Shown piece by piece: positions 1 through 64,000 of a stretch of 64,000 nucleotides of DNA. This DNA comes from Pseudomonas oryzihabitans. Lineage in GTDB: Bacteria > Pseudomonadota > Gammaproteobacteria > Pseudomonadales > Pseudomonadaceae. The notes beneath the pieces are model-generated. The model was not told where the DNA came from. It saw only the letters and a program-made list of their open reading frames with translations, and searched no databases. How positions within the stretch are numbered: position 1 is the first letter of the stretch; each line of letters starts with the position of its first letter. Location: positions 2,378,501 through 2,442,500 of the forward strand of contig NZ_CP013987.1 of assembly GCF_001518815.1 (NCBI RefSeq), in the 5' to 3' direction. Position numbers and translations under genes: made by a program.

Positions 1-280
1 TTTTCGTTACTTCACCGTTCCTAAGTAACAATTTTCACTGTTACTTTTGAAAAACTGAAAACCGCTCTAAATCAATGGTTTAAGAAAAAGTAACGGTACA
101 GGTAACGGCTGAGTAACGACCACGAAATTGGCCGCGAGCCCAGTGATGACGCGGGCTCCCTTGCCCGGCCTATCCCAAAGGAACGGAAGTAACGCCCCGA
201 AGCACCCCATATAGGATTTGAGCCAAGTCACGCGGTCCTGCAGGTGATATTTCAACGCCTACGCTTGACCGAACCGTAGG
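1..280. repeat. cluster of seven GTAAC/GTTAC pentamers, no gene
   Basis: No convincing gene lies here. The pentamer GTAAC or its complement GTTAC occurs at 6-10, 25-29, 40-44, 90-94, 102-106, 113-117 and 189-193. The three copies between 90 and 117 are spaced 12 and 11 bp, about one helical turn. Such an array could be a protein-binding region such as integrase arm sites, iterons or an operator, but nothing nearby identifies the protein. The function is unknown. Confidence 0.35.
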
Positions 281-583
281 GTGCCGCGCAAGACTCCCCC
301 CTTACCAAGCATAAGGACGGTAAAGGTGAACAGCGACGCCAGGGCGAGGCTTGCGTCTTATGTGGAAGGCTTTTTCCCATCCACATACGAGGTGGTAGTA
401 ACCGTATACGTGCTTGAAGGAGCATCCGCTCCAATCGTCACAGTCATGGTCATGGCTCCCAACAGAGTGGTGGCCTTCCACGACGCGTATCAGCATGAAG
501 TGCTCGACGTCTCATACATGACGAGGGTGGCTGCACACCTGGTTCAGGTCGTCCGCACAGGGCCATGCATTACACGTCTTTAA
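281..583 (+). CDS. small hypothetical protein (uncertain)
   Basis: This is a 100-residue open frame starting at GTG. I recognise no family. The middle of the product is rich in valine and alternates hydrophobic and polar residues (around residues 38-58), which could form beta strands. There is no clear ribosome binding site before the GTG, and overlapping frames are open on the other strand. It lies in a stretch of accessory DNA left of the phage packaging genes. It may be a real orphan or chance. Confidence 0.25.
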   Translation: MPRKTPPLPSIRTVKVNSDARARLASYVEGFFPSTYEVVVTVYVLEGASAPIVTVMVMAPNRVVAFHDAYQHEVLDVSYMTRVAAHLVQVVRTGPCITRL

Positions 584-886
584 AAAGCTCCAGTGGTGCA
601 GGGATTCGCAGGTAATTCCACGTACCCAAAGCCTCCGTCTAGCCCAGTACTGGCGTGCACCAGGGCGTCGTGCAGGGCCGCAGAAAAAGCGACACATTTA
701 GCCCGCAGGCGTGGCGGGGGGACGACGGCGCGCGCCAGGTACAGTCTCGCGGAGTTCAGCCGGGCCGGCGGTTCATTGAACCCTCGTGAGCTCGTCCGAG
801 GGCCTGGCGCGACTCGCCCTCTTCCTTGTGCGCTAGCACTAGCTACTCACCGGACCGGTGGTGATAGTGGCCACTGAACGTAAGGT
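584..886. other. gene-poor stretch
   Basis: I see no supported gene, RNA or clear hairpin terminator in these roughly 300 bases. Open frames on both strands are short and give low-complexity products rich in arginine, as expected from chance in GC-rich DNA. Confidence 0.4.
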
Positions 887-1228
887 GTGGGTCGACCTCC
901 CATGCGTGAGGCCATTCTGGTCTCCTTGAGAGGTAGTCGGATGATCATCGATATGCGTACCTGGGCCCGAATAGGCGCGTCAGGCGCAAGCCCCCGCACA
1001 ACGACCCCACTGTCGGTGCTGCAAAGCTCCATCAACAGCCTTCATTTGGCTAACCAGTCGCGGAAGGAACAACTCGAGCAGTTATCGGTGCAGGCCGTTG
1101 AGCCCGATCCTATTGAACCGCCAAATCCCGACACGCCTGGTATGCCAGGAACAACGGATGCCGATGAAGATGTCGATCCGGGTGAAGTCGATGACCAGGC
1201 CGGTGCAGGCGACCCCCTAAACCGTTGA
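887..1228 (+). CDS. hypothetical protein with acidic proline-rich tail (uncertain)
   Basis: This is a 113-residue open frame; a start at the ATG at 902 or 962 is equally possible. The C-terminal 45 residues are rich in Asp, Glu and Pro, following a short polar helical stretch with the motif SRKEQLEQL. I recognise no family. The next gene at 1399 has a better ribosome binding site and could belong to the same transcript. It lies between the repeat-rich left end and the phage portal gene. Confidence 0.3.
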   Translation: MGRPPMREAILVSLRGSRMIIDMRTWARIGASGASPRTTTPLSVLQSSINSLHLANQSRKEQLEQLSVQAVEPDPIEPPNPDTPGMPGTTDADEDVDPGEVDDQAGAGDPLNR

Positions 1229-1398
1229 TACGAATGCGCTGGGGATCTTATTAACGCAGGCCTTTGCAGCTCCACTCTTGGCTGGCAAGGAAGCTTATCC
1301 GGTGCCGCAAAGATACAGTGGTCCATGCCTCCTCGGTGGTGGTGCGATGCTAAGAGCGGCAGTCATCTGACCCCTAACGGGGCATCCGAGGATAAAAT

Positions 1399-1749
1399 AT
1401 GTCCTTCTTCTTAAGCGGTATCGGAAACTTGCAGGTACTGCTGGACAATTGTCTTCAGCGCGAGCGTGACTATTTCAGTCAACCTGCAGGACAGCGTCGC
1501 TGCGCTGACCCATTCGTCTTCGTGCGAGCCGCACTTATTTACCGCAAGCGGCAGGACACGGGTGCCGAACGGGCAATCTGTGAGCGATGGGATCTCATCC
1601 TTCAAGATTTTGAGCGCCAGGCGCAGGCGGTAGAAATGACCGGACGTGATAACGCCCTGGCTCTGCAGCTGCGTAGCCGCAAGCAGCTGCTAGAACGGCG
1701 CGACGCGACGCAGATGCGATTGCTGCCGCGGCAACGGGAGACTGGGTAG
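1399..1749 (+). CDS. hypothetical protein, charged and helical
   Basis: The product is 116 residues. The ATG is preceded by GAGGA at a spacing of about 7 bases, the best initiation signal in the left 1.8 kb. The protein is rich in Arg, Gln and Glu, has no membrane segment, and is predicted by eye to be mostly alpha-helical, with a hydrophobic start (MSFFLSGIG). I recognise no family. It converges with the phage portal gene (opposite strand, ending at 1822), so it may be cargo at the left end of the prophage or belong to a neighbouring element. Confidence 0.45.
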   Translation: MSFFLSGIGNLQVLLDNCLQRERDYFSQPAGQRRCADPFVFVRAALIYRKRQDTGAERAICERWDLILQDFERQAQAVEMTGRDNALALQLRSRKQLLERRDATQMRLLPRQRETG

Positions 1750-1821
1750 ACGCCTGGTTCTGATCGATAAATCAGAACGAGTAGATTCGCTATTGAGCTA
1801 GGCTAGCTCTTCGCGTAGAGC

Positions 1822-2835
1822 TTAATTTGTAGTGTTGACCAACTCATACTGCCGGAAGCGGATCACCTCCTCACCCAGCCAGTCGTTGACCTGAGTCAGC
1901 CGCGCCTGCAGCGGCTCCAGCTCATTCGCCGCATACACCTCCGCCGCCTCCTTAATCGAGCCGAAGCCGCCGGCATTCTGCGGCACGATCCCCATCAGCT
2001 GCGGCGGGATCCGAAGGCCGGCGAGCATGTCGTCGCGGGTGATGCTTTTGATCGAGTTGAATTCGTCCTTAGCCGCCACCTCGCTGACGGGGATCAGCTG
2101 GATGCCATCTTTCTTGCCATTGGGCGCGTAGACGAACAGGTTGCGGAAGTTGCCCGGGCCCTTGGCTGAGCGAAGTGCGGTGCGCAGGGAGTTGATGTCT
2201 TCCTCCTTCTGCGCGGCGTCGGTCATGTAGAAGATGAAGCCGGCGTGGCTGCCGTTGTTGTAGTACTTGCGCCGGAACAGCGTGGCCGACTCGTTGAGCA
2301 GCGCCGACTGCATCGCGGCCAGCCACTCGGGCATGCCGTAGATCTCCTGATTGATATCGGCCTCGCGCAGGTGGCAGATGGTGCCCTGGGCGAACTCATG
2401 TTCGTCCTGCCAGCCCCTGACCTGAAAGAAGCGGCCCTCCTCCCCTCGCCGCATGTACTTGGCTAGCGGCGGCTGCAGGCTGATCGGCGTACCCAAGCGT
2501 GACTGGCGGCGCTCCAGATAGGCGTTGCCGCACCAGAGGTAGTCCAGGGCCAACTGCTCGAAGGCAGCGCGGCTCAGCAGCGGATGCGGAATGAAGGTGC
2601 GGGCTAGAAGGTTGCGCTTGAATTTGAGCCCCGAATCCAGATAGACGCTTGCCCGAGTGGCCTTGGCCAGGCCGTCGAGGGACAGCGGCGGGTCGTAGTA
2701 GCGGCCGTTGAACCAGCACTCCAGGTAGTCGAAGACCTCGCGGCCATCGAGCACTGGCGCCGGATCGCCGAAGGTGAAGGCTTCGACGCCAGGCGCGTGG
2801 GCGGCCAGGCTGGTCAGGCAGGTGGAATCGCTCAT
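1822..2835 (-). CDS. Q: phage portal protein (P2 gpQ-like, PBSX family)
   Basis: The product is 337 residues, close to P2 gpQ (344). It forms the dodecameric portal at the capsid vertex through which DNA is packaged and to which the tail joins. Recognisable features are the YGMPEWLAA segment about residue 185 and the KYYNNGSHAGF segment about residue 212, both typical of PBSX-type portals. The start ATG overlaps the terminase stop (TGATG), indicating translational coupling. The frame is open upstream inside the terminase gene, but that extension is only the shadow of terminase coding sequence. Q and P form a leftward operon. Confidence 0.93.
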   Translation of the reverse strand: MSDSTCLTSLAAHAPGVEAFTFGDPAPVLDGREVFDYLECWFNGRYYDPPLSLDGLAKATRASVYLDSGLKFKRNLLARTFIPHPLLSRAAFEQLALDYLWCGNAYLERRQSRLGTPISLQPPLAKYMRRGEEGRFFQVRGWQDEHEFAQGTICHLREADINQEIYGMPEWLAAMQSALLNESATLFRRKYYNNGSHAGFIFYMTDAAQKEEDINSLRTALRSAKGPGNFRNLFVYAPNGKKDGIQLIPVSEVAAKDEFNSIKSITRDDMLAGLRIPPQLMGIVPQNAGGFGSIKEAAEVYAANELEPLQARLTQVNDWLGEEVIRFRQYELVNTTN

Positions 2836-4622
2836 CAGTAGATCTCCATGACGCCGGTGTTGCGGCCGGTCTGGCCCTCCAGCGGCTCGTTGTGCAGGGC
2901 ATGAAAGAGGGCCCACGCGAGATCCGCGTGGCCCGTGGTGTCATTGCGGCCGGCGGTGTAGGTGAATTGCCGGCCGCTGGCGGTGGTGGTCTTGCGAATG
3001 GCCATGAGCGACTGGGCGACATCGGTCCAGCCGGCGTCGAATTCGAGCCGGCCGTTCTTGATCACGTCGTAGGCCTTGAGCACCAGGCGGGTCTTCACCT
3101 CGGGCGAGTAGCTGAAGGTGGTCAGCCCCGGGAAGAACTGGCGCACCAGCTGGGCCACGCCGCTGCCCATGCCCGTGACGTCGATCCCGATGTAGCTCAC
3201 CCAGTAGCGCTGGCAGACCTGACGGATTGCCTCGGCCTGGGCGGCGAAGTCCATCCCGCGGAACTGGTGACGCTCAAGCACGCGAAACTTGCCGCCCGGT
3301 ACCGCCGGCGGCGCGACCACCACCAGGCCGGCGGTGTCACCGCTCTCGGCGGGGTCATAGCCGACCCAGACCGGGCGATCACCCAGCGGCCGGGCGGCGA
3401 AAGGCTTGTAGTCCTCGGCCCACTCGACCCAGCTGTCCACCATGCAGGGCTGCAGCATGGCCAGGGGGAAGATGCTCGCGCCGTCGTCGACGAACTGGCA
3501 CATCAACAGGTTCTGAAAGGCCTCGGCCGAGTATTCGAGCTTCAGCTCCTCTAAGTCGAATAGGTCGCAGCCGCGCGCCTCGGCATCGAGGATGGTGACG
3601 ATCTGGCGCCAGATCCGGTCCTCGCAGAGCCGGCCCTGCTGCAGGGCGTCGTGGGAGACATCCAGCTTGAGGTGCTGGGCGACGGGCTTGCCCTTGTTGA
3701 AGCGCTCGCCGGTCCAGAAGGTGTAGGCCTCATGGGCCATGGAGCTGGGCGTCGAGAAGTAGGTGCGACGGTACTGCTTCTGCATGGCCATGCCGCTGGC
3801 CACCTTGTTCAGCTCCTCGAAGCGGAAGGTCCAGAAGAATTCGTCGAAGTAGAAATTGCCGTGGTAGCCCTGGGCGGTGCGGGCATTGGTGCCGAGGAAG
3901 TGCAGCTCGGCGCCGTTGGCCAGGATGATCGGATCCCCGGTCACCTCGACACCGCAGATCTCCCGCGCAAAGGCCTGGATATACGCCTTGAAGATATGCG
4001 CCTGGTTCTTGCTGGCCGACAGGAAGATCTGGTTGCGCCCGGTGATCAGGGCATCCAGGAAGGCCTCGCGAGCGAAGTAGTAGGTGGCGCCGATCTGCCG
4101 GCTCTTGAGGATGGCGCGGGTCCGCTGCTGGCCTGCCCGGTACCAGTCGAGCTGGTAGCCGAAGCACTGGTCGTGGAAGGCGCTCTCCAGGGCCTCGATC
4201 TGCTCCTCGGTGAATTCGTTGCGCGACGGCTTCTTCTTCGGTCCGGCATTGCGATTGTCCAGCTTGGGATTGAGCTCGGCCTCAGTACCGCCACCCTGGA
4301 AGCGCTGAATCCGCGCCTGGCGCTCTAGCTGGCGGTGCAGCAGGTCGATCTCCTTGAAGTCGCCGCCGGTCTTGGCGTCCTTGAGGATCAGCTGCACCAG
4401 GCGCGCCTCCAGCGCCCCGCCGATGCGCTCCACGTTGTCGGCCCGATCCCATTCGTCGCGGGCCTTCCAGCTATGGACAGTTTTCTCCTTCTCCTCGATT
4501 GCCTCGGCGATCTCTGTCACCCGCCAGCCCATCCAGTAGAGATGCTTGGCGCGGCGGCGCACGTCCATCAGCAGGTCGGTGGACGGGATAGGCACGGAGT
4601 CGGATTCAGGTAGGCTTTTCAT
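2835..4622 (-). CDS. P: terminase large (ATPase) subunit (P2 gpP-like)
   Basis: The product is 595 residues, close to P2 gpP (590). It is the packaging motor. An N-terminal helix-turn-helix region spans residues 15-55. A Walker A-like loop (ILKSRQIGAT) is at 171-180 and a Walker B segment (FYFDE) at 257-261. The C-terminal RNase H-like nuclease domain begins near the GYDPAESGD motif at 421-429, with Asp423 as a likely metal ligand. It partners with gpM, the small subunit, and gpQ, the portal. Transcription is leftward from the divergent late promoter region at 4623-4776. Confidence 0.95.
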   Translation of the reverse strand: MKSLPESDSVPIPSTDLLMDVRRRAKHLYWMGWRVTEIAEAIEEKEKTVHSWKARDEWDRADNVERIGGALEARLVQLILKDAKTGGDFKEIDLLHRQLERQARIQRFQGGGTEAELNPKLDNRNAGPKKKPSRNEFTEEQIEALESAFHDQCFGYQLDWYRAGQQRTRAILKSRQIGATYYFAREAFLDALITGRNQIFLSASKNQAHIFKAYIQAFAREICGVEVTGDPIILANGAELHFLGTNARTAQGYHGNFYFDEFFWTFRFEELNKVASGMAMQKQYRRTYFSTPSSMAHEAYTFWTGERFNKGKPVAQHLKLDVSHDALQQGRLCEDRIWRQIVTILDAEARGCDLFDLEELKLEYSAEAFQNLLMCQFVDDGASIFPLAMLQPCMVDSWVEWAEDYKPFAARPLGDRPVWVGYDPAESGDTAGLVVVAPPAVPGGKFRVLERHQFRGMDFAAQAEAIRQVCQRYWVSYIGIDVTGMGSGVAQLVRQFFPGLTTFSYSPEVKTRLVLKAYDVIKNGRLEFDAGWTDVAQSLMAIRKTTTASGRQFTYTAGRNDTTGHADLAWALFHALHNEPLEGQTGRNTGVMEIY

Positions 4623-4668
4623 GGCCGCCAGACTGCCGCCCCTGCTCCCTCCTCCATAGCGCGCGGAT

Positions 4669-4689
4669 TTGTACAGCGCGCCGCTACAA
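4669..4689. promoter_or_regulatory. predicted late-gene activator (Ogr/Delta) site, divergent P/O
   Basis: This is a perfect dyad TTGTA-N11-TACAA between the divergent P-Q and O-N-M-L operons. P2 late promoters carry an Ogr site of the form TGT-N12-ACA near -55. The same N11 dyad recurs before V (11811-11831) and, with one mismatch, before FI (18004-18024). A symmetrical site here could serve both leftward and rightward promoters. The assignment is inference from position and repetition. Confidence 0.6.
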
Positions 4690-4776
4690 CGGCCCCTCGT
4701 TGCTGGGACGCGCGCGCGTCCCGACCATGCCCCTCATCGCCCAAGCACTCCCGCTAAGCCTTTGAGGATCCCCGGC

Positions 4777-5622
4777 ATGGCCGACCCCAAGACCCCGAAA
4801 CTTCGCTCTCCCTTCTTCCGCGTCGCTGTCGAGGGCGCCACCAGCGATGGCCGCCAGATCGAACGCGCCTGGATCGAGCAGGCCGCGGCCAGCTACAACC
4901 CCAAGACCTACGGCGCCCGCATCTGGATGGAGCACATCCGCAGCAGCGTGGCGGACAGCCCCTTCAAGGCCTACGGCGACGTGGTGGCAGTGAAGGCCGA
5001 AGAGGTCGAGATCAACGGCCAGAAGAAGCTTGCCTTGTTCGCCCAGATCGAGCCCACCGCCGACCTGGTGGCCATGAACAAGGCCAAGCAGAAGATCTAC
5101 ACCTCGATCGAGATCTCGCCCAAGTTCGCCGACACCGGCGCCGCCTACCTGGTCGGCCTGGGCATCACCGACAGCCCGGCCAGCCTGGGTACCGACGTGC
5201 TGTCTTTCGCCGCGGCCAATCCGGCGGCCAACCCCTATGCCAGTCGCAAGCTGCATGCGGACAACCTGTTCACCGTGGCCGAGGAGACCGCCCTCACCTT
5301 CGACGAGGTCGAGGACAAGCCCGGGCTGGGCGCCCTGCTCTTCGCCAAGGTCCAGGAGCTGCTCAAGGGCAAGGACGCGCAGACCCAGGGCGAGTTCGCC
5401 CAGTTCGGCGCCGCGGTCACCGCCGTGGCCGAGCACGTTCGCGAGCAAGACGAGCGCTTCACCCGCGCCGAGGCCGCCCTCACCGAATTGGCTGGCAAGC
5501 ACAAGCAGCTGCAGACCGACTTCGCCGCCCTGCAGCTGCAGCTCAGCCAGACCCAAGACCCCAACCAACCCAAGCGCCCTCCGGTCACCGGCGGCGATGG
5601 CCAGAACCTGACCGACTGCTGA
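4777..5622 (+). CDS. O: capsid scaffolding protein/protease (P2 gpO-like)
   Basis: The product is 281 residues (P2 gpO 284). It guides capsid assembly and then cleaves itself, the capsid and connector proteins. The N-terminal serine protease domain shows Asp24, His53 and Ser110 with spacing almost identical to the catalytic Asp19, His48 and Ser107 of P2 gpO. The C-terminal part (about 190-260) is a charged coiled coil, the scaffold. I chose the ATG at 4777 because the preceding in-frame residues do not resemble the family and the conserved start (MADPKTPKLRSPFFRVAVEG) begins there. Confidence 0.93.
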   Translation: MADPKTPKLRSPFFRVAVEGATSDGRQIERAWIEQAAASYNPKTYGARIWMEHIRSSVADSPFKAYGDVVAVKAEEVEINGQKKLALFAQIEPTADLVAMNKAKQKIYTSIEISPKFADTGAAYLVGLGITDSPASLGTDVLSFAAANPAANPYASRKLHADNLFTVAEETALTFDEVEDKPGLGALLFAKVQELLKGKDAQTQGEFAQFGAAVTAVAEHVREQDERFTRAEAALTELAGKHKQLQTDFAALQLQLSQTQDPNQPKRPPVTGGDGQNLTDC

Positions 5623-5649
5623 TCAGCCGTTCACCTTCCGGAGAGATCC

Positions 5650-6666
5650 ATGCGTAACGATACCCGTGTGCTGTTCAACCAATACCTGGAGCAGGTCGCC
5701 AAGCTGTCCGGCGTCTCCTCCTCCGCAGCGACCTTCGCCGTGGCGCCCACCGTCCAGCAGAAGCTGGAGACCCGCATCCAGGAGTCCAGCGAATTCCTTA
5801 GCAAGATCAACGTCATCCCCGTTGACGAGCTGATGGGCGAAAAAGTCGGCCTGGGCGTCTCCGGCACCATCGCGGGCCGCACCGACACCAGCGGCACCGC
5901 CATCCGCCAACCCCGCGAGATGCAGGCGCTCGACAATCGCGGGTACGAGTGCAAGAAAACCGACTTCGACACCGCCATCACCTACCAGCTGCTGGATACC
6001 TGGGCCAAATTCCCCGACTTCCAGTCTCGCCTGCGTGACGCCATTGTGAAGCGGCAGGCCCTGGACCGCCTGATGATCGGCTTCAACGGCACCAGCGCCG
6101 CAGCCACCACCAACCGCGCCACCAACCCGCTGCTGCAGGACGTGAACATCGGCTGGCTGCAGCAGTACCGCAGCAATGCACCGCAGCGCGTGCTGAAGTC
6201 GGGCAAGGCCGAAGGCAAGATCGTGATCGGTACCGGCAGCGACGCCGACTACAACAACCTGGACGCCCTGGTCTTCGACGCGGTCAGCAACCTGATCGAC
6301 CCCTGGTACCGCAAGGATCCGGGCCTGGTGGTGATCCTTGGCCGCGACCTGGTGCACGACAAGTACTTCCCGCTGGTGAACAAGGAGCAGCCCGCCTCCG
6401 AGAAGCTGGCCACCGACGTCATCCTGGCCCAGCGCCGCATGGGCGGTCTGCAGCCGGTGGAGGTGCCGTACTGCCCGGACAACGGGATGCTCATCACCTC
6501 GCTGCAAAACCTGTCGCTGTACTACCAAACCGGTGGCCGCCGCCGCTTCGTAAAGGAGGCGCCAGAGAAGAACCGCATCGAGAACTACGAGTCGAGCAAC
6601 GACGCCTACGTGGTCGAGGACTACGGCTTCGGCTGCCTGATCGAAAACATCGTGACGGGCGTGTAA
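5650..6666 (+). CDS. N: major capsid protein (P2 gpN-like)
   Basis: The product is 338 residues (P2 gpN 357). It is the HK97-fold capsid subunit. The start (MRNDTRVLFNQYLEQVAKL) and the segment INVIPVDELMGEKVGL about residues 53-68 are characteristic of the P2 family. A ribosome binding site (GGAGAG) precedes the ATG. It follows O by 27 bases in the head operon, and gpO would remove its N-terminus during maturation. Confidence 0.95.
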   Translation: MRNDTRVLFNQYLEQVAKLSGVSSSAATFAVAPTVQQKLETRIQESSEFLSKINVIPVDELMGEKVGLGVSGTIAGRTDTSGTAIRQPREMQALDNRGYECKKTDFDTAITYQLLDTWAKFPDFQSRLRDAIVKRQALDRLMIGFNGTSAAATTNRATNPLLQDVNIGWLQQYRSNAPQRVLKSGKAEGKIVIGTGSDADYNNLDALVFDAVSNLIDPWYRKDPGLVVILGRDLVHDKYFPLVNKEQPASEKLATDVILAQRRMGGLQPVEVPYCPDNGMLITSLQNLSLYYQTGGRRRFVKEAPEKNRIENYESSNDAYVVEDYGFGCLIENIVTGV

Positions 6667-6669
6667 GCC

Positions 6670-7371
6670 ATGGCCTCCTCTCCCGCGAAAAGCCACTTCC
6701 AGGCAGCTGCGGCGGCGCTCGCCGCCGCGGCCGCCGGGCCGGCCGACACCATGGCGGGCCGCACCGTGTACGAGCAGCAGCTGGCCCAGCTGCTGCAGGA
6801 CCGGCTGCGACTCAAGCAGGTGCAATCCACCCAGGCCAAGGCCGAACTCAAGCGGCAGCTGCTCGGCGCCTACGCTGACTATGTCAGCGGCGTGCTCGAG
6901 GGCGGCAATGGCGCCCAAGACGAAGTGCTGGTCACCGTGATGATCTGGCGCATCGATGCCGGCGAGTTCGCCGGCGCCCTGGACATCGCCGCCTACGTGC
7001 TGCGCCACGGCCTGCTGATGCCCGATCGCTTCGAGCGCACCCCGGGCTGCCTGATCGCCGAGGAAGTCGCCGAAGGCGCACTCGCAGCGCAGAAAGCCGG
7101 CCAGATCTTCGACCTGGACATCCTGGTCCGCACCGCCGTACTCACCGACGAGCACGACATGCCCGACGAGGCGCGCGCCAAGCTCTACCTGGCCATCGGC
7201 CGGGCCGAGCTGGCCGACGTCGACGAGGATCGACCAGGCCGTCCGGGCCAATTGGTCTCGGCGATCGAGATGCTGCGCAAGGCGATCGGCTTGCACGACC
7301 GCTGCGGCGGCAAGAAAGACCTGGAACGGGCCGAGCGCCTGGCCAAGAAACATGCCGCCCCTGGCGGCTAA
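6670..7371 (+). CDS. M: terminase small subunit (P2 gpM-like)
   Basis: The product is 233 residues (P2 gpM 247). It recognises the cos site and activates the gpP motor. It begins three bases after the N stop. The Ala-rich start followed by YEQQLAQLLQDRLRLKQVQS and the later motif LDIAAYVLRHGLLMPDRF (about residues 102-119) match the P2 endonuclease subunit family. Downstream, 7372-7473 is a 100-base GC-rich spacer before L with no gene. Confidence 0.9.
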   Translation: MASSPAKSHFQAAAAALAAAAAGPADTMAGRTVYEQQLAQLLQDRLRLKQVQSTQAKAELKRQLLGAYADYVSGVLEGGNGAQDEVLVTVMIWRIDAGEFAGALDIAAYVLRHGLLMPDRFERTPGCLIAEEVAEGALAAQKAGQIFDLDILVRTAVLTDEHDMPDEARAKLYLAIGRAELADVDEDRPGRPGQLVSAIEMLRKAIGLHDRCGGKKDLERAERLAKKHAAPGG

Positions 7372-7473
7372 CCGAGCGGTCCCCCGCAACCCCGCCGGCT
7401 CGGGGCGGATCGGCCAGGCCTCGCCTAGGACCGTGAAGCCCCGATCACCGGCGACCCATTCGAGAGCAGCACC

Positions 7474-7935
7474 ATGAGCGGATTCGTTGCAGGCGGCACC
7501 GTCGCCAGCGGTCAGGTGGTGTCCGACCCCTTCTGGCCGGCGATCGAGCTGGACCAGGTCCGCGCTCGGCTGCGGATCGATAGCAGCGTCAGCACGGAGA
7601 AGCTGAAAGCCGCGGTGATCGCCGCAGCCATCGGCGTCAACCGCGAGCTCGCCGGCTACCGCTTCGCCCAGTCCACCAGCGGCTACGCGACCCTGGCCGC
7701 CGTGCCCGGGCCCCAGGTCGACGGCATCAGCGAGCGCGCTCACCTGTACCTGCGCGCAATCGATGCCGCCACTGCGGCCGAGGTCGCCGAGCGATACCGC
7801 AGCTACGACAGCACCGCTAAGGGCGACAAGGATGCCGAGGCTCAGACGCCCACCATCGACGAGTACCGGCGTGATCAGCGGTGGGCCGTCCGCGACTTCC
7901 TGGGCCTGGCCCGGACCACCGTGGAGCTCATCTGA
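7474..7935 (+). CDS. L: head completion/stabilisation protein (P2 gpL-like)
   Basis: The product is 153 residues (P2 gpL 169). It closes the filled head after packaging. The pattern FWPAIELDQVRARLRIDSSV near residue 17 and the closing YRRDQRWAVRDFLG segment are typical of this family. Its stop overlaps the start of X (TGATG). Confidence 0.9.
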   Translation: MSGFVAGGTVASGQVVSDPFWPAIELDQVRARLRIDSSVSTEKLKAAVIAAAIGVNRELAGYRFAQSTSGYATLAAVPGPQVDGISERAHLYLRAIDAATAAEVAERYRSYDSTAKGDKDAEAQTPTIDEYRRDQRWAVRDFLGLARTTVELI

Positions 7936-8159
7936 TGGCCACCGTCGTGCGCGCCCAGCAAGGCGACACCCTGGACCGGATCTGCCTGCGGCACTACGGG
8001 CGTACCCGGGGCATCACCGAGGCCGCGCTCGAAGCCAACCCGGGCCTGGCCGAGCTGGGCCCCATCCTGCCAATCGGCACCCCTATCACCTTGCCAGACG
8101 CCCCCGCCCAAGCCTCTGCCGGCATTGCCACGCAGCAGCCGGTGAACCTCTGGGACTGA
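7935..8159 (+). CDS. X: tail protein X (LysM-like)
   Basis: The product is 74 residues (P2 gpX 67). The motif VRAQQGDTLDRICLRHYG is a LysM-like beginning, followed by LPIGTPITLPD, as in P2 tail protein X. It is part of the tail assembly machinery. The start is the ATG overlapping the L stop; an upstream in-frame start would lie inside L and is not needed. Confidence 0.92.
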   Translation: MATVVRAQQGDTLDRICLRHYGRTRGITEAALEANPGLAELGPILPIGTPITLPDAPAQASAGIATQQPVNLWD

Positions 8160-8163
8160 CCCC

Positions 8164-8496
8164 ATGCACGAGAAACCTCCTATGCCCGACCGTCCCGACA
8201 CCTGGGCCTGGCTCGCCGCCTGGCTCGAACACAACTGGCCTGCGCTCTATGCCGGGCTGGTGGCTGGCGTCATTGCCGCCCTGCGCATCGCTTACGGCGG
8301 CGGCACCCTGCGCCGCGTGCTGCTCGAAGCGCCCCTCTGCGGCGCCCTGGCCCTGGCGGCGACCCATGGCCTCTCCCTGCTGGGCATCCCTGCCAGCACC
8401 GGCCCCTTCTGGGGCGGAATCATCGGCCTGCTGGGCGTCGAGGGCACTCGCGCCGCAGCCAAACGCTTCGTCGAACGCAAGGTGGAAACGCGATGA
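8164..8496 (+). CDS. phage holin, lambda S-like
   Basis: The product is 110 residues with three predicted membrane segments (about 27-45, 55-73, 77-95) and a basic tail. The layout and local matches (ALRIAYGGGTLRR, GLLGVEG, AKRFVERK) resemble lambda S rather than P2 gpY. It controls the time of lysis by forming holes in the inner membrane. A possible dual start exists: Met1 and Met7 (MHEKPPMPD), reminiscent of the holin/antiholin dual start of lambda S. Its stop overlaps the endolysin start (ATGA). Confidence 0.85.
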   Translation: MHEKPPMPDRPDTWAWLAAWLEHNWPALYAGLVAGVIAALRIAYGGGTLRRVLLEAPLCGALALAATHGLSLLGIPASTGPFWGGIIGLLGVEGTRAAAKRFVERKVETR

Positions 8497-9317
8497 ACCA
8501 GCCCAAGATCCTGATCCTCGGCGCCCACGGCCTGGCCGTGCGCGACCTGCAGAAAGCCCTGACCGCGGCCGGCTTCACCGTCGACCTGGATGGCGACTAT
8601 GACGAAGGCACCGAGCACGCCGTCGAAGCCTTCCAGCGCTCTGTCGGCCTAGTCGCCGATGGCATCGCTGGCCCGAAGACCTTCGCCGCCCTGCTCGGCA
8701 AGCGTGACCTGCTCCACCTGGGCTACGCGGACCTCGAGCTCGCTGCCAAGGCCCTGGGCGTCCCCATCGCGGCCGTCCAGGCGGTCAACGAGGTCGAGTC
8801 CAAGGGCGAAGGCTTCCTGGACAACGGCAAGGTGGTGATCCTGTTCGAGCGCCACGTCTTCTACCAGCGCCTGGTCAAGGCCCACGGTCAGGCCGAGGCC
8901 GATCGCCTGGCGGCCCTCAACCCGAACCTGATCAACCCGAAGTCCGGCGGCTATGCCGGCGGTGCGGCGGAGTGGCAGCGCCTGACCTCGGCCCGGCAGA
9001 TCGATGAGGCCTGTGCGCTGGAGTCGTGCAGCTGGGGCCTGTTCCAGGTCATGGGCTACCACTGGCAGGACCTGGGCTATGCCAGCGTCCAGGACTTCGT
9101 CACCCGCATGCAGGCCAGCGAGGCCGAGCAGCTCGACGCCTTCGTCCGCTTCGTCAAAGCGGAGCCCGCTCTGCTCAAGGCGCTCAAGGCCGGCAAGTGG
9201 GCCGACTTCGCCCGCGGCTACAACGGCCCGGCCTACGCCCGCAACCTCTACGACGTGAAGCTTGAGCGTGCCTTCGCCCGCTACAGCGCCGCCGCCCCGA
9301 CTAAGGACGCCGCATGA
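8493..9317 (+). CDS. endolysin: peptidoglycan-binding domain plus N-acetylmuramidase
   Basis: The product is 274 residues, longer than P2 gpK (165). An N-terminal peptidoglycan-binding domain (PG_binding_1 type) covers about residues 8-70 (VRDLQKALTAAGF, AVEAFQR). The C-terminal domain (about 85-265) matches the N-acetylmuramidase family DUF3380, with the NEVESKGEGF segment at 99-108 holding candidate catalytic glutamates, and SWGLFQVMGYHW further on. It lacks a signal peptide, so export depends on the holin. This two-domain type is common in Pseudomonas phages. Confidence 0.93.
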   Translation: MNQPKILILGAHGLAVRDLQKALTAAGFTVDLDGDYDEGTEHAVEAFQRSVGLVADGIAGPKTFAALLGKRDLLHLGYADLELAAKALGVPIAAVQAVNEVESKGEGFLDNGKVVILFERHVFYQRLVKAHGQAEADRLAALNPNLINPKSGGYAGGAAEWQRLTSARQIDEACALESCSWGLFQVMGYHWQDLGYASVQDFVTRMQASEAEQLDAFVRFVKAEPALLKALKAGKWADFARGYNGPAYARNLYDVKLERAFARYSAAAPTKDAA

Positions 9318-9520
9318 CACCCGTCACCGACGTGCAGCGCCTGGAGCCGCAGGATGGGGAGGTCTTCATCCTACCGGCCGGCGCGTCCTTTGAAGAAGCT
9401 GAGCGCCTCTGCGAAGCCATCCAGACCGCCAAGCCGGGCGTGCGGGCTGTCGTGGTAATCGGCGAGCTCGAACACCTGGACCAGGCGGCCATGGGCCGTG
9501 CTGGCTGGTACCGCCGATGA
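9314..9520 (+). CDS. small conserved phage protein in lysis cassette
   Basis: The product is 68 residues, acidic, with no membrane segment. It overlaps the endolysin stop and the spanin start by a few bases (ATGA-type overlaps), so it is translationally coupled within the lysis cassette. I recognise no functional family; its role in lysis, if any, is unknown. Confidence 0.7.
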   Translation: MTPVTDVQRLEPQDGEVFILPAGASFEEAERLCEAIQTAKPGVRAVVVIGELEHLDQAAMGRAGWYRR

Positions 9521-9951
9521 TCAGCTGGAAGGAGAAGGCGCTCTTCGCGCTCGCCCTGGCCCTGACGATCACCGTGCTGTGCCTGACCCTCTATGGGCAG
9601 AGCCTGCGCATCGACCAGGCCAACCAGAAGCGCGAGGCTGCTGAGGACCAGGTCACCCAGCTGACCGGGGATCGCGACCACCTCACGGCCACCCTCACCG
9701 AGCAGCGGGCCGCCCAGGCCCAGCTGCAGACCACCCAAACCGACCTGCGCCGCGAGATCGATGTCCGCAAGCGCCGGATCCAGGAGCTCGAACATGAAAA
9801 CGCTGAACTCAGGGCGTGGGCTGGCCAGCCTCTGCCTGCTGCTGCTCGCCGGCTGCGCCAGCGGCCCGTCCTCACCGGAGCCGCGGCTTACCGTGAGTGG
9901 CTGTCCAGTGGTAACGCGCTGCCAGCTGCCGTCGACCGCCCCGCGCAATAA
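9517..9951 (+). CDS. lysB: inner-membrane spanin (LysB-like)
   Basis: The product is 144 residues. A single N-terminal membrane segment (residues 7-26) is followed by a long periplasmic coiled coil (about 30-105), the plan of i-spanins. With the nested o-spanin it would fuse inner and outer membranes in the last step of lysis. The C-terminal third is encoded over the o-spanin gene in another frame, as in P2 lysB/lysC. Confidence 0.85.
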   Translation: MISWKEKALFALALALTITVLCLTLYGQSLRIDQANQKREAAEDQVTQLTGDRDHLTATLTEQRAAQAQLQTTQTDLRREIDVRKRRIQELEHENAELRAWAGQPLPAAARRLRQRPVLTGAAAYREWLSSGNALPAAVDRPAQ

Positions 9952-10051
9952 CGGCGAGCTCCTGGACGACAGCGAGGTCCTGGAAGCTGCCTGGGCCGAC
10001 TGCGCCGCCCAGGTCGATATGGTCTATGACGCCCAGCAGGCCCACCCATGA
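9794..10051 (+). CDS. lysC: outer-membrane spanin lipoprotein (LysC-like), nested
   Basis: The product is 85 residues. It has a lipoprotein signal with lipobox LLAGC after residue 15, then a short proline-containing periplasmic domain with further cysteines. It starts within lysB in the +1 frame and ends overlapping the R start (CCATGA). I chose the ATG at 9794 because it directly precedes the signal peptide (MKTLNSGRGLASLCLLLLAG). The nested lipoprotein arrangement is diagnostic of P2-type spanins. Confidence 0.88.
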   Translation: MKTLNSGRGLASLCLLLLAGCASGPSSPEPRLTVSGCPVVTRCQLPSTAPRNNGELLDDSEVLEAAWADCAAQVDMVYDAQQAHP

Positions 10052-10578
10052 ACAAGCCCGAAAGCCTGCGCGCTCACCTGCTCGCCGCCGTCCCTGAGTT
10101 GCGCTACAGCCCTGACCGGCTGCTGGTCTTCATCGACAAGGGCAAGCTGCGCTGCACCGCGGCGGCCAGCCTGTCCTGGGAGTACGGCTACGAGCTGCAG
10201 ATCATCCTGACCGACTTCGCCGGCCACCCGGACGCCGTGATGCTGCCGCTGCTGGCCTGGGTCCGGACGAATCAGTCCGAGCTGCTGGCCAACCTGGACA
10301 AGTCCGCCCAGGGCATCGGCTTCGAGGCCGACATCCTGGACAACTCCAAGGTAGATCTGGCGATCACTCTGCCCCTCACCGAGCGCGTGGTCGTGAAACG
10401 CCAACCGGACGACACCTACCAGCTGAGCCACGTACCCGAATCCCCGTACACCGAGTACCAGGAGCCGGCCACCTGGCAGGTCTTCACCGGTTGCGAGCTG
10501 CTCGCCGAGTGGCAATCCGGATCTGCCGGCGACGCCTTGGCCCTGGAAACGCCGCAGCCGGGTCGCAGCCATGGCTGA
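10048..10578 (+). CDS. R: tail completion protein (P2 gpR-like)
   Basis: The product is 176 residues (P2 gpR 155). The beginning MNKPESLRAHLLAAVPEL and the FIDKGKLRCTAA segment match P2 gpR, needed with gpS to finish the tail for head joining. It overlaps the spanin stop and the S start. Confidence 0.9.
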   Translation: MNKPESLRAHLLAAVPELRYSPDRLLVFIDKGKLRCTAAASLSWEYGYELQIILTDFAGHPDAVMLPLLAWVRTNQSELLANLDKSAQGIGFEADILDNSKVDLAITLPLTERVVVKRQPDDTYQLSHVPESPYTEYQEPATWQVFTGCELLAEWQSGSAGDALALETPQPGRSHG

Positions 10579-11023
10579 CCTCGAGGCGCTGGAGACCTGG
10601 CTCTCGCCGCTCCTGCAGAAGCTCGAGAGCCGCGGCCGGGCCCAGCTGGCCCGGAAGGCTGCCCAGCAGCTGCGTCGCAGCCAGCAGCAGCGGATCCGCG
10701 CCCAGGTGAACCCGGATGGCTCACCGTTCGAGGCGAGAAAGCCGCGGGATCTACGCGGCAAGAAGGGTCGCATCAAGCGGCGCATGTTCGAGAAGCTGAA
10801 GATGGCCCGGTACCTCAAAGCCAAAGGTACGCCGCAACAGGCCGTAATTGGCTTCGCCGGCCGCGTCTCCCGCATTGCCCGCGTCCACCAGTACGGACTG
10901 AAAGACCGCGCCGAGCGCCGAGCCCCAGAGGTTCGGTATGCCCGCCGCGAACTTCTCGGCCTGTCTGATGAAGAGCTGAAAGACTTAGGCAATTCCATTC
11001 TAAATTGCCTAAGCAGAATATAG
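10571..11023 (+). CDS. S: tail completion/virion morphogenesis protein (P2 gpS-like)
   Basis: The product is 150 residues (P2 gpS 150). It is basic, with the family segments ARKAAQQLRRSQQQRIRAQ (about residues 31-49) and RVSRIARVHQYGL (about 97-109). It acts with gpR in tail completion. It is the last gene of this operon; the next gene is an opposite-strand cargo gene whose stop lies three bases away. Confidence 0.9.
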   Translation: MADLEALETWLSPLLQKLESRGRAQLARKAAQQLRRSQQQRIRAQVNPDGSPFEARKPRDLRGKKGRIKRRMFEKLKMARYLKAKGTPQQAVIGFAGRVSRIARVHQYGLKDRAERRAPEVRYARRELLGLSDEELKDLGNSILNCLSRI

Positions 11024-11025
11024 CC

Positions 11026-11763
11026 TCAGTTCTTATCAGGCTTAGACACAGCCCATTCCACCTTCGCAATTGGAACTGTAACTACATCACCATCCTTATA
11101 CAAAGCACAAAAAACAGCAGAGCATTCAATTATTTTATACTCTTGGTCAGTTGCGCCCTTGGGATCCTTTAAAAATATCACAGGCGAATCTTTAAACTTC
11201 CCCTTTAAATCCTCTCTGGCCTGATCGCGGCCAACCTCTAAAAACGGACTAATAAGAAAGGCTAGCAACATTGCAAACATCAATAGCAAAAAAAATATAA
11301 CGTAAATCGAAGAGAAAAACATCAGACCAGACTTTGCGACCGTTTTTAACCAAGATGTCTTTTTGGGCCCATTATTCTTTTTAAGCTCTTTCTCTTCGGA
11401 CTTTTTTCCAAAGTAGACTATGGTCCCCACAAGAATTATAAAAACGATCGAAAATCCTGCCAGCTTGAGCCAGTCACTTAAGGGCCATCGCTCCAAGCCA
11501 TTAAGATACCCTACAATCGCATTTATCCACGCCACAGCCGAAAGCACTGCAGCATCACTACCCTGCAGCGGAAACATCGAAGAAGATAAGTTTAAATAGC
11601 TCAAGTAGCCATCATGATAAGCCCGACCATTTAGATATGAAATAGCAGTTGCCACAGCCAAAAGGAGCGTTACAGCAGCACTTACATCCAAAACAGATCG
11701 TCCGCCCTTATTACCTGACCCGCCCGAGGACGGCTCGATGTTGCTATCTCCAGCTTCCGACAT
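11026..11763 (-). CDS. AT-rich cargo membrane protein between S and V
   Basis: The product is 245 residues. It is much more AT-rich than its neighbours and transcribed against them, the sign of a moron. By eye there are membrane segments at about 27-46, 60-85 (weak), 99-120 and 144-172, then a soluble C-terminal domain with the pair CSAVFC. The segment GYLSYLNLSSSMFP after the first membrane span is distinctive. The start is the ATG at 11763, preceded by AGAGAGGTGG; the GTG two codons upstream is less likely. I recognise no named family. A role in superinfection exclusion or host fitness is inference from its position and type. Confidence 0.75.
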   Translation of the reverse strand: MSEAGDSNIEPSSGGSGNKGGRSVLDVSAAVTLLLAVATAISYLNGRAYHDGYLSYLNLSSSMFPLQGSDAAVLSAVAWINAIVGYLNGLERWPLSDWLKLAGFSIVFIILVGTIVYFGKKSEEKELKKNNGPKKTSWLKTVAKSGLMFFSSIYVIFFLLLMFAMLLAFLISPFLEVGRDQAREDLKGKFKDSPVIFLKDPKGATDQEYKIIECSAVFCALYKDGDVVTVPIAKVEWAVSKPDKN

Positions 11764-11810
11764 ATCCACCTCTCTAAGATTTAATCTTCACCTGTAAGCA
11801 GGCATTAAAT

Positions 11811-11831
11811 TTGTAGCTGTGTTTCCTACAA
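11811..11831 (+). promoter_or_regulatory. predicted late-gene activator (Ogr/Delta) site before V
   Basis: This is a perfect TTGTA-N11-TACAA dyad, with the same spacing as the site at 4669-4689. It lies directly upstream of the V-W-J-I-H operon, where P2 has its PV late promoter. It also lies just upstream of the opposite-strand cargo gene, so the site would be shared space between the two. Confidence 0.6.
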
Positions 11832-11877
11832 AGTCAAAGAACTGCCTGAAAATTGTACCGTTGTCATGATCCCTGGC

Positions 11878-12471
11878 ATGACAGATACCGCCGCCCTCTC
11901 CCGCCTCATCGAGAACCTGATTCGCCTTGGCACCGTAGCCGAGGTCGACCACGGCAATCTCCAAGACAAACGCCCTGCCCGGATTCGGGTTCAGAGCGGC
12001 GAGCTGCTGACCGGCTGGCTGCCCTGGACCGCCCTGCGCGCCGGCACCACCCGCGACTGGGATCCGCCCACCGTGGGCGAGCAGGTCCTGGTCCTCAGCC
12101 CCAGCGGCCAGACCACCCAGGGCGTCGCCATCACCGGCCTTTTCAGCACGTTCATTCCTGCCAACGGCGATCGAGCCGGCCTGCACCGCCGCACCTACCC
12201 GGACGGCGCCGTAGTCGAGTACGACAGCGAAGCCCACCGCCTGCGCGCCGTCCTGCCCGAGGGCGGCGTCACCGACCTGACCAGCACCGGCGGCATCAAC
12301 ATCATCGGGCCGATCAACCACCAGGGCGACTACACCCAGACCGGCAACCAGAACGTCACCGGCAAGGTGGTCGTCAGCGAGGATGTGATTGCTGCAGGCA
12401 TCAGCTTGGTCAAGCACCCGCACGGCGGTGTCCAGCCAGGCAGTGGCAAGTCCGGAGCGCCCACGGCATGA
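11878..12471 (+). CDS. V: baseplate spike protein (P2 gpV-like)
   Basis: The product is 197 residues (P2 gpV 211). It is the tail spike at the centre of the baseplate. The N-terminal OB-fold region (IENLIRLGTVAEVD, RIRVQSGELLTGWLPW) and the C-terminal triple-beta-helix type repeats, ending near KHPHGGVQPGSG with a His-x-His motif that binds iron in P2 and phi92 spikes, are visible. An alternative ATG four codons upstream (11866) is in frame; neither has a strong ribosome binding site. Confidence 0.92.
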   Translation: MTDTAALSRLIENLIRLGTVAEVDHGNLQDKRPARIRVQSGELLTGWLPWTALRAGTTRDWDPPTVGEQVLVLSPSGQTTQGVAITGLFSTFIPANGDRAGLHRRTYPDGAVVEYDSEAHRLRAVLPEGGVTDLTSTGGINIIGPINHQGDYTQTGNQNVTGKVVVSEDVIAAGISLVKHPHGGVQPGSGKSGAPTA

Positions 12472-12812
12472 ACCGTAGCACCGGCCTGACCGTCACCGAC
12501 CTCGAGCACCTGCAGCAGTCCGTGGCCGACATCCTCACCACGCCCATCGGCAGCCGCCTGATGCGCCGGGACTACGGCTGTGACCTGTTCAGCCTCATCG
12601 ACCAGCCCCTCAACGGCGCTCTCGCCCTGCAGGCCAAGGCGGTGATCGTGATCGCCCTGCTGCGCTGGGAGCCGCGCATCAACCTCACCCGCATCGCCCT
12701 GGAGCTGGGCGACAAGTCCGGCCAGGCCTTCGTCGACCTCGAGGGCTACAGCACCGTGACCAACACCGCCGTCAGCCTGCGGGCTCTGCTCACCCTGGGA
12801 GGCACCAGGTGA
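12468..12812 (+). CDS. W: baseplate assembly protein W (P2 gpW-like)
   Basis: The product is 114 residues (P2 gpW 115). It is a gp25-like baseplate wedge protein related to T4 gp25 and type VI TssE. The motifs TPIGSRLMRRDYGCDLF and LRWEPRINL are characteristic. The start overlaps the V stop (ATGA). A long in-frame extension upstream is only the shadow of V. Confidence 0.94.
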   Translation: MNRSTGLTVTDLEHLQQSVADILTTPIGSRLMRRDYGCDLFSLIDQPLNGALALQAKAVIVIALLRWEPRINLTRIALELGDKSGQAFVDLEGYSTVTNTAVSLRALLTLGGTR

Positions 12813-13717
12813 CTACCTTCACCCCAATCGATCTCAGCCAACTGCCGGATCCAGCCGTCGTCGAAGCGCTCGACTTCGAGACCCTGCTCGCCGCGCGCAA
12901 GGCCAAGGTGGTCAGCCTCTGGCCCGTAGCCGAGCAGGCCGCCATTTCCGCCCGCCTGGAGCTGGAATCCGAGCCGCTGACCAAGCTGCTGCAAGAGAAC
13001 GTCTATCGTGAGCTGCTGCTGCGCCAGCGGGTCAACGAGGCCGCACTGGCTACCATGCTGGCAAAAGCCACCGGTACCGACCTTGAGCAGATCGCTGCCG
13101 GCGTCAACCTGACCCGCCTGGCTGTCACTCCGGCCAACCCTAGCGCGGTGCCGCGCACTGCAGCCGTGATGGAAACGGACGATGCCCTGCGCGAACGCGT
13201 CCAGATGGCCTGGGAAGGCCTCAGCGTCGCCGGCCCGCGCAATGCCTACATCCTGCATGCCCGCAACGCCAGCGGCCTGGTGGCCGATGCCAGCGCCACC
13301 AGCCCGAGCCCGGCCGCCGTGACCGTTACGGTCCAGGCCCTGACCGGCGACGGCGCCGCTTCGGCAGAGCTGCTGGCTATCGTCAGCAAGGCGCTCAACG
13401 ACGAAGACGTCCGCCCGGTGGGCGATCGTCTCACCGTGCAATCGGCGCAGATCCTGCGCTACCAGGTAACGGCGATCCTGCACCTGGCTAACACCGGCGC
13501 CGAGGCCGAGGTCATCCTGGCCACCGCCAAGGCGAACCTCACCACCTACGTCAACCAGCGCCGTCGCCTGGGCGTACGAATCCCGCGCTCCGGCATCGAT
13601 GCCGCCCTCCACGTCGCCGGCGTGGCCTGGGTCGAGCTGGTCGGCTGGCAGGACATCACCCCTACCGAAGCTCAGGCGGCCTACTGCACCGCCACCAGCG
13701 TCACCGTAGGGAGTTGA
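12809..13717 (+). CDS. J: baseplate assembly protein J (P2 gpJ-like)
   Basis: The product is 302 residues (P2 gpJ 302). It starts at GTG overlapping the W stop. The opening FTPIDLSQLPDPAVVEALDFE and the segment LLRQRVNEAALATMLAKATGTDLEQ are typical. It forms the baseplate wedge edge with gpW and gpI. Confidence 0.94.
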   Translation: MTTFTPIDLSQLPDPAVVEALDFETLLAARKAKVVSLWPVAEQAAISARLELESEPLTKLLQENVYRELLLRQRVNEAALATMLAKATGTDLEQIAAGVNLTRLAVTPANPSAVPRTAAVMETDDALRERVQMAWEGLSVAGPRNAYILHARNASGLVADASATSPSPAAVTVTVQALTGDGAASAELLAIVSKALNDEDVRPVGDRLTVQSAQILRYQVTAILHLANTGAEAEVILATAKANLTTYVNQRRRLGVRIPRSGIDAALHVAGVAWVELVGWQDITPTEAQAAYCTATSVTVGS

Positions 13718-13720
13718 GGC

Positions 13721-14335
13721 ATGACAGCCCTGCTCCCACCTAATAGCACCCGCCTGGAACGCCTAGCCGCCGAGGCGCTGGCCAGCATCGGCGACGTGCC
13801 GGTCCCGCTACGCGACCTGGGAGACCCCGACCGCTGTCCGGTGGCCCTGCTGCCCTATCTGGCCTGGGCCCGCTCGGTCGATCGCTGGGACAGCGCCTGG
13901 AGCGAGGCTACCAAGCGCCAGGTCATCAAGTCGGCCTACTTCGTCCACGCCCACAAAGGGACCATCGGTGCCCTGCGCCGGGTGGTCGAGCCGCTCGGCT
14001 ATCTGATCCGTGTCCGCGAGTGGTGGCAGGAAAACCCGAGCGGCACGCCCGGCACCTTCCGCCTGGACATCGGCGTCCTGGACACCGGCATCACCGAGGC
14101 CATGTACGACGCGTTGTCGCTCCTGATCGACGACGCCAAGCCGGTCAGCCGCCACCTCCTGGGGCTTGCCATCAGCCTCGAAGCCCGCGGCCCGGTCGGC
14201 CCACGCCTGGCCGCCTATGAGGGCGAAATCCTCACCGTCTACGCCTACCAACCCGAAGCCATTGTCGTCAGCAGCCGAGCCTTGCTGGGCGGCGGTGGCA
14301 CCCACGCCATCGACACCCTGAGCATCTACCCATGA
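13721..14335 (+). CDS. I: tail formation protein I (P2 gpI-like)
   Basis: The product is 204 residues (P2 gpI 176). The segments CPVALLPYLAWARSVDRWD and KRQVIKSAYFVHAHKGTIGALRR match the P2 gpI baseplate family. It links the wedge to the tail fibre. Its stop overlaps the H start. Confidence 0.93.
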   Translation: MTALLPPNSTRLERLAAEALASIGDVPVPLRDLGDPDRCPVALLPYLAWARSVDRWDSAWSEATKRQVIKSAYFVHAHKGTIGALRRVVEPLGYLIRVREWWQENPSGTPGTFRLDIGVLDTGITEAMYDALSLLIDDAKPVSRHLLGLAISLEARGPVGPRLAAYEGEILTVYAYQPEAIVVSSRALLGGGGTHAIDTLSIYP

Positions 14336-15990
14336 GCCAGACCTACTACGCCATCCTCACCGCCATCGGCGAGGCCAAGCTCGCCAACGCCGCCGCACTC
14401 AACACCACCCTCAAACTCGCCAAGATGGCGGTGGGCGATGGCGGCGGCGTTGTCCCCACCCCCAACCGCAGCCAGACGGCGCTGGTCGGCGAGTGGTACC
14501 GCGCCGGCCTCAATACCCTGGCCGTGGATCCCAACAACACCAGCCAGATCATCGCCGAGCTGGTGATCCCGGAAGCCACCGGCGGCAGCTGGATCCGCGA
14601 GATGGGCCTCATCGATGCGGACGGCAACCTCATCGCGGTCGCCAACACCCCGCCCAGCTACAAGCCGCAGCTGGCCGAGGGCTCCGGCCGCACCCAGGTG
14701 CTGCGCATGGTCCTGGTCGTCAGCAGCACCAGCGCTGTGGAGCTCAAGATCGATCCCAGCGTGGTGCTGGCCACCCGGCAGTACGTCGACGACGCCATCA
14801 CCGTGGCCGTCAACCGCCTGGACAACAAGCAATCGGTGCGCGTGGCCACCACGGCGAATCTGGCCCTGTCCGGTACGCCTACCGTCGACGGCATCGCGCT
14901 GGCCGTGGGCGATCGGATCCTGGTCAAGAACCAGGACACCGCCAGCCAGAACGGGCTGTACCTGGTCGCGGCCGGCACCTGGAACCGCGCCCTGGATGCC
15001 GACGCCAGCAGCGAGGTCACTCCAGGCTTGACCGTCTACGTCGAGCAGGGCACCGCCCAGGCCGACACCATCTGGAAGCTGGTCACCGATGCGCCCATCA
15101 CTCTGGGTACCACGGCGCTGAGCTTCACCGATATCACCAGCGGCTACGCTCCGCTAAGGTCGCCGGCGTTCACCGACAAGCCAACGGCGCCGCTGCCCTC
15201 GCAGTTCGACTCCTCGAACCTCCTGGCCACTACCGAGCACATCCGGCGCGCGGCGCTCCACTATCGCGCCCTGCCCAGTCTCTCGGCAGCGACCGCGCTG
15301 ACGCTCGACCACCTCGGCGCCCTGATCCTCGCCGGCGCTGCAACCACCTTCACCTTGACGCTGCCGGCTATTTCTCTAGCGCGGTATCCGAAAGCCCAAG
15401 GTGCTGCCCTGTGTATCGCGGCGACAACCGCCGCCGGCGTGACCATCGCTGCGCCTGGAGAAGTGGCCATCACTACGGCGTCCGGTGAGTCCATCGCGAG
15501 CCTAACGCTCGGCCAGAACGACACCGCCGAGTTCGTATTCCTCAACGAAGGGGAATGGCGGCTGGTAGGTGGCTCGGTTGCCGATGGCTATGCCAATACG
15601 CTGCTACGCCGTACTCGCTCGATCATGGCGTCCATTACCTCTGGCGGCACCCCAGCGGCCAACCAAGCCTTCCGATGGACCAAAACCTATCCGGCTTTCA
15701 GAGCGCCTTGCGACGGTATGGTCCTGGCTGTCAGCCATCTCAATATGGGTAACACCCCCCAAGCCAGCATCAGCAATGTCGCCAAGATCACCGGAAGCAC
15801 GTCAGGCAGTTTCTCGACAGGTGACAGCACGCCATTACCTATGAGCGACATCGCTGGGGTAGCTGTGGTGCGCGGTGAAACCGTGACGGTGTCGTGTGAG
15901 GCGTCAGGTTCAGCCACGTCGGTGACCTGGCCCTCTCTCACACATAACACCGCCTACTGGTTCATCCCATCCAACAACCTCGCCCTCTGA
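14332..15990 (+). CDS. H: tail fibre protein (P2 gpH-like)
   Basis: The product is 552 residues. The first 160 residues form the conserved fibre N-terminus that attaches to the baseplate (DUF3751 type: YYAILTAIGEAKLANAA, GSWIREMGLIDADGNLIA). The middle (about 165-270) contains a repeat seen in Pseudomonas fibres (VDGIALAVGDRILVKNQ). The last third is more divergent and somewhat less GC-rich, as expected for the receptor-binding tip. It is shorter than P2 gpH (669). Confidence 0.9.
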   Translation: MSQTYYAILTAIGEAKLANAAALNTTLKLAKMAVGDGGGVVPTPNRSQTALVGEWYRAGLNTLAVDPNNTSQIIAELVIPEATGGSWIREMGLIDADGNLIAVANTPPSYKPQLAEGSGRTQVLRMVLVVSSTSAVELKIDPSVVLATRQYVDDAITVAVNRLDNKQSVRVATTANLALSGTPTVDGIALAVGDRILVKNQDTASQNGLYLVAAGTWNRALDADASSEVTPGLTVYVEQGTAQADTIWKLVTDAPITLGTTALSFTDITSGYAPLRSPAFTDKPTAPLPSQFDSSNLLATTEHIRRAALHYRALPSLSAATALTLDHLGALILAGAATTFTLTLPAISLARYPKAQGAALCIAATTAAGVTIAAPGEVAITTASGESIASLTLGQNDTAEFVFLNEGEWRLVGGSVADGYANTLLRRTRSIMASITSGGTPAANQAFRWTKTYPAFRAPCDGMVLAVSHLNMGNTPQASISNVAKITGSTSGSFSTGDSTPLPMSDIAGVAVVRGETVTVSCEASGSATSVTWPSLTHNTAYWFIPSNNLAL

Positions 15991-16005
15991 CCAGGAGCCC
16001 CGACC

Positions 16006-16575
16006 ATGCTCTACGCCATCCAATTCGACGTCCAGGGTCAACCACTCGCTCAATGCCTGTACCGCCTTGATAGTTACGACGCCTTCGAGTTGCCAGCCGA
16101 CCAGCACGAATGCACCGAGGCCCAGTACCACGACTACGCCAGTCAGCGCCTGGTCAGCGGCAAGGTTCGGCTCGCGAGTGAGGCGGATCTTCTACCTGCC
16201 GCTGTCGCCGCACGCCTCGCCGTCATTGCCGAGGCGTGCAACACCACCATCCTCGAAGGCTTCGCGTCCAAGGCACTCGGCGCCGAACATCGCTACCCGG
16301 CCAAGTTGACCGACCAGAGCAACCTACAGGCGTCTGTGCTGGCCTCTCTCTTCCCCGGCCTGGCCGAAGATTGGGCCACCCCCTTCTGGTGCCAGGACGC
16401 CGCCGGCTCCTGGGCGTACCGGCCCCACACCGCTGCCCAGATCCAGCGGGTAGGCACCGATGGCAAGGACGCTATCAATGCCTGCATCGCCCAGAAGATC
16501 CAGCTCGAGGAGCAACTAGCCAAGGCCAAGACGCTGGCCGAGGTCGAGGCCATCACCTGGACGGCGCCGCAGTGA
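16006..16575 (+). CDS. DUF4376-like fibre-associated protein
   Basis: The product is 189 residues. It follows the fibre gene, where P2 has the fibre assembly gene G, but is not an obvious gpG homologue. The central part (about 75-189: FPGLAEDWATPFWCQD, YRPHTAAQIQRVGTDGKDAIN) resembles the DUF4376 domain found downstream of Pseudomonas tail fibres. It may help fibre trimerisation or be a fibre accessory; that role is inference. Confidence 0.75.
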   Translation: MLYAIQFDVQGQPLAQCLYRLDSYDAFELPADQHECTEAQYHDYASQRLVSGKVRLASEADLLPAAVAARLAVIAEACNTTILEGFASKALGAEHRYPAKLTDQSNLQASVLASLFPGLAEDWATPFWCQDAAGSWAYRPHTAAQIQRVGTDGKDAINACIAQKIQLEEQLAKAKTLAEVEAITWTAPQ

Positions 16576-16997
16576 TCCGCCTGGCCCTGTACAGGGCGCC
16601 GGGCGACACCTACGACCGTCTCATCCGCGCCTGGACCCGCAGCCCCTACTCGCATTGCGAGCTGGTGATGCCGGACGGTCGCTTTGTCACCAGCTCGCCC
16701 CGGGACGGAGGCGTGCGGGCCAAGGTGATCGCTCAGGATCCAGCGGTGTGGGACTTCCTGCCCCTACCCTGGATCCAAGCCGCTCACGTCGAGCAGCTGC
16801 TCGAGCAGGAAGCCGGCGCCGGCTACGACTGGCTCGGCATTCTCGGCAGCCAGATCCTGCCTGCCGGCATCCAGAGCCGGTCGCGGTGGTTTTGTTCGGA
16901 GTTTTGCGCACACGCCCTCGACGTGAAACAGCCGCACCGATACAGCCCAGGGAAGTTGGCTGCGACTAGCCGCCGTGTTCCAAATCTTCCTGCGTGA
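16572..16997 (+). CDS. papain-like (permuted NlpC/P60, YiiX-type) domain protein
   Basis: The product is 141 residues from a GTG start that overlaps the preceding stop. It shows the order His then Cys typical of permuted NlpC/P60 (YiiX/YebB-like) proteins: SHCELVMPDG about residue 30 and WFCSEFCAHAL about residue 102. These enzymes cleave amide or ester bonds, often in peptidoglycan or lipids. Its place behind the tail fibre genes suggests a virion- or host-envelope-directed role, but there is no signal peptide. The substrate is unknown. Confidence 0.7.
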   Translation: MIRLALYRAPGDTYDRLIRAWTRSPYSHCELVMPDGRFVTSSPRDGGVRAKVIAQDPAVWDFLPLPWIQAAHVEQLLEQEAGAGYDWLGILGSQILPAGIQSRSRWFCSEFCAHALDVKQPHRYSPGKLAATSRRVPNLPA

Positions 16998-17183
16998 TAA
17001 CACTGCTTCTAACAGCACCAGTTCATCCCTAACCCGCGAAACTTCAGTCGAACATGGCATACATACTTCACCAGCACGTTGGTTGAGAAGCCGCTCTCAA
17101 ATTTTCTACAAATAATGGCCCTTGGAGTTGTTACCATCCGGAAAGCTGGAAGCCTGCAGCAATAGACATCAAAGCCATGGAAT

Positions 17184-17996
17184 ATGACCTTAATGGACCA
17201 CCCAGAAATCAAGCAACTTGCCAAGAACTATAGAAAAACTTTCGGCTATGAATTTAATAGCACAGCCAAAAGAGATCCAAAACTATACATATCTTTGTCT
17301 GCGCTCCTAATGATGATCCTCTGCCTTGCTCTGCTGCTATGGGATGCATCATTCCTATCACCAGACACCTTCTTTGTACTGATGTTAGTTTTTGAACTAA
17401 CATTTATGCTTTTCCTAGCCCTCCATGGAGAGTCTCAGAAGGATAAAAAAACGGAGGTTTTCCGCAACTCATTAAACCTCGACAAAAACTTAACGACAGT
17501 CGAGCTTAAAGAGAAATGGATTTCCCTAAATCTTAAATACAGCAAAAGAGACTACTTCGAACTGGTTGAGGGAATTGAGAAAATTCAGGATTATTTAAAA
17601 TCAAACCAAACTAAAAACCAATCTTATTTTGACCATTATATCAAGCTAGTAACGAGCTGGAGCAAGCCACTCAAGGTCTTAATGCTAAGCATCTTGGTTC
17701 CTCTTACCCTTTTCATTTTGAAGGCTACTCTAAAGAAAGAAAGCTGGACCACTTCAATTACATCCATCATGACCCCACCGAATTTCCAAATCGTAACGTT
17801 ATGGGTATTCGGCATTGTGGTAGCCGGAGCAATAATATCCTTCCTCATGAGTATGGTTGCGTTGGCATTCGACTATCATCAGGACTTTAAAAAAGTTAAG
17901 GGCTGCAGTGAATCCAGCCTGGAGATACTAAAATATGACCTTGTTCGTTTTTCTGAAATAAAAATTGATAGCGAATCAGACAAGACAACTAAGTAG
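17184..17996 (+). CDS. AT-rich cargo membrane protein between fibre and sheath operons
   Basis: The product is 270 residues and is strongly AT-rich, unlike the flanking tail genes. By eye it has four membrane segments: about 34-53 and 60-77, then 154-176 and 191-218, separated by a charged cytoplasmic region of about 75 residues, with a charged tail ending in KTTK. I recognise no named family. Its insertion exactly between the fibre and sheath operons is typical of a phage moron; superinfection exclusion is a reasonable but unproven guess. The 186 bases before it (16998-17183) hold no other gene. Confidence 0.72.
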   Translation: MTLMDHPEIKQLAKNYRKTFGYEFNSTAKRDPKLYISLSALLMMILCLALLLWDASFLSPDTFFVLMLVFELTFMLFLALHGESQKDKKTEVFRNSLNLDKNLTTVELKEKWISLNLKYSKRDYFELVEGIEKIQDYLKSNQTKNQSYFDHYIKLVTSWSKPLKVLMLSILVPLTLFILKATLKKESWTTSITSIMTPPNFQIVTLWVFGIVVAGAIISFLMSMVALAFDYHQDFKKVKGCSESSLEILKYDLVRFSEIKIDSESDKTTK

Positions 17997-18003
17997 ATTT
18001 TTT

Positions 18004-18024
18004 TTGTAGCGATGTTTATAACAA
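18004..18024 (+). promoter_or_regulatory. predicted late-gene activator (Ogr/Delta) site before FI
   Basis: TTGTA-N11-AACAA, one mismatch from the dyads at 4669 and 11811. It lies about 80 bases upstream of the sheath gene, the position of the P2 PF late promoter. The bases TTTGTAGC followed by TGTTT are shared with the site before V. Confidence 0.55.
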
Positions 18025-18102
18025 AAGCGGCCTAAGGAAAAGCTCAACTCAATCCGCCAGCCTGTGCAGCGTCACCTACCCACCTGCGCAGGCTTACCCC
18101 CC

Positions 18103-19269
18103 ATGGCTGACTACCATCACGGCACGCGAGTCCAAGAGATCAATCAGGGCACGCGGTCCATCTCCACCGTTTCTACCGCCATCGTTGGCATGGTCTGCAC
18201 CGGCAGCGATGCCGATGCCACCGCCTTCCCACTCAACACCCCGGTCCTGCTGACCAATGTCCAGGGCGCGGTCGGCAAGGCCGGCAACAAAGGCACGCTC
18301 GCGGCCTCCCTGCAGGCCATCGCCGACCAGGCCAAGCCCATGACCGTCGTAGTACGCGTGGCCGAAGGCACCACCGCGGCTGAGACCACGTCCAATATCA
18401 TCGGCGGCGTCACCGCAGGTAGATACACCGGCATGAAGGCCCTGCTCGCCGCCAAGGCGCAGCTCGGCGTGGTGCCCCGCATCTTGGGCGTGCCAGGCCT
18501 GGACACCCAGCCCGTCACCACCGCCCTGGTGGCCATCGCCAAACAGCTGCGTGGCTTCGTCTACGCCAACTGCAACGGCTGCGCCACCAATGAAGAGGCC
18601 GTCGCCTACCGCAACCAGTTCGGCGCCCGCGAGCTCATGCTGCACTGGCCGGAATTCCTGGCCTGGTCCACCACCGAGAACAAGACCGTTACCGTCAACG
18701 CCACCGCCCGGGCCCTGGGCCTGCGCGCGCAGCTGGACCGCGACATCGGCTGGCACAAGACCCTGTCCAACGCCACCGTCGAGGGCGTGACTGGCATCAG
18801 CAAGGATGTGTTCTGGGATCTGCAGGACACCGCCACCGACAGCGACTACCTCAACAGCAACGAGGTGACCACGCTGATCAACCACGACGGCTATCGCTTC
18901 TGGGGCTCGCGCACCTGCAGCGAGGATCCGCTCTTCGCCTTCGAGAACTACACCCGCACCGCCCAGGTGCTGGCCGACACCATGGCCGAGGCGCATTTCT
19001 GGGCCGTGGACAAGCCGATGCACCCGAGCCTGGTGCGCGACCTGGTCGAGGGCATCAACGCCAAGTTTCGCGAGCTGACCCGCCAGGGCTACCTGCTGGG
19101 CGGCGAGTGCTGGTACGACGCCGACGCCAACGAGAAGGAGTCGCTCAAGGCCGGCAAGCTCTTCCTGGACTACGACTACACCCCCGTCCCGCCGCTGGAA
19201 GACCTGACCCTGTGCCAGCGCATCACCGATCGCTTCCTGGCTGACTTCGCGACCCGCGTGAACGCCTGA
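18103..19269 (+). CDS. FI: contractile tail sheath protein (P2 gpFI-like)
   Basis: The product is 388 residues (P2 gpFI 396). The beginning MADYHHGTRVQEINQGTRS and the segment FWGSRTCSEDPLFAFENYTRTAQV (split here as FWGSRTCSEDPLF and FENYTR) are strongly conserved. It polymerises around the tube and contracts to drive it through the envelope. The upstream in-frame residues are not conserved, so the ATG at 18103 is chosen. Confidence 0.96.
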   Translation: MADYHHGTRVQEINQGTRSISTVSTAIVGMVCTGSDADATAFPLNTPVLLTNVQGAVGKAGNKGTLAASLQAIADQAKPMTVVVRVAEGTTAAETTSNIIGGVTAGRYTGMKALLAAKAQLGVVPRILGVPGLDTQPVTTALVAIAKQLRGFVYANCNGCATNEEAVAYRNQFGARELMLHWPEFLAWSTTENKTVTVNATARALGLRAQLDRDIGWHKTLSNATVEGVTGISKDVFWDLQDTATDSDYLNSNEVTTLINHDGYRFWGSRTCSEDPLFAFENYTRTAQVLADTMAEAHFWAVDKPMHPSLVRDLVEGINAKFRELTRQGYLLGGECWYDADANEKESLKAGKLFLDYDYTPVPPLEDLTLCQRITDRFLADFATRVNA

Positions 19270-19317
19270 TCCTGACCACTCGGCGCCCCCTGTGGCGCCC
19301 TCTGGAGAGCTGCCCCC

Positions 19318-19833
19318 ATGGCCATGCCCCGCAAACTCAAGAACCTCAACCTCTTCAACGACGGCAACAGCTACCTCGGCATCGCCAAGGGCTGCACCCT
19401 GCCGCCCTTGGGCCGCAAGATGGAAGCCTTCCGCGGCGCCGGCATGAACGGCCCGGTCAAGGCCGACCTCGGTTTCTCTGATGACGGCATTCAGCTGGAA
19501 TGGACTCTCGGCGGCCTGGATCTCGTCGCCCTAAAGCAATTCGGCGCCGTGGGCGCCGCAGCCGTACCCCTGCGCTTCGCCGGCGCCTACCAGCAGGACG
19601 ACACCGGCGACGTCAGCGCGGTGGAAATCGTCGTCCGCGGCCGCCACGAAACCATCGACATGGGCGAGGCCACGCCCGGTGAAGACACCGAGCACAAGAT
19701 CACCACCACGTGCAGCTACTACAAGCTGATCGTGGACGGCCAAACCGTTATCGAGATCGACCTCCTGGCCTTCGTCGAGAACGTCGGCGGTGAAGATCGC
19801 CTGGCCAAGCAGCGCGCCGTCCTCGGCATCTGA
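19318..19833 (+). CDS. FII: tail tube protein (P2 gpFII-like)
   Basis: The product is 171 residues (P2 gpFII 172). MPRKLKNLNLFNDGNSYLG and the closing YYKLIVDGQTVIEIDLL are family signatures. The ATG at 19324 two codons later is also possible. It forms the inner tube inside the FI sheath. Confidence 0.95.
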   Translation: MAMPRKLKNLNLFNDGNSYLGIAKGCTLPPLGRKMEAFRGAGMNGPVKADLGFSDDGIQLEWTLGGLDLVALKQFGAVGAAAVPLRFAGAYQQDDTGDVSAVEIVVRGRHETIDMGEATPGEDTEHKITTTCSYYKLIVDGQTVIEIDLLAFVENVGGEDRLAKQRAVLGI

Positions 19834-19890
19834 CCCCTTTCTCGGCCCGCTCTGGCGGGCAAGCCCTAGCCTATTACCTGGAGTACCACC

Positions 19891-20196
19891 ATGAGCACCA
19901 CCACCCCTGAGAACGTCGTCGTCCTAGACCAGCCGATCGTCCGCGGCGAAACCACCATCGAGCAGATCACCTTACGCAAGCCCAACGCCGGCGAGCTGCG
20001 CGGCATCACCCTGTCCGACCTGCTGCAGTTGGACGTCAACGCCATCGTTCGCGTGACCCCGCGTATCAGTCAGCCCACCCTCACCGAGGCGGAGCTGCGC
20101 GCTATGGATCCGGCCGACTTGGTCGACGTGGGTGGGAAGATCGCTGGTTTTTTGCTGAAGAAGTCCGACAAGGCGGCGCTCTACCCCGCCACGTAG
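19891..20196 (+). CDS. E: tail assembly chaperone (P2 gpE-like)
   Basis: The product is 101 residues (P2 gpE 91). TTIEQITLRKPNAGELRGI and ITLSDLLQLDVNAI match the gpE family. It chaperones the tape measure before tube polymerisation. Near its end is the heptamer T TTT TTG at 20148-20154, used for a -1 frameshift that adds E'. Confidence 0.92.
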   Translation: MSTTTPENVVVLDQPIVRGETTIEQITLRKPNAGELRGITLSDLLQLDVNAIVRVTPRISQPTLTEAELRAMDPADLVDVGGKIAGFLLKKSDKAALYPAT

Positions 20197-20324
20197 AGGA
20201 TGCGATGGCGGATCTCGCCATCACCTTCCACTGGCACCCCGCTCAGCTCGACCAGCTGAGCGTTTCCGAACTGATGGACTGGCGCGAACGCGCCCGCAAG
20301 CGAGTCTCCCCCGATGGCCAATGA
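19891..20324 (+). CDS. gpE+E' fusion by programmed -1 frameshift
   Basis: Ribosomes that slip back one base on T TTT TTG (20148-20154) read on in the -1 frame to the stop at 20322-20324. This adds about 57 residues, ending with a short E' domain (WHPAQLDQLSVSELMDWRERA) typical of the P2 GpE tail family. An independent ATG at 20205 could also give E' alone (39 residues). The slip site is identical to that known in P2 and keeps its frame phase. The stop overlaps the start of the tape measure gene. Confidence 0.85.
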
Positions 20325-22911
20325 CCTGCAGATCCGCGTCCTCCTGTCCGCCCTGGACAAGGTCACGGCCCCGCTCAAACGCATCGCCGGGGGCGGCAAC
20401 GCGACCGCCCGGGCGCTCAAGGCTGCCCGGGACCGGGTCAAGGAGCTCAACCAGCAGCAGCAAGACATCAGCGCCTACCAGCGCCAGCGCGAGGCCGTGC
20501 GCCAGAGCGCCGAGGCCCTGGCCAAAGGCCAGGAGAAGCTGCGCGGGTATCGGCAGGACCTCAAAGCTATGGACGCACCCTCGGCGGCGTTCCAGAAGCG
20601 CTTCGCCAACGTTGCGGCCGAGGTCGATCGCCTGCAGGCCAAACATACCGCCCAGCGAACCGAGCTGCAGCGCCTGCTGCCGATCATGCGCTCGGCCGGT
20701 GTCGATACCCGCGATCTTGGCGGTGCGCAGGCACGCCTGCAGGCGCAACTCACCAGCGCCAATGCGGCAATCGACACCCAGCGGGGCAAGCTCGAGCGCC
20801 TGAACCGCATGCAGGAGAAGCTGGCCAGCGCACGCGGCAAGCTCAAGCGCGGCCAGGAGTTCGCCGGCAACGCCGCCATGGCCGGCGCCAGCTCGGCTGC
20901 CACGGGCGCCGCGATCGGCGGCCCGGTGCTCGGCATGATCAAGGCCTTCGCTCCGGCCGAGGACGCCGCCACCCAGCTGCGCGCCTCGCTGATGCTGAGC
21001 GACGGCACCGCCCCCAGGGAATTCAAGGAGATCTCCGACCTGGCAACGCGCCTGGGCGATCGTCTGCCCGGTACCACGGCTGAATTCCAGGAAATGATGA
21101 CCATGCTGGTGCGCCAGGGGATGTCAGCCAAGACCATCCTCGGCGGCATGGGCGAAGCCGCCGCCTACCTGGGCGTCCAGCTCAAGATGCCGGTCACCGA
21201 GGCGGCTGAGTTCGCCGCCAAGATGCAGGACGCCACCCGCACCAGCGAGAAGGACCTCATGGGCCTGATGGACACCATCCAGCGCGGCTTCTACCTGGGC
21301 GTCGACTCCAACAACATGCTCGAAGGCTTCAGCAAGATCAGCCCGGCGCTAGACATCATCAAGAAGGAAGGCCTCGAGGCGGCCAACGCGCTTGCCCCCT
21401 TGCTGATCCAGCTCGACCAGACCGGCATGGAAGGCGGCGCCGCCGGCAACGCCCTGCGCAAGATCTTCCAGATGGGTATGGATACGGACAAGGTAGGCAA
21501 GGCGAACAAGGGCCTCAAGGACAAGGGCATCAAGCTGGACTTCACCGACGGCAAGGGCGAATTCGGCGGCATGGATAAGCTCTACGCCCAGCTGGACAAG
21601 CTGAAGGGGCTCAATACCGAGACCCGCCTGGGCGTGCTGAAACAGGTCTTCGGCGACGACTCCGAGACTCTCACCGCACTCAACAACATGATGTCCAAGG
21701 GCCTGGCCGGCTACCAGGAAGTCCAAGGCAAGATGAAGGCCCAGGCCGACCTGCAGATGCGCGTCAACGAGCAGTTGGGCACCCTCTCCAACACCTGGGA
21801 GGCCGCGACGGGCGCCTTCACCAACGCCCAGTCCGAATTCGGCGCCGCCGTTGCGCCCCAGCTCAAGCAAATCATCACCTGGCTGGGTGACCTCGCCGGC
21901 AAAACCGGCGCCTGGGCCCGCGAGAATCCAGTCCTCGCCGGCAACCTGGTCAAGGTAGCCGCGGTGCTGTCTGCCGTCTCGATCGCCTTCGGTACCATCG
22001 CCCTGGGCGTCGCCGGCGTGCTTGGTCCCTTCCTCGCGCTGCGCTTCATGCTCGCCCAGGTCGGCATCCGCCTGCCGAGCCTGATCGGCCTGCTATTCGA
22101 TCTCGGCAAGACCGCCCTGCCCCTGGTGGCCACCGGCTTCCGGTTGCTAAATGCCGCCGTGATGGCCAACCCCATCGCCGCGGTCATTCTCGGCCTGGTC
22201 ACTGCGGGCGCCTTGCTCTACGCCAACTGGAGCACTGTTGGCCCGTGGTTCAGAGGGTTATGGGAAGAGATGAAGATAGGAGCCAGGGGTGGTATTGCTG
22301 GGATTGCCAAGCTGATCTTGGACTTCTCGCCGATTGGCCTCTTCTACCGCGCCTTTGCGGCAGTGATGACCTACTTCGGCGTCGAGCTCCCCACCAAATT
22401 CACCGACCTCGGCGGGATGATGATGCAGGGCCTGGTCAACGGCATCACCAACGGCCTGGGCGCGGTGAAAAACGCCGTCATGGGCGCCGGCGAGAGCGCA
22501 ATCAACTTCTTCAAGGAGAAGCTCGACATCCACTCGCCATCCCGCGTCTTCGCCTCCCTGGGTGAATTCACCATGCAGGGCCTGGCCATAGGCTTAGGCA
22601 AGGGTGAAGGCAGTCCGCTAGCCCAGATCGTCGACACCGCCAAGCGTATCGCCAGTGCCGGCGCGGTGGCCCTGGGCATCGGTACTGCCGCCACTCCGGC
22701 GCTGGCCAACGGCATCACCTTCGACGACCGCTCCGCGATGTCCGCCGCAGCGCCCGCGGCACCCGCAGGCGGCGACGTCTACAACATCACCATCAACGCA
22801 GGCACCGGTATGGACGCCCAAGCGATCGCCCGCGAGGTCCAAGCTGCCCTCACCCGCATCGAGAACCAGAAGGCCGCCCGCGGCCGCAGCAGCCTCAGAG
22901 ACAGGACCTGA
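20314..22911 (+). CDS. T: tape measure protein (P2 gpT-like)
   Basis: The product is 865 residues (P2 gpT 815). It sets tail length. The N-terminal 200 residues are a long coiled coil (ARDRVKELNQQQQD and following). The centre (about 215-480) holds the TP901 tape measure core (AQLRASLMLSDG, EFQEMMTMLVRQGMSAKTIL). Hydrophobic segments follow at about 545-575 and 605-640. It starts inside the E' coding sequence. Confidence 0.93.
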   Translation: MANDLQIRVLLSALDKVTAPLKRIAGGGNATARALKAARDRVKELNQQQQDISAYQRQREAVRQSAEALAKGQEKLRGYRQDLKAMDAPSAAFQKRFANVAAEVDRLQAKHTAQRTELQRLLPIMRSAGVDTRDLGGAQARLQAQLTSANAAIDTQRGKLERLNRMQEKLASARGKLKRGQEFAGNAAMAGASSAATGAAIGGPVLGMIKAFAPAEDAATQLRASLMLSDGTAPREFKEISDLATRLGDRLPGTTAEFQEMMTMLVRQGMSAKTILGGMGEAAAYLGVQLKMPVTEAAEFAAKMQDATRTSEKDLMGLMDTIQRGFYLGVDSNNMLEGFSKISPALDIIKKEGLEAANALAPLLIQLDQTGMEGGAAGNALRKIFQMGMDTDKVGKANKGLKDKGIKLDFTDGKGEFGGMDKLYAQLDKLKGLNTETRLGVLKQVFGDDSETLTALNNMMSKGLAGYQEVQGKMKAQADLQMRVNEQLGTLSNTWEAATGAFTNAQSEFGAAVAPQLKQIITWLGDLAGKTGAWARENPVLAGNLVKVAAVLSAVSIAFGTIALGVAGVLGPFLALRFMLAQVGIRLPSLIGLLFDLGKTALPLVATGFRLLNAAVMANPIAAVILGLVTAGALLYANWSTVGPWFRGLWEEMKIGARGGIAGIAKLILDFSPIGLFYRAFAAVMTYFGVELPTKFTDLGGMMMQGLVNGITNGLGAVKNAVMGAGESAINFFKEKLDIHSPSRVFASLGEFTMQGLAIGLGKGEGSPLAQIVDTAKRIASAGAVALGIGTAATPALANGITFDDRSAMSAAAPAAPAGGDVYNITINAGTGMDAQAIAREVQAALTRIENQKAARGRSSLRDRT

Positions 22912-22916
22912 CGACC

Positions 22917-23360
22917 ATGATGATGGCCCTCGGCAATTTCATCTTCAGCCTCTACACCCTCGCCTACCAGGAGCTCCAGCGGCAGACCGACTACCGCCAC
23001 GCCAGCAGCTCCCGCGTGGGCGCCGCGCCGGCGCGCCAATTTCTGGGCAAGGGCGACGACAGCATCACCCTGCCCGGCTGGCTCGCCCCGGAGCTTGCCG
23101 GCACGCCCAGCAGCCTGGACGTGCTGCGCTACATGGCCGGTACCGGCGGCGCATGGCCGCTGATCGAGGGCAGCGGGCGGATCTATGGCCTCTGGGTCAT
23201 CGAGAGCATCACGGAGACCAAGACGCTCTTCTTCTCGGACGGCACCCCGCGACGCATCGAATTCAGCATCGCCCTCAAGCGCGTCGACGACGACACCGGC
23301 CGCGAGCTGCTCGGCGCCGGCATGGCCGGCATGGGCACCCTGCTGAGGAAACTGTTGTGA
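22917..23360 (+). CDS. U: tail protein U (P2 gpU-like)
   Basis: The product is 147 residues (P2 gpU 159). MMMALGNFIFSLYTLAYQEL and GSGRIYGLWVIESITETKT are typical of gpU, a tail tube terminator or baseplate-associated component. Its stop overlaps the GTG start of D. Confidence 0.93.
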   Translation: MMMALGNFIFSLYTLAYQELQRQTDYRHASSSRVGAAPARQFLGKGDDSITLPGWLAPELAGTPSSLDVLRYMAGTGGAWPLIEGSGRIYGLWVIESITETKTLFFSDGTPRRIEFSIALKRVDDDTGRELLGAGMAGMGTLLRKLL

Positions 23361-24628
23361 TCCAGGAGCTGCTCGACACCGCCTACGGACAGCTGCGCAC
23401 CCTCGGCCGCGACCTGGTGCAGGGCGCCACCTATGCCCAGGCGCGCTACCAGATCCTGGTCGACGGCAAGGACATCAGCGCCCTCATCGCGCCGCGGCTG
23501 ATCAGCCTGGATCTAACGGACAACCGCGGCCTCGAGGCCGACCAGTTGAGCCTGGTGCTGTCCGACCATGACGGCCTGCTGGCCATCCCGCCCCGGGGCG
23601 CCAAAATCCGCCTCTGGCTGGGCTGGTCCACCACCGGCCTGATCGACAAGGGCAGCTACATCGTCGACGAGACCGAGCACAGCGGCGCCCCAGATGTGCT
23701 CAGCATCCGCGCCCGCAGCGCCGACCTGCGCAAGGGCCTCAAGACCAAGCGGGACCAGAGCTACAGCGCCACCACCCTCGGCGCCGTGCTGCGCGTCCTG
23801 GCCGCACGCCAGGGCCTCACCCCGCTCATCGCGCCCGACCTTGAGGCGCAGCCCGTCCTGCAGCTGGACCAGACCGGCGAATCGGACGCCAACCTCCTGA
23901 CCCGCCTGGGCGAGGACTACGACGCGGTGGCCACCGTGAAGGCTGGCCGGCTGCTGTTCCTCCCGGCCGGCGGCGGCAAGGCCGTGAGCGGCGCCGACCT
24001 GGGCCACGTCACCCTCACTCGCAAGGACGGCGACCAGCACAACTACCTCCAGGCCGATCGCGAGAGCTACGACGCCGTGCGTGCCTTCTACTACGACGTC
24101 AACAGCGCCAAGAAACAGGAGGCCATTGCCGGTGGCGGCGAGAACGTGAAGGACCTGCGCCACACCTACACCGACCAGCTCTCCGCGCTGCGCGCCGCCC
24201 GGGCCGAGTGGAACCGCCTGCAGCGCGGTACTGCCACCCTCACCTACCAGCTCGCGCTCGGCCGCCCGGAGCTCATGCCCGAACTCACCTACACCCTCCA
24301 GGGCGTGAAGGCCGAGATCGACGCCATCATCTGGTACGGGGGGAACGTCCAGCACAGTCTCACGGCCAACGGCGGCTACACCACGCGCCTGGAGCTGGAA
24401 GCCAAGCTGCCGGAGGACCTGGTCGCCGACCTGGTCGACGAGATCCAGAGCGACTTCACCGGCATCATCGCCTACTACCGCGATCCCAAGACCGGCAAGG
24501 AGCATACCCTCAGCGAGGGCGACCAGAGTAAGCCGCGGCGGCTGCGGCATCTGTATGCCACGAAGGCGACGGCGAAGCGGGCAGTGGAGCGGGAGTGGAA
24601 GCGGCTGCAGGAAAGTCACTCAGCCTAA
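23357..24628 (+). CDS. D: late control/baseplate hub protein (P2 gpD-like)
   Basis: The product is 423 residues from a GTG start overlapping the U stop (P2 gpD 387). It is the baseplate hub homologous to T4 gp27. RYQILVDGKDISALIAPRL and the C-terminal IDAIIWYGGNVQHSL / YTTRLELEAKLPEDL segments are family signatures. The extreme C-terminus (RRLRHLYATKATAKRAVEREW) has a degenerate second copy at 24862-24927, and residues about 284-367 have a second copy at 27508-27756. This marks recombination around the 3' end of the gene. Confidence 0.94.
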   Translation: MIQELLDTAYGQLRTLGRDLVQGATYAQARYQILVDGKDISALIAPRLISLDLTDNRGLEADQLSLVLSDHDGLLAIPPRGAKIRLWLGWSTTGLIDKGSYIVDETEHSGAPDVLSIRARSADLRKGLKTKRDQSYSATTLGAVLRVLAARQGLTPLIAPDLEAQPVLQLDQTGESDANLLTRLGEDYDAVATVKAGRLLFLPAGGGKAVSGADLGHVTLTRKDGDQHNYLQADRESYDAVRAFYYDVNSAKKQEAIAGGGENVKDLRHTYTDQLSALRAARAEWNRLQRGTATLTYQLALGRPELMPELTYTLQGVKAEIDAIIWYGGNVQHSLTANGGYTTRLELEAKLPEDLVADLVDEIQSDFTGIIAYYRDPKTGKEHTLSEGDQSKPRRLRHLYATKATAKRAVEREWKRLQESHSA

Positions 24629-24861
24629 ACCTAGACCGCCCGTGAAGCGGAACGCATGAAGCCCTCGGCTACTACGACTGGGTGATAGATGTCATGGAGG
24701 AGTTGATGAAATTCACCCTTCTCACCAGAGGTCGGGACGCCTACCTGGTTGATCGCTACTCCGAGCCCTAGGAGAGCGCCGAAGCACTCGCTGCGCGGGT
24801 CAATTAGCGTTCTATCTGATCGACGGCCTTTCAACCCACCAAAACAAGCAGTGAGATTGCT
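24629..24861. other. intergenic, no gene; remnant DNA after D
   Basis: There is no supported gene. The plus strand has short interrupted reading frames leading into a degraded copy of the D 3' end at 24862. The minus-strand open frame over this region has no family signature and looks like chance. Confidence 0.5.
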
Positions 24862-24927
24862 CATGTTTACGTAGCCAAAACGGCGGCGAGGCGGGCAGTT
24901 GAGCGGGAACTCAAAATGACCCAATAG
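24862..24927 (+). pseudogene. relic of a second gpD C-terminus
   Basis: A plus-strand frame (HVYVAKTAARRAVEREL, then stop) aligns with the last residues of the intact gpD (HLYATKATAKRAVEREW). Only about 21 codons remain and no start is near. It marks the junction where a foreign D allele and its downstream cargo joined this phage. Confidence 0.75.
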
Positions 24928-24996
24928 AGGCATTTTCATATCACAGCAAGAATGTTGACCAGCTCACATTCGCCTGTCATCTTATGACCCTAGCAA

Positions 24997-25036
24997 GGAA
25001 GCACTGCGCGTCTACATGCATATAGGCACTGCTTCC
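24997..25036. promoter_or_regulatory. imperfect inverted repeat before the defence-like cassette
   Basis: GGAAGCACTGC at 24997-25007 and GCACTGCTTCC at 25026-25036 form an inverted repeat with one mismatch and an 18-base loop. It lies 35 bases upstream of the first cassette gene. It could be an operator or a transcript hairpin; it has no T-run, so it is a poor terminator. Confidence 0.4.
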
Positions 25037-25070
25037 TACCCATAGATACGGATATTAGAAGAGATACGAA

Positions 25071-25874
25071 ATGGAATTCGATTTTTCAATAAAATATGAC
25101 TCCGAAGTTGAAGAATTTGATGGCCTTGACATGTATCATGGATCAAAATCCATGCAAGGTCTTTCAGAAGTAATAGCCATTGCAACCCACGGAATTGTAA
25201 ACAAGCATTTTATAAAAAAAACCACAGCTGCAAAGGGTTTCAAGAATGAATTCAAAACAAGCTTCGAAGGATCTTTCAAGCAGCGCTTCAAAGTTATATT
25301 CAACACTGAAAGAACAATAAGAAGAATCAACGAAATAACCCCTCGAAGCTATATTGAAATTCTCAAAAAATCCATAAATGAAGTTATAGGAAACAATATC
25401 GATCTGACCAGGCGAACCGCCATCAGAAATTTCGCTGATATGTATTTTAGCGAAGATATTAGCCATCGAATCTCAACATCGCTAAAAGATGTGCACGCGC
25501 CCATCAAAAACCAAGGCTACAAGGCAACTCTCTATGCTGCCCAAACGCCTATAGCGACTTTCAACCAGCAGACCCTCTCTTATCTCGAAGAGGAAATAAT
25601 GAGCGACGAAAGGGAAACCCTTATTGTGGGTATAAGTCGCTTTAATGGCCGCACAGCAACTGGACGTCTCATTGCCGGCCTAGATGATGAGTCCTTCAGT
25701 TTTGTTCCTGCAAACCCACTCAGAACTGACAAGAAAAGAGAGCTAGCCAGAAGCCTTTACGGAGTAGCGGCAGGGCGATTCGAGCCAGTTAGAGTCGAAG
25801 TCACCAGAGTCACGTTAAATAATGGGATGACTAAATTTTTCTTCCTGCACGACGTATCATCGATAGATGACTAA
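25071..25874 (+). CDS. AT-rich hypothetical protein, first gene of two-gene cassette
   Basis: The product is 267 residues, soluble and AT-rich in codon use. The N-terminus (IKYDSEVEEFDGLDMYHGSKSMQGLSEVIAI split by a DMYHGSKSM core at about 20-28) resembles proteins of unknown function (DUF7946-like) found beside membrane effectors in defence islands; this is a tentative recall. A second region of about 70 residues near the end (RFNGRTATGRLIAGLDDESFSF, then VTRVTLNNGMTKFFF) looks like a beta-rich domain. Its stop overlaps the start of the next gene by 8 bases, so the two products are probably made together and may interact. Confidence 0.7.
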   Translation: MEFDFSIKYDSEVEEFDGLDMYHGSKSMQGLSEVIAIATHGIVNKHFIKKTTAAKGFKNEFKTSFEGSFKQRFKVIFNTERTIRRINEITPRSYIEILKKSINEVIGNNIDLTRRTAIRNFADMYFSEDISHRISTSLKDVHAPIKNQGYKATLYAAQTPIATFNQQTLSYLEEEIMSDERETLIVGISRFNGRTATGRLIAGLDDESFSFVPANPLRTDKKRELARSLYGVAAGRFEPVRVEVTRVTLNNGMTKFFFLHDVSSIDD

Positions 25875-26574
25875 GTCTATTTTCATAGCGGCAATACTAA
25901 CCCTAATTATTGCCGCATATAGCTTTTATTTTATCCTAAACCCACACATACCTGAGCCATCTGAACTTGGGCCGCTCGGCGACTTTATCGGCGGAAATAT
26001 AAATCCAATACTAACTTTTATCTCGACAATTGTATTGGTCGAAACATTTGTGGTCCAATCCCACGCAGCAAAACTTGCAAGAGAGGAAAGCAAAGAGGCT
26101 AGAGAGGCGCTACGTCAACAAACAAAAACTGCAGCTATTCAGATATTTGAAACCTCATTTTTCAATATCGTCAACATGTGTCTAAATGACTTTTCCAGCA
26201 CTGAAATAGTAAAAAATGGACGGTCGATCAAAGGATCAAAAGCCTTCGAGGAAATTGAAAAGAATTTTCAATTTTTAAAATCGAGAGGAATGGATCCTGG
26301 CGAGCTATTCGCCCACCTTGATTCCGACCACAACGACATCTGCTTCAATGTTATAAAAAATTTCTCTATCCTTTACGACTTCATAAAAAATAACGCACCT
26401 GAAGGCTCGTCCGAAAAGTATATATCCATTTTAAATAGACTTATACCAACACATTTAAACTACATAATATGTATAGCTGAAAACCATATGGAATGGCCCA
26501 TACTAAAACCATATCGGGAGTGCGGTTTTTTCGAAAGAAAAAGCATTGATAAACTAATTAAAGCCTATGCATGA
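25867..26574 (+). CDS. putative abortive-infection membrane protein (putAbiC-like)
   Basis: The product is 235 residues. There is an N-terminal membrane segment (residues 4-24), then the motif GPLGDFIGGNINPILTF at about 37-53, a second membrane segment (about 50-66) and a coiled coil (about 68-92). The GDFxGGxxNP motif followed by a membrane helix and coiled coil is the hallmark of the putative phage abortive infection family (putAbiC). The soluble C-terminal domain includes SILNRLIPTHLNYIICIAENH. It overlaps the upstream gene, indicating a two-gene operon. The likely role is membrane-linked defence against other phages; that is inference. Confidence 0.75.
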   Translation: MTKSIFIAAILTLIIAAYSFYFILNPHIPEPSELGPLGDFIGGNINPILTFISTIVLVETFVVQSHAAKLAREESKEAREALRQQTKTAAIQIFETSFFNIVNMCLNDFSSTEIVKNGRSIKGSKAFEEIEKNFQFLKSRGMDPGELFAHLDSDHNDICFNVIKNFSILYDFIKNNAPEGSSEKYISILNRLIPTHLNYIICIAENHMEWPILKPYRECGFFERKSIDKLIKAYA

Positions 26575-26621
26575 TAATCTGATTATCTAGCTTATAAGGC
26601 ATCGATGATTCAGCATACCTA

Positions 26622-27056
26622 TCATCCCGCCCGCGGCAGCTCCCCCCACCGCGTCGTATACCCCCGCGACAGCAGCTCCCGCCGCATCTGCCACCCCGGA
26701 TCGGCAGGCATCCGCCCCACGTGCAGCGCCGCCTGCCCGTACCGGGCATTGATCCGGTCCACCACCTGCATCAGCTCGCTGGGCTGCCCCTGCCCGGCCG
26801 GGGCGGAGAGATCCGGCGTGAACTCGTCCGTCTGCACGATGCTGCCCAGCACCACCGCGCACTTCGAATAGGCGTAGCCCTCGCGATAGATGGGGTCCAA
26901 GCCGGCCAGGGCGGACTGCACCAGGATGCGGGTATCGTTCGGATGCGCGAGCTGGATGCCCAGGCTGCGGTGGTAACGGCGTTCCTCGGGTTCGTGCTGG
27001 CCGGTTTGCACGCTCACCAGCAGCATGGTGCACAGCGCCCCTGCTCCTGGAGCTTC
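26622..27056 (-). pseudogene. truncated umuC (DNA polymerase V subunit C-terminus)
   Basis: The frame encodes about 145 residues matching the C-terminal third of UmuC/RumB, which is normally about 420 residues. Signatures are GALCTMLLVSVQTG, then VVDRINARYGQAALHVGRM and RELLSRGYTTRWGELPRA, the DUF4113-type tail. The catalytic palm, fingers and thumb are missing, so it cannot act as a polymerase. No umuD lies nearby. It is opposite in strand to the flanking cargo genes and probably arrived by recombination with a mobile element carrying a polymerase V operon. Confidence 0.85.
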
Positions 27057-27133
27057 TCGGCTGTTCGGGCCACCTAGGTTGCGGCACATCCTATGAGGCA
27101 CACTCCCTAGTCCGCAGGACGGAATGGAAGCCA

Positions 27134-27472
27134 GTGATCAAGCTTATAGATTGCATTAGCGATGCTTTTCAGCGTGGAAGCGTGTTTAGGGTTCCAGGGA
27201 AATACCCGTACGAAGAAACGGTAGATTTCATGGTTTTTGAGACGCTGGAAGAAGACCGCCGTTTTGGGTTGATGGTTACCACCGGCTATAAAGCTGGCTT
27301 GACCCTGCTCCGTCTACCTGCCGAGAGCAACCATGGTACGTGTGGGCTGAGCAAGGACTGGGTAATAGCAAACTGGGCCAAGTGGATCTATCCAGACTGC
27401 GATGTATCGCAGGTAGCCGTCTATGAGGGCTATGGGCCAGGCGTCAGTGTTCGCGCCCATGGGATGGCATAG
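27134..27472 (+). CDS. Imm45-like immunity protein
   Basis: The product is 112 residues from a GTG start with a GGAAG ribosome binding site. The pattern RGSVFRVPGKYPYEETVDFM (about residues 15-34), then MVTTGYKAGLTLLRLPAES, and WVIANWAKWIYPDCDV near the end match immunity family Imm45 of polymorphic toxin systems. No cognate toxin gene is present next to it, so it is an orphan. It could protect the lysogen from toxins of related strains. Confidence 0.8.
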   Translation: MIKLIDCISDAFQRGSVFRVPGKYPYEETVDFMVFETLEEDRRFGLMVTTGYKAGLTLLRLPAESNHGTCGLSKDWVIANWAKWIYPDCDVSQVAVYEGYGPGVSVRAHGMA

Positions 27473-27507
27473 AAGGCCTAGGCACGGGCTCTCTAAATAC
27501 CTAGCCA

Positions 27508-27756
27508 CGTGGAACCGCCTGCGGCGCGGTACCTCCATCCTCACCTACCAGCTCGCCTTGGGCCGGCCTGAGCTCATGCCTGAGCTGACCTACCCCCTGC
27601 AGGACGTGAAGGCTGAGATCGACGCCATCATCTGGTACGGGCGGAACGTGCAGCAAAACCTCACCGCGGAAGGCGGCTACACCACCCGGCTAGAGCTGGA
27701 GGCCAAGCTGCCTGAGGACTTAGTCGCCAACCTGGTCGGCGAGATCCGATGCAAAT
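27508..27756 (+). pseudogene. relic of a second gpD (middle part)
   Basis: The plus-strand frame (WNRLRRGTSILTYQLALGRP and on to YTTRLELEAKLPEDLVANL) aligns with residues about 284-367 of the intact gpD with frequent synonymous and a few coding changes. It has no start of its own and ends shortly after at a stop at 27777-27779. It is a different D allele from the intact one. Confidence 0.85.
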
Positions 27757-27891
27757 GGCCGCTGTCGACCCATAGCTGACCTTCGCACCGGGCGGCATGT
27801 GGCCAAAAATGACTGTCCGACTGATGAAGCGTAGATGCCGTTGGCCGCGAAGTGCTAACGTCATTTACTCTCGTTTTCGAAGGAGACCTAG

Positions 27892-28668
27892 GTGGGAGTA
27901 TTCTTTGAGTCGTATCAGGCGAAGATGTGTTGCTTGTGTGGATCTGGTGAGTCGCTAACTGGTGAACACAAGATCAAAGCATCTGCCTTGCGAAAAATCT
28001 TCGGAAACGATCGCATGGTCATCGGAATTTTTGATGGCGAGAGCATTGTACGTCCCGCGCAAGGCCCAAAATCCGAAGCTTTTCACTTCACCGCCCGGAT
28101 GTGCTCGACGTGTAATGGAGCGAGAACACAAGCAGCCGATAGAGAGTTCGACAGGTTTCATGCGCTGGTATCAGAGCGTTGCCTGAAAGGCGAGGATCCG
28201 TCTTCAGTTTTCGACCTACCCCAGTATGAGATCGGTAGCGAAGCCTATCTCAATGTGTTCCGCTATTTTTCAAAGCTGTTATGCTGCCATGTCGCGGAGT
28301 CCTCCGGCCCTCGACCGTTGGATGTCAGTCGGTTTGCCATTGGTGACGTTGACCGTAATGTTGTTTGTCTTAGTATTGATTCGGATCCAACCTATCTCGA
28401 TTTCCGGGAAGTGTACGGTGAACATAAGTATGCAGCCCATGGGGGGCTAATCGTCCCCCTAGACTCGATGACTAGACGGCCTACACGTTTCATTAGCTCA
28501 ATCAGCCTAGGCGCGGTTCGGTATAGGTTTTGGACTAAATTACTACCGATTTCGGGAGAGGCTTTAAGATGGTTTCATCGGGCATTTTGGGATAAATGCC
28601 AAGCGGCTTATAAAGATGCAGTCGAAAACCCGCTATCAGATGAGCAGAAGCGCCGTCTGGGCCTTTAG
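27892..28668 (+). CDS. HNH-type zinc-binding protein, probable nuclease
   Basis: The product is 258 residues from a GTG start; AGGAG at 27881-27885 gives good spacing. Cys13-x2-Cys16, then EHKI with His26, and Cys71-x2-Cys74-Asn75 outline a zinc-stabilised HNH fold. The remainder (about 90-258) has no recognised domain. The base composition is lower in GC than the structural genes. Its place in the cargo region, converging on the DUF4238 gene, suggests an accessory role such as defence; an inactive HNH cannot be ruled out by eye. Confidence 0.65.
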   Translation: MGVFFESYQAKMCCLCGSGESLTGEHKIKASALRKIFGNDRMVIGIFDGESIVRPAQGPKSEAFHFTARMCSTCNGARTQAADREFDRFHALVSERCLKGEDPSSVFDLPQYEIGSEAYLNVFRYFSKLLCCHVAESSGPRPLDVSRFAIGDVDRNVVCLSIDSDPTYLDFREVYGEHKYAAHGGLIVPLDSMTRRPTRFISSISLGAVRYRFWTKLLPISGEALRWFHRAFWDKCQAAYKDAVENPLSDEQKRRLGL

Positions 28669-28823
28669 GCACGCGGAGAATTCCACAGATAGCGCAAGCA
28701 TGGCATCGCGTGCTTAGCCACACAAGCTTGTTCTTTTTGAATCTTTTCAGCACCTCCACACAACTCGAAAATTGTCTCGGAGCGCGATCCCGCCTCATCA
28801 ATTATTTACCCGAAAGCAGCCTC

Positions 28824-29915
28824 TCACTCTTTCCCGCTATACCGTTCGCCTAGCACCCTCTTCATATTTTCCTCAATTGATTTAGCGTCTTGTACCGCTT
28901 TATCAAATTCGGCTTTGCTGTTCGGCCGCCGACCAAACTCATCTTGAAAATAGTAAGAGCCGTCCTTCATTTTTACCGTCATGAAACCGCTCTGAAGCGC
29001 TGTCGCATAGTTTCGAGGCATCAAAAATCTTCCCAGCTTGCTCCACAGAGTAATTTCAAGATGGCGTTCGGGGAACAAGTCTTGCTCGTTGCAGCTCGCG
29101 ATGTATCGCTCTGCACGGGTTTTAATTATATAGTTGACCTCTCGCACCTGTTTCTCAGAAAGCTTTCTGCCTCTCTGAATTCCATCGTAAGTAACTATCG
29201 GATTATCAAAAAGTCTTGGATTGGTGCGTGATCTTCTAGCTCGAAGTTCGCCTTGCTTGCGCCCCCACTCCCTATGTGTGATTACCATCAAGTGGTTGCT
29301 ATCGAGTGGAATTAAGGTTTGGGTTCCCAACCAGTGCTGGGGAACGTCTAAACCTTCCGGTATGGCACGATCTTTCGGAAAAACGTGAGGATTGAAAAAT
29401 GTCACGGGGTGATCTGAAAAAATGAACTTGGTCTCTGACTGGGCAGCTTCAAAAATCTCTATAGCGCCCTCCATCCACATCACACAGTGCATCCTGCGAA
29501 CTTCCTGCATGCGAACCATGAGTTCTTGCTGATTTTTCGTCGCAAGTGTTGACTGGAGGAATCGGAGGCCTTTAGGGGTGCGCAATCGGAGGGCATCAAG
29601 GAACTCGAAAATTTGGGTGTATGTAAAGTGCACTTTGTTCCAGTCACGTTCGAGTAACGCCTGAATTGCCTCCTTCCCCGTTCTGTCTATTGATCCAAAC
29701 AGAAATCTTTCGATGTCATCATTCGGTTCGCCCAGCACGCGGGTGGTGTATAGATCCCGCTCAAAAAACCAAGCATCTGGCCCCTTGGTTAGAATTGCAC
29801 GCGCTTGACCGACAATCGCTCCTTTAGCATCGCGGAAAATCTCGGGCCGCAAATCCAGTATTTTGAACGCGGTATTACCCTGTAGAAGAAATCCCCTCTG
29901 ATACCACTGGGGCAC
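28824..29915 (-). CDS. DUF4238 family protein (start uncertain)
   Basis: The frame gives 363 residues from a GTG. The DUF4238 family begins with a conserved HxYVPQxYxRxF motif. Here HHYVPQWYQRGF spans the GTG, so the motif's first residues (HHY) lie upstream of the only standard start. The same frame stays open upstream for about 15 codons back to a stop and has no ATG, GTG or TTG there. Either an unusual start (ATT) is used or the 5' end is damaged; an ATG in another frame lies nearby at about 29962-29964. FIFSDHPVTFFNP near residue 160 is also typical. The function is unknown; the family often occurs in defence and mobile regions. Confidence 0.7.
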   Translation of the reverse strand: MPQWYQRGFLLQGNTAFKILDLRPEIFRDAKGAIVGQARAILTKGPDAWFFERDLYTTRVLGEPNDDIERFLFGSIDRTGKEAIQALLERDWNKVHFTYTQIFEFLDALRLRTPKGLRFLQSTLATKNQQELMVRMQEVRRMHCVMWMEGAIEIFEAAQSETKFIFSDHPVTFFNPHVFPKDRAIPEGLDVPQHWLGTQTLIPLDSNHLMVITHREWGRKQGELRARRSRTNPRLFDNPIVTYDGIQRGRKLSEKQVREVNYIIKTRAERYIASCNEQDLFPERHLEITLWSKLGRFLMPRNYATALQSGFMTVKMKDGSYYFQDEFGRRPNSKAEFDKAVQDAKSIEENMKRVLGERYSGKE

Positions 29916-29972
29916 GTAGTGATGTCGGTACGACTGTTGTTTGATAATTGCGATTCTCCATGCTTCTTTAGA

Positions 29973-30203
29973 CTACTTAAGCTTCCTCTTTTGGCCGTAT
30001 GCAGACCTCGACGAAGGTCTGCTATGGGTCGGTAGCGGCCTTCCACAATCTACTGAAATCGAGCCCCAGCCAATTGCCTCATCGATCGAGATTGGCAGCT
30101 GCGCATGATCCTCGGCCGAACTCTGAAAGCCGGTGATCTTCAACCGTGCCTGGGAAAGCGCGAGCTGGGCGAGTCTGCGAACCCGTGTCTGAAAAGCGTC
30201 CAT
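29973..30203 (-). CDS. small SOS-controlled phage protein (predicted)
   Basis: The product is 76 residues, basic at both ends (MDAFQTRVRRLAQLALSQAR; tail YGQKRKLK). A full LexA-type box lies 14 bases upstream (30217-30236) and a ribosome binding site (AAAGGTG) is present. I recognise no family. An SOS-induced small protein beside the lysogeny repressor could be an antirepressor like Tum of phage 186; that is inference. Confidence 0.55.
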   Translation of the reverse strand: MDAFQTRVRRLAQLALSQARLKITGFQSSAEDHAQLPISIDEAIGWGSISVDCGRPLPTHSRPSSRSAYGQKRKLK

Positions 30204-30216
30204 GGTGGCACCTTTA

Positions 30217-30236
30217 TACTGTACGTATAAACAGTA
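30217..30236. promoter_or_regulatory. LexA box 1
   Basis: TACTGT-N8-ACAGTA, a full 20-base palindromic match to the gammaproteobacterial LexA consensus (CTGT-N8-ACAG core). It sits just upstream of the 76-residue gene on the minus strand. A second full box lies 370 bases away. Confidence 0.85.
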
Positions 30237-30339
30237 TAAGAGACGCTATTAGAAATAGGCCAACAGACGAAGCGACGAGTGGAGCTCAGACGGTGAGAGA
30301 GGTGCCTTGAAACCAGTCGCAGTATCCTCCCCGTCTGGA

Positions 30340-30564
30340 TCACTTCGCCCCCAGCCTGACATCTGTTTCCATAGAGGCTGAACGCTTACGCATCAGTGGC
30401 CCGCTGACCCTGGCCAGGTCCAGCACAAGCAGATAAACCCGTTGCTGATCATCTCGGGATAGCACCCTTACAGCCTCCAGCAGTTGCGCCTCGTATTCAC
30501 AGGCGGCCGAAGGCACGGGTTGTCGACCAGAGATCATGAAAGGGGCTTGCTTGAGCTGTTCCAT
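30340..30564 (-). CDS. small SOS-controlled phage protein (predicted)
   Basis: The product is 74 residues from the ATG at 30564; a longer frame upstream runs through the LexA box and is not used. The core (ACEYEAQLLEAVRVLSRDD, then VYLLVLDLARV) is helical and leucine-rich. The LexA box at 30585-30604 lies 21 bases upstream, where it would block the promoter. Similar small proteins occur in Pseudomonas prophages, but I know no function. It lies downstream of the repressor, separated by a terminator. Confidence 0.6.
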   Translation of the reverse strand: MEQLKQAPFMISGRQPVPSAACEYEAQLLEAVRVLSRDDQQRVYLLVLDLARVSGPLMRKRSASMETDVRLGAK

Positions 30565-30584
30565 AGGTACTGCACACTCCTTGT

Positions 30585-30604
30585 TACTGTATGCAAGTAC
30601 AGTA
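30585..30604. promoter_or_regulatory. LexA box 2
   Basis: TACTGT-N8-ACAGTA, again a full match in both half sites, with a different spacer from box 1. It lies directly upstream of the 74-residue gene on the minus strand. Confidence 0.85.
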
Positions 30605-30641
30605 CATTTTGTGATGCAGGTCGCCAACCGCCGAAGGCCAA

Positions 30642-30666
30642 AAAGCCCAGCTCTGGGCTGGGCTTT
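30642..30666 (-). terminator. terminator after the repressor gene
   Basis: AAAGCCCAG and CTGGGCTTT form a perfect 9-base stem with a 7-base loop, followed on the minus strand by a T-run. It lies 21 bases after the repressor stop and separates the repressor from the LexA-controlled small genes. Confidence 0.8.
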
Positions 30667-30686
30667 CGCGTTTCTTTTTGAGGCCT

Positions 30687-31037
30687 TCAGGGCTTATCGG
30701 AGTCTAGGCTGCCATCCGCCGCAGCCATGGCAAAAGCCATACGGCGCACCGACTCTTTGTTGTAGTCGGACATACCTCTGACGTAGAGAAGAATCTCCGC
30801 CTCTAGCGGCCCGACAGAGGCTTCACTGATGGCAGTAGAGCGTTGTCCCGTGATGACGAAGGACACATCCACACCTGCGCGGGATAGCGCTTCCAGATAC
30901 AGAGCGTCAGGACTCCGCTCATCCTTCTCATACTTCACTTGGGCGTTTGTCTTCACGCCGCCGATTTCGCCGAAAACCCCCTGAGACATGCCGAGGCGCT
31001 CGCGCTCCTCCTTCAACCGGCTGCCGATTGAACTCAT
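30687..31037 (-). CDS. lysogeny repressor (XRE helix-turn-helix)
   Basis: The product is 116 residues. The N-terminal 70 residues are an XRE helix-turn-helix domain (IGSRLKEERERLGMSQGVFGE, with KYEKDERSPDALYLEAL). The short C-terminal part is helical and has no LexA-type protease domain, so it is not cleaved by RecA like lambda CI. It is divergent from the gene at 31119. Its start codon lies within the first of three 32-base-spaced operators, suggesting autoregulation. Induction would then need an antirepressor. Confidence 0.88.
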   Translation of the reverse strand: MSSIGSRLKEERERLGMSQGVFGEIGGVKTNAQVKYEKDERSPDALYLEALSRAGVDVSFVITGQRSTAISEASVGPLEAEILLYVRGMSDYNKESVRRMAFAMAAADGSLDSDKP

Positions 31038-31117
31038 TTGAATAGACTTACCCTGTTGACTTAACTCATTTGAGTGATACAGTTCGCCTGACTTAACTCA
31101 TTTGAACGAATTTGAAC
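31029..31117. promoter_or_regulatory. divergent operator with three repeats at exact 32-base spacing
   Basis: The core AACTCATTTGA starts at 31031, 31063 and 31095. The middle copy is a full dyad (ACTCA-TT-TGAGT), the outer ones are near-dyads, and a partial copy (ATTTGAAC) follows at 31110-31117. A 32-base step is about three helical turns, so bound dimers would face the same side. The first copy covers the repressor ATG; the last reaches the start of the divergent gene. It is the probable lysis/lysogeny switch. Confidence 0.75.
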
Positions 31118-31118
31118 T

Positions 31119-31367
31119 ATGACAGCGCTACGCACGCCGGCACAAGCACGCGAGGTCTTGGAGCGCGAGGGCAGGAGCATCGCGGACTTTTGCCGCGAGC
31201 ATGACCTTGATGCTTTCACCGTGTACCAGGTACTGGCAGGCAAGAAGAAGGGAAAAAGAGGCATGGCGCACCGCGCTGCGGTACTGCTGGGCATCAAGGA
31301 TGGAGAGGTAGCCACCGCTAAGGCAGAACAGTACGGACCACTGGCCCAGGGAGAAACTGGAAGATGA
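31119..31367 (+). CDS. Cro/Cox-position DNA-binding protein (BcepMu gp16 family)
   Basis: The product is 82 residues. TPAQAREVLEREGRSIADFCREHDL and VYQVLAGKKKGKRG form a short helix-turn-helix of the BcepMu gp16 type, with the conserved sequence GMAHRAAVLLGIK after it. It is transcribed away from the repressor, so it takes the place of cro or cox and starts the early operon. Its stop overlaps the ymfL-like start (ATGA). Confidence 0.8.
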   Translation: MTALRTPAQAREVLEREGRSIADFCREHDLDAFTVYQVLAGKKKGKRGMAHRAAVLLGIKDGEVATAKAEQYGPLAQGETGR

Positions 31368-31846
31368 AACGCCCTGCCCTAGAGACCCGCCGCCAAGTCA
31401 TCAGCGCCGTGATCTGCGCCTACCCGGGCGGTCGTGAATGCGCCGCCGCCCGCCTCGGCCTACCACTCAAGAAATTCGACAACCACGCCTACGAGACCGC
31501 CGGCTGCCGCCCGCTCAATGACCAGCAGATCCTGCTGCTGGAGCAGGAGACCGGCACCACCTACTTGGTGGACTACCTCGCGGCTCAGTACGGCGGCTTC
31601 TTCGTGCGCCAGGCCGAGGTCGGCGACCTGGACAACCTGGATCTCTACGCCCGCTCCGTGAAGACCGCCGTCAAGCGCGGGCTGGTGGACCAGATCATCG
31701 GCCAGGCGCTGGAAGACGGCGTCATTGATGAGAAGGAAGTCGTCCAGATCCTCGGCGCCCACCGCCGGCACCTGGCGGCGCGCGAGGAAGAGGTCTGGGC
31801 GGTGATCACGCTGCATGCGGCGAGAAGCAGCGGCCGCAAGCACTAG
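31364..31846 (+). CDS. YmfL-family regulatory protein
   Basis: The product is 160 residues. AVICAYPGGRECAAARLGLPLKKFDN (residues 15-40; core PGGRECAAARLG) is the YmfL signature, followed by a helix-rich region. The family occupies the CII-like position in P2-type early operons of Pseudomonas and enterobacteria and has a predicted helix-turn-helix. The exact role is not established; DNA binding in early control is likely. Confidence 0.8.
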   Translation: MKRPALETRRQVISAVICAYPGGRECAAARLGLPLKKFDNHAYETAGCRPLNDQQILLLEQETGTTYLVDYLAAQYGGFFVRQAEVGDLDNLDLYARSVKTAVKRGLVDQIIGQALEDGVIDEKEVVQILGAHRRHLAAREEEVWAVITLHAARSSGRKH

Positions 31847-31951
31847 CCACAAGACACACCCTGAAAGCCTGCCAGGACGGCGGGCACGAAGTCGGCGCGG
31901 AGCGCCAGAACCCGGCTCAGCCGGAGCCGCTACAGGCGGCAGGGAAGAGAA

Positions 31952-32305
31952 ATGGCGTTGTTCAAGAAACAGAAGAAGGGGCAGTTCTGGTGCTGCTTCT
32001 GCGGTGCGCCCCTGGTTTGCCGGACCAGCTGGTTCGCCCACGTATTCCTGCGCCAGCAGGTATTCCAGTGTCACTTCGCGCCCTGCAGCGCGTCGTTCTA
32101 CGCCCACACCGAGCTGACCCACCTGGCCAGCCCCAGCGGCCTGCCCAACGCGCCGGCCTGCGAGCTGCCGCCCAGCACCAGCCACCTCAACGCCATGGCG
32201 CAGAAGGTATACGCCAGCAATCTCGCCATCCGCGAACAGCAGCTCGGTCTGCTCGACGACCAGGAAGAAGCCCAGCAGCCCACCAGAGAGGACATCGCAT
32301 CGTGA
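31952..32305 (+). CDS. ogr: Ogr/Delta-type zinc-finger late gene activator
   Basis: The product is 117 residues. CCFC (Cys-x2-Cys) near residue 14 and QCHFAPCSASFYAHTEL (Cys-x4-Cys) about residue 39 match the zinc finger of P2 Ogr and P4 Delta, which switch on late promoters by contacting RNA polymerase. The C-terminal extension is longer than in P2 Ogr (72 residues). A strong ribosome binding site (AGGGAAGAGAA) precedes it. Its predicted targets are the dyads before O/P, V and FI. In P2 ogr lies after D; here it is in the early region. Confidence 0.85.
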   Translation: MALFKKQKKGQFWCCFCGAPLVCRTSWFAHVFLRQQVFQCHFAPCSASFYAHTELTHLASPSGLPNAPACELPPSTSHLNAMAQKVYASNLAIREQQLGLLDDQEEAQQPTREDIAS

Positions 32306-32658
32306 CTACCGCCAACCACCCCGCTGACTACCTCGACACCATGCAGGCCGCTGCCCTGACCTACCTGCGCCGCCATGAGTGCGAGCATCTGGGCCACAGC
32401 CAGTCCCTGCTCACCTGCGCCGCCGAGCACCTGCAGCTGATGGGTGTGCCCCAGCACACCGCCGAGCGCCTGGTGGCCCGCGCCCATGATCAGCTCGAAG
32501 CCCTCAAGGGCCATCGTTTTCTGGACATCGACTCCAGCACCGGCGACGTCGTCGTCCTAGTCAACCCGGCCACCGGCCTGCGCTACCGCATCCCGGTCCA
32601 GGAGATCTTCGACGCCCTGATCGACGAAGACCCCGGCACCCAGCGCGCCACCCGCTAA
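32302..32658 (+). CDS. small conserved phage protein
   Basis: The product is 118 residues from GTG overlapping the ogr stop. The opening (TTANHPADYLDTMQAAA) and the closing GLRYRIPVQEIFDAL look structured, but I recognise no family. It belongs to the early operon between the late activator and the primase-helicase. Confidence 0.65.
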   Translation: MTTANHPADYLDTMQAAALTYLRRHECEHLGHSQSLLTCAAEHLQLMGVPQHTAERLVARAHDQLEALKGHRFLDIDSSTGDVVVLVNPATGLRYRIPVQEIFDALIDEDPGTQRATR

Positions 32659-32732
32659 CCCCCTGACTGCCTGATCCATGCCCGCCTTGCGTGGGTATGG
32701 GTGAACTGCGCCTTTTTGCCGCGAGACCCACC

Positions 32733-32972
32733 ATGCCGAACACCCTTCCCGTCCAGATCGAGCTGCCGCCGGCGGTCGCTGAAACCTTCGCCCGCTGGCT
32801 CCAGGGCCGCGCCGATTACACCGTCAACCAGCACTGGAACGAGCCGCGCTATGTCCGCATCGAGGACACCGACAAGCGCCGCGCCGCCATCCTGCGCCGC
32901 TTCCCGTCCATGCTCGCCGCCCACCAGACCGCCACCCAGATCCGCGCTCAGCTCGCCCAGGTGGAGTGCTGA
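32733..32972 (+). CDS. small conserved early phage protein
   Basis: The product is 79 residues. It begins MPNTLPVQIELPPAVAETF and contains HWNEPRYVRIED. I recognise no family. It ends two bases before the primase-helicase start. The upstream in-frame extension is not favoured by any ribosome binding site. Confidence 0.6.
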   Translation: MPNTLPVQIELPPAVAETFARWLQGRADYTVNQHWNEPRYVRIEDTDKRRAAILRRFPSMLAAHQTATQIRAQLAQVEC

Positions 32973-32974
32973 GC

Positions 32975-35812
32975 ATGTACGCGATGGATCACCAGCTCCG
33001 CGCCGACGTGCTGCAGCGCCTCGAGGGCGACCTCGGGATGCGGCACATCGCCGGGACGAACTACATGCGCAAGGGCGAGTGCCCGGCCTGCCACAAGCGC
33101 GAGCTGTTCACCGATCACCGCGCGCCCTGGGTGCTCAAATGCGGACGCGAGTCGAAGTGCGGCCAGACCTGGCACGTCAAGGAGCTCTATAGCGACCTGT
33201 TCGAGGACTGGTCCGAGCGCTTCAAGCCCACCAGCGACGCGCCGGCTGCCAGCGCTGACGGCTACCTCCAGTTCGCCCGCGGCTTCGACCTGAGTCTGAT
33301 CAAGGGCTGGTACAGCCAGGAAAACTACTGGGATCGCACCCAGGGCCTCGGCTCGGCCACCGTGCGCTTCCCGCTGGCCAAGGGCGGCTATTGGGAACGG
33401 CTGATCGATCGACCCTCGCGCTTCGGCAAACAGAAGGCCCGCTTCCAGCCGGGGGCCAGCTACCGCGGCGTCTGGTGGTGCCCGCCGAGCCTGGACCTGC
33501 AGACGGTTCAGGAGCTCTGGATCGTCGAGGGCATCTTCGACGCCATCGCCTTGACCCACCACGGCATCGCTGCCGTCTCGGCCATGAGCAGCAACGCCTA
33601 CCCCGAGCAGTCACTCAAGGAGCTGGCCAGCGCGCGCCAGGGCAAGCTACCGAAACTGGTCTGGGCCCTGGATAACGAACCCGGCGCCCACCACTATACC
33701 CGCCGCTGGGTCCGCCAAGCCCGCGAGCTGGGCTTCAAGTGCGAGGCCGCGCAGATCCCGCAACCGGGCAGCCGCAAGGTCGATTGGAACGACCTGCACC
33801 AACGCTGGGCCTTCGAGCAGGACGACAGTAAGCGCGAGGACCGCCGCGACCAGGACCTCAAGGAGGCTCGGTACCACGGCGCCTTGCTGCTGGCCGATAC
33901 CGCCGCCGAGAAGGCGGTGCTGATGTACGAATGGCGCGAGCGCCACGAATTCCACTTCACCTTCGAGAGCCGCCTCTACTGGTTCAAGCTCGACCTGGAC
34001 AAGTACAACAAGGCCCTCACCCACATCGAGGAATCCGAGCGCGACGAAGACCGCGAGCTGACCACCAAGCAGCAGCGCGACAAGGCCATGCGCCTGGCCG
34101 GCAACGTGGTCGAGATCGCCAACTGCGCGCCCCAGGCGCTGTACTTCCAGCGCAACGAGGTTACCGACGAGTCCTGGTACTACTTCCGCGTCGAGTTTCC
34201 CCACGACGGCGCGCCGGTGAAGAACACCTTCACCGGCGCCCAGGTCGCCGCCGCCAGCGAATTCAAGAAGCGCCTGCTCAGCATGGCCGCTGGCGCCGTC
34301 TTCACCGGCAGCGGCACCCAGCTGGACAAGATCATGAAGGACCAGCTCTTCGGCCTGAAAACCGTGGAGACCATGGACTATGTCGGCTACAGCCGCGAGC
34401 ACGGCTGCTATGTTTTCGGCGACCTGGCAGTGCGCGAGGGCCAGCTGCACCAGGTCAACGACGAGGACTACTTCGACTTCGGCAAGCTGCGCCTCAAGAC
34501 CCTGCAGAAGACCATTGGCCTCAAGCCCAACCCCGCTGCCGGCGACTACCGCAGCGACTGGCTGCCGCTGCTCTGGACCTGCTTCGGCGCCAACGGCCTC
34601 ATCGCCCTCACCTTCTGGTTCGGCTCGCTGTTCGCCGAGCAGATCCGCGCCCGCTACCAGTCCTTCCCCTTCCTGGAAGCCACCGGCGAGGCCGGCGCCG
34701 GCAAGACCACGCTGCTGACATTCCTCTGGAAGCTGTTCGGCCGCGCCGGCTACGAAGGCTTCGACCCGTCCAAGTCATCCACCGCGGGCCGCAGCCGCGC
34801 AATGGGCCAGGTCGCCGGCATGCCCATCGTCTTGATCGAGGGCGATCGCAACGACCCGGAGAAGGCCCACGCCAAGAGCTTCGACTGGGACGAACTGAAG
34901 GACTTCTTCGGCGGCGGCACCCTGCGCACCCGCGGCATGAAAACGGCGGGCAACGAGACCTACGAGCCGCCGTTCCGCGGCACCATCGCCATCAGCCAGA
35001 ACGCTCCAGTCAGCGCCTCCGAGGCCATCCTCACCCGGATCGTGAAGCTGCACTTCACCCGCCCGGTGCTGACCGACGAGAGCCGGGCCGCGGCCGACAC
35101 GCTGAGCCGCATGGACGGCGTGGCCCTGAGCCACTTCCTGCTGCTGGCCACCCGCAAGGAAGCCGAGGTCTTAGCCCGCTTCCACGAGCTCTTCCCGCAG
35201 TACGAGGCCAAGCTCCGCCGCCTGGGCGACACCTGCTTCTGCTGCGGCACCCGCCTGACCGGAGACAGCCATCGCTGCAGCAGTTGCCAGAGCGACCTGG
35301 TCGGCCACCTGCGCATCGAGCGGATCGTGAAGAACCACGCCATGTTCCTTGCCCTGCTCGACTGCCTTGCCTTGGTGGTGACCATCCCCGAGGACATGGT
35401 CCGCCAGACCCAGCGCACCATGGTCCGCATCGCCCTGGACCGCCAGGCGGCCATCAGCGCGGATAACCCGGTCGTGACCGAGTTCTGGCAGGTCTACGAC
35501 TACCTGCAATCGCTCAGCGAGCACCCGGTCGTCAACCACAGCAAAAACCCGGCTGAGGTGGCCATCAACCTCAACGAATTCATCGAGCGCGCTGCCGAGC
35601 ACCGCCAGCGCCTGGCAGACATGAGCACTCTGCGCGAGCTGCTCAAGGACAGCCGCCACTTCCGCTACCTCGACAACAAGGCCGTCGACAGCCGCATCCG
35701 CGAGCTGCAGCGCGCCGCCGCCCCGCTCGACAACCGGCCCAGCAAGGTTCGCTGCTGGGTCTTCAGCAATCCCCACTACCAACCTGCGGACAAGGCCAGC
35801 AGAAACCGCTGA
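32975..35812 (+). CDS. primase-helicase replication protein
   Basis: The product is 945 residues. It has an N-terminal zinc ribbon (CPACHKRELF ... CGRESKCG, about residues 31-65). A TOPRIM-type primase motif (LWIVEGIFDAI) lies near residue 183. A Walker A loop (GEAGAGKTT) is at about residues 570-578. A second zinc cluster (CFCCGTRLTG ... CSSC) lies near residue 757. This makes it a combined primase and helicase, closer in plan to P4 alpha than to the P2 gpA endonuclease, so replication probably does not use P2-style rolling circle. GGAG at 32963-32966 supports the ATG at 32975 over the GTG at 32966. Confidence 0.9.
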   Translation: MYAMDHQLRADVLQRLEGDLGMRHIAGTNYMRKGECPACHKRELFTDHRAPWVLKCGRESKCGQTWHVKELYSDLFEDWSERFKPTSDAPAASADGYLQFARGFDLSLIKGWYSQENYWDRTQGLGSATVRFPLAKGGYWERLIDRPSRFGKQKARFQPGASYRGVWWCPPSLDLQTVQELWIVEGIFDAIALTHHGIAAVSAMSSNAYPEQSLKELASARQGKLPKLVWALDNEPGAHHYTRRWVRQARELGFKCEAAQIPQPGSRKVDWNDLHQRWAFEQDDSKREDRRDQDLKEARYHGALLLADTAAEKAVLMYEWRERHEFHFTFESRLYWFKLDLDKYNKALTHIEESERDEDRELTTKQQRDKAMRLAGNVVEIANCAPQALYFQRNEVTDESWYYFRVEFPHDGAPVKNTFTGAQVAAASEFKKRLLSMAAGAVFTGSGTQLDKIMKDQLFGLKTVETMDYVGYSREHGCYVFGDLAVREGQLHQVNDEDYFDFGKLRLKTLQKTIGLKPNPAAGDYRSDWLPLLWTCFGANGLIALTFWFGSLFAEQIRARYQSFPFLEATGEAGAGKTTLLTFLWKLFGRAGYEGFDPSKSSTAGRSRAMGQVAGMPIVLIEGDRNDPEKAHAKSFDWDELKDFFGGGTLRTRGMKTAGNETYEPPFRGTIAISQNAPVSASEAILTRIVKLHFTRPVLTDESRAAADTLSRMDGVALSHFLLLATRKEAEVLARFHELFPQYEAKLRRLGDTCFCCGTRLTGDSHRCSSCQSDLVGHLRIERIVKNHAMFLALLDCLALVVTIPEDMVRQTQRTMVRIALDRQAAISADNPVVTEFWQVYDYLQSLSEHPVVNHSKNPAEVAINLNEFIERAAEHRQRLADMSTLRELLKDSRHFRYLDNKAVDSRIRELQRAAAPLDNRPSKVRCWVFSNPHYQPADKASRNR

Positions 35813-35883
35813 CAGACAGAAACGAAAAGGCCCGGGAGAGCGGCAACTCCCCCAGGCCCTGCCACCACCCCTGGAGATTCATC
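35813..35883 (+). promoter_or_regulatory. short spacer with hairpin after the primase gene
   Basis: GGCCCGGGAG and CTCCCCCAGGCC form an imperfect stem (about 35830-35858), followed by CTGGAG as the ribosome binding site of the next gene. It may be a processing or attenuator hairpin. Confidence 0.35.
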
Positions 35884-36126
35884 ATGCCAATGACTCAGAG
35901 CAGCAGCACTCACCAGCCTATCACGCTCCACCCCACCCTCGTCCGCCGCTGCCGGGCCACCGCCCTGCTTGGCGAGGCACTGATCCGCTACCAGGTCAGC
36001 AATGCCCTGGGCGATCGCATCCACCTGCTGGCCCTGGCCAGCATGGCCAACACGCTAGGCGCGCTCACGGACCAGGACGCCAGCGTCATCAACCAGACCC
36101 TGGACCGCACTGGAGGCGCCCATTGA
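35884..36126 (+). CDS. small phage protein
   Basis: The product is 80 residues with a ribosome binding site (CTGGAG). TLVRRCRATALLGEALIRYQ is helical. I recognise no family. It overlaps the TTG start of the PrtN-like gene and is probably its operon partner. Confidence 0.55.
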   Translation: MPMTQSSSTHQPITLHPTLVRRCRATALLGEALIRYQVSNALGDRIHLLALASMANTLGALTDQDASVINQTLDRTGGAH

Positions 36127-36392
36127 ACACGACGTTCCTACTCATGGCTCAGTACCAAGGCGCGGCGGTCATTCCGCTGGAGCGTCTTTGCGCTGACTAC
36201 TTCAGCCACCTGACGCCCGCCAAGCTGCGCAGCAAGATCGTGGCGGGCGTCATCGACCTGCCGCTGGTGCGGATTGAGAACAGCCAGAAAGCCGCCCAGG
36301 GCGTGCACCTGACGGACCTGGCTCGTTACCTGGACGTGCAGCGTGAGCGGGCTGTCCGCGAGAACGACAAGCTGCACAACCGGGCGAGCTAG
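36123..36392 (+). CDS. PrtN-family (pyocin activator) protein
   Basis: The product is 89 residues. The start is TTG, supported by GGAGGCG upstream and by the conserved family N-terminus MNTTFLLMAQY. The pattern AVIPLERLCADYFSHLTP and LPLVRIENSQKAAQGVHLTDLARYLD matches PrtN, the activator of pyocin genes in P. aeruginosa. Family members next to phage integrases may act as excisionase or as regulators. The gene converges on int and overlaps its last four bases. Confidence 0.85.
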   Translation: MNTTFLLMAQYQGAAVIPLERLCADYFSHLTPAKLRSKIVAGVIDLPLVRIENSQKAAQGVHLTDLARYLDVQRERAVRENDKLHNRAS

Positions 36393-37507
36393 CGCGGCAC
36401 GCGTGCGCCGAGCACCACTGGCGCCGCGATGATCCTCTCCAGCCAGGGCCATCCCGCATAGGGATCGCCCTGGCCTTTCAGGTGCGTATAGCGCCGCATC
36501 GAGTTCCAGTCCCGATGGCCCGACACGCTGGCCACCCGCGGAATGTCCCAGTCCATCTCGAACAGCCGGCTCACCCCGTCGTGGCGCAGGTCGTGGAAGC
36601 GCAGGTCCTGCAGGCTGAGGAACTGGCAGGCCTTGGTGAACGACGCCGAGATCGAGTCACCGTTGTAAGGGAAGATCTCCTCACATTCCCGCGGCATCGA
36701 CTGCAGGATGGCCCAGGCCTCATCCGGTAGATGGCACCAGACGTGGTTGCCGATCTTCTGCCCCGGGTTCTTCATATCGCGCACCAGCACCGCCTGCCGG
36801 CGCTCGTCCAGGTCGTCCCAGCGGATCCGCGTGATCTCCTCCTGGCGGCGGGTGGAGAAGATCGCGAAGGCGATCACCTTGGGCATGTTGATCGATGCCG
36901 GCCGGCGCCGCTGCATCTCGAAAAAGTACCCCAGCAGCTGATCCAGCTCCTGGGGTTCGGGACGCCGATCGCGCTCCTTGCTCTTGCTGATCATGCCCAT
37001 TTTTTTGAGCACCCGGCGGGCGTCGGCCATGGCATGCGGATCGATCTCATAGCCCCACGCCGGCCGAGCGATCGACAGAACAGCTGCCAGGTGCGAAAGG
37101 TCGTTGCCCACCGTCTGCGCCTGTACCCCACCGCCTTCGGAGCCCATGCGCCACTGGCCATATTCCACCAGACGCTGGCTGCTAAGCTCGCGGTCCTCCA
37201 GGTCACCGAGCCACGTCTCGCCAATGGCCCTCAGCGTTGCCTCCTTGGTCCGGCCGAGCGTAGTACCGAACTGCTCCACGTAGCGGGCGATCATCTGTTG
37301 AACAGTCGATCCCTTCCGCTTCGCACGCTCCAAGGCACCTGGCTGGGCAAGCTCAGTTTCTCGCTTTTTCAGCCACGCCTGCGCGGTCTGCTTCCGGTCG
37401 AAAGTCTGGCTTTCCTGATAGACTCGAACTCCATCCCGCATGATGCGGAGTTGGGCCGTATAGCCCGTGCTGCCATCCTTCCGGCGGCGTGACGTTATCG
37501 TCCCCAT
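36389..37507 (-). CDS. int: tyrosine recombinase (phage integrase)
   Basis: The product is 372 residues. The catalytic residues visible are Arg220 or Arg221 (FSTRRQEEITRI), His305-x2-Arg308 (HDLRHDG), His331 (SGHRDW) and Tyr340 (RRYTHL), the full tyrosine recombinase set. The N-terminal 80 residues are an arm-binding type domain. It lies directly beside dusA, a known insertion site for prophages, and its promoter region carries TGCTACA repeats. It would catalyse insertion, and excision with a partner factor. Confidence 0.94.
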   Translation of the reverse strand: MGTITSRRRKDGSTGYTAQLRIMRDGVRVYQESQTFDRKQTAQAWLKKRETELAQPGALERAKRKGSTVQQMIARYVEQFGTTLGRTKEATLRAIGETWLGDLEDRELSSQRLVEYGQWRMGSEGGGVQAQTVGNDLSHLAAVLSIARPAWGYEIDPHAMADARRVLKKMGMISKSKERDRRPEPQELDQLLGYFFEMQRRRPASINMPKVIAFAIFSTRRQEEITRIRWDDLDERRQAVLVRDMKNPGQKIGNHVWCHLPDEAWAILQSMPRECEEIFPYNGDSISASFTKACQFLSLQDLRFHDLRHDGVSRLFEMDWDIPRVASVSGHRDWNSMRRYTHLKGQGDPYAGWPWLERIIAAPVVLGARVPR

Positions 37508-37609
37508 TTCGATTTGCTACATGACCGTTTGCGATTGCTACATTGTAGCAACGCACCTCTAAAAACCGTCTGAAATGTAGCAAAACGAGCCTAGAACAGA
37601 CGTACCGAG
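37508..37609. other. int promoter/attachment region with TGTAGCA repeats
   Basis: A perfect dyad TTGCTACA-T-TGTAGCAA lies at 37535-37551. Further half-sites are at 37513-37522 (TTTGCTACAT) and 37575-37583 (ATGTAGCAA). Four copies within 71 bases between the integrase start and dusA fit arm-type or autoregulatory sites of the integrase. The crossover core should lie here or within the first 100 bases of dusA. Confidence 0.6.
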
Positions 37610-38620
37610 ATGCTTGCCGAAACCGCCTCAAACCCAGCAACCACGCGCCCTGAGCCGTCCCGCCGCTTTTCCGTGGCGCCCATGATGGACTGGACGGACC
37701 GTCACTGCCGTTATTTCCATCGCCTGCTGTCCCAGCACGCCCTGCTCTATACCGAAATGGTCACTACCGGTGCCTTGCTGCATGGCGATGCCCAGCGGTT
37801 TCTGAGCCATGACGAGACCGAGCATCCCCTGGCGCTACAGCTGGGTGGCAGCGTGCCGGCTGAACTGGCCGCCGCAGCGCGGCTGGGTGAGCAGGTGGGT
37901 TATGACGAGATCAACCTGAACGTTGGCTGCCCCAGTGATCGCGTGCAGAACAACATGATCGGCGCCTGCCTGATGGCCTATCCCGAGCGAGTGGCTGACA
38001 GCGTCAAGGCGATGCGCGATGCCGTGGCCATTCCGGTGACGGTCAAGCACCGCATCGGCATCTCCGGGCGAGACAGCTACGAGGCCCTGCGGGACTTCGT
38101 CGGCCAGGTCGCGGAGGCCGGTTGCCGCAGCTTTACCGTGCATGCGCGCATCGCCATCCTGGAGGGCCTGTCGCCCAAGCAGAATCGCGAGATTCCGCCG
38201 CTGCGCTACGACGTGGCAGCACAGCTGGTGCAGGATTTTCCGGATCTCGAGTTCATTCTCAATGGCGGCATCAAGACCCTGGATACCTGCCGGGAGCAGT
38301 TGGAGGTCTTCGATGGGGTGATGCTGGGTCGCGAGGCCTATCAGAACCCCTATCTGTTGGCCGAAGTGGATGTGGCGCTCTACGGCTGCGATCGTCCGCA
38401 ACTCACCCGTCATGAAGTGATGCTGCAACTGCGGCCCTATGTCGAGGCGCACCTGCAACAGGGGGGCGTCATTCATCACGTCACTCGCCACGTCCTGGGT
38501 CTGGCGCAGGGGTTTCCCGGCGCGCGGCGCTTCCGCCAATTGCTGTCAACCGATCTGCATCGCAGCCCTGAACCGCTGCGCCTGTATGACGAGGCCACTG
38601 AACTTCTCAGAGGTCACTGA
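37610..38620 (+). CDS. dusA: tRNA-dihydrouridine(20/20a) synthase DusA
   Basis: The product is 336 residues, the usual length. It is a flavin enzyme that reduces uridine at positions 20 and 20a of tRNA. SVAPMMDWTDRHCRYF (residues 21-36) and NLNVGCPSDRVQNN with catalytic Cys107 are family signatures. The prophage abuts its 5' end; the gene is complete, so the phage must supply the first codons and promoter or leave them unchanged. A start at 37610 keeps a short variable leader. Confidence 0.95.
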   Translation: MLAETASNPATTRPEPSRRFSVAPMMDWTDRHCRYFHRLLSQHALLYTEMVTTGALLHGDAQRFLSHDETEHPLALQLGGSVPAELAAAARLGEQVGYDEINLNVGCPSDRVQNNMIGACLMAYPERVADSVKAMRDAVAIPVTVKHRIGISGRDSYEALRDFVGQVAEAGCRSFTVHARIAILEGLSPKQNREIPPLRYDVAAQLVQDFPDLEFILNGGIKTLDTCREQLEVFDGVMLGREAYQNPYLLAEVDVALYGCDRPQLTRHEVMLQLRPYVEAHLQQGGVIHHVTRHVLGLAQGFPGARRFRQLLSTDLHRSPEPLRLYDEATELLRGH

Positions 38621-38667
38621 GTCACGTCTCCACGATGTCCATTCGCTAACCGAAGGAAAGACCTGCC

Positions 38668-39594
38668 ATGAGCAAGCTGGAACAACTCAAGCAATACACC
38701 ACGGTCGTCGCCGATACCGGCGATCTGGACGCCATCGCCCGTCTCAAGCCCTACGACGCCACGACCAACCCCTCGCTGCTGCTCAAGGCTGCTGCCCTGC
38801 CCCGCTATGAAGAACATCTGCAGGCTGCCTTCAGTGGCGCGGGTGGCGACATCGGCCTCGCCTGCGATCGATTCGCCGTGGCCGTCGGTGGCGAGATCCT
38901 CAAGCTGATCCCCGGGCGCATCTCCACCGAGGTGGACGCACGCCTGTCGTTCGACACCGGCGCCACCCTGGACCGTGCCCATCGTCTGATCGAGCTGTAC
39001 GAGAAGGCCGGCATCGGCAAGGACCGCGTACTGATCAAGATCGCCTCCACCTGGGAAGGCATCCGCGCCGCCGAGCAACTGGAGAAGGAAGGCATCCAGA
39101 CCAACCTGACCCTGCTGTTCTCCTTCGCCCAGGCTGCGGCCTGCGCCGATGCCGGCGTGTTCCTGATCTCGCCCTTCGTCGGTCGCATCTACGACTGGTA
39201 CAAGAAGGCCGAAGGCCGTGACTACGAAGGCGCCGAAGACCCGGGCGTGAAGTCCGTGACTCGCATCTACCAATACTACAAGGCCAATGGCTACGACACC
39301 GTGGTGATGGGTGCCAGCTTCCGCAACCTGAACCAGATCGAACAGCTGGCCGGCTGCGACCGCCTGACCATCAGCCCCGAACTGCTGCAGCAGCTGTCGG
39401 ACGCCCAGGGCGACCTGCCCCGCCTGCTAACCACCGACACCAGTGGTGGTGAGCCCAAGCAGCAGCTGAACGAACCTGCCTTCCGCTGGGCACACAACGA
39501 AGACGCCATGGCCACCGAAAAGCTGGCCGAAGGCATTCGCCAGTTCGCGCGGGATCAGGAAAAGCTGGAAGTGTTGCTGCCCGGCAAGCGCTGA
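38668..39594 (+). CDS. tal: transaldolase
   Basis: The product is 308 residues (TalB-type about 315). It moves a three-carbon dihydroxyacetone unit between sugar phosphates in the pentose phosphate pathway. The Schiff-base lysine is Lys124 in [11 protein letters not shown]. It follows dusA by 47 bases and may share its transcript. The cytosolic enzyme is of subfamily 1. Confidence 0.96.
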
Positions 39595-39604
39595 GTGATA
39601 GCGC

Positions 39605-39631
39605 GGTCAGTGCCTTTCGAGGGCACTGACC
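39605..39631. terminator. hairpin between tal and the STAS gene
   Basis: GGTCAGTGCC and GGCACTGACC form a perfect 10-base stem with a 7-base loop. It overlaps the stop codon of the opposite-strand STAS gene and follows tal by 10 bases. There is no strong T-run, so efficiency is uncertain. Confidence 0.5.
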
Positions 39632-40089
39632 AGATCGCGAAAGGCGTTGCGGTTGGATTCATTGAGGCCCATCAACACCCGGTGGGCTTCAAGCACACGA
39701 CTGCGTACCTCGGCTTCTGACTGATCCTGCGGTGGCAGATCGGTCAGGCAGTCCGGGCAAGGCACTACGGTTTCGACGATATTGAACACCTGATCGAAGC
39801 CCATGGAATCCAGCAGCCGCAGGATGTCCGGGTTGTTCGTGGTCAGCATGGGCAATAGCCCGATGCGCTGCCGTGACAGGATCGACAGCTTGGCCAGCAG
39901 GCCCAGGGTGGTGCTGTCGATGCTCTGCGTCTCCGTCAGGTCGATGACGATGGACGAGAAATTCAACGACGAGAAGATGTGCTCGATGGTCGCGTCCAAC
40001 GCCGAGCAGAGGGTCAGACGCACCTCGCCGGTAAACTTCAGGACGAAGGTACCGTCCTGCTCGGCAAATTGGATTTTTCCGGTGCTCAT
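39607..40089 (-). CDS. hsbA: anti-sigma-factor antagonist (STAS, HsbA-like)
   Basis: The product is 160 residues. The STAS domain (about 1-105) contains DLTETQSIDSTTLGLLAKL, with the phosphoacceptor serine at SIDSTT. In P. aeruginosa HsbA is switched by the kinase/phosphatase HsbR and acts with the anti-sigma factor FlgM to control swarming and biofilm. The last 50 residues (CPDCLTDLPP and on) are an extension. It overlaps the hsbR-like gene by four bases. Confidence 0.88.
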   Translation of the reverse strand: MSTGKIQFAEQDGTFVLKFTGEVRLTLCSALDATIEHIFSSLNFSSIVIDLTETQSIDSTTLGLLAKLSILSRQRIGLLPMLTTNNPDILRLLDSMGFDQVFNIVETVVPCPDCLTDLPPQDQSEAEVRSRVLEAHRVLMGLNESNRNAFRDLVSALERH

Positions 40090-41270
40090 GCCAGGTTCCT
40101 GCTCAACACCAGCAAAGCGATATCGTCAGGCATCTCGGTAACGGATGCCAGATCCAGGGCTTCGCTAAGGCCTGCCAGTGTACCGCCAGCACGGCGGACG
40201 TAGTCGGGCAAGCTGTGTTCTTTCTCTTTCAAATTGTCTCCCGGCAGCAGATCGAAGATGCCATCCGAAAAGAGGGTCAGGCTGAAACGCTCGGGCAAGG
40301 CCATCTGGTGGTCATTGTAGGTGGCCTCCTGGAACAGGCCGACCGGCAGCCCCTTGCCCAGCAGGAAGCGGGTTTCTTCCGGCGTGTGCAGGACAGGCAA
40401 AGGCAGATGGCCACCGATGCTGTACGCCAGGGTACCCGTGGTTTCGTCGATGACGCCACCCAGCATGGTCACGTGCTTGCCCAATTTGCAATCCAGTAGA
40501 CCCCTGTTGATGTGACCGAGCACATCCGACGGCTTGAATTCGGGCAGCGTGCCGTTGCGCTTGGACTCATAGAGCAGGCGCGTGGTCATGAACTTGAGCA
40601 ACACGGTCACGAAGGCCGACGAGGCGCCATGACCGGAGACGTCGGCCAGGTAGAAAGCGACCCGGTGTTCGTCGATGCGAAAGTAGTCGACGAAATCGCC
40701 GGACAGATAGAGCGAGGGGATGATTTCGTGGGCGAAGTTCAGCCCCTCGGTCTCCCAAGGCGTCACTGGCAGCATGTTCATCTGCACGTGGCGCCCGGCG
40801 TTCTGGTCTTCCTGCAACAGGCTCAGGCTGGCCTGCAGCTCGCGATTGGTGTTTTCCAGCTTGACCCGATAGCGATCGTTTTCCAGGCGCAGGCGGGCGC
40901 GATCCAGGGCCCGATTGACCGAGTGCTCGAGCACCATCAGGTCTTCAAGTGGCTTGATCAGGTAATCGGCCGCGCCTAGCCGCAGGGCTTCCACGACGTC
41001 GCTCATGACGCCGGCGCCGGACAGCACCAGCACGGGCGTATCGATGGACAGCTCACTGATGCGGCGCAGCAGCGTCAGCCCGTCGACCTGCGGCATGCGC
41101 AGGTCGCAGATAATGAGGTCAGGCTGTTCGCGCTCGAACATCTCTAGGCCCTGCTGACCATTGCTGGCTTGCAGGACATTGAAGCCACTGTCTTCGAGAT
41201 AGTCGGCGAGACTGAGGCGAACCACCTCGTCATCGTCAATGATCAAGAGCGTGGCAGGCGAATTAGACAT
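40086..41270 (-). CDS. hsbR: response regulator with PP2C-type phosphatase (HsbR-like)
   Basis: The product is 394 residues from the ATG at 41270. A receiver domain (1-125) has phosphoacceptor Asp56 (CDLRMP). A coiled linker (about 130-170) precedes a PP2C/SpoIIE phosphatase domain (about 185-390; SGDFVDYFRID, LADVSGHGASSAFVTV). P. aeruginosa HsbR has an additional C-terminal kinase-like domain (about 570 residues in total); here the protein ends after the phosphatase, so a separate kinase would be needed. Coupled to the STAS gene. Confidence 0.88.
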   Translation of the reverse strand: MSNSPATLLIIDDDEVVRLSLADYLEDSGFNVLQASNGQQGLEMFEREQPDLIICDLRMPQVDGLTLLRRISELSIDTPVLVLSGAGVMSDVVEALRLGAADYLIKPLEDLMVLEHSVNRALDRARLRLENDRYRVKLENTNRELQASLSLLQEDQNAGRHVQMNMLPVTPWETEGLNFAHEIIPSLYLSGDFVDYFRIDEHRVAFYLADVSGHGASSAFVTVLLKFMTTRLLYESKRNGTLPEFKPSDVLGHINRGLLDCKLGKHVTMLGGVIDETTGTLAYSIGGHLPLPVLHTPEETRFLLGKGLPVGLFQEATYNDHQMALPERFSLTLFSDGIFDLLPGDNLKEKEHSLPDYVRRAGGTLAGLSEALDLASVTEMPDDIALLVLSRNLA

Positions 41271-41474
41271 AGAGGATCCAGGCATGCACCCGAACGGCAA
41301 ACCGGCGGACACGATCCGACACGGGCCACGGTGATTACGACACGGCGGAGACACTACTCCCATCCACCGGGGCGTTCAAGCTTGCCAACCGGATGGAATT
41401 TCTTTACAGGGTGCCGTTCATGAGTTTATACCTCCAGCACACCGCCATCCATCCTCCCAAGCAGTAGGATTGCC

Positions 41475-41774
41475 ATGAGTACCATTGACCGCTCTTACAG
41501 TGAAAAGCGCGATTTCATTCGCATGCACATCGACTCCAAGGCCGTACTGAAGGTGGGCGATGCCTCCTTCGAGGCGCGCTGCGTCGATTTGTCCAGCACC
41601 GGTTTCCAGATCGAGGCCGCCACCAGCCTGCAGGTCGGTGACAAGGTGACTGTCGTGATTCCCTCCAGCCATGCCGAACTCCCCGGACTGGAAGCGGATG
41701 CCGAGGTCCTGCGCATCCAGGCTAGCGATTCGGGCAAGCAGCTGCTTGGCCTGTCCGTGCTCGACATGCGCTAG
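41475..41774 (+). CDS. PilZ domain protein
   Basis: The product is 99 residues, a single PilZ domain. The KRDFIRMH segment supplies the RxxxR-type arginines, and DLSSTGFQI supplies the (D/N)xSxxG motif, the two parts of the cyclic-di-GMP site. It stands alone, divergent from hsbR and followed by a strong bidirectional terminator. Confidence 0.9.
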   Translation: MSTIDRSYSEKRDFIRMHIDSKAVLKVGDASFEARCVDLSSTGFQIEAATSLQVGDKVTVVIPSSHAELPGLEADAEVLRIQASDSGKQLLGLSVLDMR

Positions 41775-41787
41775 GCGCAAAGACCAT

Positions 41788-41817
41788 AAAAAAGGCAGCC
41801 CACGGGCTGCCTTTTTT
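41788..41817. terminator. bidirectional terminator
   Basis: AAAAAAGGCAGCCC and GGGCTGCCTTTTTT form a perfect stem with a two-base spacer and T-runs on both strands. It serves the PilZ gene (plus) and mlaA (minus). Confidence 0.92.
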
Positions 41818-41829
41818 TATGGTCCGGGA

Positions 41830-42531
41830 CTAGAAGTCGTCGACCACGTGACCATCCTTGACCTTGAATTCGCGGGTCTGCAGATAGGCGTTGCGAATGA
41901 ACACGTACTTGTCGCCAGTGATCAGGCGCTCGGCCTGCAGCAGACCGGCACGGGTATCGACGGTGCTGAGGGCGAAGGCGCTGTTACGCACGGCCACATC
42001 ATCGACATAGGGATAGGCACTGGTGTAGCTGTCCGGTACCCGGGCCAGGCCATCACGTATGCTGCTGGGGCCAAAGAACGGCAGGACCAGGTAAGGACCG
42101 CTACCGGCGCCCCACTTGCCCAGGGTCTGGCCGAAGTCTTCGTCGTTGCGCTGCAGGCCGGCCTTGGTCGCCACGTCTACCAGGCCAAGACCACCCAGGG
42201 TGGTATTCATCAGCAGGCGCGCCGTATCGACCCCGGCGTGCTCGACCTTGCCCTGCAGCAGGTCGTTGGCCAGGTTGCGCACGTCACCCAGGTTGTTGAA
42301 GAAGTTGCTTACACCGGTCTGCACGAAGCCGGGAGTGAAGCGCTGATAGCCCTGGGCGACCGGCTTGAGGGCATAGGTGTCCAGGGTATCGTTGAACACG
42401 AAGATCTTGCGGTTGAAACCTTCCCAGGGATCGGGATTCTCGGCTTCAGCCGCCATCGCCTGACCGGCGAACGTCAAGGCCGTTACAAGGAGCGCTCCCC
42501 AGACCCTGGAACCACGTCGCTCGATCATCAT
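41830..42531 (-). CDS. mlaA: MlaA (VacJ) family lipid-asymmetry protein
   Basis: The product is 233 residues. It has a signal peptide ending AMA-A at about residue 27. The mature part starts NPDPWEGFNRKIFVFND, the MlaA signature. With the rest of the Mla system it removes phospholipids from the outer leaflet of the outer membrane. No cysteine follows the signal, so unlike E. coli MlaA it does not appear to be a lipoprotein. Confidence 0.92.
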   Translation of the reverse strand: MMIERRGSRVWGALLVTALTFAGQAMAAEAENPDPWEGFNRKIFVFNDTLDTYALKPVAQGYQRFTPGFVQTGVSNFFNNLGDVRNLANDLLQGKVEHAGVDTARLLMNTTLGGLGLVDVATKAGLQRNDEDFGQTLGKWGAGSGPYLVLPFFGPSSIRDGLARVPDSYTSAYPYVDDVAVRNSAFALSTVDTRAGLLQAERLITGDKYVFIRNAYLQTREFKVKDGHVVDDF

Positions 42532-42675
42532 CGCTTCTCTCCTCGTTACACTCAGACGCCTGAAAGGCGCCGATTATAGTCATAGCTTTGCCACTTTGGC
42601 TTAGGGCCAGGCGCTGTCACTCGATCTTTGACCCGCCGTTGCGGTCAAAGAATCCGAACACAGGAGAAACGCCCC

Positions 42676-42945
42676 ATGACCACCTCTCATTTGCAGGAAC
42701 AGCTCGACCACCTCCGCCACCAGCTGGACCAGGATCCGCCCGCCTCGCCCGAGGATCGGGAAGAACTGGAACTGCTGATCCGGGACATCGAATTCCAGCT
42801 GGCTAACGAAGATGCCACCCATACCCGGGATGGCAGCCTGGTGGAAGGCGTCAATCTGGCCGTGGAGCGTTTCGAGGTCAGTCACCCCACCATGGCCGGC
42901 ACGCTGCGTTCGATCATGAACAGCCTGAGCAGCATGGGCATCTGA
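42676..42945 (+). CDS. DUF4404 family protein
   Basis: The product is 89 residues, strongly helical and acidic. LQEQLDHLRHQLDQDPPASPEDREEL (core DPPASPEDREEL) and the closing HPTMAGTLRSIMNSLSSMGI are the DUF4404 pattern of Pseudomonas. A ribosome binding site (CAGGAGA) precedes the ATG at 42676. Function unknown; small cytosolic helical protein. Confidence 0.88.
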   Translation: MTTSHLQEQLDHLRHQLDQDPPASPEDREELELLIRDIEFQLANEDATHTRDGSLVEGVNLAVERFEVSHPTMAGTLRSIMNSLSSMGI

Positions 42946-43773
42946 TCACTGCCGTACGTAGCGCTCGGCGGCGGGCTGGATGGCGTCACTGCTTCGGTAG
43001 GGATTGATGTCCAGCCCACCGCGCCGCACATAGCGGGCGAACACCGTCAGCTTCACCGGCTTCAGTAGCCGCCACAGATCCAGATAGATGCGCTCGACAC
43101 ACTGTTCGTGAAAGTCCGCATGCTGACGGAAGGCGACCAGGTAGCGCAGCAAGCTTTCCGGATCCAGCGCCAGCCCCTCTGCGTACTCCACCACCACGGT
43201 GCCCCAGTCAGGCTGTCCGGTGACAGGGCAATTCGACTTGAGCAGATGGCTGTAGAACCTCTGACTATCGCGTGCTTCACCCACGCTCAGCAGGTCCGCC
43301 TGCGGGTGGGCGTAGCGATCCACGCTGACATCCAGATCATCGACGCACTGGCCGTCCGGGCGCTGCACACCCCGGGTCGTCCAGGCATCCAGCGATACCA
43401 GGCTGACGCCCACAGCACCGCCGGCTGCTTCGCTCAGGTCCTTGACCAGTACGGCTTCGAGTTCGGCCATGCTGGCGAACACCGACTGGTTCAGGGAGTT
43501 GAGGTACAGCTTGAACGACTTGGATTCAATGATGTTCGGCGAATCGGCCGGGATGGCGAATTCGGCAATGGCCACCACCGGCTTGCCGGAAGGCAGCAGC
43601 CAGGACAGCTCGTAACAGGTCCAGACATCCACACCGCGAAACGGCAGGCTCTGCCCGTGCAGGCCCAGCTCCGCCCACTTGGGCGCGCGCGGGATCGGAT
43701 AGAGCAGCGTCGGCGCGTACTGGCTGACGTACTCGGTGCTTTTGCCCAGGGGCGATTGTTCTACGCTATGCAT
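42946..43773 (-). CDS. queF: NADPH-dependent 7-cyano-7-deazaguanine reductase
   Basis: The product is 275 residues, the long (YqfI/E. coli) form made of two tandem tunnel-fold halves. It reduces preQ0 to preQ1 in queuosine synthesis. The active cysteine lies in [13 protein letters not shown] (about residue 183). [21 protein letters not shown] is the conserved C-terminal segment. It converges on the DUF4404 gene. Confidence 0.96.
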
Positions 43774-43786
43774 GACGCTCAGACAC

Positions 43787-44566
43787 TCAATGACGCATGC
43801 CGCGCCCGCTCACGAGCAGACGGATGCTGACCAGATAAAGCACGACCACGGCGCACAGCATGAAGGCGATCGCCACCCCGATACGGATGTCGGACACCCC
43901 GAGGATGCCGTAGCGGAAGGCGTTGACCATGTGCAGGATCGGATTGACCAGCGACACCTTCTGCCAGAAGGCCGGCAGCAGGTCGATGGAATAGAAGACC
44001 CCGCCCAGGTAGGTCAGGGGCGTCAGTACGAAGGTCGGTACGATGGAGATGTCGTCAAAGTTGCGTGCGTAGACGGCGTTGATGAAGCCGCCCAGGGCAA
44101 AGATCGCCGCGGTAAGGACGATCACCAGCAGCATGATGCCCAGGTGGTGCACCTGCATGTTGGTGAAGAACAACGACAGCAGGCTGACGATGGCCGCCAC
44201 GGCAAGGCCGCGCAGGATGCCGCCCATGGCATAGCCGATGAGGATAACGTGCGGCGACACCGGCGAGACCAGCAGTTCTTCCACGGAGCGCTGGAACTTG
44301 CTGCTGAAGAAGCTGGAGACCACGTTGCTGTAGGCATTGGTGATCACCGACATCATGATCAGGCCCGGCACGATGTACTGCATGTAGGTGAAGCCACCCA
44401 TGCCGCCGATGCGATTGCCGATCAGGTTCCCGAAGATCACGAAATACAGGACCATAGTGATCGCCGGAGGCAGCAGCGTCTGCGCCCAGATGCGGGTGAA
44501 GCGACGCACTTCGCGATGGACGATGGTCCGCAGCGCCACCATGTTGGCTTGGAATTCGGTACTCAT
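43787..44566 (-). CDS. yadH: ABC-2 type transporter permease (YadH-like)
   Basis: The product is 259 residues with six membrane segments. [23 protein letters not shown] and the [17 protein letters not shown] segment match YadH-type exporters. It forms a membrane channel with the ATPase encoded upstream; the overlap of start and stop indicates coupling. The substrate is not known. The longer in-frame extension upstream is the shadow of the ATPase gene. Confidence 0.9.
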
Positions 44567-45495
44567 CGGGCGACCTTGGCTAGATTCTTTTCCACCAGGG
44601 AGACGAACAGCTCCTCCAGGCGATTGGCTTTGTTTCTCAGGCTCTGGACCTGGATGCCGGCAGCGTCCAGCTGACGGAACAGGGCATTGACCCCGCTGGC
44701 CTTGTCGATCTGCACCTCGAAGGAGTGATCGCCCAACAGCTTGGCCGGATAGCCTTCCAGCTGCGGCGCCACCGTCAGCGGCTGGACCACGTCCACGATG
44801 AAGGTCTCGACGTTGAGCTTCTGCAGGAGCTTGCGCATGCTGGTGTGCTCGACCAGCTCGCCATGGTCGATGATGGCGATGTTGCGACAGAGGTGCTCGG
44901 CTTCTTCGAGGTAGTGAGTGGTGAGGATGATGCTGGTCCCCTGCCTGTTCAGCTCGGTGAGGAAACTCCACATGGAGCGGCGCAGCTCGATGTCGACCCC
45001 GGCGGTGGGTTCGTCGAGGATCAGCAGACGTGGTTTGTGGATCAGGGCGCGAGCAATCATCAGGCGACGCTTCATACCGCCGGAGAGCATGCGCGAGGGC
45101 GTATCGCGCTTGTCCCACAGCCCGAGCTGGGTGAGGTACTCCTCGGCGCGTTCACCGGCGATCCGCGCGGGAATGCCGTAGTAACCGGCCTGGGTGACGA
45201 CGATGTCGAAGGCCTTCTCGAACTGGTTGAAGTTGAATTCCTGGGGCACCACGCCCAGGCAGCGCTTGAGGCCTGCGGGATCCTTGTCCAGGTCGTTGCC
45301 GAACACGGACACCTCACCACCCGACTTGTTGACCAGGGTCGAGAGGATGCCGATCGTAGTCGACTTGCCCGCCCCGTTCGGACCGAGCAGCGCGAAGAAA
45401 TCACCTTCGACCACATCCAGGTCGATTCCCTTGAGGGCGGTGAAGCCGTTGTTGTAGGTCTTGGTCAGACCACGAATGGAGAGAGCTAGACTCAT
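44563..45495 (-). CDS. yadG: ABC transporter ATP-binding protein (YadG-like)
   Basis: The product is 310 residues. Walker A GPNGAGKST (about 40-48), signature LSGGMKRR (about 139-146) and Walker B LLILDEPTAG (about 158-167) are all present. The C-terminal 80 residues form the domain typical of drug or polysaccharide exporters of this type. The ATG at 45495 fits the family start (MSLALSIRGLTKTY); upstream residues are not conserved. Confidence 0.93.
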   Translation of the reverse strand: MSLALSIRGLTKTYNNGFTALKGIDLDVVEGDFFALLGPNGAGKSTTIGILSTLVNKSGGEVSVFGNDLDKDPAGLKRCLGVVPQEFNFNQFEKAFDIVVTQAGYYGIPARIAGERAEEYLTQLGLWDKRDTPSRMLSGGMKRRLMIARALIHKPRLLILDEPTAGVDIELRRSMWSFLTELNRQGTSIILTTHYLEEAEHLCRNIAIIDHGELVEHTSMRKLLQKLNVETFIVDVVQPLTVAPQLEGYPAKLLGDHSFEVQIDKASGVNALFRQLDAAGIQVQSLRNKANRLEELFVSLVEKNLAKVAR

Positions 45496-45637
45496 GTGCC
45501 TCCCGGCAAGAACTGATTCGCAAAGAAAAGTGCTACTTCCTATAACCCCGGCGGAGGGCAAAGGTTCGATCCTAGTCGAACCAGACAACGTCGGACAGTG
45601 CCCCTATACTGCGCAGCCGCTTTTTCAGGAGACACCC

Positions 45638-46048
45638 ATGGCCACTTCCTATCTCGCCCACCACGTCGCCCTCCTCGCCCAGCTGCGTGCGGTCTTGGCC
45701 GACGTCGGCGCGGCCGAGCAGGTGCCCTCGGAGAACCACGCGCTGTTCCTCGACCGCTTCGATGAGCTGGTCGCCGGACTGCCCCAGGCGCCCGAAGAGT
45801 ACGCCTATCTCGGCCAGGATCTGCTCAGCCAGATCTTCAGCCGCTATCCGCAGATCGCCCACCGGGTACCGCGCGACCTGCTGTGGTTCTTTGGCGGCGA
45901 TTGCCTGCACTTCATGCCGGATGAAGAGCTGGCGCTCTACCAGCGGCTGGACGAGCGTCGCCACGAGGCGGAATCCCGCGGCGAAGCCTTCGACTGGGAG
46001 CAGGAACAGCGCCTGCTGACCCTGCCGGAAGACGCAGCGCGTCACTGA
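45638..46048 (+). CDS. conserved hypothetical protein
   Basis: The product is 136 residues. A ribosome binding site (CAGGAGA) precedes the ATG. It is acidic and helical, with the distinctive segments YLGQDLLSQIFSRYPQIAHRVPRDLLWFFGGDCLHFM (core PRDLLWFFGGDCLHFM near residue 80). I recall similar proteins (about 130 residues) in Pseudomonas beside this ABC exporter, with no known function. Confidence 0.8.
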   Translation: MATSYLAHHVALLAQLRAVLADVGAAEQVPSENHALFLDRFDELVAGLPQAPEEYAYLGQDLLSQIFSRYPQIAHRVPRDLLWFFGGDCLHFMPDEELALYQRLDERRHEAESRGEAFDWEQEQRLLTLPEDAARH

Positions 46049-46054
46049 AATGTC

Positions 46055-46085
46055 GAAGGGCTATCGATCGGCTCGATAGCCCTTC
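46055..46085 (+). terminator. hairpin after the hypothetical gene, before nfuA (convergent)
   Basis: GAAGGGCTATCGA and TCGATAGCCCTTC form a perfect 13-base stem around a five-base loop, between two convergent genes. The T-run is weak, but position and stability suggest a bidirectional terminator. Confidence 0.7.
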
Positions 46086-46109
46086 ACGACTGCAAGGGCG
46101 CCAGGCTAC

Positions 46110-46694
46110 TTAGTAGTAGGCGTTTTCGCGGTTGGTATGGTCGGTCACGTCACGTACGGCGGTGAGCTCGGGGATACGCTCCAGCAAGGTGCGTTCGACG
46201 CCGTCCTTGAGGGTCAGGTCGACCTGGCCACAACCCTGGCAGCCACCGCCAAAACGCAGCACGGCCACGTTGTCGTCGACGATGTCGACCAGGCTGACCA
46301 TGCCGCCGTGGCTGGCGAGCCCCGGATTGATCTCGGTTTGCAGGTAGTAGTCGACACGCTCGTTGAGCGGGCTGTCCTCGTTGACCATGGGCACCTTGGC
46401 GTTGGGCGCCTTGATGGTCAGCTGGCCGCCCATGCGATCGGAGGCGTAATCCACCAGGGCGTCTTCGAGGAAGGGCTGGCTGATGGCGTCGATATAGGCG
46501 GTAAAGCTCTTCAGCCCGATGGGCTGGTCATCGGGCTTCTCTTCACCAGGCTTGCAGTAGGCGATACAGGTCTCGGCGTACTGGGTGCCAGGCTGGGTAA
46601 TGAAGATGCGGATACCGATCCCAGGGGTGTTCTGCTTTTCCAACAGATCAGCCAGGTAATCCTGAGCCGCGTCGGTAATGGTGATGGCGCTCAT
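46110..46694 (-). CDS. nfuA: Fe-S biogenesis protein NfuA
   Basis: The product is 194 residues (E. coli NfuA 191). An N-terminal degenerate A-type domain (1-95) is followed by the Nfu domain with Cys152-x2-Cys155 ([13 protein letters not shown]), which carries a [4Fe-4S] cluster to client enzymes. It is a single gene downstream of nothing clearly co-transcribed. Confidence 0.96.
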
Positions 46695-46775
46695 GGTAAC
46701 TCCTCAACAGGTACCACAAGTTTACGCCACCCCACCCCTCGACGAAAGCCCTAGTGAAACAGTCGGATAATCGTC

Positions 46776-47747
46776 TCAGTCCAGCCGCTGAACGAAGCTG
46801 CTCACCCGATTGCGCCCGCCATGCTTGGATTCATAGAGCGCCTTGTCCGCCTGCTGGATCATCTGTTCGTGATTACCCAACGGCACGGACAGGTCCGTGA
46901 TGCCGATGCTGATGGTGAAGGCGACGGGTGTGCCCAGCACGTCGAGACGCATGGCCTCCACAGCCTCGCGCAGGCGTTCGGCGAGCAGCCGGGCACCCTC
47001 CACCGCCGTATCGAGCAGCACCACGCCGAATTCCTCGCCACCGTAGCGCCCGGCGATGTCGGCGTTGCGCACGTGGGTCTTGATCACCCCGGCCAGGGCC
47101 TTGATCGCCTGGTCACCGACGGCATGGCCATAGGTGTCGTTGATACGCTTGAAGTGATCGATGTCGAGCATCATCAGCGCCAGACGACCGCCATAACGCT
47201 GGTGACGGGCGAACTCCTCCGTAAGGCGTTCTTCCCAGTAGCCCCGATTGGCCAGGCCAGTGAGACGGTCGGTGCGCGACAGCTCCTGCAGCTTGTCGTT
47301 GGAGAACTCCAGTTGCCGCTTGTTGATGGCGACATCGGTGACGTCGTAGATCACCACGCAGATATGGGCGATGGCGCCGGTGGAGTCACGCAATGGCAGC
47401 AGCGTCACGTTCTGGTACATGAAGGCCTCTACGCCGGTGATCGGCTGGTAGCTCTTGAAGTGCACCAGGTAAGGCCGCTGCTCCCAGATGGAGAAAGCCC
47501 GGGTGCCGAGCAGGACCACGCTTTCAGCCTTGGCGCGAAACCAGGCCTCGTCGATTTCAGCGAAGACCGCGAACAGCGATTGCTGGCTGACCTCGCTGAG
47601 AATCCGACCGGAATGGTTTTCCATGAAGCTGTTCCAGACCTCGATGCGGTAGTCGAGGTCCAGCACCACGACGCCGACATCGATGTTCTGCACGATGTCC
47701 AGCAGCCAATGGAGTTCGTTGATATCGATCTGTGCGGCCATGTTCAA
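46776..47747 (-). CDS. PAS-GGDEF diguanylate cyclase
   Basis: The product is 323 residues. A PAS-type sensor domain (about 10-120: LLDIVQNIDVGVVVLDLDYRIEVWN, split core DVGVVVLDLDYRIEVWN) is followed by a GGDEF domain (about 160-320). The active site reads YGGEEF, and LTGLANRGYWEERL marks the domain start. It should make cyclic-di-GMP. It overlaps the upstream response regulator gene by four bases, so the two probably form one signalling unit. Confidence 0.93.
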   Translation of the reverse strand: MNMAAQIDINELHWLLDIVQNIDVGVVVLDLDYRIEVWNSFMENHSGRILSEVSQQSLFAVFAEIDEAWFRAKAESVVLLGTRAFSIWEQRPYLVHFKSYQPITGVEAFMYQNVTLLPLRDSTGAIAHICVVIYDVTDVAINKRQLEFSNDKLQELSRTDRLTGLANRGYWEERLTEEFARHQRYGGRLALMMLDIDHFKRINDTYGHAVGDQAIKALAGVIKTHVRNADIAGRYGGEEFGVVLLDTAVEGARLLAERLREAVEAMRLDVLGTPVAFTISIGITDLSVPLGNHEQMIQQADKALYESKHGGRNRVSSFVQRLD

Positions 47748-48745
47748 TTCATCAGGTAGCCGATCTTGCGCGTGATGCGCTTCACCGAGTCCTCGGTGAA
47801 CAGCAGCAGCAGATCGAAGTGGACGTTATGGCCTTCCAGGCTGTAGCTGAGCTCGACGGCCAGGGTCTTCTTCCAGCGCGTCTTGTTGATGACGATGAGT
47901 TCGTCGATGGACGCGTGATGACCGAGGATGGTGGGGTGCCCTTGGGAGAAGCGGATGTCGAACTGTTCGGCGATGCCGGCCAGGCAGGCACCGATGATGA
48001 TGCTCGACAGATCCAGCAGCATCTCGATGTCGCCGGACTCGCCCGCCTCGCGCCAGCGCACCAGGCGCGCCATGTCATCGAACTCGGAGTCGTGGAAGAT
48101 CAGCAGCGCCTCGCCGGCGATACCCTCGCCGATGTAGCCCTGGCACACCGCACTGAGCCTATCCTCGCGCTGCGCATCCACCAGCGTCATATGCAGCTCG
48201 CTGACTTCCAGGATGTTGACGTTCGGAATGGGCAGCTGGACGAAGACATCCAGCGCCTTGGCCAGCAGGGCACCCGCGCGCCCCATGGAGACGTTGACGA
48301 CCTCGCGGAAGGCATCGCGGAAACTGACCTGCAGTTCGGGACGCTCGACCGGCTCCGCTGGAACCGCGGGATTGGGGGTGTAAAGACCATGCCGCTGGAG
48401 CACCGCGGCCAATTCACCGGGATCCGCGGGCTTGCGAATGAAGTCCAGGGCACCCAGTTCGCGAACCCGCGCCAGCGCCTGTTCCTGGACGTCGCCGGAG
48501 ACCACGATCACCTTGACGGCCAGGCCTTCATTGCGGATGGCCGCCAACGTGCCATAGCCATCCAGGATCGGCATTGTCAGGTCCAGCAGCATGACCTGGC
48601 CCAGCCCCTGACGCAGCGCCGCCAGGGCTTCTTCGCCATTGGTGGCCTGGGTGATGGCTACTCCCCAGCCTTCAGGCAAGGAGCGAACCAGCTGCTTGCG
48701 CGCCATGTTCGAGTCATCGCATATCACCAGAGGAATCACGGCCAC
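47744..48745 (-). CDS. response regulator with CheC/CheX-like phosphatase domain
   Basis: The product is 333 residues. The receiver domain (1-125) has phosphoacceptor Asp55 (LLDLTMP). The C-terminal part (about 140-330; FREVVNVSMGRAGALLAKAL, LLDLSSIIIGACLAGIAEQF) resembles CheC-type phosphatases, with conserved N and E residues in helices. Such proteins feed back on receiver phosphorylation. Coupling to the GGDEF gene suggests control of cyclic-di-GMP. Confidence 0.88.
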   Translation of the reverse strand: MAVIPLVICDDSNMARKQLVRSLPEGWGVAITQATNGEEALAALRQGLGQVMLLDLTMPILDGYGTLAAIRNEGLAVKVIVVSGDVQEQALARVRELGALDFIRKPADPGELAAVLQRHGLYTPNPAVPAEPVERPELQVSFRDAFREVVNVSMGRAGALLAKALDVFVQLPIPNVNILEVSELHMTLVDAQREDRLSAVCQGYIGEGIAGEALLIFHDSEFDDMARLVRWREAGESGDIEMLLDLSSIIIGACLAGIAEQFDIRFSQGHPTILGHHASIDELIVINKTRWKKTLAVELSYSLEGHNVHFDLLLLFTEDSVKRITRKIGYLMN

Positions 48746-48977
48746 CTTCCATGACGCAGTTTTGACGCACAGTAAACGTCGGTCATCAGACAGTAAAGCA
48801 GCGCTTCAGCGGTTTGCACGGCGCCCACGCCGGATCGCGACGGCGCTGACAATGAAAGAGCCGCTGACCCTGTATGAGCATTGCTCATTCTAGAGACCTT
48901 CCAATGCCGGGAGCACCCTTGGCTTTTGCTATGCTGCCAGCCTTTGTCCTTTGCCTCTTCATCTGTGTGGAATGCCC

Positions 48978-52688
<3,711 letters not shown>

Positions 52689-52775
52689 TCTGGCAGACGC
52701 CTCAGGTAACAAAAACGCGGCCCTTTTCGCTGGCGTCCCTACTAGGGTGTAGGGACTTCCACCGACGAGGACAGC

Positions 52776-53909
52776 GTGCCCATGAAAGGTCTCACCCTAG
52801 CTGCCGGCAGTCTCCTGCTCAGTCTCGCCACCCTGAACGCCAATGCCGCACCCCAGGCTCTCTCCCAGGATCAGTGGCCCTTCACGGCCACGCCCAGGGC
52901 CACCCTGGACGCGCCCTGGGCCATCGCCTTCCTGCCGGACGGCACCGCCCTGGTCACCGAGAAAGGCGGTGTGCTCAAGCACCTGAATGTGCAGACCGGC
53001 AAGGCCCAGGACATCAGCGGCGTGCCCAAGGTGGTCGCCGCCGGCCAGGGCGGACTGGGCGATGTCATCCTGCATCCGCAATACGCCAGCAACGGGCTGA
53101 TCTACCTGAGTTATGCCGAAGCCGGTGAAGACGGTACCCAGGGTGCCGCCGTGGCCCGAGCCAAGCTGACCTTGAAGGAAGACGGCAGCGGGTCGCTCGG
53201 CGATCTCAAGGTGATCTGGCGGCAGACGCCCAAGGTCAGTGGCAACGGTCACTACGGCCATCGCATGAGATTCGGCCCGGACGGCAAGCTGTGGATCACT
53301 TCGGGTGAACGGCAGAAATTCACGCCGGCCCAGGACATGACCGGCAACCTGGGCAAGCTCATCCGCCTCAATGACGATGGCAGTGTCCCTGCGGACAACC
53401 CCTTCGCCAAGCAAGGCGGCGTGGCGGCCCAGGTCTGGTCGCTGGGTCATCGCAATCCGCTGGGTATCGCCTTCGATGCCCAGGGCCGGCTGTGGGAACA
53501 GGAGATGGGCCCCCAGGGTGGCGACGAACTCAACCTGATCCAGCGCGGCGGCAACTACGGCTACCCTGAGGTCTCCAACGGCGACCACTATGGCGGCAAG
53601 CCGATTCCGGATCATTCCACCCGCCCGGAATTCATCCCGCCAAAGGTGACCTGGACACCGGTGATCTCCCCTGCCGGATTGATGATCTATGGCGGCCAAC
53701 GCTTCCCGGCCTGGCAGGGCAATGCCTTCATCGGCGGGCTGTCGTCCAAGGCGCTGGTGCGGGTCGAGCTCAAGGGCGAAGAGGCACGCGAAGTGGAGCG
53801 CTATGCCATGGGCACGCGCATTCGTGACGTCGAGGAAGGCCCCAACGGCAGTCTCTGGGTACTGGAAGACGGCGCCAATGCACGGCTGCTGGAGCTGCAG
53901 CCGAAGTGA
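52776..53909 (+). CDS. PQQ-dependent soluble aldose sugar dehydrogenase (YliI-type)
   Basis: The product is 377 residues, a secreted six-bladed beta propeller. A signal peptide ends near residue 26 (LNANA). HRNPLGIAFDAQGRLWEQEMG and GGDELNLIQRGGNYGYPEV are family signatures, the latter in the PQQ-binding region. It oxidises aldose sugars in the periplasm using PQQ and calcium. The GTG at 52776 has GAGG at about 6 bases; the ATG at 52782 is farther. Confidence 0.93.
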   Translation: MPMKGLTLAAGSLLLSLATLNANAAPQALSQDQWPFTATPRATLDAPWAIAFLPDGTALVTEKGGVLKHLNVQTGKAQDISGVPKVVAAGQGGLGDVILHPQYASNGLIYLSYAEAGEDGTQGAAVARAKLTLKEDGSGSLGDLKVIWRQTPKVSGNGHYGHRMRFGPDGKLWITSGERQKFTPAQDMTGNLGKLIRLNDDGSVPADNPFAKQGGVAAQVWSLGHRNPLGIAFDAQGRLWEQEMGPQGGDELNLIQRGGNYGYPEVSNGDHYGGKPIPDHSTRPEFIPPKVTWTPVISPAGLMIYGGQRFPAWQGNAFIGGLSSKALVRVELKGEEAREVERYAMGTRIRDVEEGPNGSLWVLEDGANARLLELQPK

Positions 53910-53916
53910 CGGTCAG

Positions 53917-53939
53917 GGTCACCCCAGGTTAGGGTGACC
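53917..53939. terminator. hairpin between the sugar dehydrogenase and DUF1883 genes
   Basis: GGTCACCC and GGGTGACC form a perfect stem with a seven-base loop between two convergent genes. There is no long T-run, so strength is uncertain. Confidence 0.55.
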
Positions 53940-53945
53940 GCTGCC

Positions 53946-54248
53946 TCAGCGCAGCTCGGAGGGCGAGCGGCGGACGATCTTGATCGAGTGCTTGATGTCG
54001 GGCTTGCGGGTCACGCTGATAGGCCGCTTGGTGACGGTATCCAGGGTGATGTTCCAGAAGCCGGTGCTGGGTACGGTGATGCGCGCCGGAAAGGTATCGA
54101 AGGCGCCGCCATGATAGGTATGGCGGCCGCCGTTCTTGAAGCTGCGGAAATTCGCATCGTTCATCAGGCGGATGTTGCACACCCCCGAACTCTGGATGAC
54201 GACCAGGTCGCCCTCGTTGAGATGCTCGCGCTGGTGGATGAACTTCAT
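53946..54248 (-). CDS. DUF1883 domain protein
   Basis: The product is 100 residues, a single small beta-rich domain. KFIHQREHLNEGDLVVIQSSG and the NGGRHTYHGGAFDTFPARI segment match DUF1883, a family seen alone or joined to SEFIR/TIR and related domains. Here it stands alone. Function unknown. Confidence 0.85.
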   Translation of the reverse strand: MKFIHQREHLNEGDLVVIQSSGVCNIRLMNDANFRSFKNGGRHTYHGGAFDTFPARITVPSTGFWNITLDTVTKRPISVTRKPDIKHSIKIVRRSPSELR

Positions 54249-54333
54249 GACGGGTCCTCGTCTTGCAAAGGACTAGGATAGCATCCCTGCCCTGTCCTAT
54301 TATCCCCGCCCGCCCTCGAACTGCCCTTTTCCC

Positions 54334-55362
54334 ATGCGTATTTCCGATGTCGTCCAGTTGCTCGCCGATGCCGGCGCCAAGCCCAAACACAGCGCCAGAA
54401 TCCTGCGCGCCTGGTGCCAGGGCCTGCCACTGGATACCGGCACTCGCCGCCAGCAGGCGGAAAACTTCCTGCCGCTGGAGGTGCGCCATGCCATCCCGGC
54501 GCTGACCGAGCGCCTGGAAGGACTGGCGCGGGTCACGTCGGAACATCCCGGCGCTGACGGTTCGGCACGGATGCTGGTGACCCTGGGCGACGGTCAGGCG
54601 GTGGAAAGTGTGCTGTTGCCCCGTGACGGGCTCTGTGTGTCGTCCCAGGTTGGCTGCGCAGTGGGCTGCGTCTTCTGCATGACCGGCAAGAGCGGCCTGC
54701 TGCGCCAGGTGGGCAGTGCCGAGATCGTCGCCCAGGTCGCCCTGGCGCGACGGATCAGGGCGGTCAAGAAGGTCGTCTTCATGGGCATGGGCGAGCCTGC
54801 GCACAACCTGGACAACGTACTGGAAGCCATCGACCTGCTGGGCACCGCCGGCGGTATCGGCCATCGCAACCTGGTGTTTTCCACTGTCGGCGATCCACGG
54901 GTATTCGAGCGACTGCCCCAGCAGGCGGTCAGGCCGGCACTGGCGCTGTCGCTGCACAGTACCAATGCCGAGCGCCGGGCCCACCTGCTGCCCAAGGCGC
55001 CGCGCTACGAACCGGGCGAGCTGATCGAACAGGGTGAAGCCTATGCCCGACTGATCGGCTATCCGATCCAGTACCAGTGGACGCTCCTCGCCGGCATCAA
55101 CGACAGTCAGGAAGAGATGGACGAACTGCTGCGCCTGATGAAGGGCAAATACGGCGTGCTCAATCTGATCCCCTACAACAGCCTGGAGGTGGATGACTAC
55201 CAGCGCCCCGCTGGCGAGCGCATCGTGCAGATCGTGCGCTACCTGCACAGCCGCGGCCTCCTCACCAAGGTGCGCAATTCCGCCGGCCAGGATGTCGATG
55301 GCGGTTGCGGCCAGTTACGGGCCCGGGCCGAGGTGCTGCGGCCAAGACGCGTCAGCGCCTGA
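54334..55362 (+). CDS. RlmN/Cfr-family radical SAM RNA methyltransferase
   Basis: The product is 342 residues. The radical SAM cluster motif Cys-x3-Cys-x2-Cys is in CAVGCVFCMTGKSG (about residue 108). FMGMGEPAHNLDNV, LALSLHSTNAERR and RNSAGQDVDGGCGQL (a Cys that takes part in resolving the methylated intermediate) follow. It resembles RlmN, which methylates A2503 of 23S rRNA and A37 of some tRNAs, but shorter and divergent at the N-terminus. Pseudomonas also has a canonical rlmN elsewhere, so this is probably a second paralogue with its own target. Confidence 0.88.
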   Translation: MRISDVVQLLADAGAKPKHSARILRAWCQGLPLDTGTRRQQAENFLPLEVRHAIPALTERLEGLARVTSEHPGADGSARMLVTLGDGQAVESVLLPRDGLCVSSQVGCAVGCVFCMTGKSGLLRQVGSAEIVAQVALARRIRAVKKVVFMGMGEPAHNLDNVLEAIDLLGTAGGIGHRNLVFSTVGDPRVFERLPQQAVRPALALSLHSTNAERRAHLLPKAPRYEPGELIEQGEAYARLIGYPIQYQWTLLAGINDSQEEMDELLRLMKGKYGVLNLIPYNSLEVDDYQRPAGERIVQIVRYLHSRGLLTKVRNSAGQDVDGGCGQLRARAEVLRPRRVSA

Positions 55363-55462
55363 CCGATCGTCCTGCGACTGGCCCCGCCCATCAGGTGTGG
55401 CGGAACGCCAGGCCGGGCGGCCCCTCAGAGTGCACTCGCACCATTCAGAGGGAAGTTTTTCC

Positions 55463-55867
55463 ATGCAGGATCGCATCAAACGCCACGACCCCTTCATCGC
55501 CGGTCTGAAGGAACGCCTGCCCGAAGAGCTGCGCGAATCTTTTACCGAGGAGCAGCTGGAAGCCCTCAAGCTGGCCTTCGGCACCCGCAGCTGGGGCAAG
55601 CACAGCGTCGATCTGCGCGGCACCGTCAAGTTCTGGCACCGGCGTTACTACTTCGTCTTCCTCGCCGGTCGCAACTACCGTCAGCTCTCGCGCCTGGAGC
55701 AGGAATTGTCCCTGCTCGGCAAGGCCACGGTGCTGGCGGCGATCCTGCTGGCCTGCGGTCTCGTGGGTCTGGTGCTGCTCTATCTGCTGAAGTCCGCGCT
55801 GGGCATCGACATCTTTCCCGACTACTCCTTCGGAGTTTGGACCTGGTTCAAGGGTCTATTCGAGTAG
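55463..55867 (+). CDS. conserved inner-membrane protein
   Basis: The product is 134 residues. A soluble N-terminal helical region (about 1-85) is followed by one membrane segment (about 88-110) and a short tail. GTVKFWHRRYYFVFLAGRNYRQLSR (core HRRYYFVFLAGRN near residue 58) is a distinctive conserved stretch. A ribosome binding site (AGAGGGAAG) precedes the ATG. I know no function; a single-span membrane protein. Confidence 0.75.
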   Translation: MQDRIKRHDPFIAGLKERLPEELRESFTEEQLEALKLAFGTRSWGKHSVDLRGTVKFWHRRYYFVFLAGRNYRQLSRLEQELSLLGKATVLAAILLACGLVGLVLLYLLKSALGIDIFPDYSFGVWTWFKGLFE

Positions 55868-55918
55868 CACGGATTCGCTTGACCCTGGCAGGGAGGCTTG
55901 CCCATCGGGAGACTTCCT

Positions 55919-56941
55919 ATGCCCCATCTGAATCGCCGTCAGACCCTCGGCCTGCTGGCTGGCAGCGCCGCCCTGCCCCTGCTGGGCGGCTATCCGCTCC
56001 ACGCATTCGCGGCGAGCGATGAATACCTCGCCCTGGTCGAGAAGGAAGCCCCCGGCCTTGGCTTCTATCGTCTGGCCGATGGCAAGCGCATCGGCAGCCT
56101 TGAGCTACCCGAGCAGCCCCATGAGATCGTCGCCGATCGCCAAGGCCGCTATGCCTATGTCGGCCAATATGGCGTCAAGAGCTGGCAGGCACCCGGCGAA
56201 GGGGGGCATCAGGTCAGCGTGATCGATCTGGCCGAGCGCCGACTGGTACGGTCCATCGACCTGTCGCCCTATCACCGCCTGCACGGCATGCGCCTGGATG
56301 ACCAGGGTCGCCTCTATGTGCTCAGCGAGACCGATTCGCTGCTCATTCGCTTCGACCAGCCCGCCACCGCCGAATCACCCAGTCAGATCGTCCCGGTGGG
56401 CGGTACCCGCAGCCACTACTTCGTGCTGACCCGCGATGGGCGTCGCGCCTATGTCGCCGATACCCTCAGCGGCCTGGTGATCCTGGTGGATGCGCATAAT
56501 CCGGCCGTGCTACCGGTGAAGAAATATCTCGGCCAGGCGCCGGAAGGCTGCTGCCTGAGTCCCGACGAGCGCATCTTCTATGTGCTGGATCGGTTCGCCG
56601 GCATCCTCCATGCGCTGGACGCCCGCGACTTGACCCCCATCCACCAGATCAAGCTGCGTGGCGAAGCCGTGCGCGTGGCTGCGCTGCCAGATGGTCGCCT
56701 GCTGGTCTCCAATCTGGCGGACAAGAGTCTTTCGCTGCTCCGGCCCGATACCCTCGCCGAAGTCGCCTATCTGCCCATGGGTAGCGCCGTGCCGGGGCTC
56801 AATCTCGACGCCCGGGGTGAACGTCTGTTCGCCGCGCTGGAAGACAACCAGCTGGCAGTGGTCGACCTGCGCAACTGGCGCGAGATTCGCCGCTTCGCCA
56901 CCGGCAAGGCGCCGGATACCGCGGTGGTCTTCCAAGCCTGA
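55919..56941 (+). CDS. Tat-exported beta-propeller protein
   Basis: The product is 340 residues. A Tat signal (NRRQTLGLLAGSAALPLLGG, twin Arg) is followed by a beta propeller of the YncE/lactonase type with repeats such as GSLELPEQPHEIVADRQGRYAYVGQYG (core DRQGRYAYVGQYG) and QVSVIDLAERRLVRSIDL. It lies just upstream of the iron permease operon, so a link to iron or to a metal cofactor is plausible but unproven. The ATG at 55919 with GGGAG fits the signal peptide start. Confidence 0.8.
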   Translation: MPHLNRRQTLGLLAGSAALPLLGGYPLHAFAASDEYLALVEKEAPGLGFYRLADGKRIGSLELPEQPHEIVADRQGRYAYVGQYGVKSWQAPGEGGHQVSVIDLAERRLVRSIDLSPYHRLHGMRLDDQGRLYVLSETDSLLIRFDQPATAESPSQIVPVGGTRSHYFVLTRDGRRAYVADTLSGLVILVDAHNPAVLPVKKYLGQAPEGCCLSPDERIFYVLDRFAGILHALDARDLTPIHQIKLRGEAVRVAALPDGRLLVSNLADKSLSLLRPDTLAEVAYLPMGSAVPGLNLDARGERLFAALEDNQLAVVDLRNWREIRRFATGKAPDTAVVFQA

Positions 56942-56993
56942 ATCCTGCCAGCACCGTGATCCGCTGCAAGCAACTAAGCGGATTCTAGCGGCA

Positions 56994-57034
56994 CGAGAAT
57001 CATCCTCATTTAACAATCCGAATCATTGTGATAC
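56994..57034 (+). promoter_or_regulatory. possible Fur box before efeU
   Basis: CGAGAATCATCCTCA at 56994-57008 matches the Fur 7-1-7 palindrome at about 11 of 14 positions, and an AT-rich second stretch (GAATCATTGTGATAC, 57020-57034) follows. It lies 40-80 bases before the iron permease gene. The match is imperfect, so confidence is low. Confidence 0.35.
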
Positions 57035-57073
57035 AAATCACCGACCTCCGGGCGCCTTCGCGCCCCTTCGCTT

Positions 57074-57949
57074 ATGTCGGTGATAGCTTTCATGCTCGTT
57101 CCCTTTTTGATCATGCTCCGCGAAGGCATCGAAGCGGCGCTTATCGTTGGCATCATCGCCAGCTACCTGCAACGTACCGGTCGCGGACACTGGATGCCCG
57201 CGGTCTGGATCGGCGTGATGCTGGCTGCTGCCCTGTCGCTGTTCGTCGGCGCCGGCCTGCAGCTGGCCAGTGCCGAATTTCCGCAACGCCAGCAGGAGCT
57301 GTTCGAGGCGATCGTCGGCCTGGCCGCCACCGCCATCCTCACCTCCATGGTGTTCTGGATGCGCAAGGCGGCGCGCTCGATCAAGACCGAGCTGCACGAC
57401 TCCCTGGAAAATGCCCTGTCCGCCTCACGCAACCAGGTCTATGCCCTGATCGGCATGGTGTTCCTGGCCGTCGCGCGCGAGGGCCTGGAAACCGTGTTCT
57501 TCCTGCTCGCCATCTTTCAGCAGAGCGCTGGCCCCGGTGCGCCCCTGGGCGCCCTGCTGGGGCTGATCATCGCCATCGCGGTGGGCTATGGCCTCTATAC
57601 CGGCGGTGTAAGGCTGAACCTGGGCAAGTTCTTTCGCTTCACCGGCCTGTTCATTCTCTTCGTCGCCGCCGGCCTGTTCACCAATTCGATCAAGGCCCTG
57701 CATGAGGCCGGGCTGTGGAATGCGCTGCAGCAGGTGGTCTTCGACTGGAGCCACCTGCTGCCCGCGGACGGCCCGATCGGCACCGTGCTGTCCGGCATGT
57801 TCGGCTACCAGGACACTCCCACCGTCAGCACCCTCGGCGCCTATCTGCTGTTCCTGGCCGTGACCCTGCCGCTGTTCTTCCGCACCCCGGCGCCGCCCCA
57901 GCGCCCGATCACCGCTACTTCCAACGCCTCGCTGGAGCGCCCGTCGTGA
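57074..57949 (+). CDS. efeU: ferrous/ferric iron permease (EfeU/FTR1 family)
   Basis: The product is 291 residues with about seven membrane segments. The two REGxE iron-transfer motifs are at residues 16-20 (REGIE) and 135-139 (REGLE), as in FTR1. It is the inner-membrane iron channel of the Efe system and is coupled to the next gene by a GTG overlapping its stop. Confidence 0.94.
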   Translation: MSVIAFMLVPFLIMLREGIEAALIVGIIASYLQRTGRGHWMPAVWIGVMLAAALSLFVGAGLQLASAEFPQRQQELFEAIVGLAATAILTSMVFWMRKAARSIKTELHDSLENALSASRNQVYALIGMVFLAVAREGLETVFFLLAIFQQSAGPGAPLGALLGLIIAIAVGYGLYTGGVRLNLGKFFRFTGLFILFVAAGLFTNSIKALHEAGLWNALQQVVFDWSHLLPADGPIGTVLSGMFGYQDTPTVSTLGAYLLFLAVTLPLFFRTPAPPQRPITATSNASLERPS

Positions 57950-59145
57950 GTAACCCCACCCCTCATCCGCCGAAGAGCAGCTCACTGGCGATGCGCCTGG
58001 CCGTGATTGGCTCCGCGACCCTGCTGATCGTGGCGGCCGCTGCCTTCTACTATGCCTCGCGCTCGGCTGGCCAGCGCCATGCCGAGGTGGGCGATGGCGA
58101 AGTCAGGGTCGAGATCCTGGCCAACCGCTGCGAACCCAACGCGCTCGAAGTACCCGCCGGGCCAGCACGCTTCCGCATCGTCAACCGTTCGGATCGAGCG
58201 GTGGAGTGGGAGATCCTCGATGGCGTCCTGGTGGTCGAGGAGCGCGAGAACATCGCCCCCGGCCTCAGCCAGGTCATCAATGCCACCCTGGCGCCCGGGG
58301 ACTACGCCATCACCTGCGGCCTCCTGAGCAATCCGCGCGGGACGCTGAAGGTGCTGCCCACGGCCGCATCGGAAGCCGCCAGCAAGGCGGGCCCGACCCT
58401 GACCCAATTCGTTGGTCCCTTGTCGGAATACCGCGTCTACCTGAATCAGCAGAGCCGGCTGTTTCTGCAGGGCATCGCCACCCTGCAGCAGGCGCTGGCC
58501 GCGGGTGACCTGACGCAGGCGCGTGCCGCCTATGCCGCTGCCCGCCTGCCCTATCAGCGCCTGGCGGCGACCGCGCAGCGCTTCGCCGAGCTGGACAATC
58601 GCCTCAATGCCCGCGCCGACTACTACGAAAAGCGCGAACAGGATCCGGCCTTTGGTGGCTTCCATCGCCTCGAACAAGGCCTGTTCGCTGGCAACAGCAC
58701 CCAGGACCTGGAGCCGGTCGCCGACCGTTTGCACCAGGACGCCGGCGCACTGCGCGATGCGCTCCTCGGCCAGTCGCTGCCACCCGAGCAGCTCAGCGGC
58801 AATGCCGCGTGCCTGCTGCACAACCTGGCCAGCACCCGGATTTCGGGTGAGGAAGAACGCTACAGCCAACTCGTCCTGCCAGGCTTCGCCGCCAACCTGG
58901 AAGGTACCCGCAAGGTGATCGACCTGCTGCGTCCGCTGCTGAGCAAGGGTCATGCGGATCTGCAACAGCGCCTCGACACCCAGGCCCAGGCCTTCGCTGA
59001 CGCCCTGGGCGATGTCCAGCGCCCCTACACCGCCCTGTCCACCGACGACCGCCACCGCATCGCTACGGCGGCCCAGGCCCTGGCCGACTCCCTCGACCAG
59101 GTCGCCCCGGCCCTGGGCCTTGCCGCGACCAAGACCATGCCATGA
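57946..59145 (+). CDS. efeO: EfeO-type periplasmic protein (cupredoxin plus M75 peptidase-like)
   Basis: The product is 399 residues from GTG. A membrane anchor or signal (about 16-40) precedes a cupredoxin-like domain (about 50-145; cysteines in NRCEPN and ITCGL). An EfeO peptidase_M75 (imelysin-like) domain follows (about 155-395) with the metal motif HRLEQ. It binds iron in the periplasm for EfeU. Confidence 0.92.
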
Positions 59146-60434
59146 AGAAGTCCGCCCCCGATCAGCCCAACATCGACCGTCGCCGCCTGCTGGGTGGCCT
59201 CGGCGCCACCGGCCTGGCCCTGGCCGGCGCCGGCCTCTGCCCGATGCATGCCCGGGCGGCCAGCACCGCCGAGGTGACCCGCGCCCCTGGCAGCGCCAAT
59301 ACCCATCAGCACCAGGACTTCTTCGGCCGGCATCAGAGCGGCATCGTCACCCCGCGCCCGGCTGCTGGGATGATCGTGGCCTTCGATGTGCTGGCTAATG
59401 ACCGTGAAGACCTGGAACGGCTGCTGCGTACCCTCGACGAGCGCATTCGCTTCCTGATGCAGGGCGGCCCGGTCCCCGAGGTGGATCCCAAGCTGCCGCC
59501 GTTGGATTCGGGCATCCTCGGCCCGGTGGTGACGCCGGACAATCTCACCGTCACCGTCTCGGTGGGCGAGTCGCTGTTCGATGATCGTTTCGGCCTGAGC
59601 GAGGTCAAGCCGCGGCAGCTGCAGCGCATGACCGGCTTTCCCAACGACGCCCTGGAAGCGGACTGCTGCCATGGCGATCTCTGCCTGCAGTTCTGCGCCA
59701 ACACCCCGGACACCAACATCCACGCCCTGCGCGACATCCTGAAGAACCTGCCCGACCTCCTGGTGATCCGCTGGAAGCAGGAAGGTAGCGTGCCGGTGCA
59801 GGATCCGCCGCCCGGACAACCGGCGGAGAGCGCGCGCAACTTCCTGGGCTTTCGCGACGGTTCCGCCAATCCAGACTCCACCGACCGACAGGCGATGGAT
59901 CGCATCGTCTGGGTCCAGCCCGACAGCGGTGAGCCTGCCTGGGCTGCCCAGGGCAGCTACCAGGCGGTACGCATCATCCGCAATTTCGTCGAGCGCTGGG
60001 ATCGCACGCCGCTGCAGGAGCAGGAGGCCATCTTCGGCCGGCGCAAGGCCAGTGGCGCCCCCATGGCCGGCGGTCACGAGACCGACGTGCCGGACTACGC
60101 GAGCGACCCCAAGGGCAAGGTCACGCCGCTGGACGCCCACATCCGCCTGGCCAATCCCCGCACCCCGGAGAGCCAGCGCAACCTGATCCTGCGCCGCCCC
60201 TTCAACTACTCCAATGGCGTGCGCAAGAACGGCCAGCTCGACATGGGCCTGCTGTTCATCGCCTACCAGGCGGACCTGGAACAGGGCTTCATCGCCGTGC
60301 AGAAACGCCTGGATGGCGAGCCCCTGGAGGAATACATCAAGCCCATCGGCGGCGGTTACTTCTTCGTGCTGCCAGGCATCACCGATCCAAAGGACTATCT
60401 CGGCCGCAGCCTGCTGGCAGCCGCACCGCTTTAA
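59142..60434 (+). CDS. efeB: EfeB: Tat-exported Dyp-type peroxidase
   Basis: The product is 430 residues. A Tat signal ([20 protein letters not shown], twin Arg) leads to a Dyp-type heme peroxidase domain with the GxxDG motif in [10 protein letters not shown] (about residue 240). It oxidises substrates in the periplasm, in the Efe model ferrous iron. The start overlaps the efeO stop. Confidence 0.95.
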
Positions 60435-60455
60435 ACCCTCGACAGGAGAAGTCGA

Positions 60456-61271
60456 ATGAAACGCTCGTTCCTCGCCGTTGCCCTCGGTATGGCCCTGGCT
60501 ACGCCGGCCTTCGCCGCCAACTCGCCGCTGGATCTGGTCGGCCCCATCTCCGACTACAAGATCTACGTCACCGACAACCTGGCCAAGCTCACCGAGCAGA
60601 CCCAGGCCTTCACCGCAGCGGTCAAACGCGGCGACCTGGCTACCGCGCGCAAGCTCTATGCGCCGACGCGGGTCTCCTACGAACAGGTCGAGCCCATCGC
60701 CGAACTCTTCAGCGACTTGGACGCCGCCATCGACTCCCGTGAAGACGACCATGAACAAGGCGTCAAATCCGAGGACTTCACCGGCTTCCACCGCTTGGAA
60801 CACGCCCTCTTCACCCAGAACACCACCGAGGGCCAGGGGCCCCTCGCCGACAAGCTGCTGGAGGACGTCAAGGACCTGCAGAGCCGCGTCGACGGCCTGA
60901 CCTTCCCGCCGGAAAAGGTCGTGGGTGGCGCCGCGGCGCTGATGGAGGAAGTGGCGGCGACCAAGGTGTCGGGCGAGGAAGAACGCTACAGCCATACCGA
61001 TCTGTACGATTTCCAGGCCAACGTCGACGGCGCCAAGAAGATCGTCGACCTGTTCCGCCCGCAGATAGAGAAGCAGGACAAGGCCTTCGTCGCCAAGGTC
61101 GACAAGAACTTCGCCACCGTCGACAAGATCCTGGCCAAGTACAAGACCAAGGATGGCGGCTTCGAGACCTACGACAAGGTCAGCGAACGTGATCGCAAGG
61201 CCCTGGTCGGCCCGGTCAATACCCTGGCCGAAGACCTCTCCACCTTGCGCGGAAAGCTGGGCCTCAATTAA
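60456..61271 (+). CDS. second EfeO/EfeM-like periplasmic iron-binding protein
   Basis: The product is 271 residues. A Sec signal (about 1-21, FAAN) is followed by an M75 imelysin-like domain (about 25-270) with HRLEHALF, the HxxE metal motif. It lacks the cupredoxin domain of the first EfeO and matches the EfeM type. It follows efeB by 21 bases with an AGGAGA ribosome binding site, so it belongs to the same operon. The locus thus encodes two different iron-binding partners of EfeU. Confidence 0.9.
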
Positions 61272-61406
61272 GGCCCCAGGTGGGCGGCATCCGGCGCCGC
61301 CCACCTGGTCCTCGCTTATCGCCGGAATAGATTTATATATAAAGAAACATCGCTTTTAAGCATATAGACCTGCTGCTATCGTGCACGACCTAGAAAAGTC
61401 GCCAGA

Positions 61407-61421
61407 GCACCCTTCGGGTGC
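61407..61421 (+). promoter_or_regulatory. hairpin in the cysI leader
   Basis: GCACCC-TTC-GGGTGC forms a short perfect stem with a three-base loop 50 bases before the cysI start. AT-rich promoter-like sequence lies upstream (61325-61370). It could be a leader hairpin affecting cysI expression. Confidence 0.35.
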
Positions 61422-61473
61422 CCAAGACTTCGATCACGCGCAGCCGTGCGCGCCGCCTGACAGCAGGATGACC

Positions 61474-63132
61474 ATGTACGTTTACGATCAGTACGATCAG
61501 CGGATCGTCGAAGAACGTGTCGCCCAGTTTCGCGACCAGACCCGCCGCTTCCTGGCCGGAGAGCTCGGCGGTGAGGAATACCGCCCGTTGCGCCTGCAGA
61601 ACGGTCTCTATATCCAGCGCTATGCGCCCATGCTGCGCGTCGCCGTACCCTATGGCCTGCTGAACACCAAACAGGTGCGCAAGCTGGCGCAGATCGCTCG
61701 CGACTACGACAAGGGCTACGCCCACATCAGTACCCGCCAGAACTTCCAGTTCAACTGGCCGGAGCTGGAAGACGTCCCCGAGATCCTTGCCGAGCTGGCC
61801 ACCGTGCAGATGCATGCCATCCAGACCAGCGGCAACTGCATCCGCAACACCACCACCGACCAGTTCGCTGGTGTCGCCCATGACGAGCTGGTCGATCCGC
61901 GCCCCTGGTGCGAGATCATCCGCCAGTGGTCGACCTTCCACCCCGAGTTCGCCTTCCTGCCGCGCAAGTTCAAGATCGCCGTCAATGGCGCTGCCCTGGA
62001 CCGCGCCGCCATCGAGGTGCACGACATCGGCCTGGAAGCGGTGCGTAACGACGCCGGCGAGCTGGGCTTCCGCGTCCTGGTCGGTGGCGGTCAGGGCCGT
62101 ACCCCCCATACCGGTGCGTTCATTCGCGAATTCCTGCCCTGGCAGCACCTGCTCAGCTACCTGGAAGCCACGCTGCGGGTCTACAACCGCTATGGTCGCC
62201 GGGACAACAAGTTCAAGGCGCGCATCAAGATCCTGGTCAAGGCACTGGGCGCCGAGGTCTTCGCCGAGAAGGTCGAGGCCGAATGGGCCCATCTCAAGGA
62301 CGGCCCCATCACCCTGACCGACGCCGAGGTCGCACGGGTCTCGGCCTTCTTCGTCGACCCGGCCTATGCCGACCTGCAGGACCAGGACGAGGCCCTCGCC
62401 CGCCTGGACGCCGAGCACCCCGGCTTCGCCCGCTGGCGGCAGCGCAACACCTTCCGCCACAAGCGTCCGGGCTATGTTGCCGTGACCCTGTCACTCAAGC
62501 CCACCGGCGTGGCGCCGGGTGACGTCACCGACCGCCAGCTGGATGCCATGGCCGACCTTGCCGATCGCTACAGCTTCGGCGAGCTGCGTACCTCCCACCA
62601 GCAGAACGTCATCTTCGCCGACGTCCGTCAGGACCAGCTGCTGGAGCTCTGGCACGAGTTGCGCGAGCATGGCTTCGCCACGCCCAACGTCGGCCTCTTG
62701 ACCGACATCATCTGCTGCCCCGGTGGCGACTTCTGCTCCCTGGCCAACGCCAAGTCGATCCCCATCGCCGAATCCATCCAGCGCCGTTTCGACGACCTGG
62801 ACTATCTGTTCGACATCGGCGAGCTGGACCTCAACATCTCCGGCTGCATGAACGCCTGCGGCCACCACCACGTCGGCCACATCGGCATCCTTGGCGTGGA
62901 CAAGAAGGGCGAGGAGTTCTACCAGGTATCCCTGGGCGGCGACGCCGGCCGTGACGCCACCCTGGCCAAGATCCTCGGCCCCTCCTTCGCCCAGGACCAG
63001 ATGCCCGAGGTGATCGGCAAGCTGATCAACGTCTACGTCGAGCAACGCACCGAAGACGAGCGCTTCATCGACACCTACCGTCGTATCGGTATCGACCCCT
63101 TCAAGGAGCGCGTCTATGCAAAGAATCATTAA
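61474..63132 (+). CDS. cysI: assimilatory sulfite reductase, siroheme subunit
   Basis: The product is 552 residues from the ATG at 61474, with AGGA five bases upstream; upstream frame residues are not conserved. The siroheme/[4Fe-4S] motif Cys415-x5-Cys421 (CPGGDFC) and Cys458-x3-Cys462 (CMNACGHHH) hold the coupled cluster. It reduces sulfite to sulfide in cysteine synthesis. It overlaps the DUF934 gene. Confidence 0.94.
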   Translation: MYVYDQYDQRIVEERVAQFRDQTRRFLAGELGGEEYRPLRLQNGLYIQRYAPMLRVAVPYGLLNTKQVRKLAQIARDYDKGYAHISTRQNFQFNWPELEDVPEILAELATVQMHAIQTSGNCIRNTTTDQFAGVAHDELVDPRPWCEIIRQWSTFHPEFAFLPRKFKIAVNGAALDRAAIEVHDIGLEAVRNDAGELGFRVLVGGGQGRTPHTGAFIREFLPWQHLLSYLEATLRVYNRYGRRDNKFKARIKILVKALGAEVFAEKVEAEWAHLKDGPITLTDAEVARVSAFFVDPAYADLQDQDEALARLDAEHPGFARWRQRNTFRHKRPGYVAVTLSLKPTGVAPGDVTDRQLDAMADLADRYSFGELRTSHQQNVIFADVRQDQLLELWHELREHGFATPNVGLLTDIICCPGGDFCSLANAKSIPIAESIQRRFDDLDYLFDIGELDLNISGCMNACGHHHVGHIGILGVDKKGEEFYQVSLGGDAGRDATLAKILGPSFAQDQMPEVIGKLINVYVEQRTEDERFIDTYRRIGIDPFKERVYAKNH

Positions 63133-63616
63133 GGGCGACCAGCTGGTCACCGACAACTGGCACCTGCTACCCAAGGACGTCGCCTTCGAAGACGTCCCCA
63201 ACAGCGACGACGTGATCATTCCGGCCGCGCTGTGGCTGGAACACGGCCATGCCCTCACCTGCCGCGACGGCCGCCTGGGTATCTGGCTGGACAGCGACGA
63301 AGAGCCGGAGAGCATCGCTGGCGATCTGGAGCACTTCGCCCTGATCGCCATCAACTTCCCGGCGTTCGTCGATGGGCGCGGCTATTCCTATGCCCGCCTG
63401 CTGCGCGAACGCTTCGGCTGGACCGGCGAGCTGCGCGCCATTGGTGATGTCCTGCAGGACCAGCTGTTCTTTCTCAAGCGCTGTGGCTTCGATGCGTACG
63501 TGATCCGTGCCGATCGTGATCCGGAAGCGGCCCTGGCCGGTCTGCGCGACTTCAGCGTGACCTACCAGAGCGCAGTGGATCAGCCAGAACCGCTGTTCCG
63601 CCGTCGTCAGGCCTGA
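63116..63616 (+). CDS. DUF934 protein, sulfite reductase-associated
   Basis: The product is 166 residues. GDQLVTDNWHLLPKD at the start and FVDGRGYSYARLLRERFGW (core GRGYSYARLLRER) near residue 85 are the DUF934 signature. The gene overlaps the cysI stop by 17 bases and the pair is conserved, so it probably assists sulfite reduction as a partner or maturation factor. Precise role not established. Confidence 0.93.
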   Translation: MQRIIKGDQLVTDNWHLLPKDVAFEDVPNSDDVIIPAALWLEHGHALTCRDGRLGIWLDSDEEPESIAGDLEHFALIAINFPAFVDGRGYSYARLLRERFGWTGELRAIGDVLQDQLFFLKRCGFDAYVIRADRDPEAALAGLRDFSVTYQSAVDQPEPLFRRRQA

Positions 63617-63627
63617 CCGCCTCGGAC

Positions 63628-63663
63628 GCAAAAGAAAACCCGCCGCGGCGGGTTTTCTTTTGC
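63628..63663. terminator. strong bidirectional terminator after cysI operon
   Basis: A perfect 18-base inverted repeat (GCAAAAGAAAACCCGCCG and its complement) with no spacer forms a stem flanked by T-runs on both strands. It ends the cysI operon and the convergent reductase gene. Confidence 0.9.
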
Positions 63664-63673
63664 CTGGGATCGC

Positions 63674-64000
63674 TCAACCGAGATCGACCACCACGCGACC
63701 TACCATCTTTCCCGCCAGGATCTGGCTGATGGTATCGGGCAGTTCTTCGAGGCCGATCTCCCGGGTCAGGCTGTCCAGGTCGTCCAGCTTCCATTGCACC
63801 GAAAGCTTGTCCCAGAGCGCGGCCTTGGCCATCAGTGGCAACTCGACGGAATCGACGCCCAGCAGATTCACTCCGCGCAGGATGAAGGGAAAGACCCCCG
63901 CTTCGAATGTGGTGCCAGCGGTCATGCCACAGCAGGCGACACTGCCGCCGTACTCCAGCGACTTGATGACGTTGAAGAGGATGTCACCACCCACGGTATC
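63674..64000 (-). CDS. AcuI/YhdH-type quinone oxidoreductase (partial)
   Basis: Only the last 108 residues are inside the window; the 5' end lies beyond 64000. ACCGMTAGTTFEAGVFPFILRGVNLLG (core GVFPFILRGVNLLGVDSVE) and the tail GKMVGRVVVDLG match acrylyl-CoA reductase AcuI/YhdH, an NADPH-dependent member of the medium-chain dehydrogenase family. The last five codons are near the terminator at 63628-63663. Confidence 0.85.
   Translation of the reverse strand, partial: DTVGGDILFNVIKSLEYGGSVACCGMTAGTTFEAGVFPFILRGVNLLGVDSVELPLMAKAALWDKLSVQWKLDDLDSLTREIGLEELPDTISQILAGKMVGRVVVDLG

Follow-up and report, generated by a model that had tools for sequence, protein, structure and literature searches.

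A DUF7946 gene and a short AbiC-related membrane protein gene form a co-inherited candidate abortive-infection cassette in P2-type prophage cargo of Pseudomonas oryzihabitans

The main finding of this study is that two overlapping genes carried as cargo by a P2-type prophage form one stable, co-inherited unit, which we interpret, with a rough probability of 0.57, as a two-gene abortive-infection cassette consisting of a DUF7946 trigger and a membrane effector. That this candidate serves a self-sacrifice defence is probable because the pair keeps together in related viruses and bacteria, often at sites where anti-virus genes are found; we infer the division of labor, sensing by the first protein and membrane damage by the second. 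The features discussed below are numbered along the window, i.e., the whole stretch of 64,000 nucleotides that was analyzed.

24203 to 24446, plus strand: 3' portion of tail gene D, left-hand member of a duplicated stretch (85% identity to 27504-27747 over 244 nt)
25071 to 25874, plus strand: gene 1, soluble 267-aa DUF7946 protein, proposed trigger/sensor (ORF, PF25678, phrog_13337, model)
25083 to 25397, plus strand: DUF7946 match in gene 1, residues 5-109 (Pfam PF25678)
25593 to 25871, plus strand: OB-type barrel modeled at the C terminus of gene 1, roughly residues 175-267 (secondary structure of the model, structural matches)
25867 to 25874, plus strand: 8-nt overlap of the gene 1 and gene 2 frames (ORF coordinates)
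25867 to 26574, plus strand: gene 2, 235-aa membrane protein of a short AbiC-related family, proposed effector (ORF, phrog_8999, hhalign, model)
25870 to 25938, plus strand: predicted first membrane helix of gene 2, residues 2-24 (helix prediction, model)
25957 to 26199, plus strand: unbroken helix modeled in gene 2, residues 31-111, comprising the second membrane helix and the coiled coil (model)
25978 to 26007, plus strand: GDFIGGNINP motif of gene 2, residues 38-47, where the second membrane helix starts (conserved columns)
27504 to 27747, plus strand: relic of the gene D 3' portion on the right-hand side of the cassette (85% identity to 24203-24446 over 244 nt)

The cassette, its surroundings and its two proteins

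Both open reading frames start with ATG, lie on the plus strand and encode proteins of 267 and 235 aa. Over its 1504 nt the cassette has a G+C content of 39.6% versus 64.5% in the prophage structural genes (positions 1800-24628), a value as low being reached by 1 of 1250 same-size windows taken every 50 nt, which ranks it lowest in G+C among stretches this long in the window. It lies 3' of tail gene D in a prophage for which Pfam calls gpU and sheath, portal, a gpP-like terminase and an integrase, and in which tblastn finds homologues of phage P2 gpQ, gpP, gpO, gpU and gpD. The first-pass annotation, which had seen two overlapping AT-rich genes in the cargo region of a P2-type prophage, was thus correct in this respect. 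DNA similar to the structural part is present in 25 phage records; among the similar phages listed, the best covered is Pseudomonas phage Dobby (33% covered, 76.6% identity), with Stenotrophomonas phage Smp131 lower (12% covered, 75.0% identity).

The duplicated gpD 3' ends bracket the AT-rich cassette and are likely a scar of cargo exchange, the simplest reading being that the cargo was acquired by recombination through the gpD 3' end, with a relic left behind. A second, shorter gene D end repeat (24548-24594 and 24862-24908) shows 74% identity. Several other genes lie close by. An ORF on the minus strand at 26622-27101 contains DUF4113, the C terminus of UmuC-type polymerases, and so is probably what remains of such a gene; in loci L003 and L005, related ORFs of greater length (426-428 aa) are found close to the pair. 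On the plus strand at 27892-28668, an ORF contains a GEH segment as well as two CxxC pairs, which on inspection give it the look of an HNH or zinc-finger protein, and it has no match in Pfam, PHROG, PADLOC or NCBIfam. A DUF4238 gene (28824-29915, minus strand; 51.4 bits against a cut-off of 27) lies 2.25 kb from the pair, and a DUF4238 gene adjoins the pair in virome prophage L002. In the account given in PMC9122126, one DUF4238 protein conferred T7 resistance by itself.

Gene 1, previously described as having no clear named family, does have one, since it passes the membership test for DUF7946 (PF25678) with 39.8 bits against a Pfam gathering cut-off of 27, and it also belongs to phrog_13337 (E 9.7e-60), whose function is unassigned. 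DUF7946 is a named but uncharacterized family; among the 19 members of the gene 1 alignment, 8 match DUF7946 and 2 match DUF7947 (E 0.01). The predicted structure (pLDDT 85.3) has two folded parts, and its C terminus is modeled as an OB-type barrel in which R190, N192, T195, G198, R199 and F211 are invariant across the 19 relatives. Family profile searches, including Pfam and PHROG, returned no significant nuclease or other enzyme family. In a library of viral predicted structures the best match is to DUF6575 phage proteins (E 7.6e-9, probability 1.00, 288 columns), a likeness of predicted structures alone in which the TM-score is only 0.41 and the rmsd 9.6. DUF6575 is named in PMC9519451 among the domains of 21 defense systems described there.

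Gene 2 has no Pfam match at E 1 and corresponds to phrog_8999 (E 1.7e-32), a PHROG family without an assigned function. That it contains a GDFxGGxxNP motif followed by a membrane helix and a coiled coil, as had been noticed at the outset, is borne out by the GDFIGGNINP sequence at residues 38-47 and by the model (pLDDT 85.4, pTM 0.63), in which helix 31-111 precedes a helical bundle; a search of solved structures with this model gave no convincing match. Residues G38, D39, G42, G43, N46 and P47 are invariant in 21 aligned rows and conserved also in longer relatives, and the motif occurred in 0 of 20,000 shuffles of the protein. Its strict form is present in 18 of 26 DUF7946-paired and 45 of 64 unpaired relatives, and a loose form in 26/26 and 58/64, respectively, fractions that are inflated because the search collecting viral relatives used the motif itself.

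Gene 2 had also been called putAbiC-like, of which the kinship stands and the membership does not. An hhalign comparison of 21 short with 14 longer relatives gives a probability of 99.9% (E 6.5e-31) over 196 columns, which take in the membrane helices, the GDFxGGxxNP motif and an FE...FF segment and extend into the beginning of the PF16872 region. However, PF16872, the putAbiC Pfam domain, is above its cut-off in 0 of the 21 short relatives, in a search in which 13 of the 14 longer relatives, serving as a control, do match. PADLOC models for AbiC and AbiP likewise find no match in gene 2 and five DUF7946-paired relatives; among three unpaired relatives from a tblastn search of plasmids with gene 2, L020 and L022 have PF16872 and both PADLOC matches, and L021 has neither. 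In that plasmid search, one of five records is annotated "putative phage abortive infection protein". Gene 2 shares with the single-gene AbiC/putAbiC proteins (PF16872; PADLOC AbiC, AbiP) two predicted N-terminal membrane helices, the GDFxGGxxNP motif, the FE...FF segment and the helices that follow, while differing from them in that its family is shorter, is without detectable PF16872 (21/21) and is paired with DUF7946. By these comparisons it is kin to AbiC/putAbiC, though short and diverged, and falls outside putAbiC as Pfam tests it; it does not align with an unrelated family, an outcome that would have spoken against the original suggestion.

Co-inheritance and genomic settings of the pair

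The evidence that the two genes belong together comes from a tree of 94 distinct gene 2 family proteins of at least 150 aa, drawn from viral loci (80 kept of 86 found) and from genome, phage and plasmid loci. DUF7946 lies directly upstream in 26 cases, is not there in 64, and 4 are at a contig edge. A single clade of 29 proteins (SH-aLRT 99) holds all 26 paired proteins, two of the contig-edge cases and one long-branch protein, L107, which has other genes upstream and whose placement is unsure because the tree was a quick one with several long branches. Hence, DUF7946 is directly upstream of 26 of the 27 testable members of this short clade and of 0 of the 63 testable members outside it (65 rows, of which 2 are at a contig edge). 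Gene 2 homologues in the 26 paired rows are 231-259 aa long. In a set of 32 distinct pairs that includes close relatives, gene 1 always comes first and gene 2 second, with a spacing of -26 to +10 nt, and over the same set the mirror-tree correlation is 0.92, a value as high being found in 0 of 2000 permutations. The gene 1 tree (41 rows) mirrors this division, with a single branch (SH-aLRT 99) parting the 32 rows paired with the short AbiC-type protein from the 9 others. The expectation that the pair recurs as a pair is thus confirmed (26/27, r 0.92): gene 1 and gene 2 are one stable, co-inherited unit.

The pair is found in several settings. It lies between gpA and gpQ in six loci (L047, L052, L058, L074, L081 and L085), an interval presented as a P2 defense hotspot in PMC9122126 and PMC9519451, and it adjoins gpQ in two more (L049 and L082). 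Unlike such hotspot cargo, the copy in the window sits after gpD, as do those in L002-L005 and in a Plesiomonas prophage (L018), with other cargo genes intervening in some. P2-type phages are known to carry defense genes as cargo, and the pair does occupy P2 cargo sites, including the gpA-gpQ hotspot as published; with its six loci there and a DUF4238 neighbor in the window and L002, it resembles the P2-like defense cargo described in PMC9122126 and PMC9519451. Non-defense genes are also reported from P2 cargo sites (PMC9122126). The post-gpD interval in L002-L005 holds further genes besides the pair. One of them, at 3178-4026 in L004 and present also in L002 and L003, is probably a C5 DNA methyltransferase, judging from a motif in its start sequence. 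Another locus, L065, carries an ogr-like gene and, judged by eye, an integrase-like ORF, from which it may be inferred to be a P4-like satellite. Elsewhere, the pair occurs in Klebsiella phage Kp4865-4, whose record is flagged as unverified, on an Acinetobacter plasmid, and in two large Pseudomonas genome contigs without recognized phage genes (L014 and L015). It is also present in E. coli, where 82 of 5426 complete genomes have a copy at least 99% identical to that of STEC411.

Ten hand-picked proteins were scanned with PADLOC, nine of them encoded by genes flanking the pair at eight loci and the tenth by a partner gene. Five matched models of known or candidate defense systems; two of the five are in L018, and certain matches are partial, to an ATPase part. 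The two in the Plesiomonas locus, an AAA ATPase gene and a DUF3226 gene (L018, 8681-10425, about 1.1 kb from the pair), match the candidate system PDC-M38 over nearly their full length.

DUF7946 genes with other partners

Sampling that started from gene 1 found DUF7946 in 7 of 398 genomes at the phylum level, 4 of 369 at the class level and 8 of 249 in the genus of Pseudomonas sp. PD9R, giving 18 distinct loci when the genome of the window is counted once. Partners were sought downstream within 100 nt on the same strand, and membrane helices were called with a simple hydropathy window. By this measure a membrane-protein gene directly follows DUF7946 in 13/18 loci. The partner is of the short AbiC type in eight (the window's own, G625, G915, G933, G988, G1032, G1059 and G1129) and a different membrane protein in five (G293, G324, G178, G985 and G1115), and there is no membrane partner downstream in the other five (G303, G380, G345, G610 and G509); the DUF7946 scores of G178 and G345 are below the Pfam cut-off. 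Leaving out the window's own locus and G915, in which the pair was known beforehand, the 16 remaining loci divide into six, five and five. In the genus of Pseudomonas sp. PD9R all eight DUF7946 genes, including that of G915, precede a membrane-protein gene.

The partners in G324 and G1115 are homologous (48% identity, E 8e-62), and no other significant similarity was seen among the DUF7946 partners or between them and the gene 2 profile. The G985 partner has an RNEAVH motif and no match in Pfam. This motif, recorded at L157 (6127-6708) in a DUF7946 partner with one membrane helix and no Pfam match, resembles the Rx4H ribonuclease motif of HEPN proteins. In a Vibrio gene array (L017), a DUF7946 gene has no adjoining membrane gene, and a 121-aa two-helix protein encoded 714 nt downstream (6710-7075) matches the gene 2 profile weakly (E 4e-4).

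A broader reading, which we offer tentatively and consider rather doubtful, is that DUF7946 may be an unrecognized family of infection triggers that can replace one another, in which a protein with an OB-type reader domain would in each case be coupled to a membrane effector from one of several unrelated kinds. The AbiC fold would then exist in two forms, one self-contained in a single gene and one split into an effector and a DUF7946 trigger. By the same tentative reading, the effectors might include the short AbiC-type proteins, one-helix proteins of 188-191 aa (as in L118 and L158), one-helix proteins with an RNxxxH HEPN-like motif, and others.

Proposed action and significance of the pair

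If the pair is an abortive-infection cassette, gene 1 would recognize a product of the infection, which the modeled OB barrel suggests, as a best guess, to be a nucleic-acid or nucleoprotein intermediate. Once activated, it would contact the cytoplasmic coiled coil of gene 2, which might assemble or open via the region of the GDFxGGxxNP motif and second helix and damage the inner membrane, so that the infected cell would stop growing before the phage is finished. In longer AbiC-type relatives both jobs may reside in one protein; in the pair, where the AbiC C-terminal signature is no longer recognizable, a separate protein may stand in. A precedent for a soluble DNA-binding trigger with a membrane effector is described in PMC12894663, in which over-expression of a soluble DNA-binding RexA-like protein of P. 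putida is reported to trigger a membrane protein that permeabilizes part of the cells, and in which defense by this RexAB-type system is reported to need both genes. Like RexAB of lambda and P. putida, the pair is a two-gene prophage cassette with a soluble gene followed by a membrane gene, and RexA is described as binding DNA and RexB as affecting the membrane (PMC12894663 and PMC11077077). Nevertheless, RexB has four predicted membrane helices, as far as it is described, versus two in gene 2, and no OB fold is among the RexA domains as set out in PMC11077077, in contrast to the barrel modeled in gene 1. No homology to lambda RexA and RexB was detected by hhalign, with probabilities of 0.3% and 0.1% in comparisons that used single lambda sequences only. 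Our best reading, by analogy, is that the pair would work like RexAB and be kin to AbiC while being a member of neither by test.

The arrangement of the two genes also fits toxin-antitoxin logic, an explanation that we regard as unlikely, in which gene 1 would be a bound inhibitor of a membrane toxin, made first from the same message, and infection would remove or displace it. The pair would then still be a defense, with the equally unlikely difference that gene 1 restrains rather than activates. A soluble gene in first position, overlapping or abutting frames and co-inheritance are as expected for a restrained toxin as for an activator, but gene 1 exceeds gene 2 in size and folds into two parts, which sets it apart from most antitoxins, and longer AbiC-type relatives exist without DUF7946 upstream.

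The roles could also be reversed, with the membrane protein sensing a change in the envelope or at the site of injection, and with gene 1 as a nucleic-acid-binding effector directed against the DNA or RNA of the phage, which seems to us more improbable still. Kiwa is said to work in this manner, with a membrane protein as sensor and a nucleic-acid-binding protein as effector, and the barrel modeled in gene 1 would suit such a role. The Rex-like system of phage Butters, whose effector is the cytosolic protein in the version told in the discussion of PMC12894663, also speaks for this reading. On the other hand, gene 1 is without a significant nuclease or other enzyme family, and the variety of membrane proteins that accompany DUF7946 is in keeping with one trigger common to different effectors, an argument that is not decisive because the AbiC-type fold occurs also without DUF7946. 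Least probable is non-immune cargo for prophage maintenance or lysogenic conversion (an envelope change, a stress response or similar), which would agree with the non-defense genes reported from P2 cargo sites (PMC9122126) and with the 5/18 DUF7946 genes lacking a membrane partner downstream, but for which a P2-specific need is hard to invoke because the pair is spread over P2-type phages at two sites, a Klebsiella phage, an Acinetobacter plasmid and large bacterial contigs, with candidate defense genes nearby in several cases (among hand-picked neighbors).

The first-pass suggestion that the pairing may be undescribed agrees with the open-access papers searched, which contain neither a description of the pairing nor an experiment on it, and from which the terms DUF7946, DUF7947, putAbiC and PF16872 are absent; a supplementary hotspot table may nevertheless include the pair without naming it. 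Should the abortive-infection reading be true, the poorly understood AbiC/putAbiC family would gain a branch with two components, its trigger and its effector being encoded by different genes and thus open to separate tests. Two unnamed phage protein families, phrog_13337 and phrog_8999, would gain a role, and DUF7946 would become a marker for further membrane-effector defense systems in prophages, plasmids and chromosomes.
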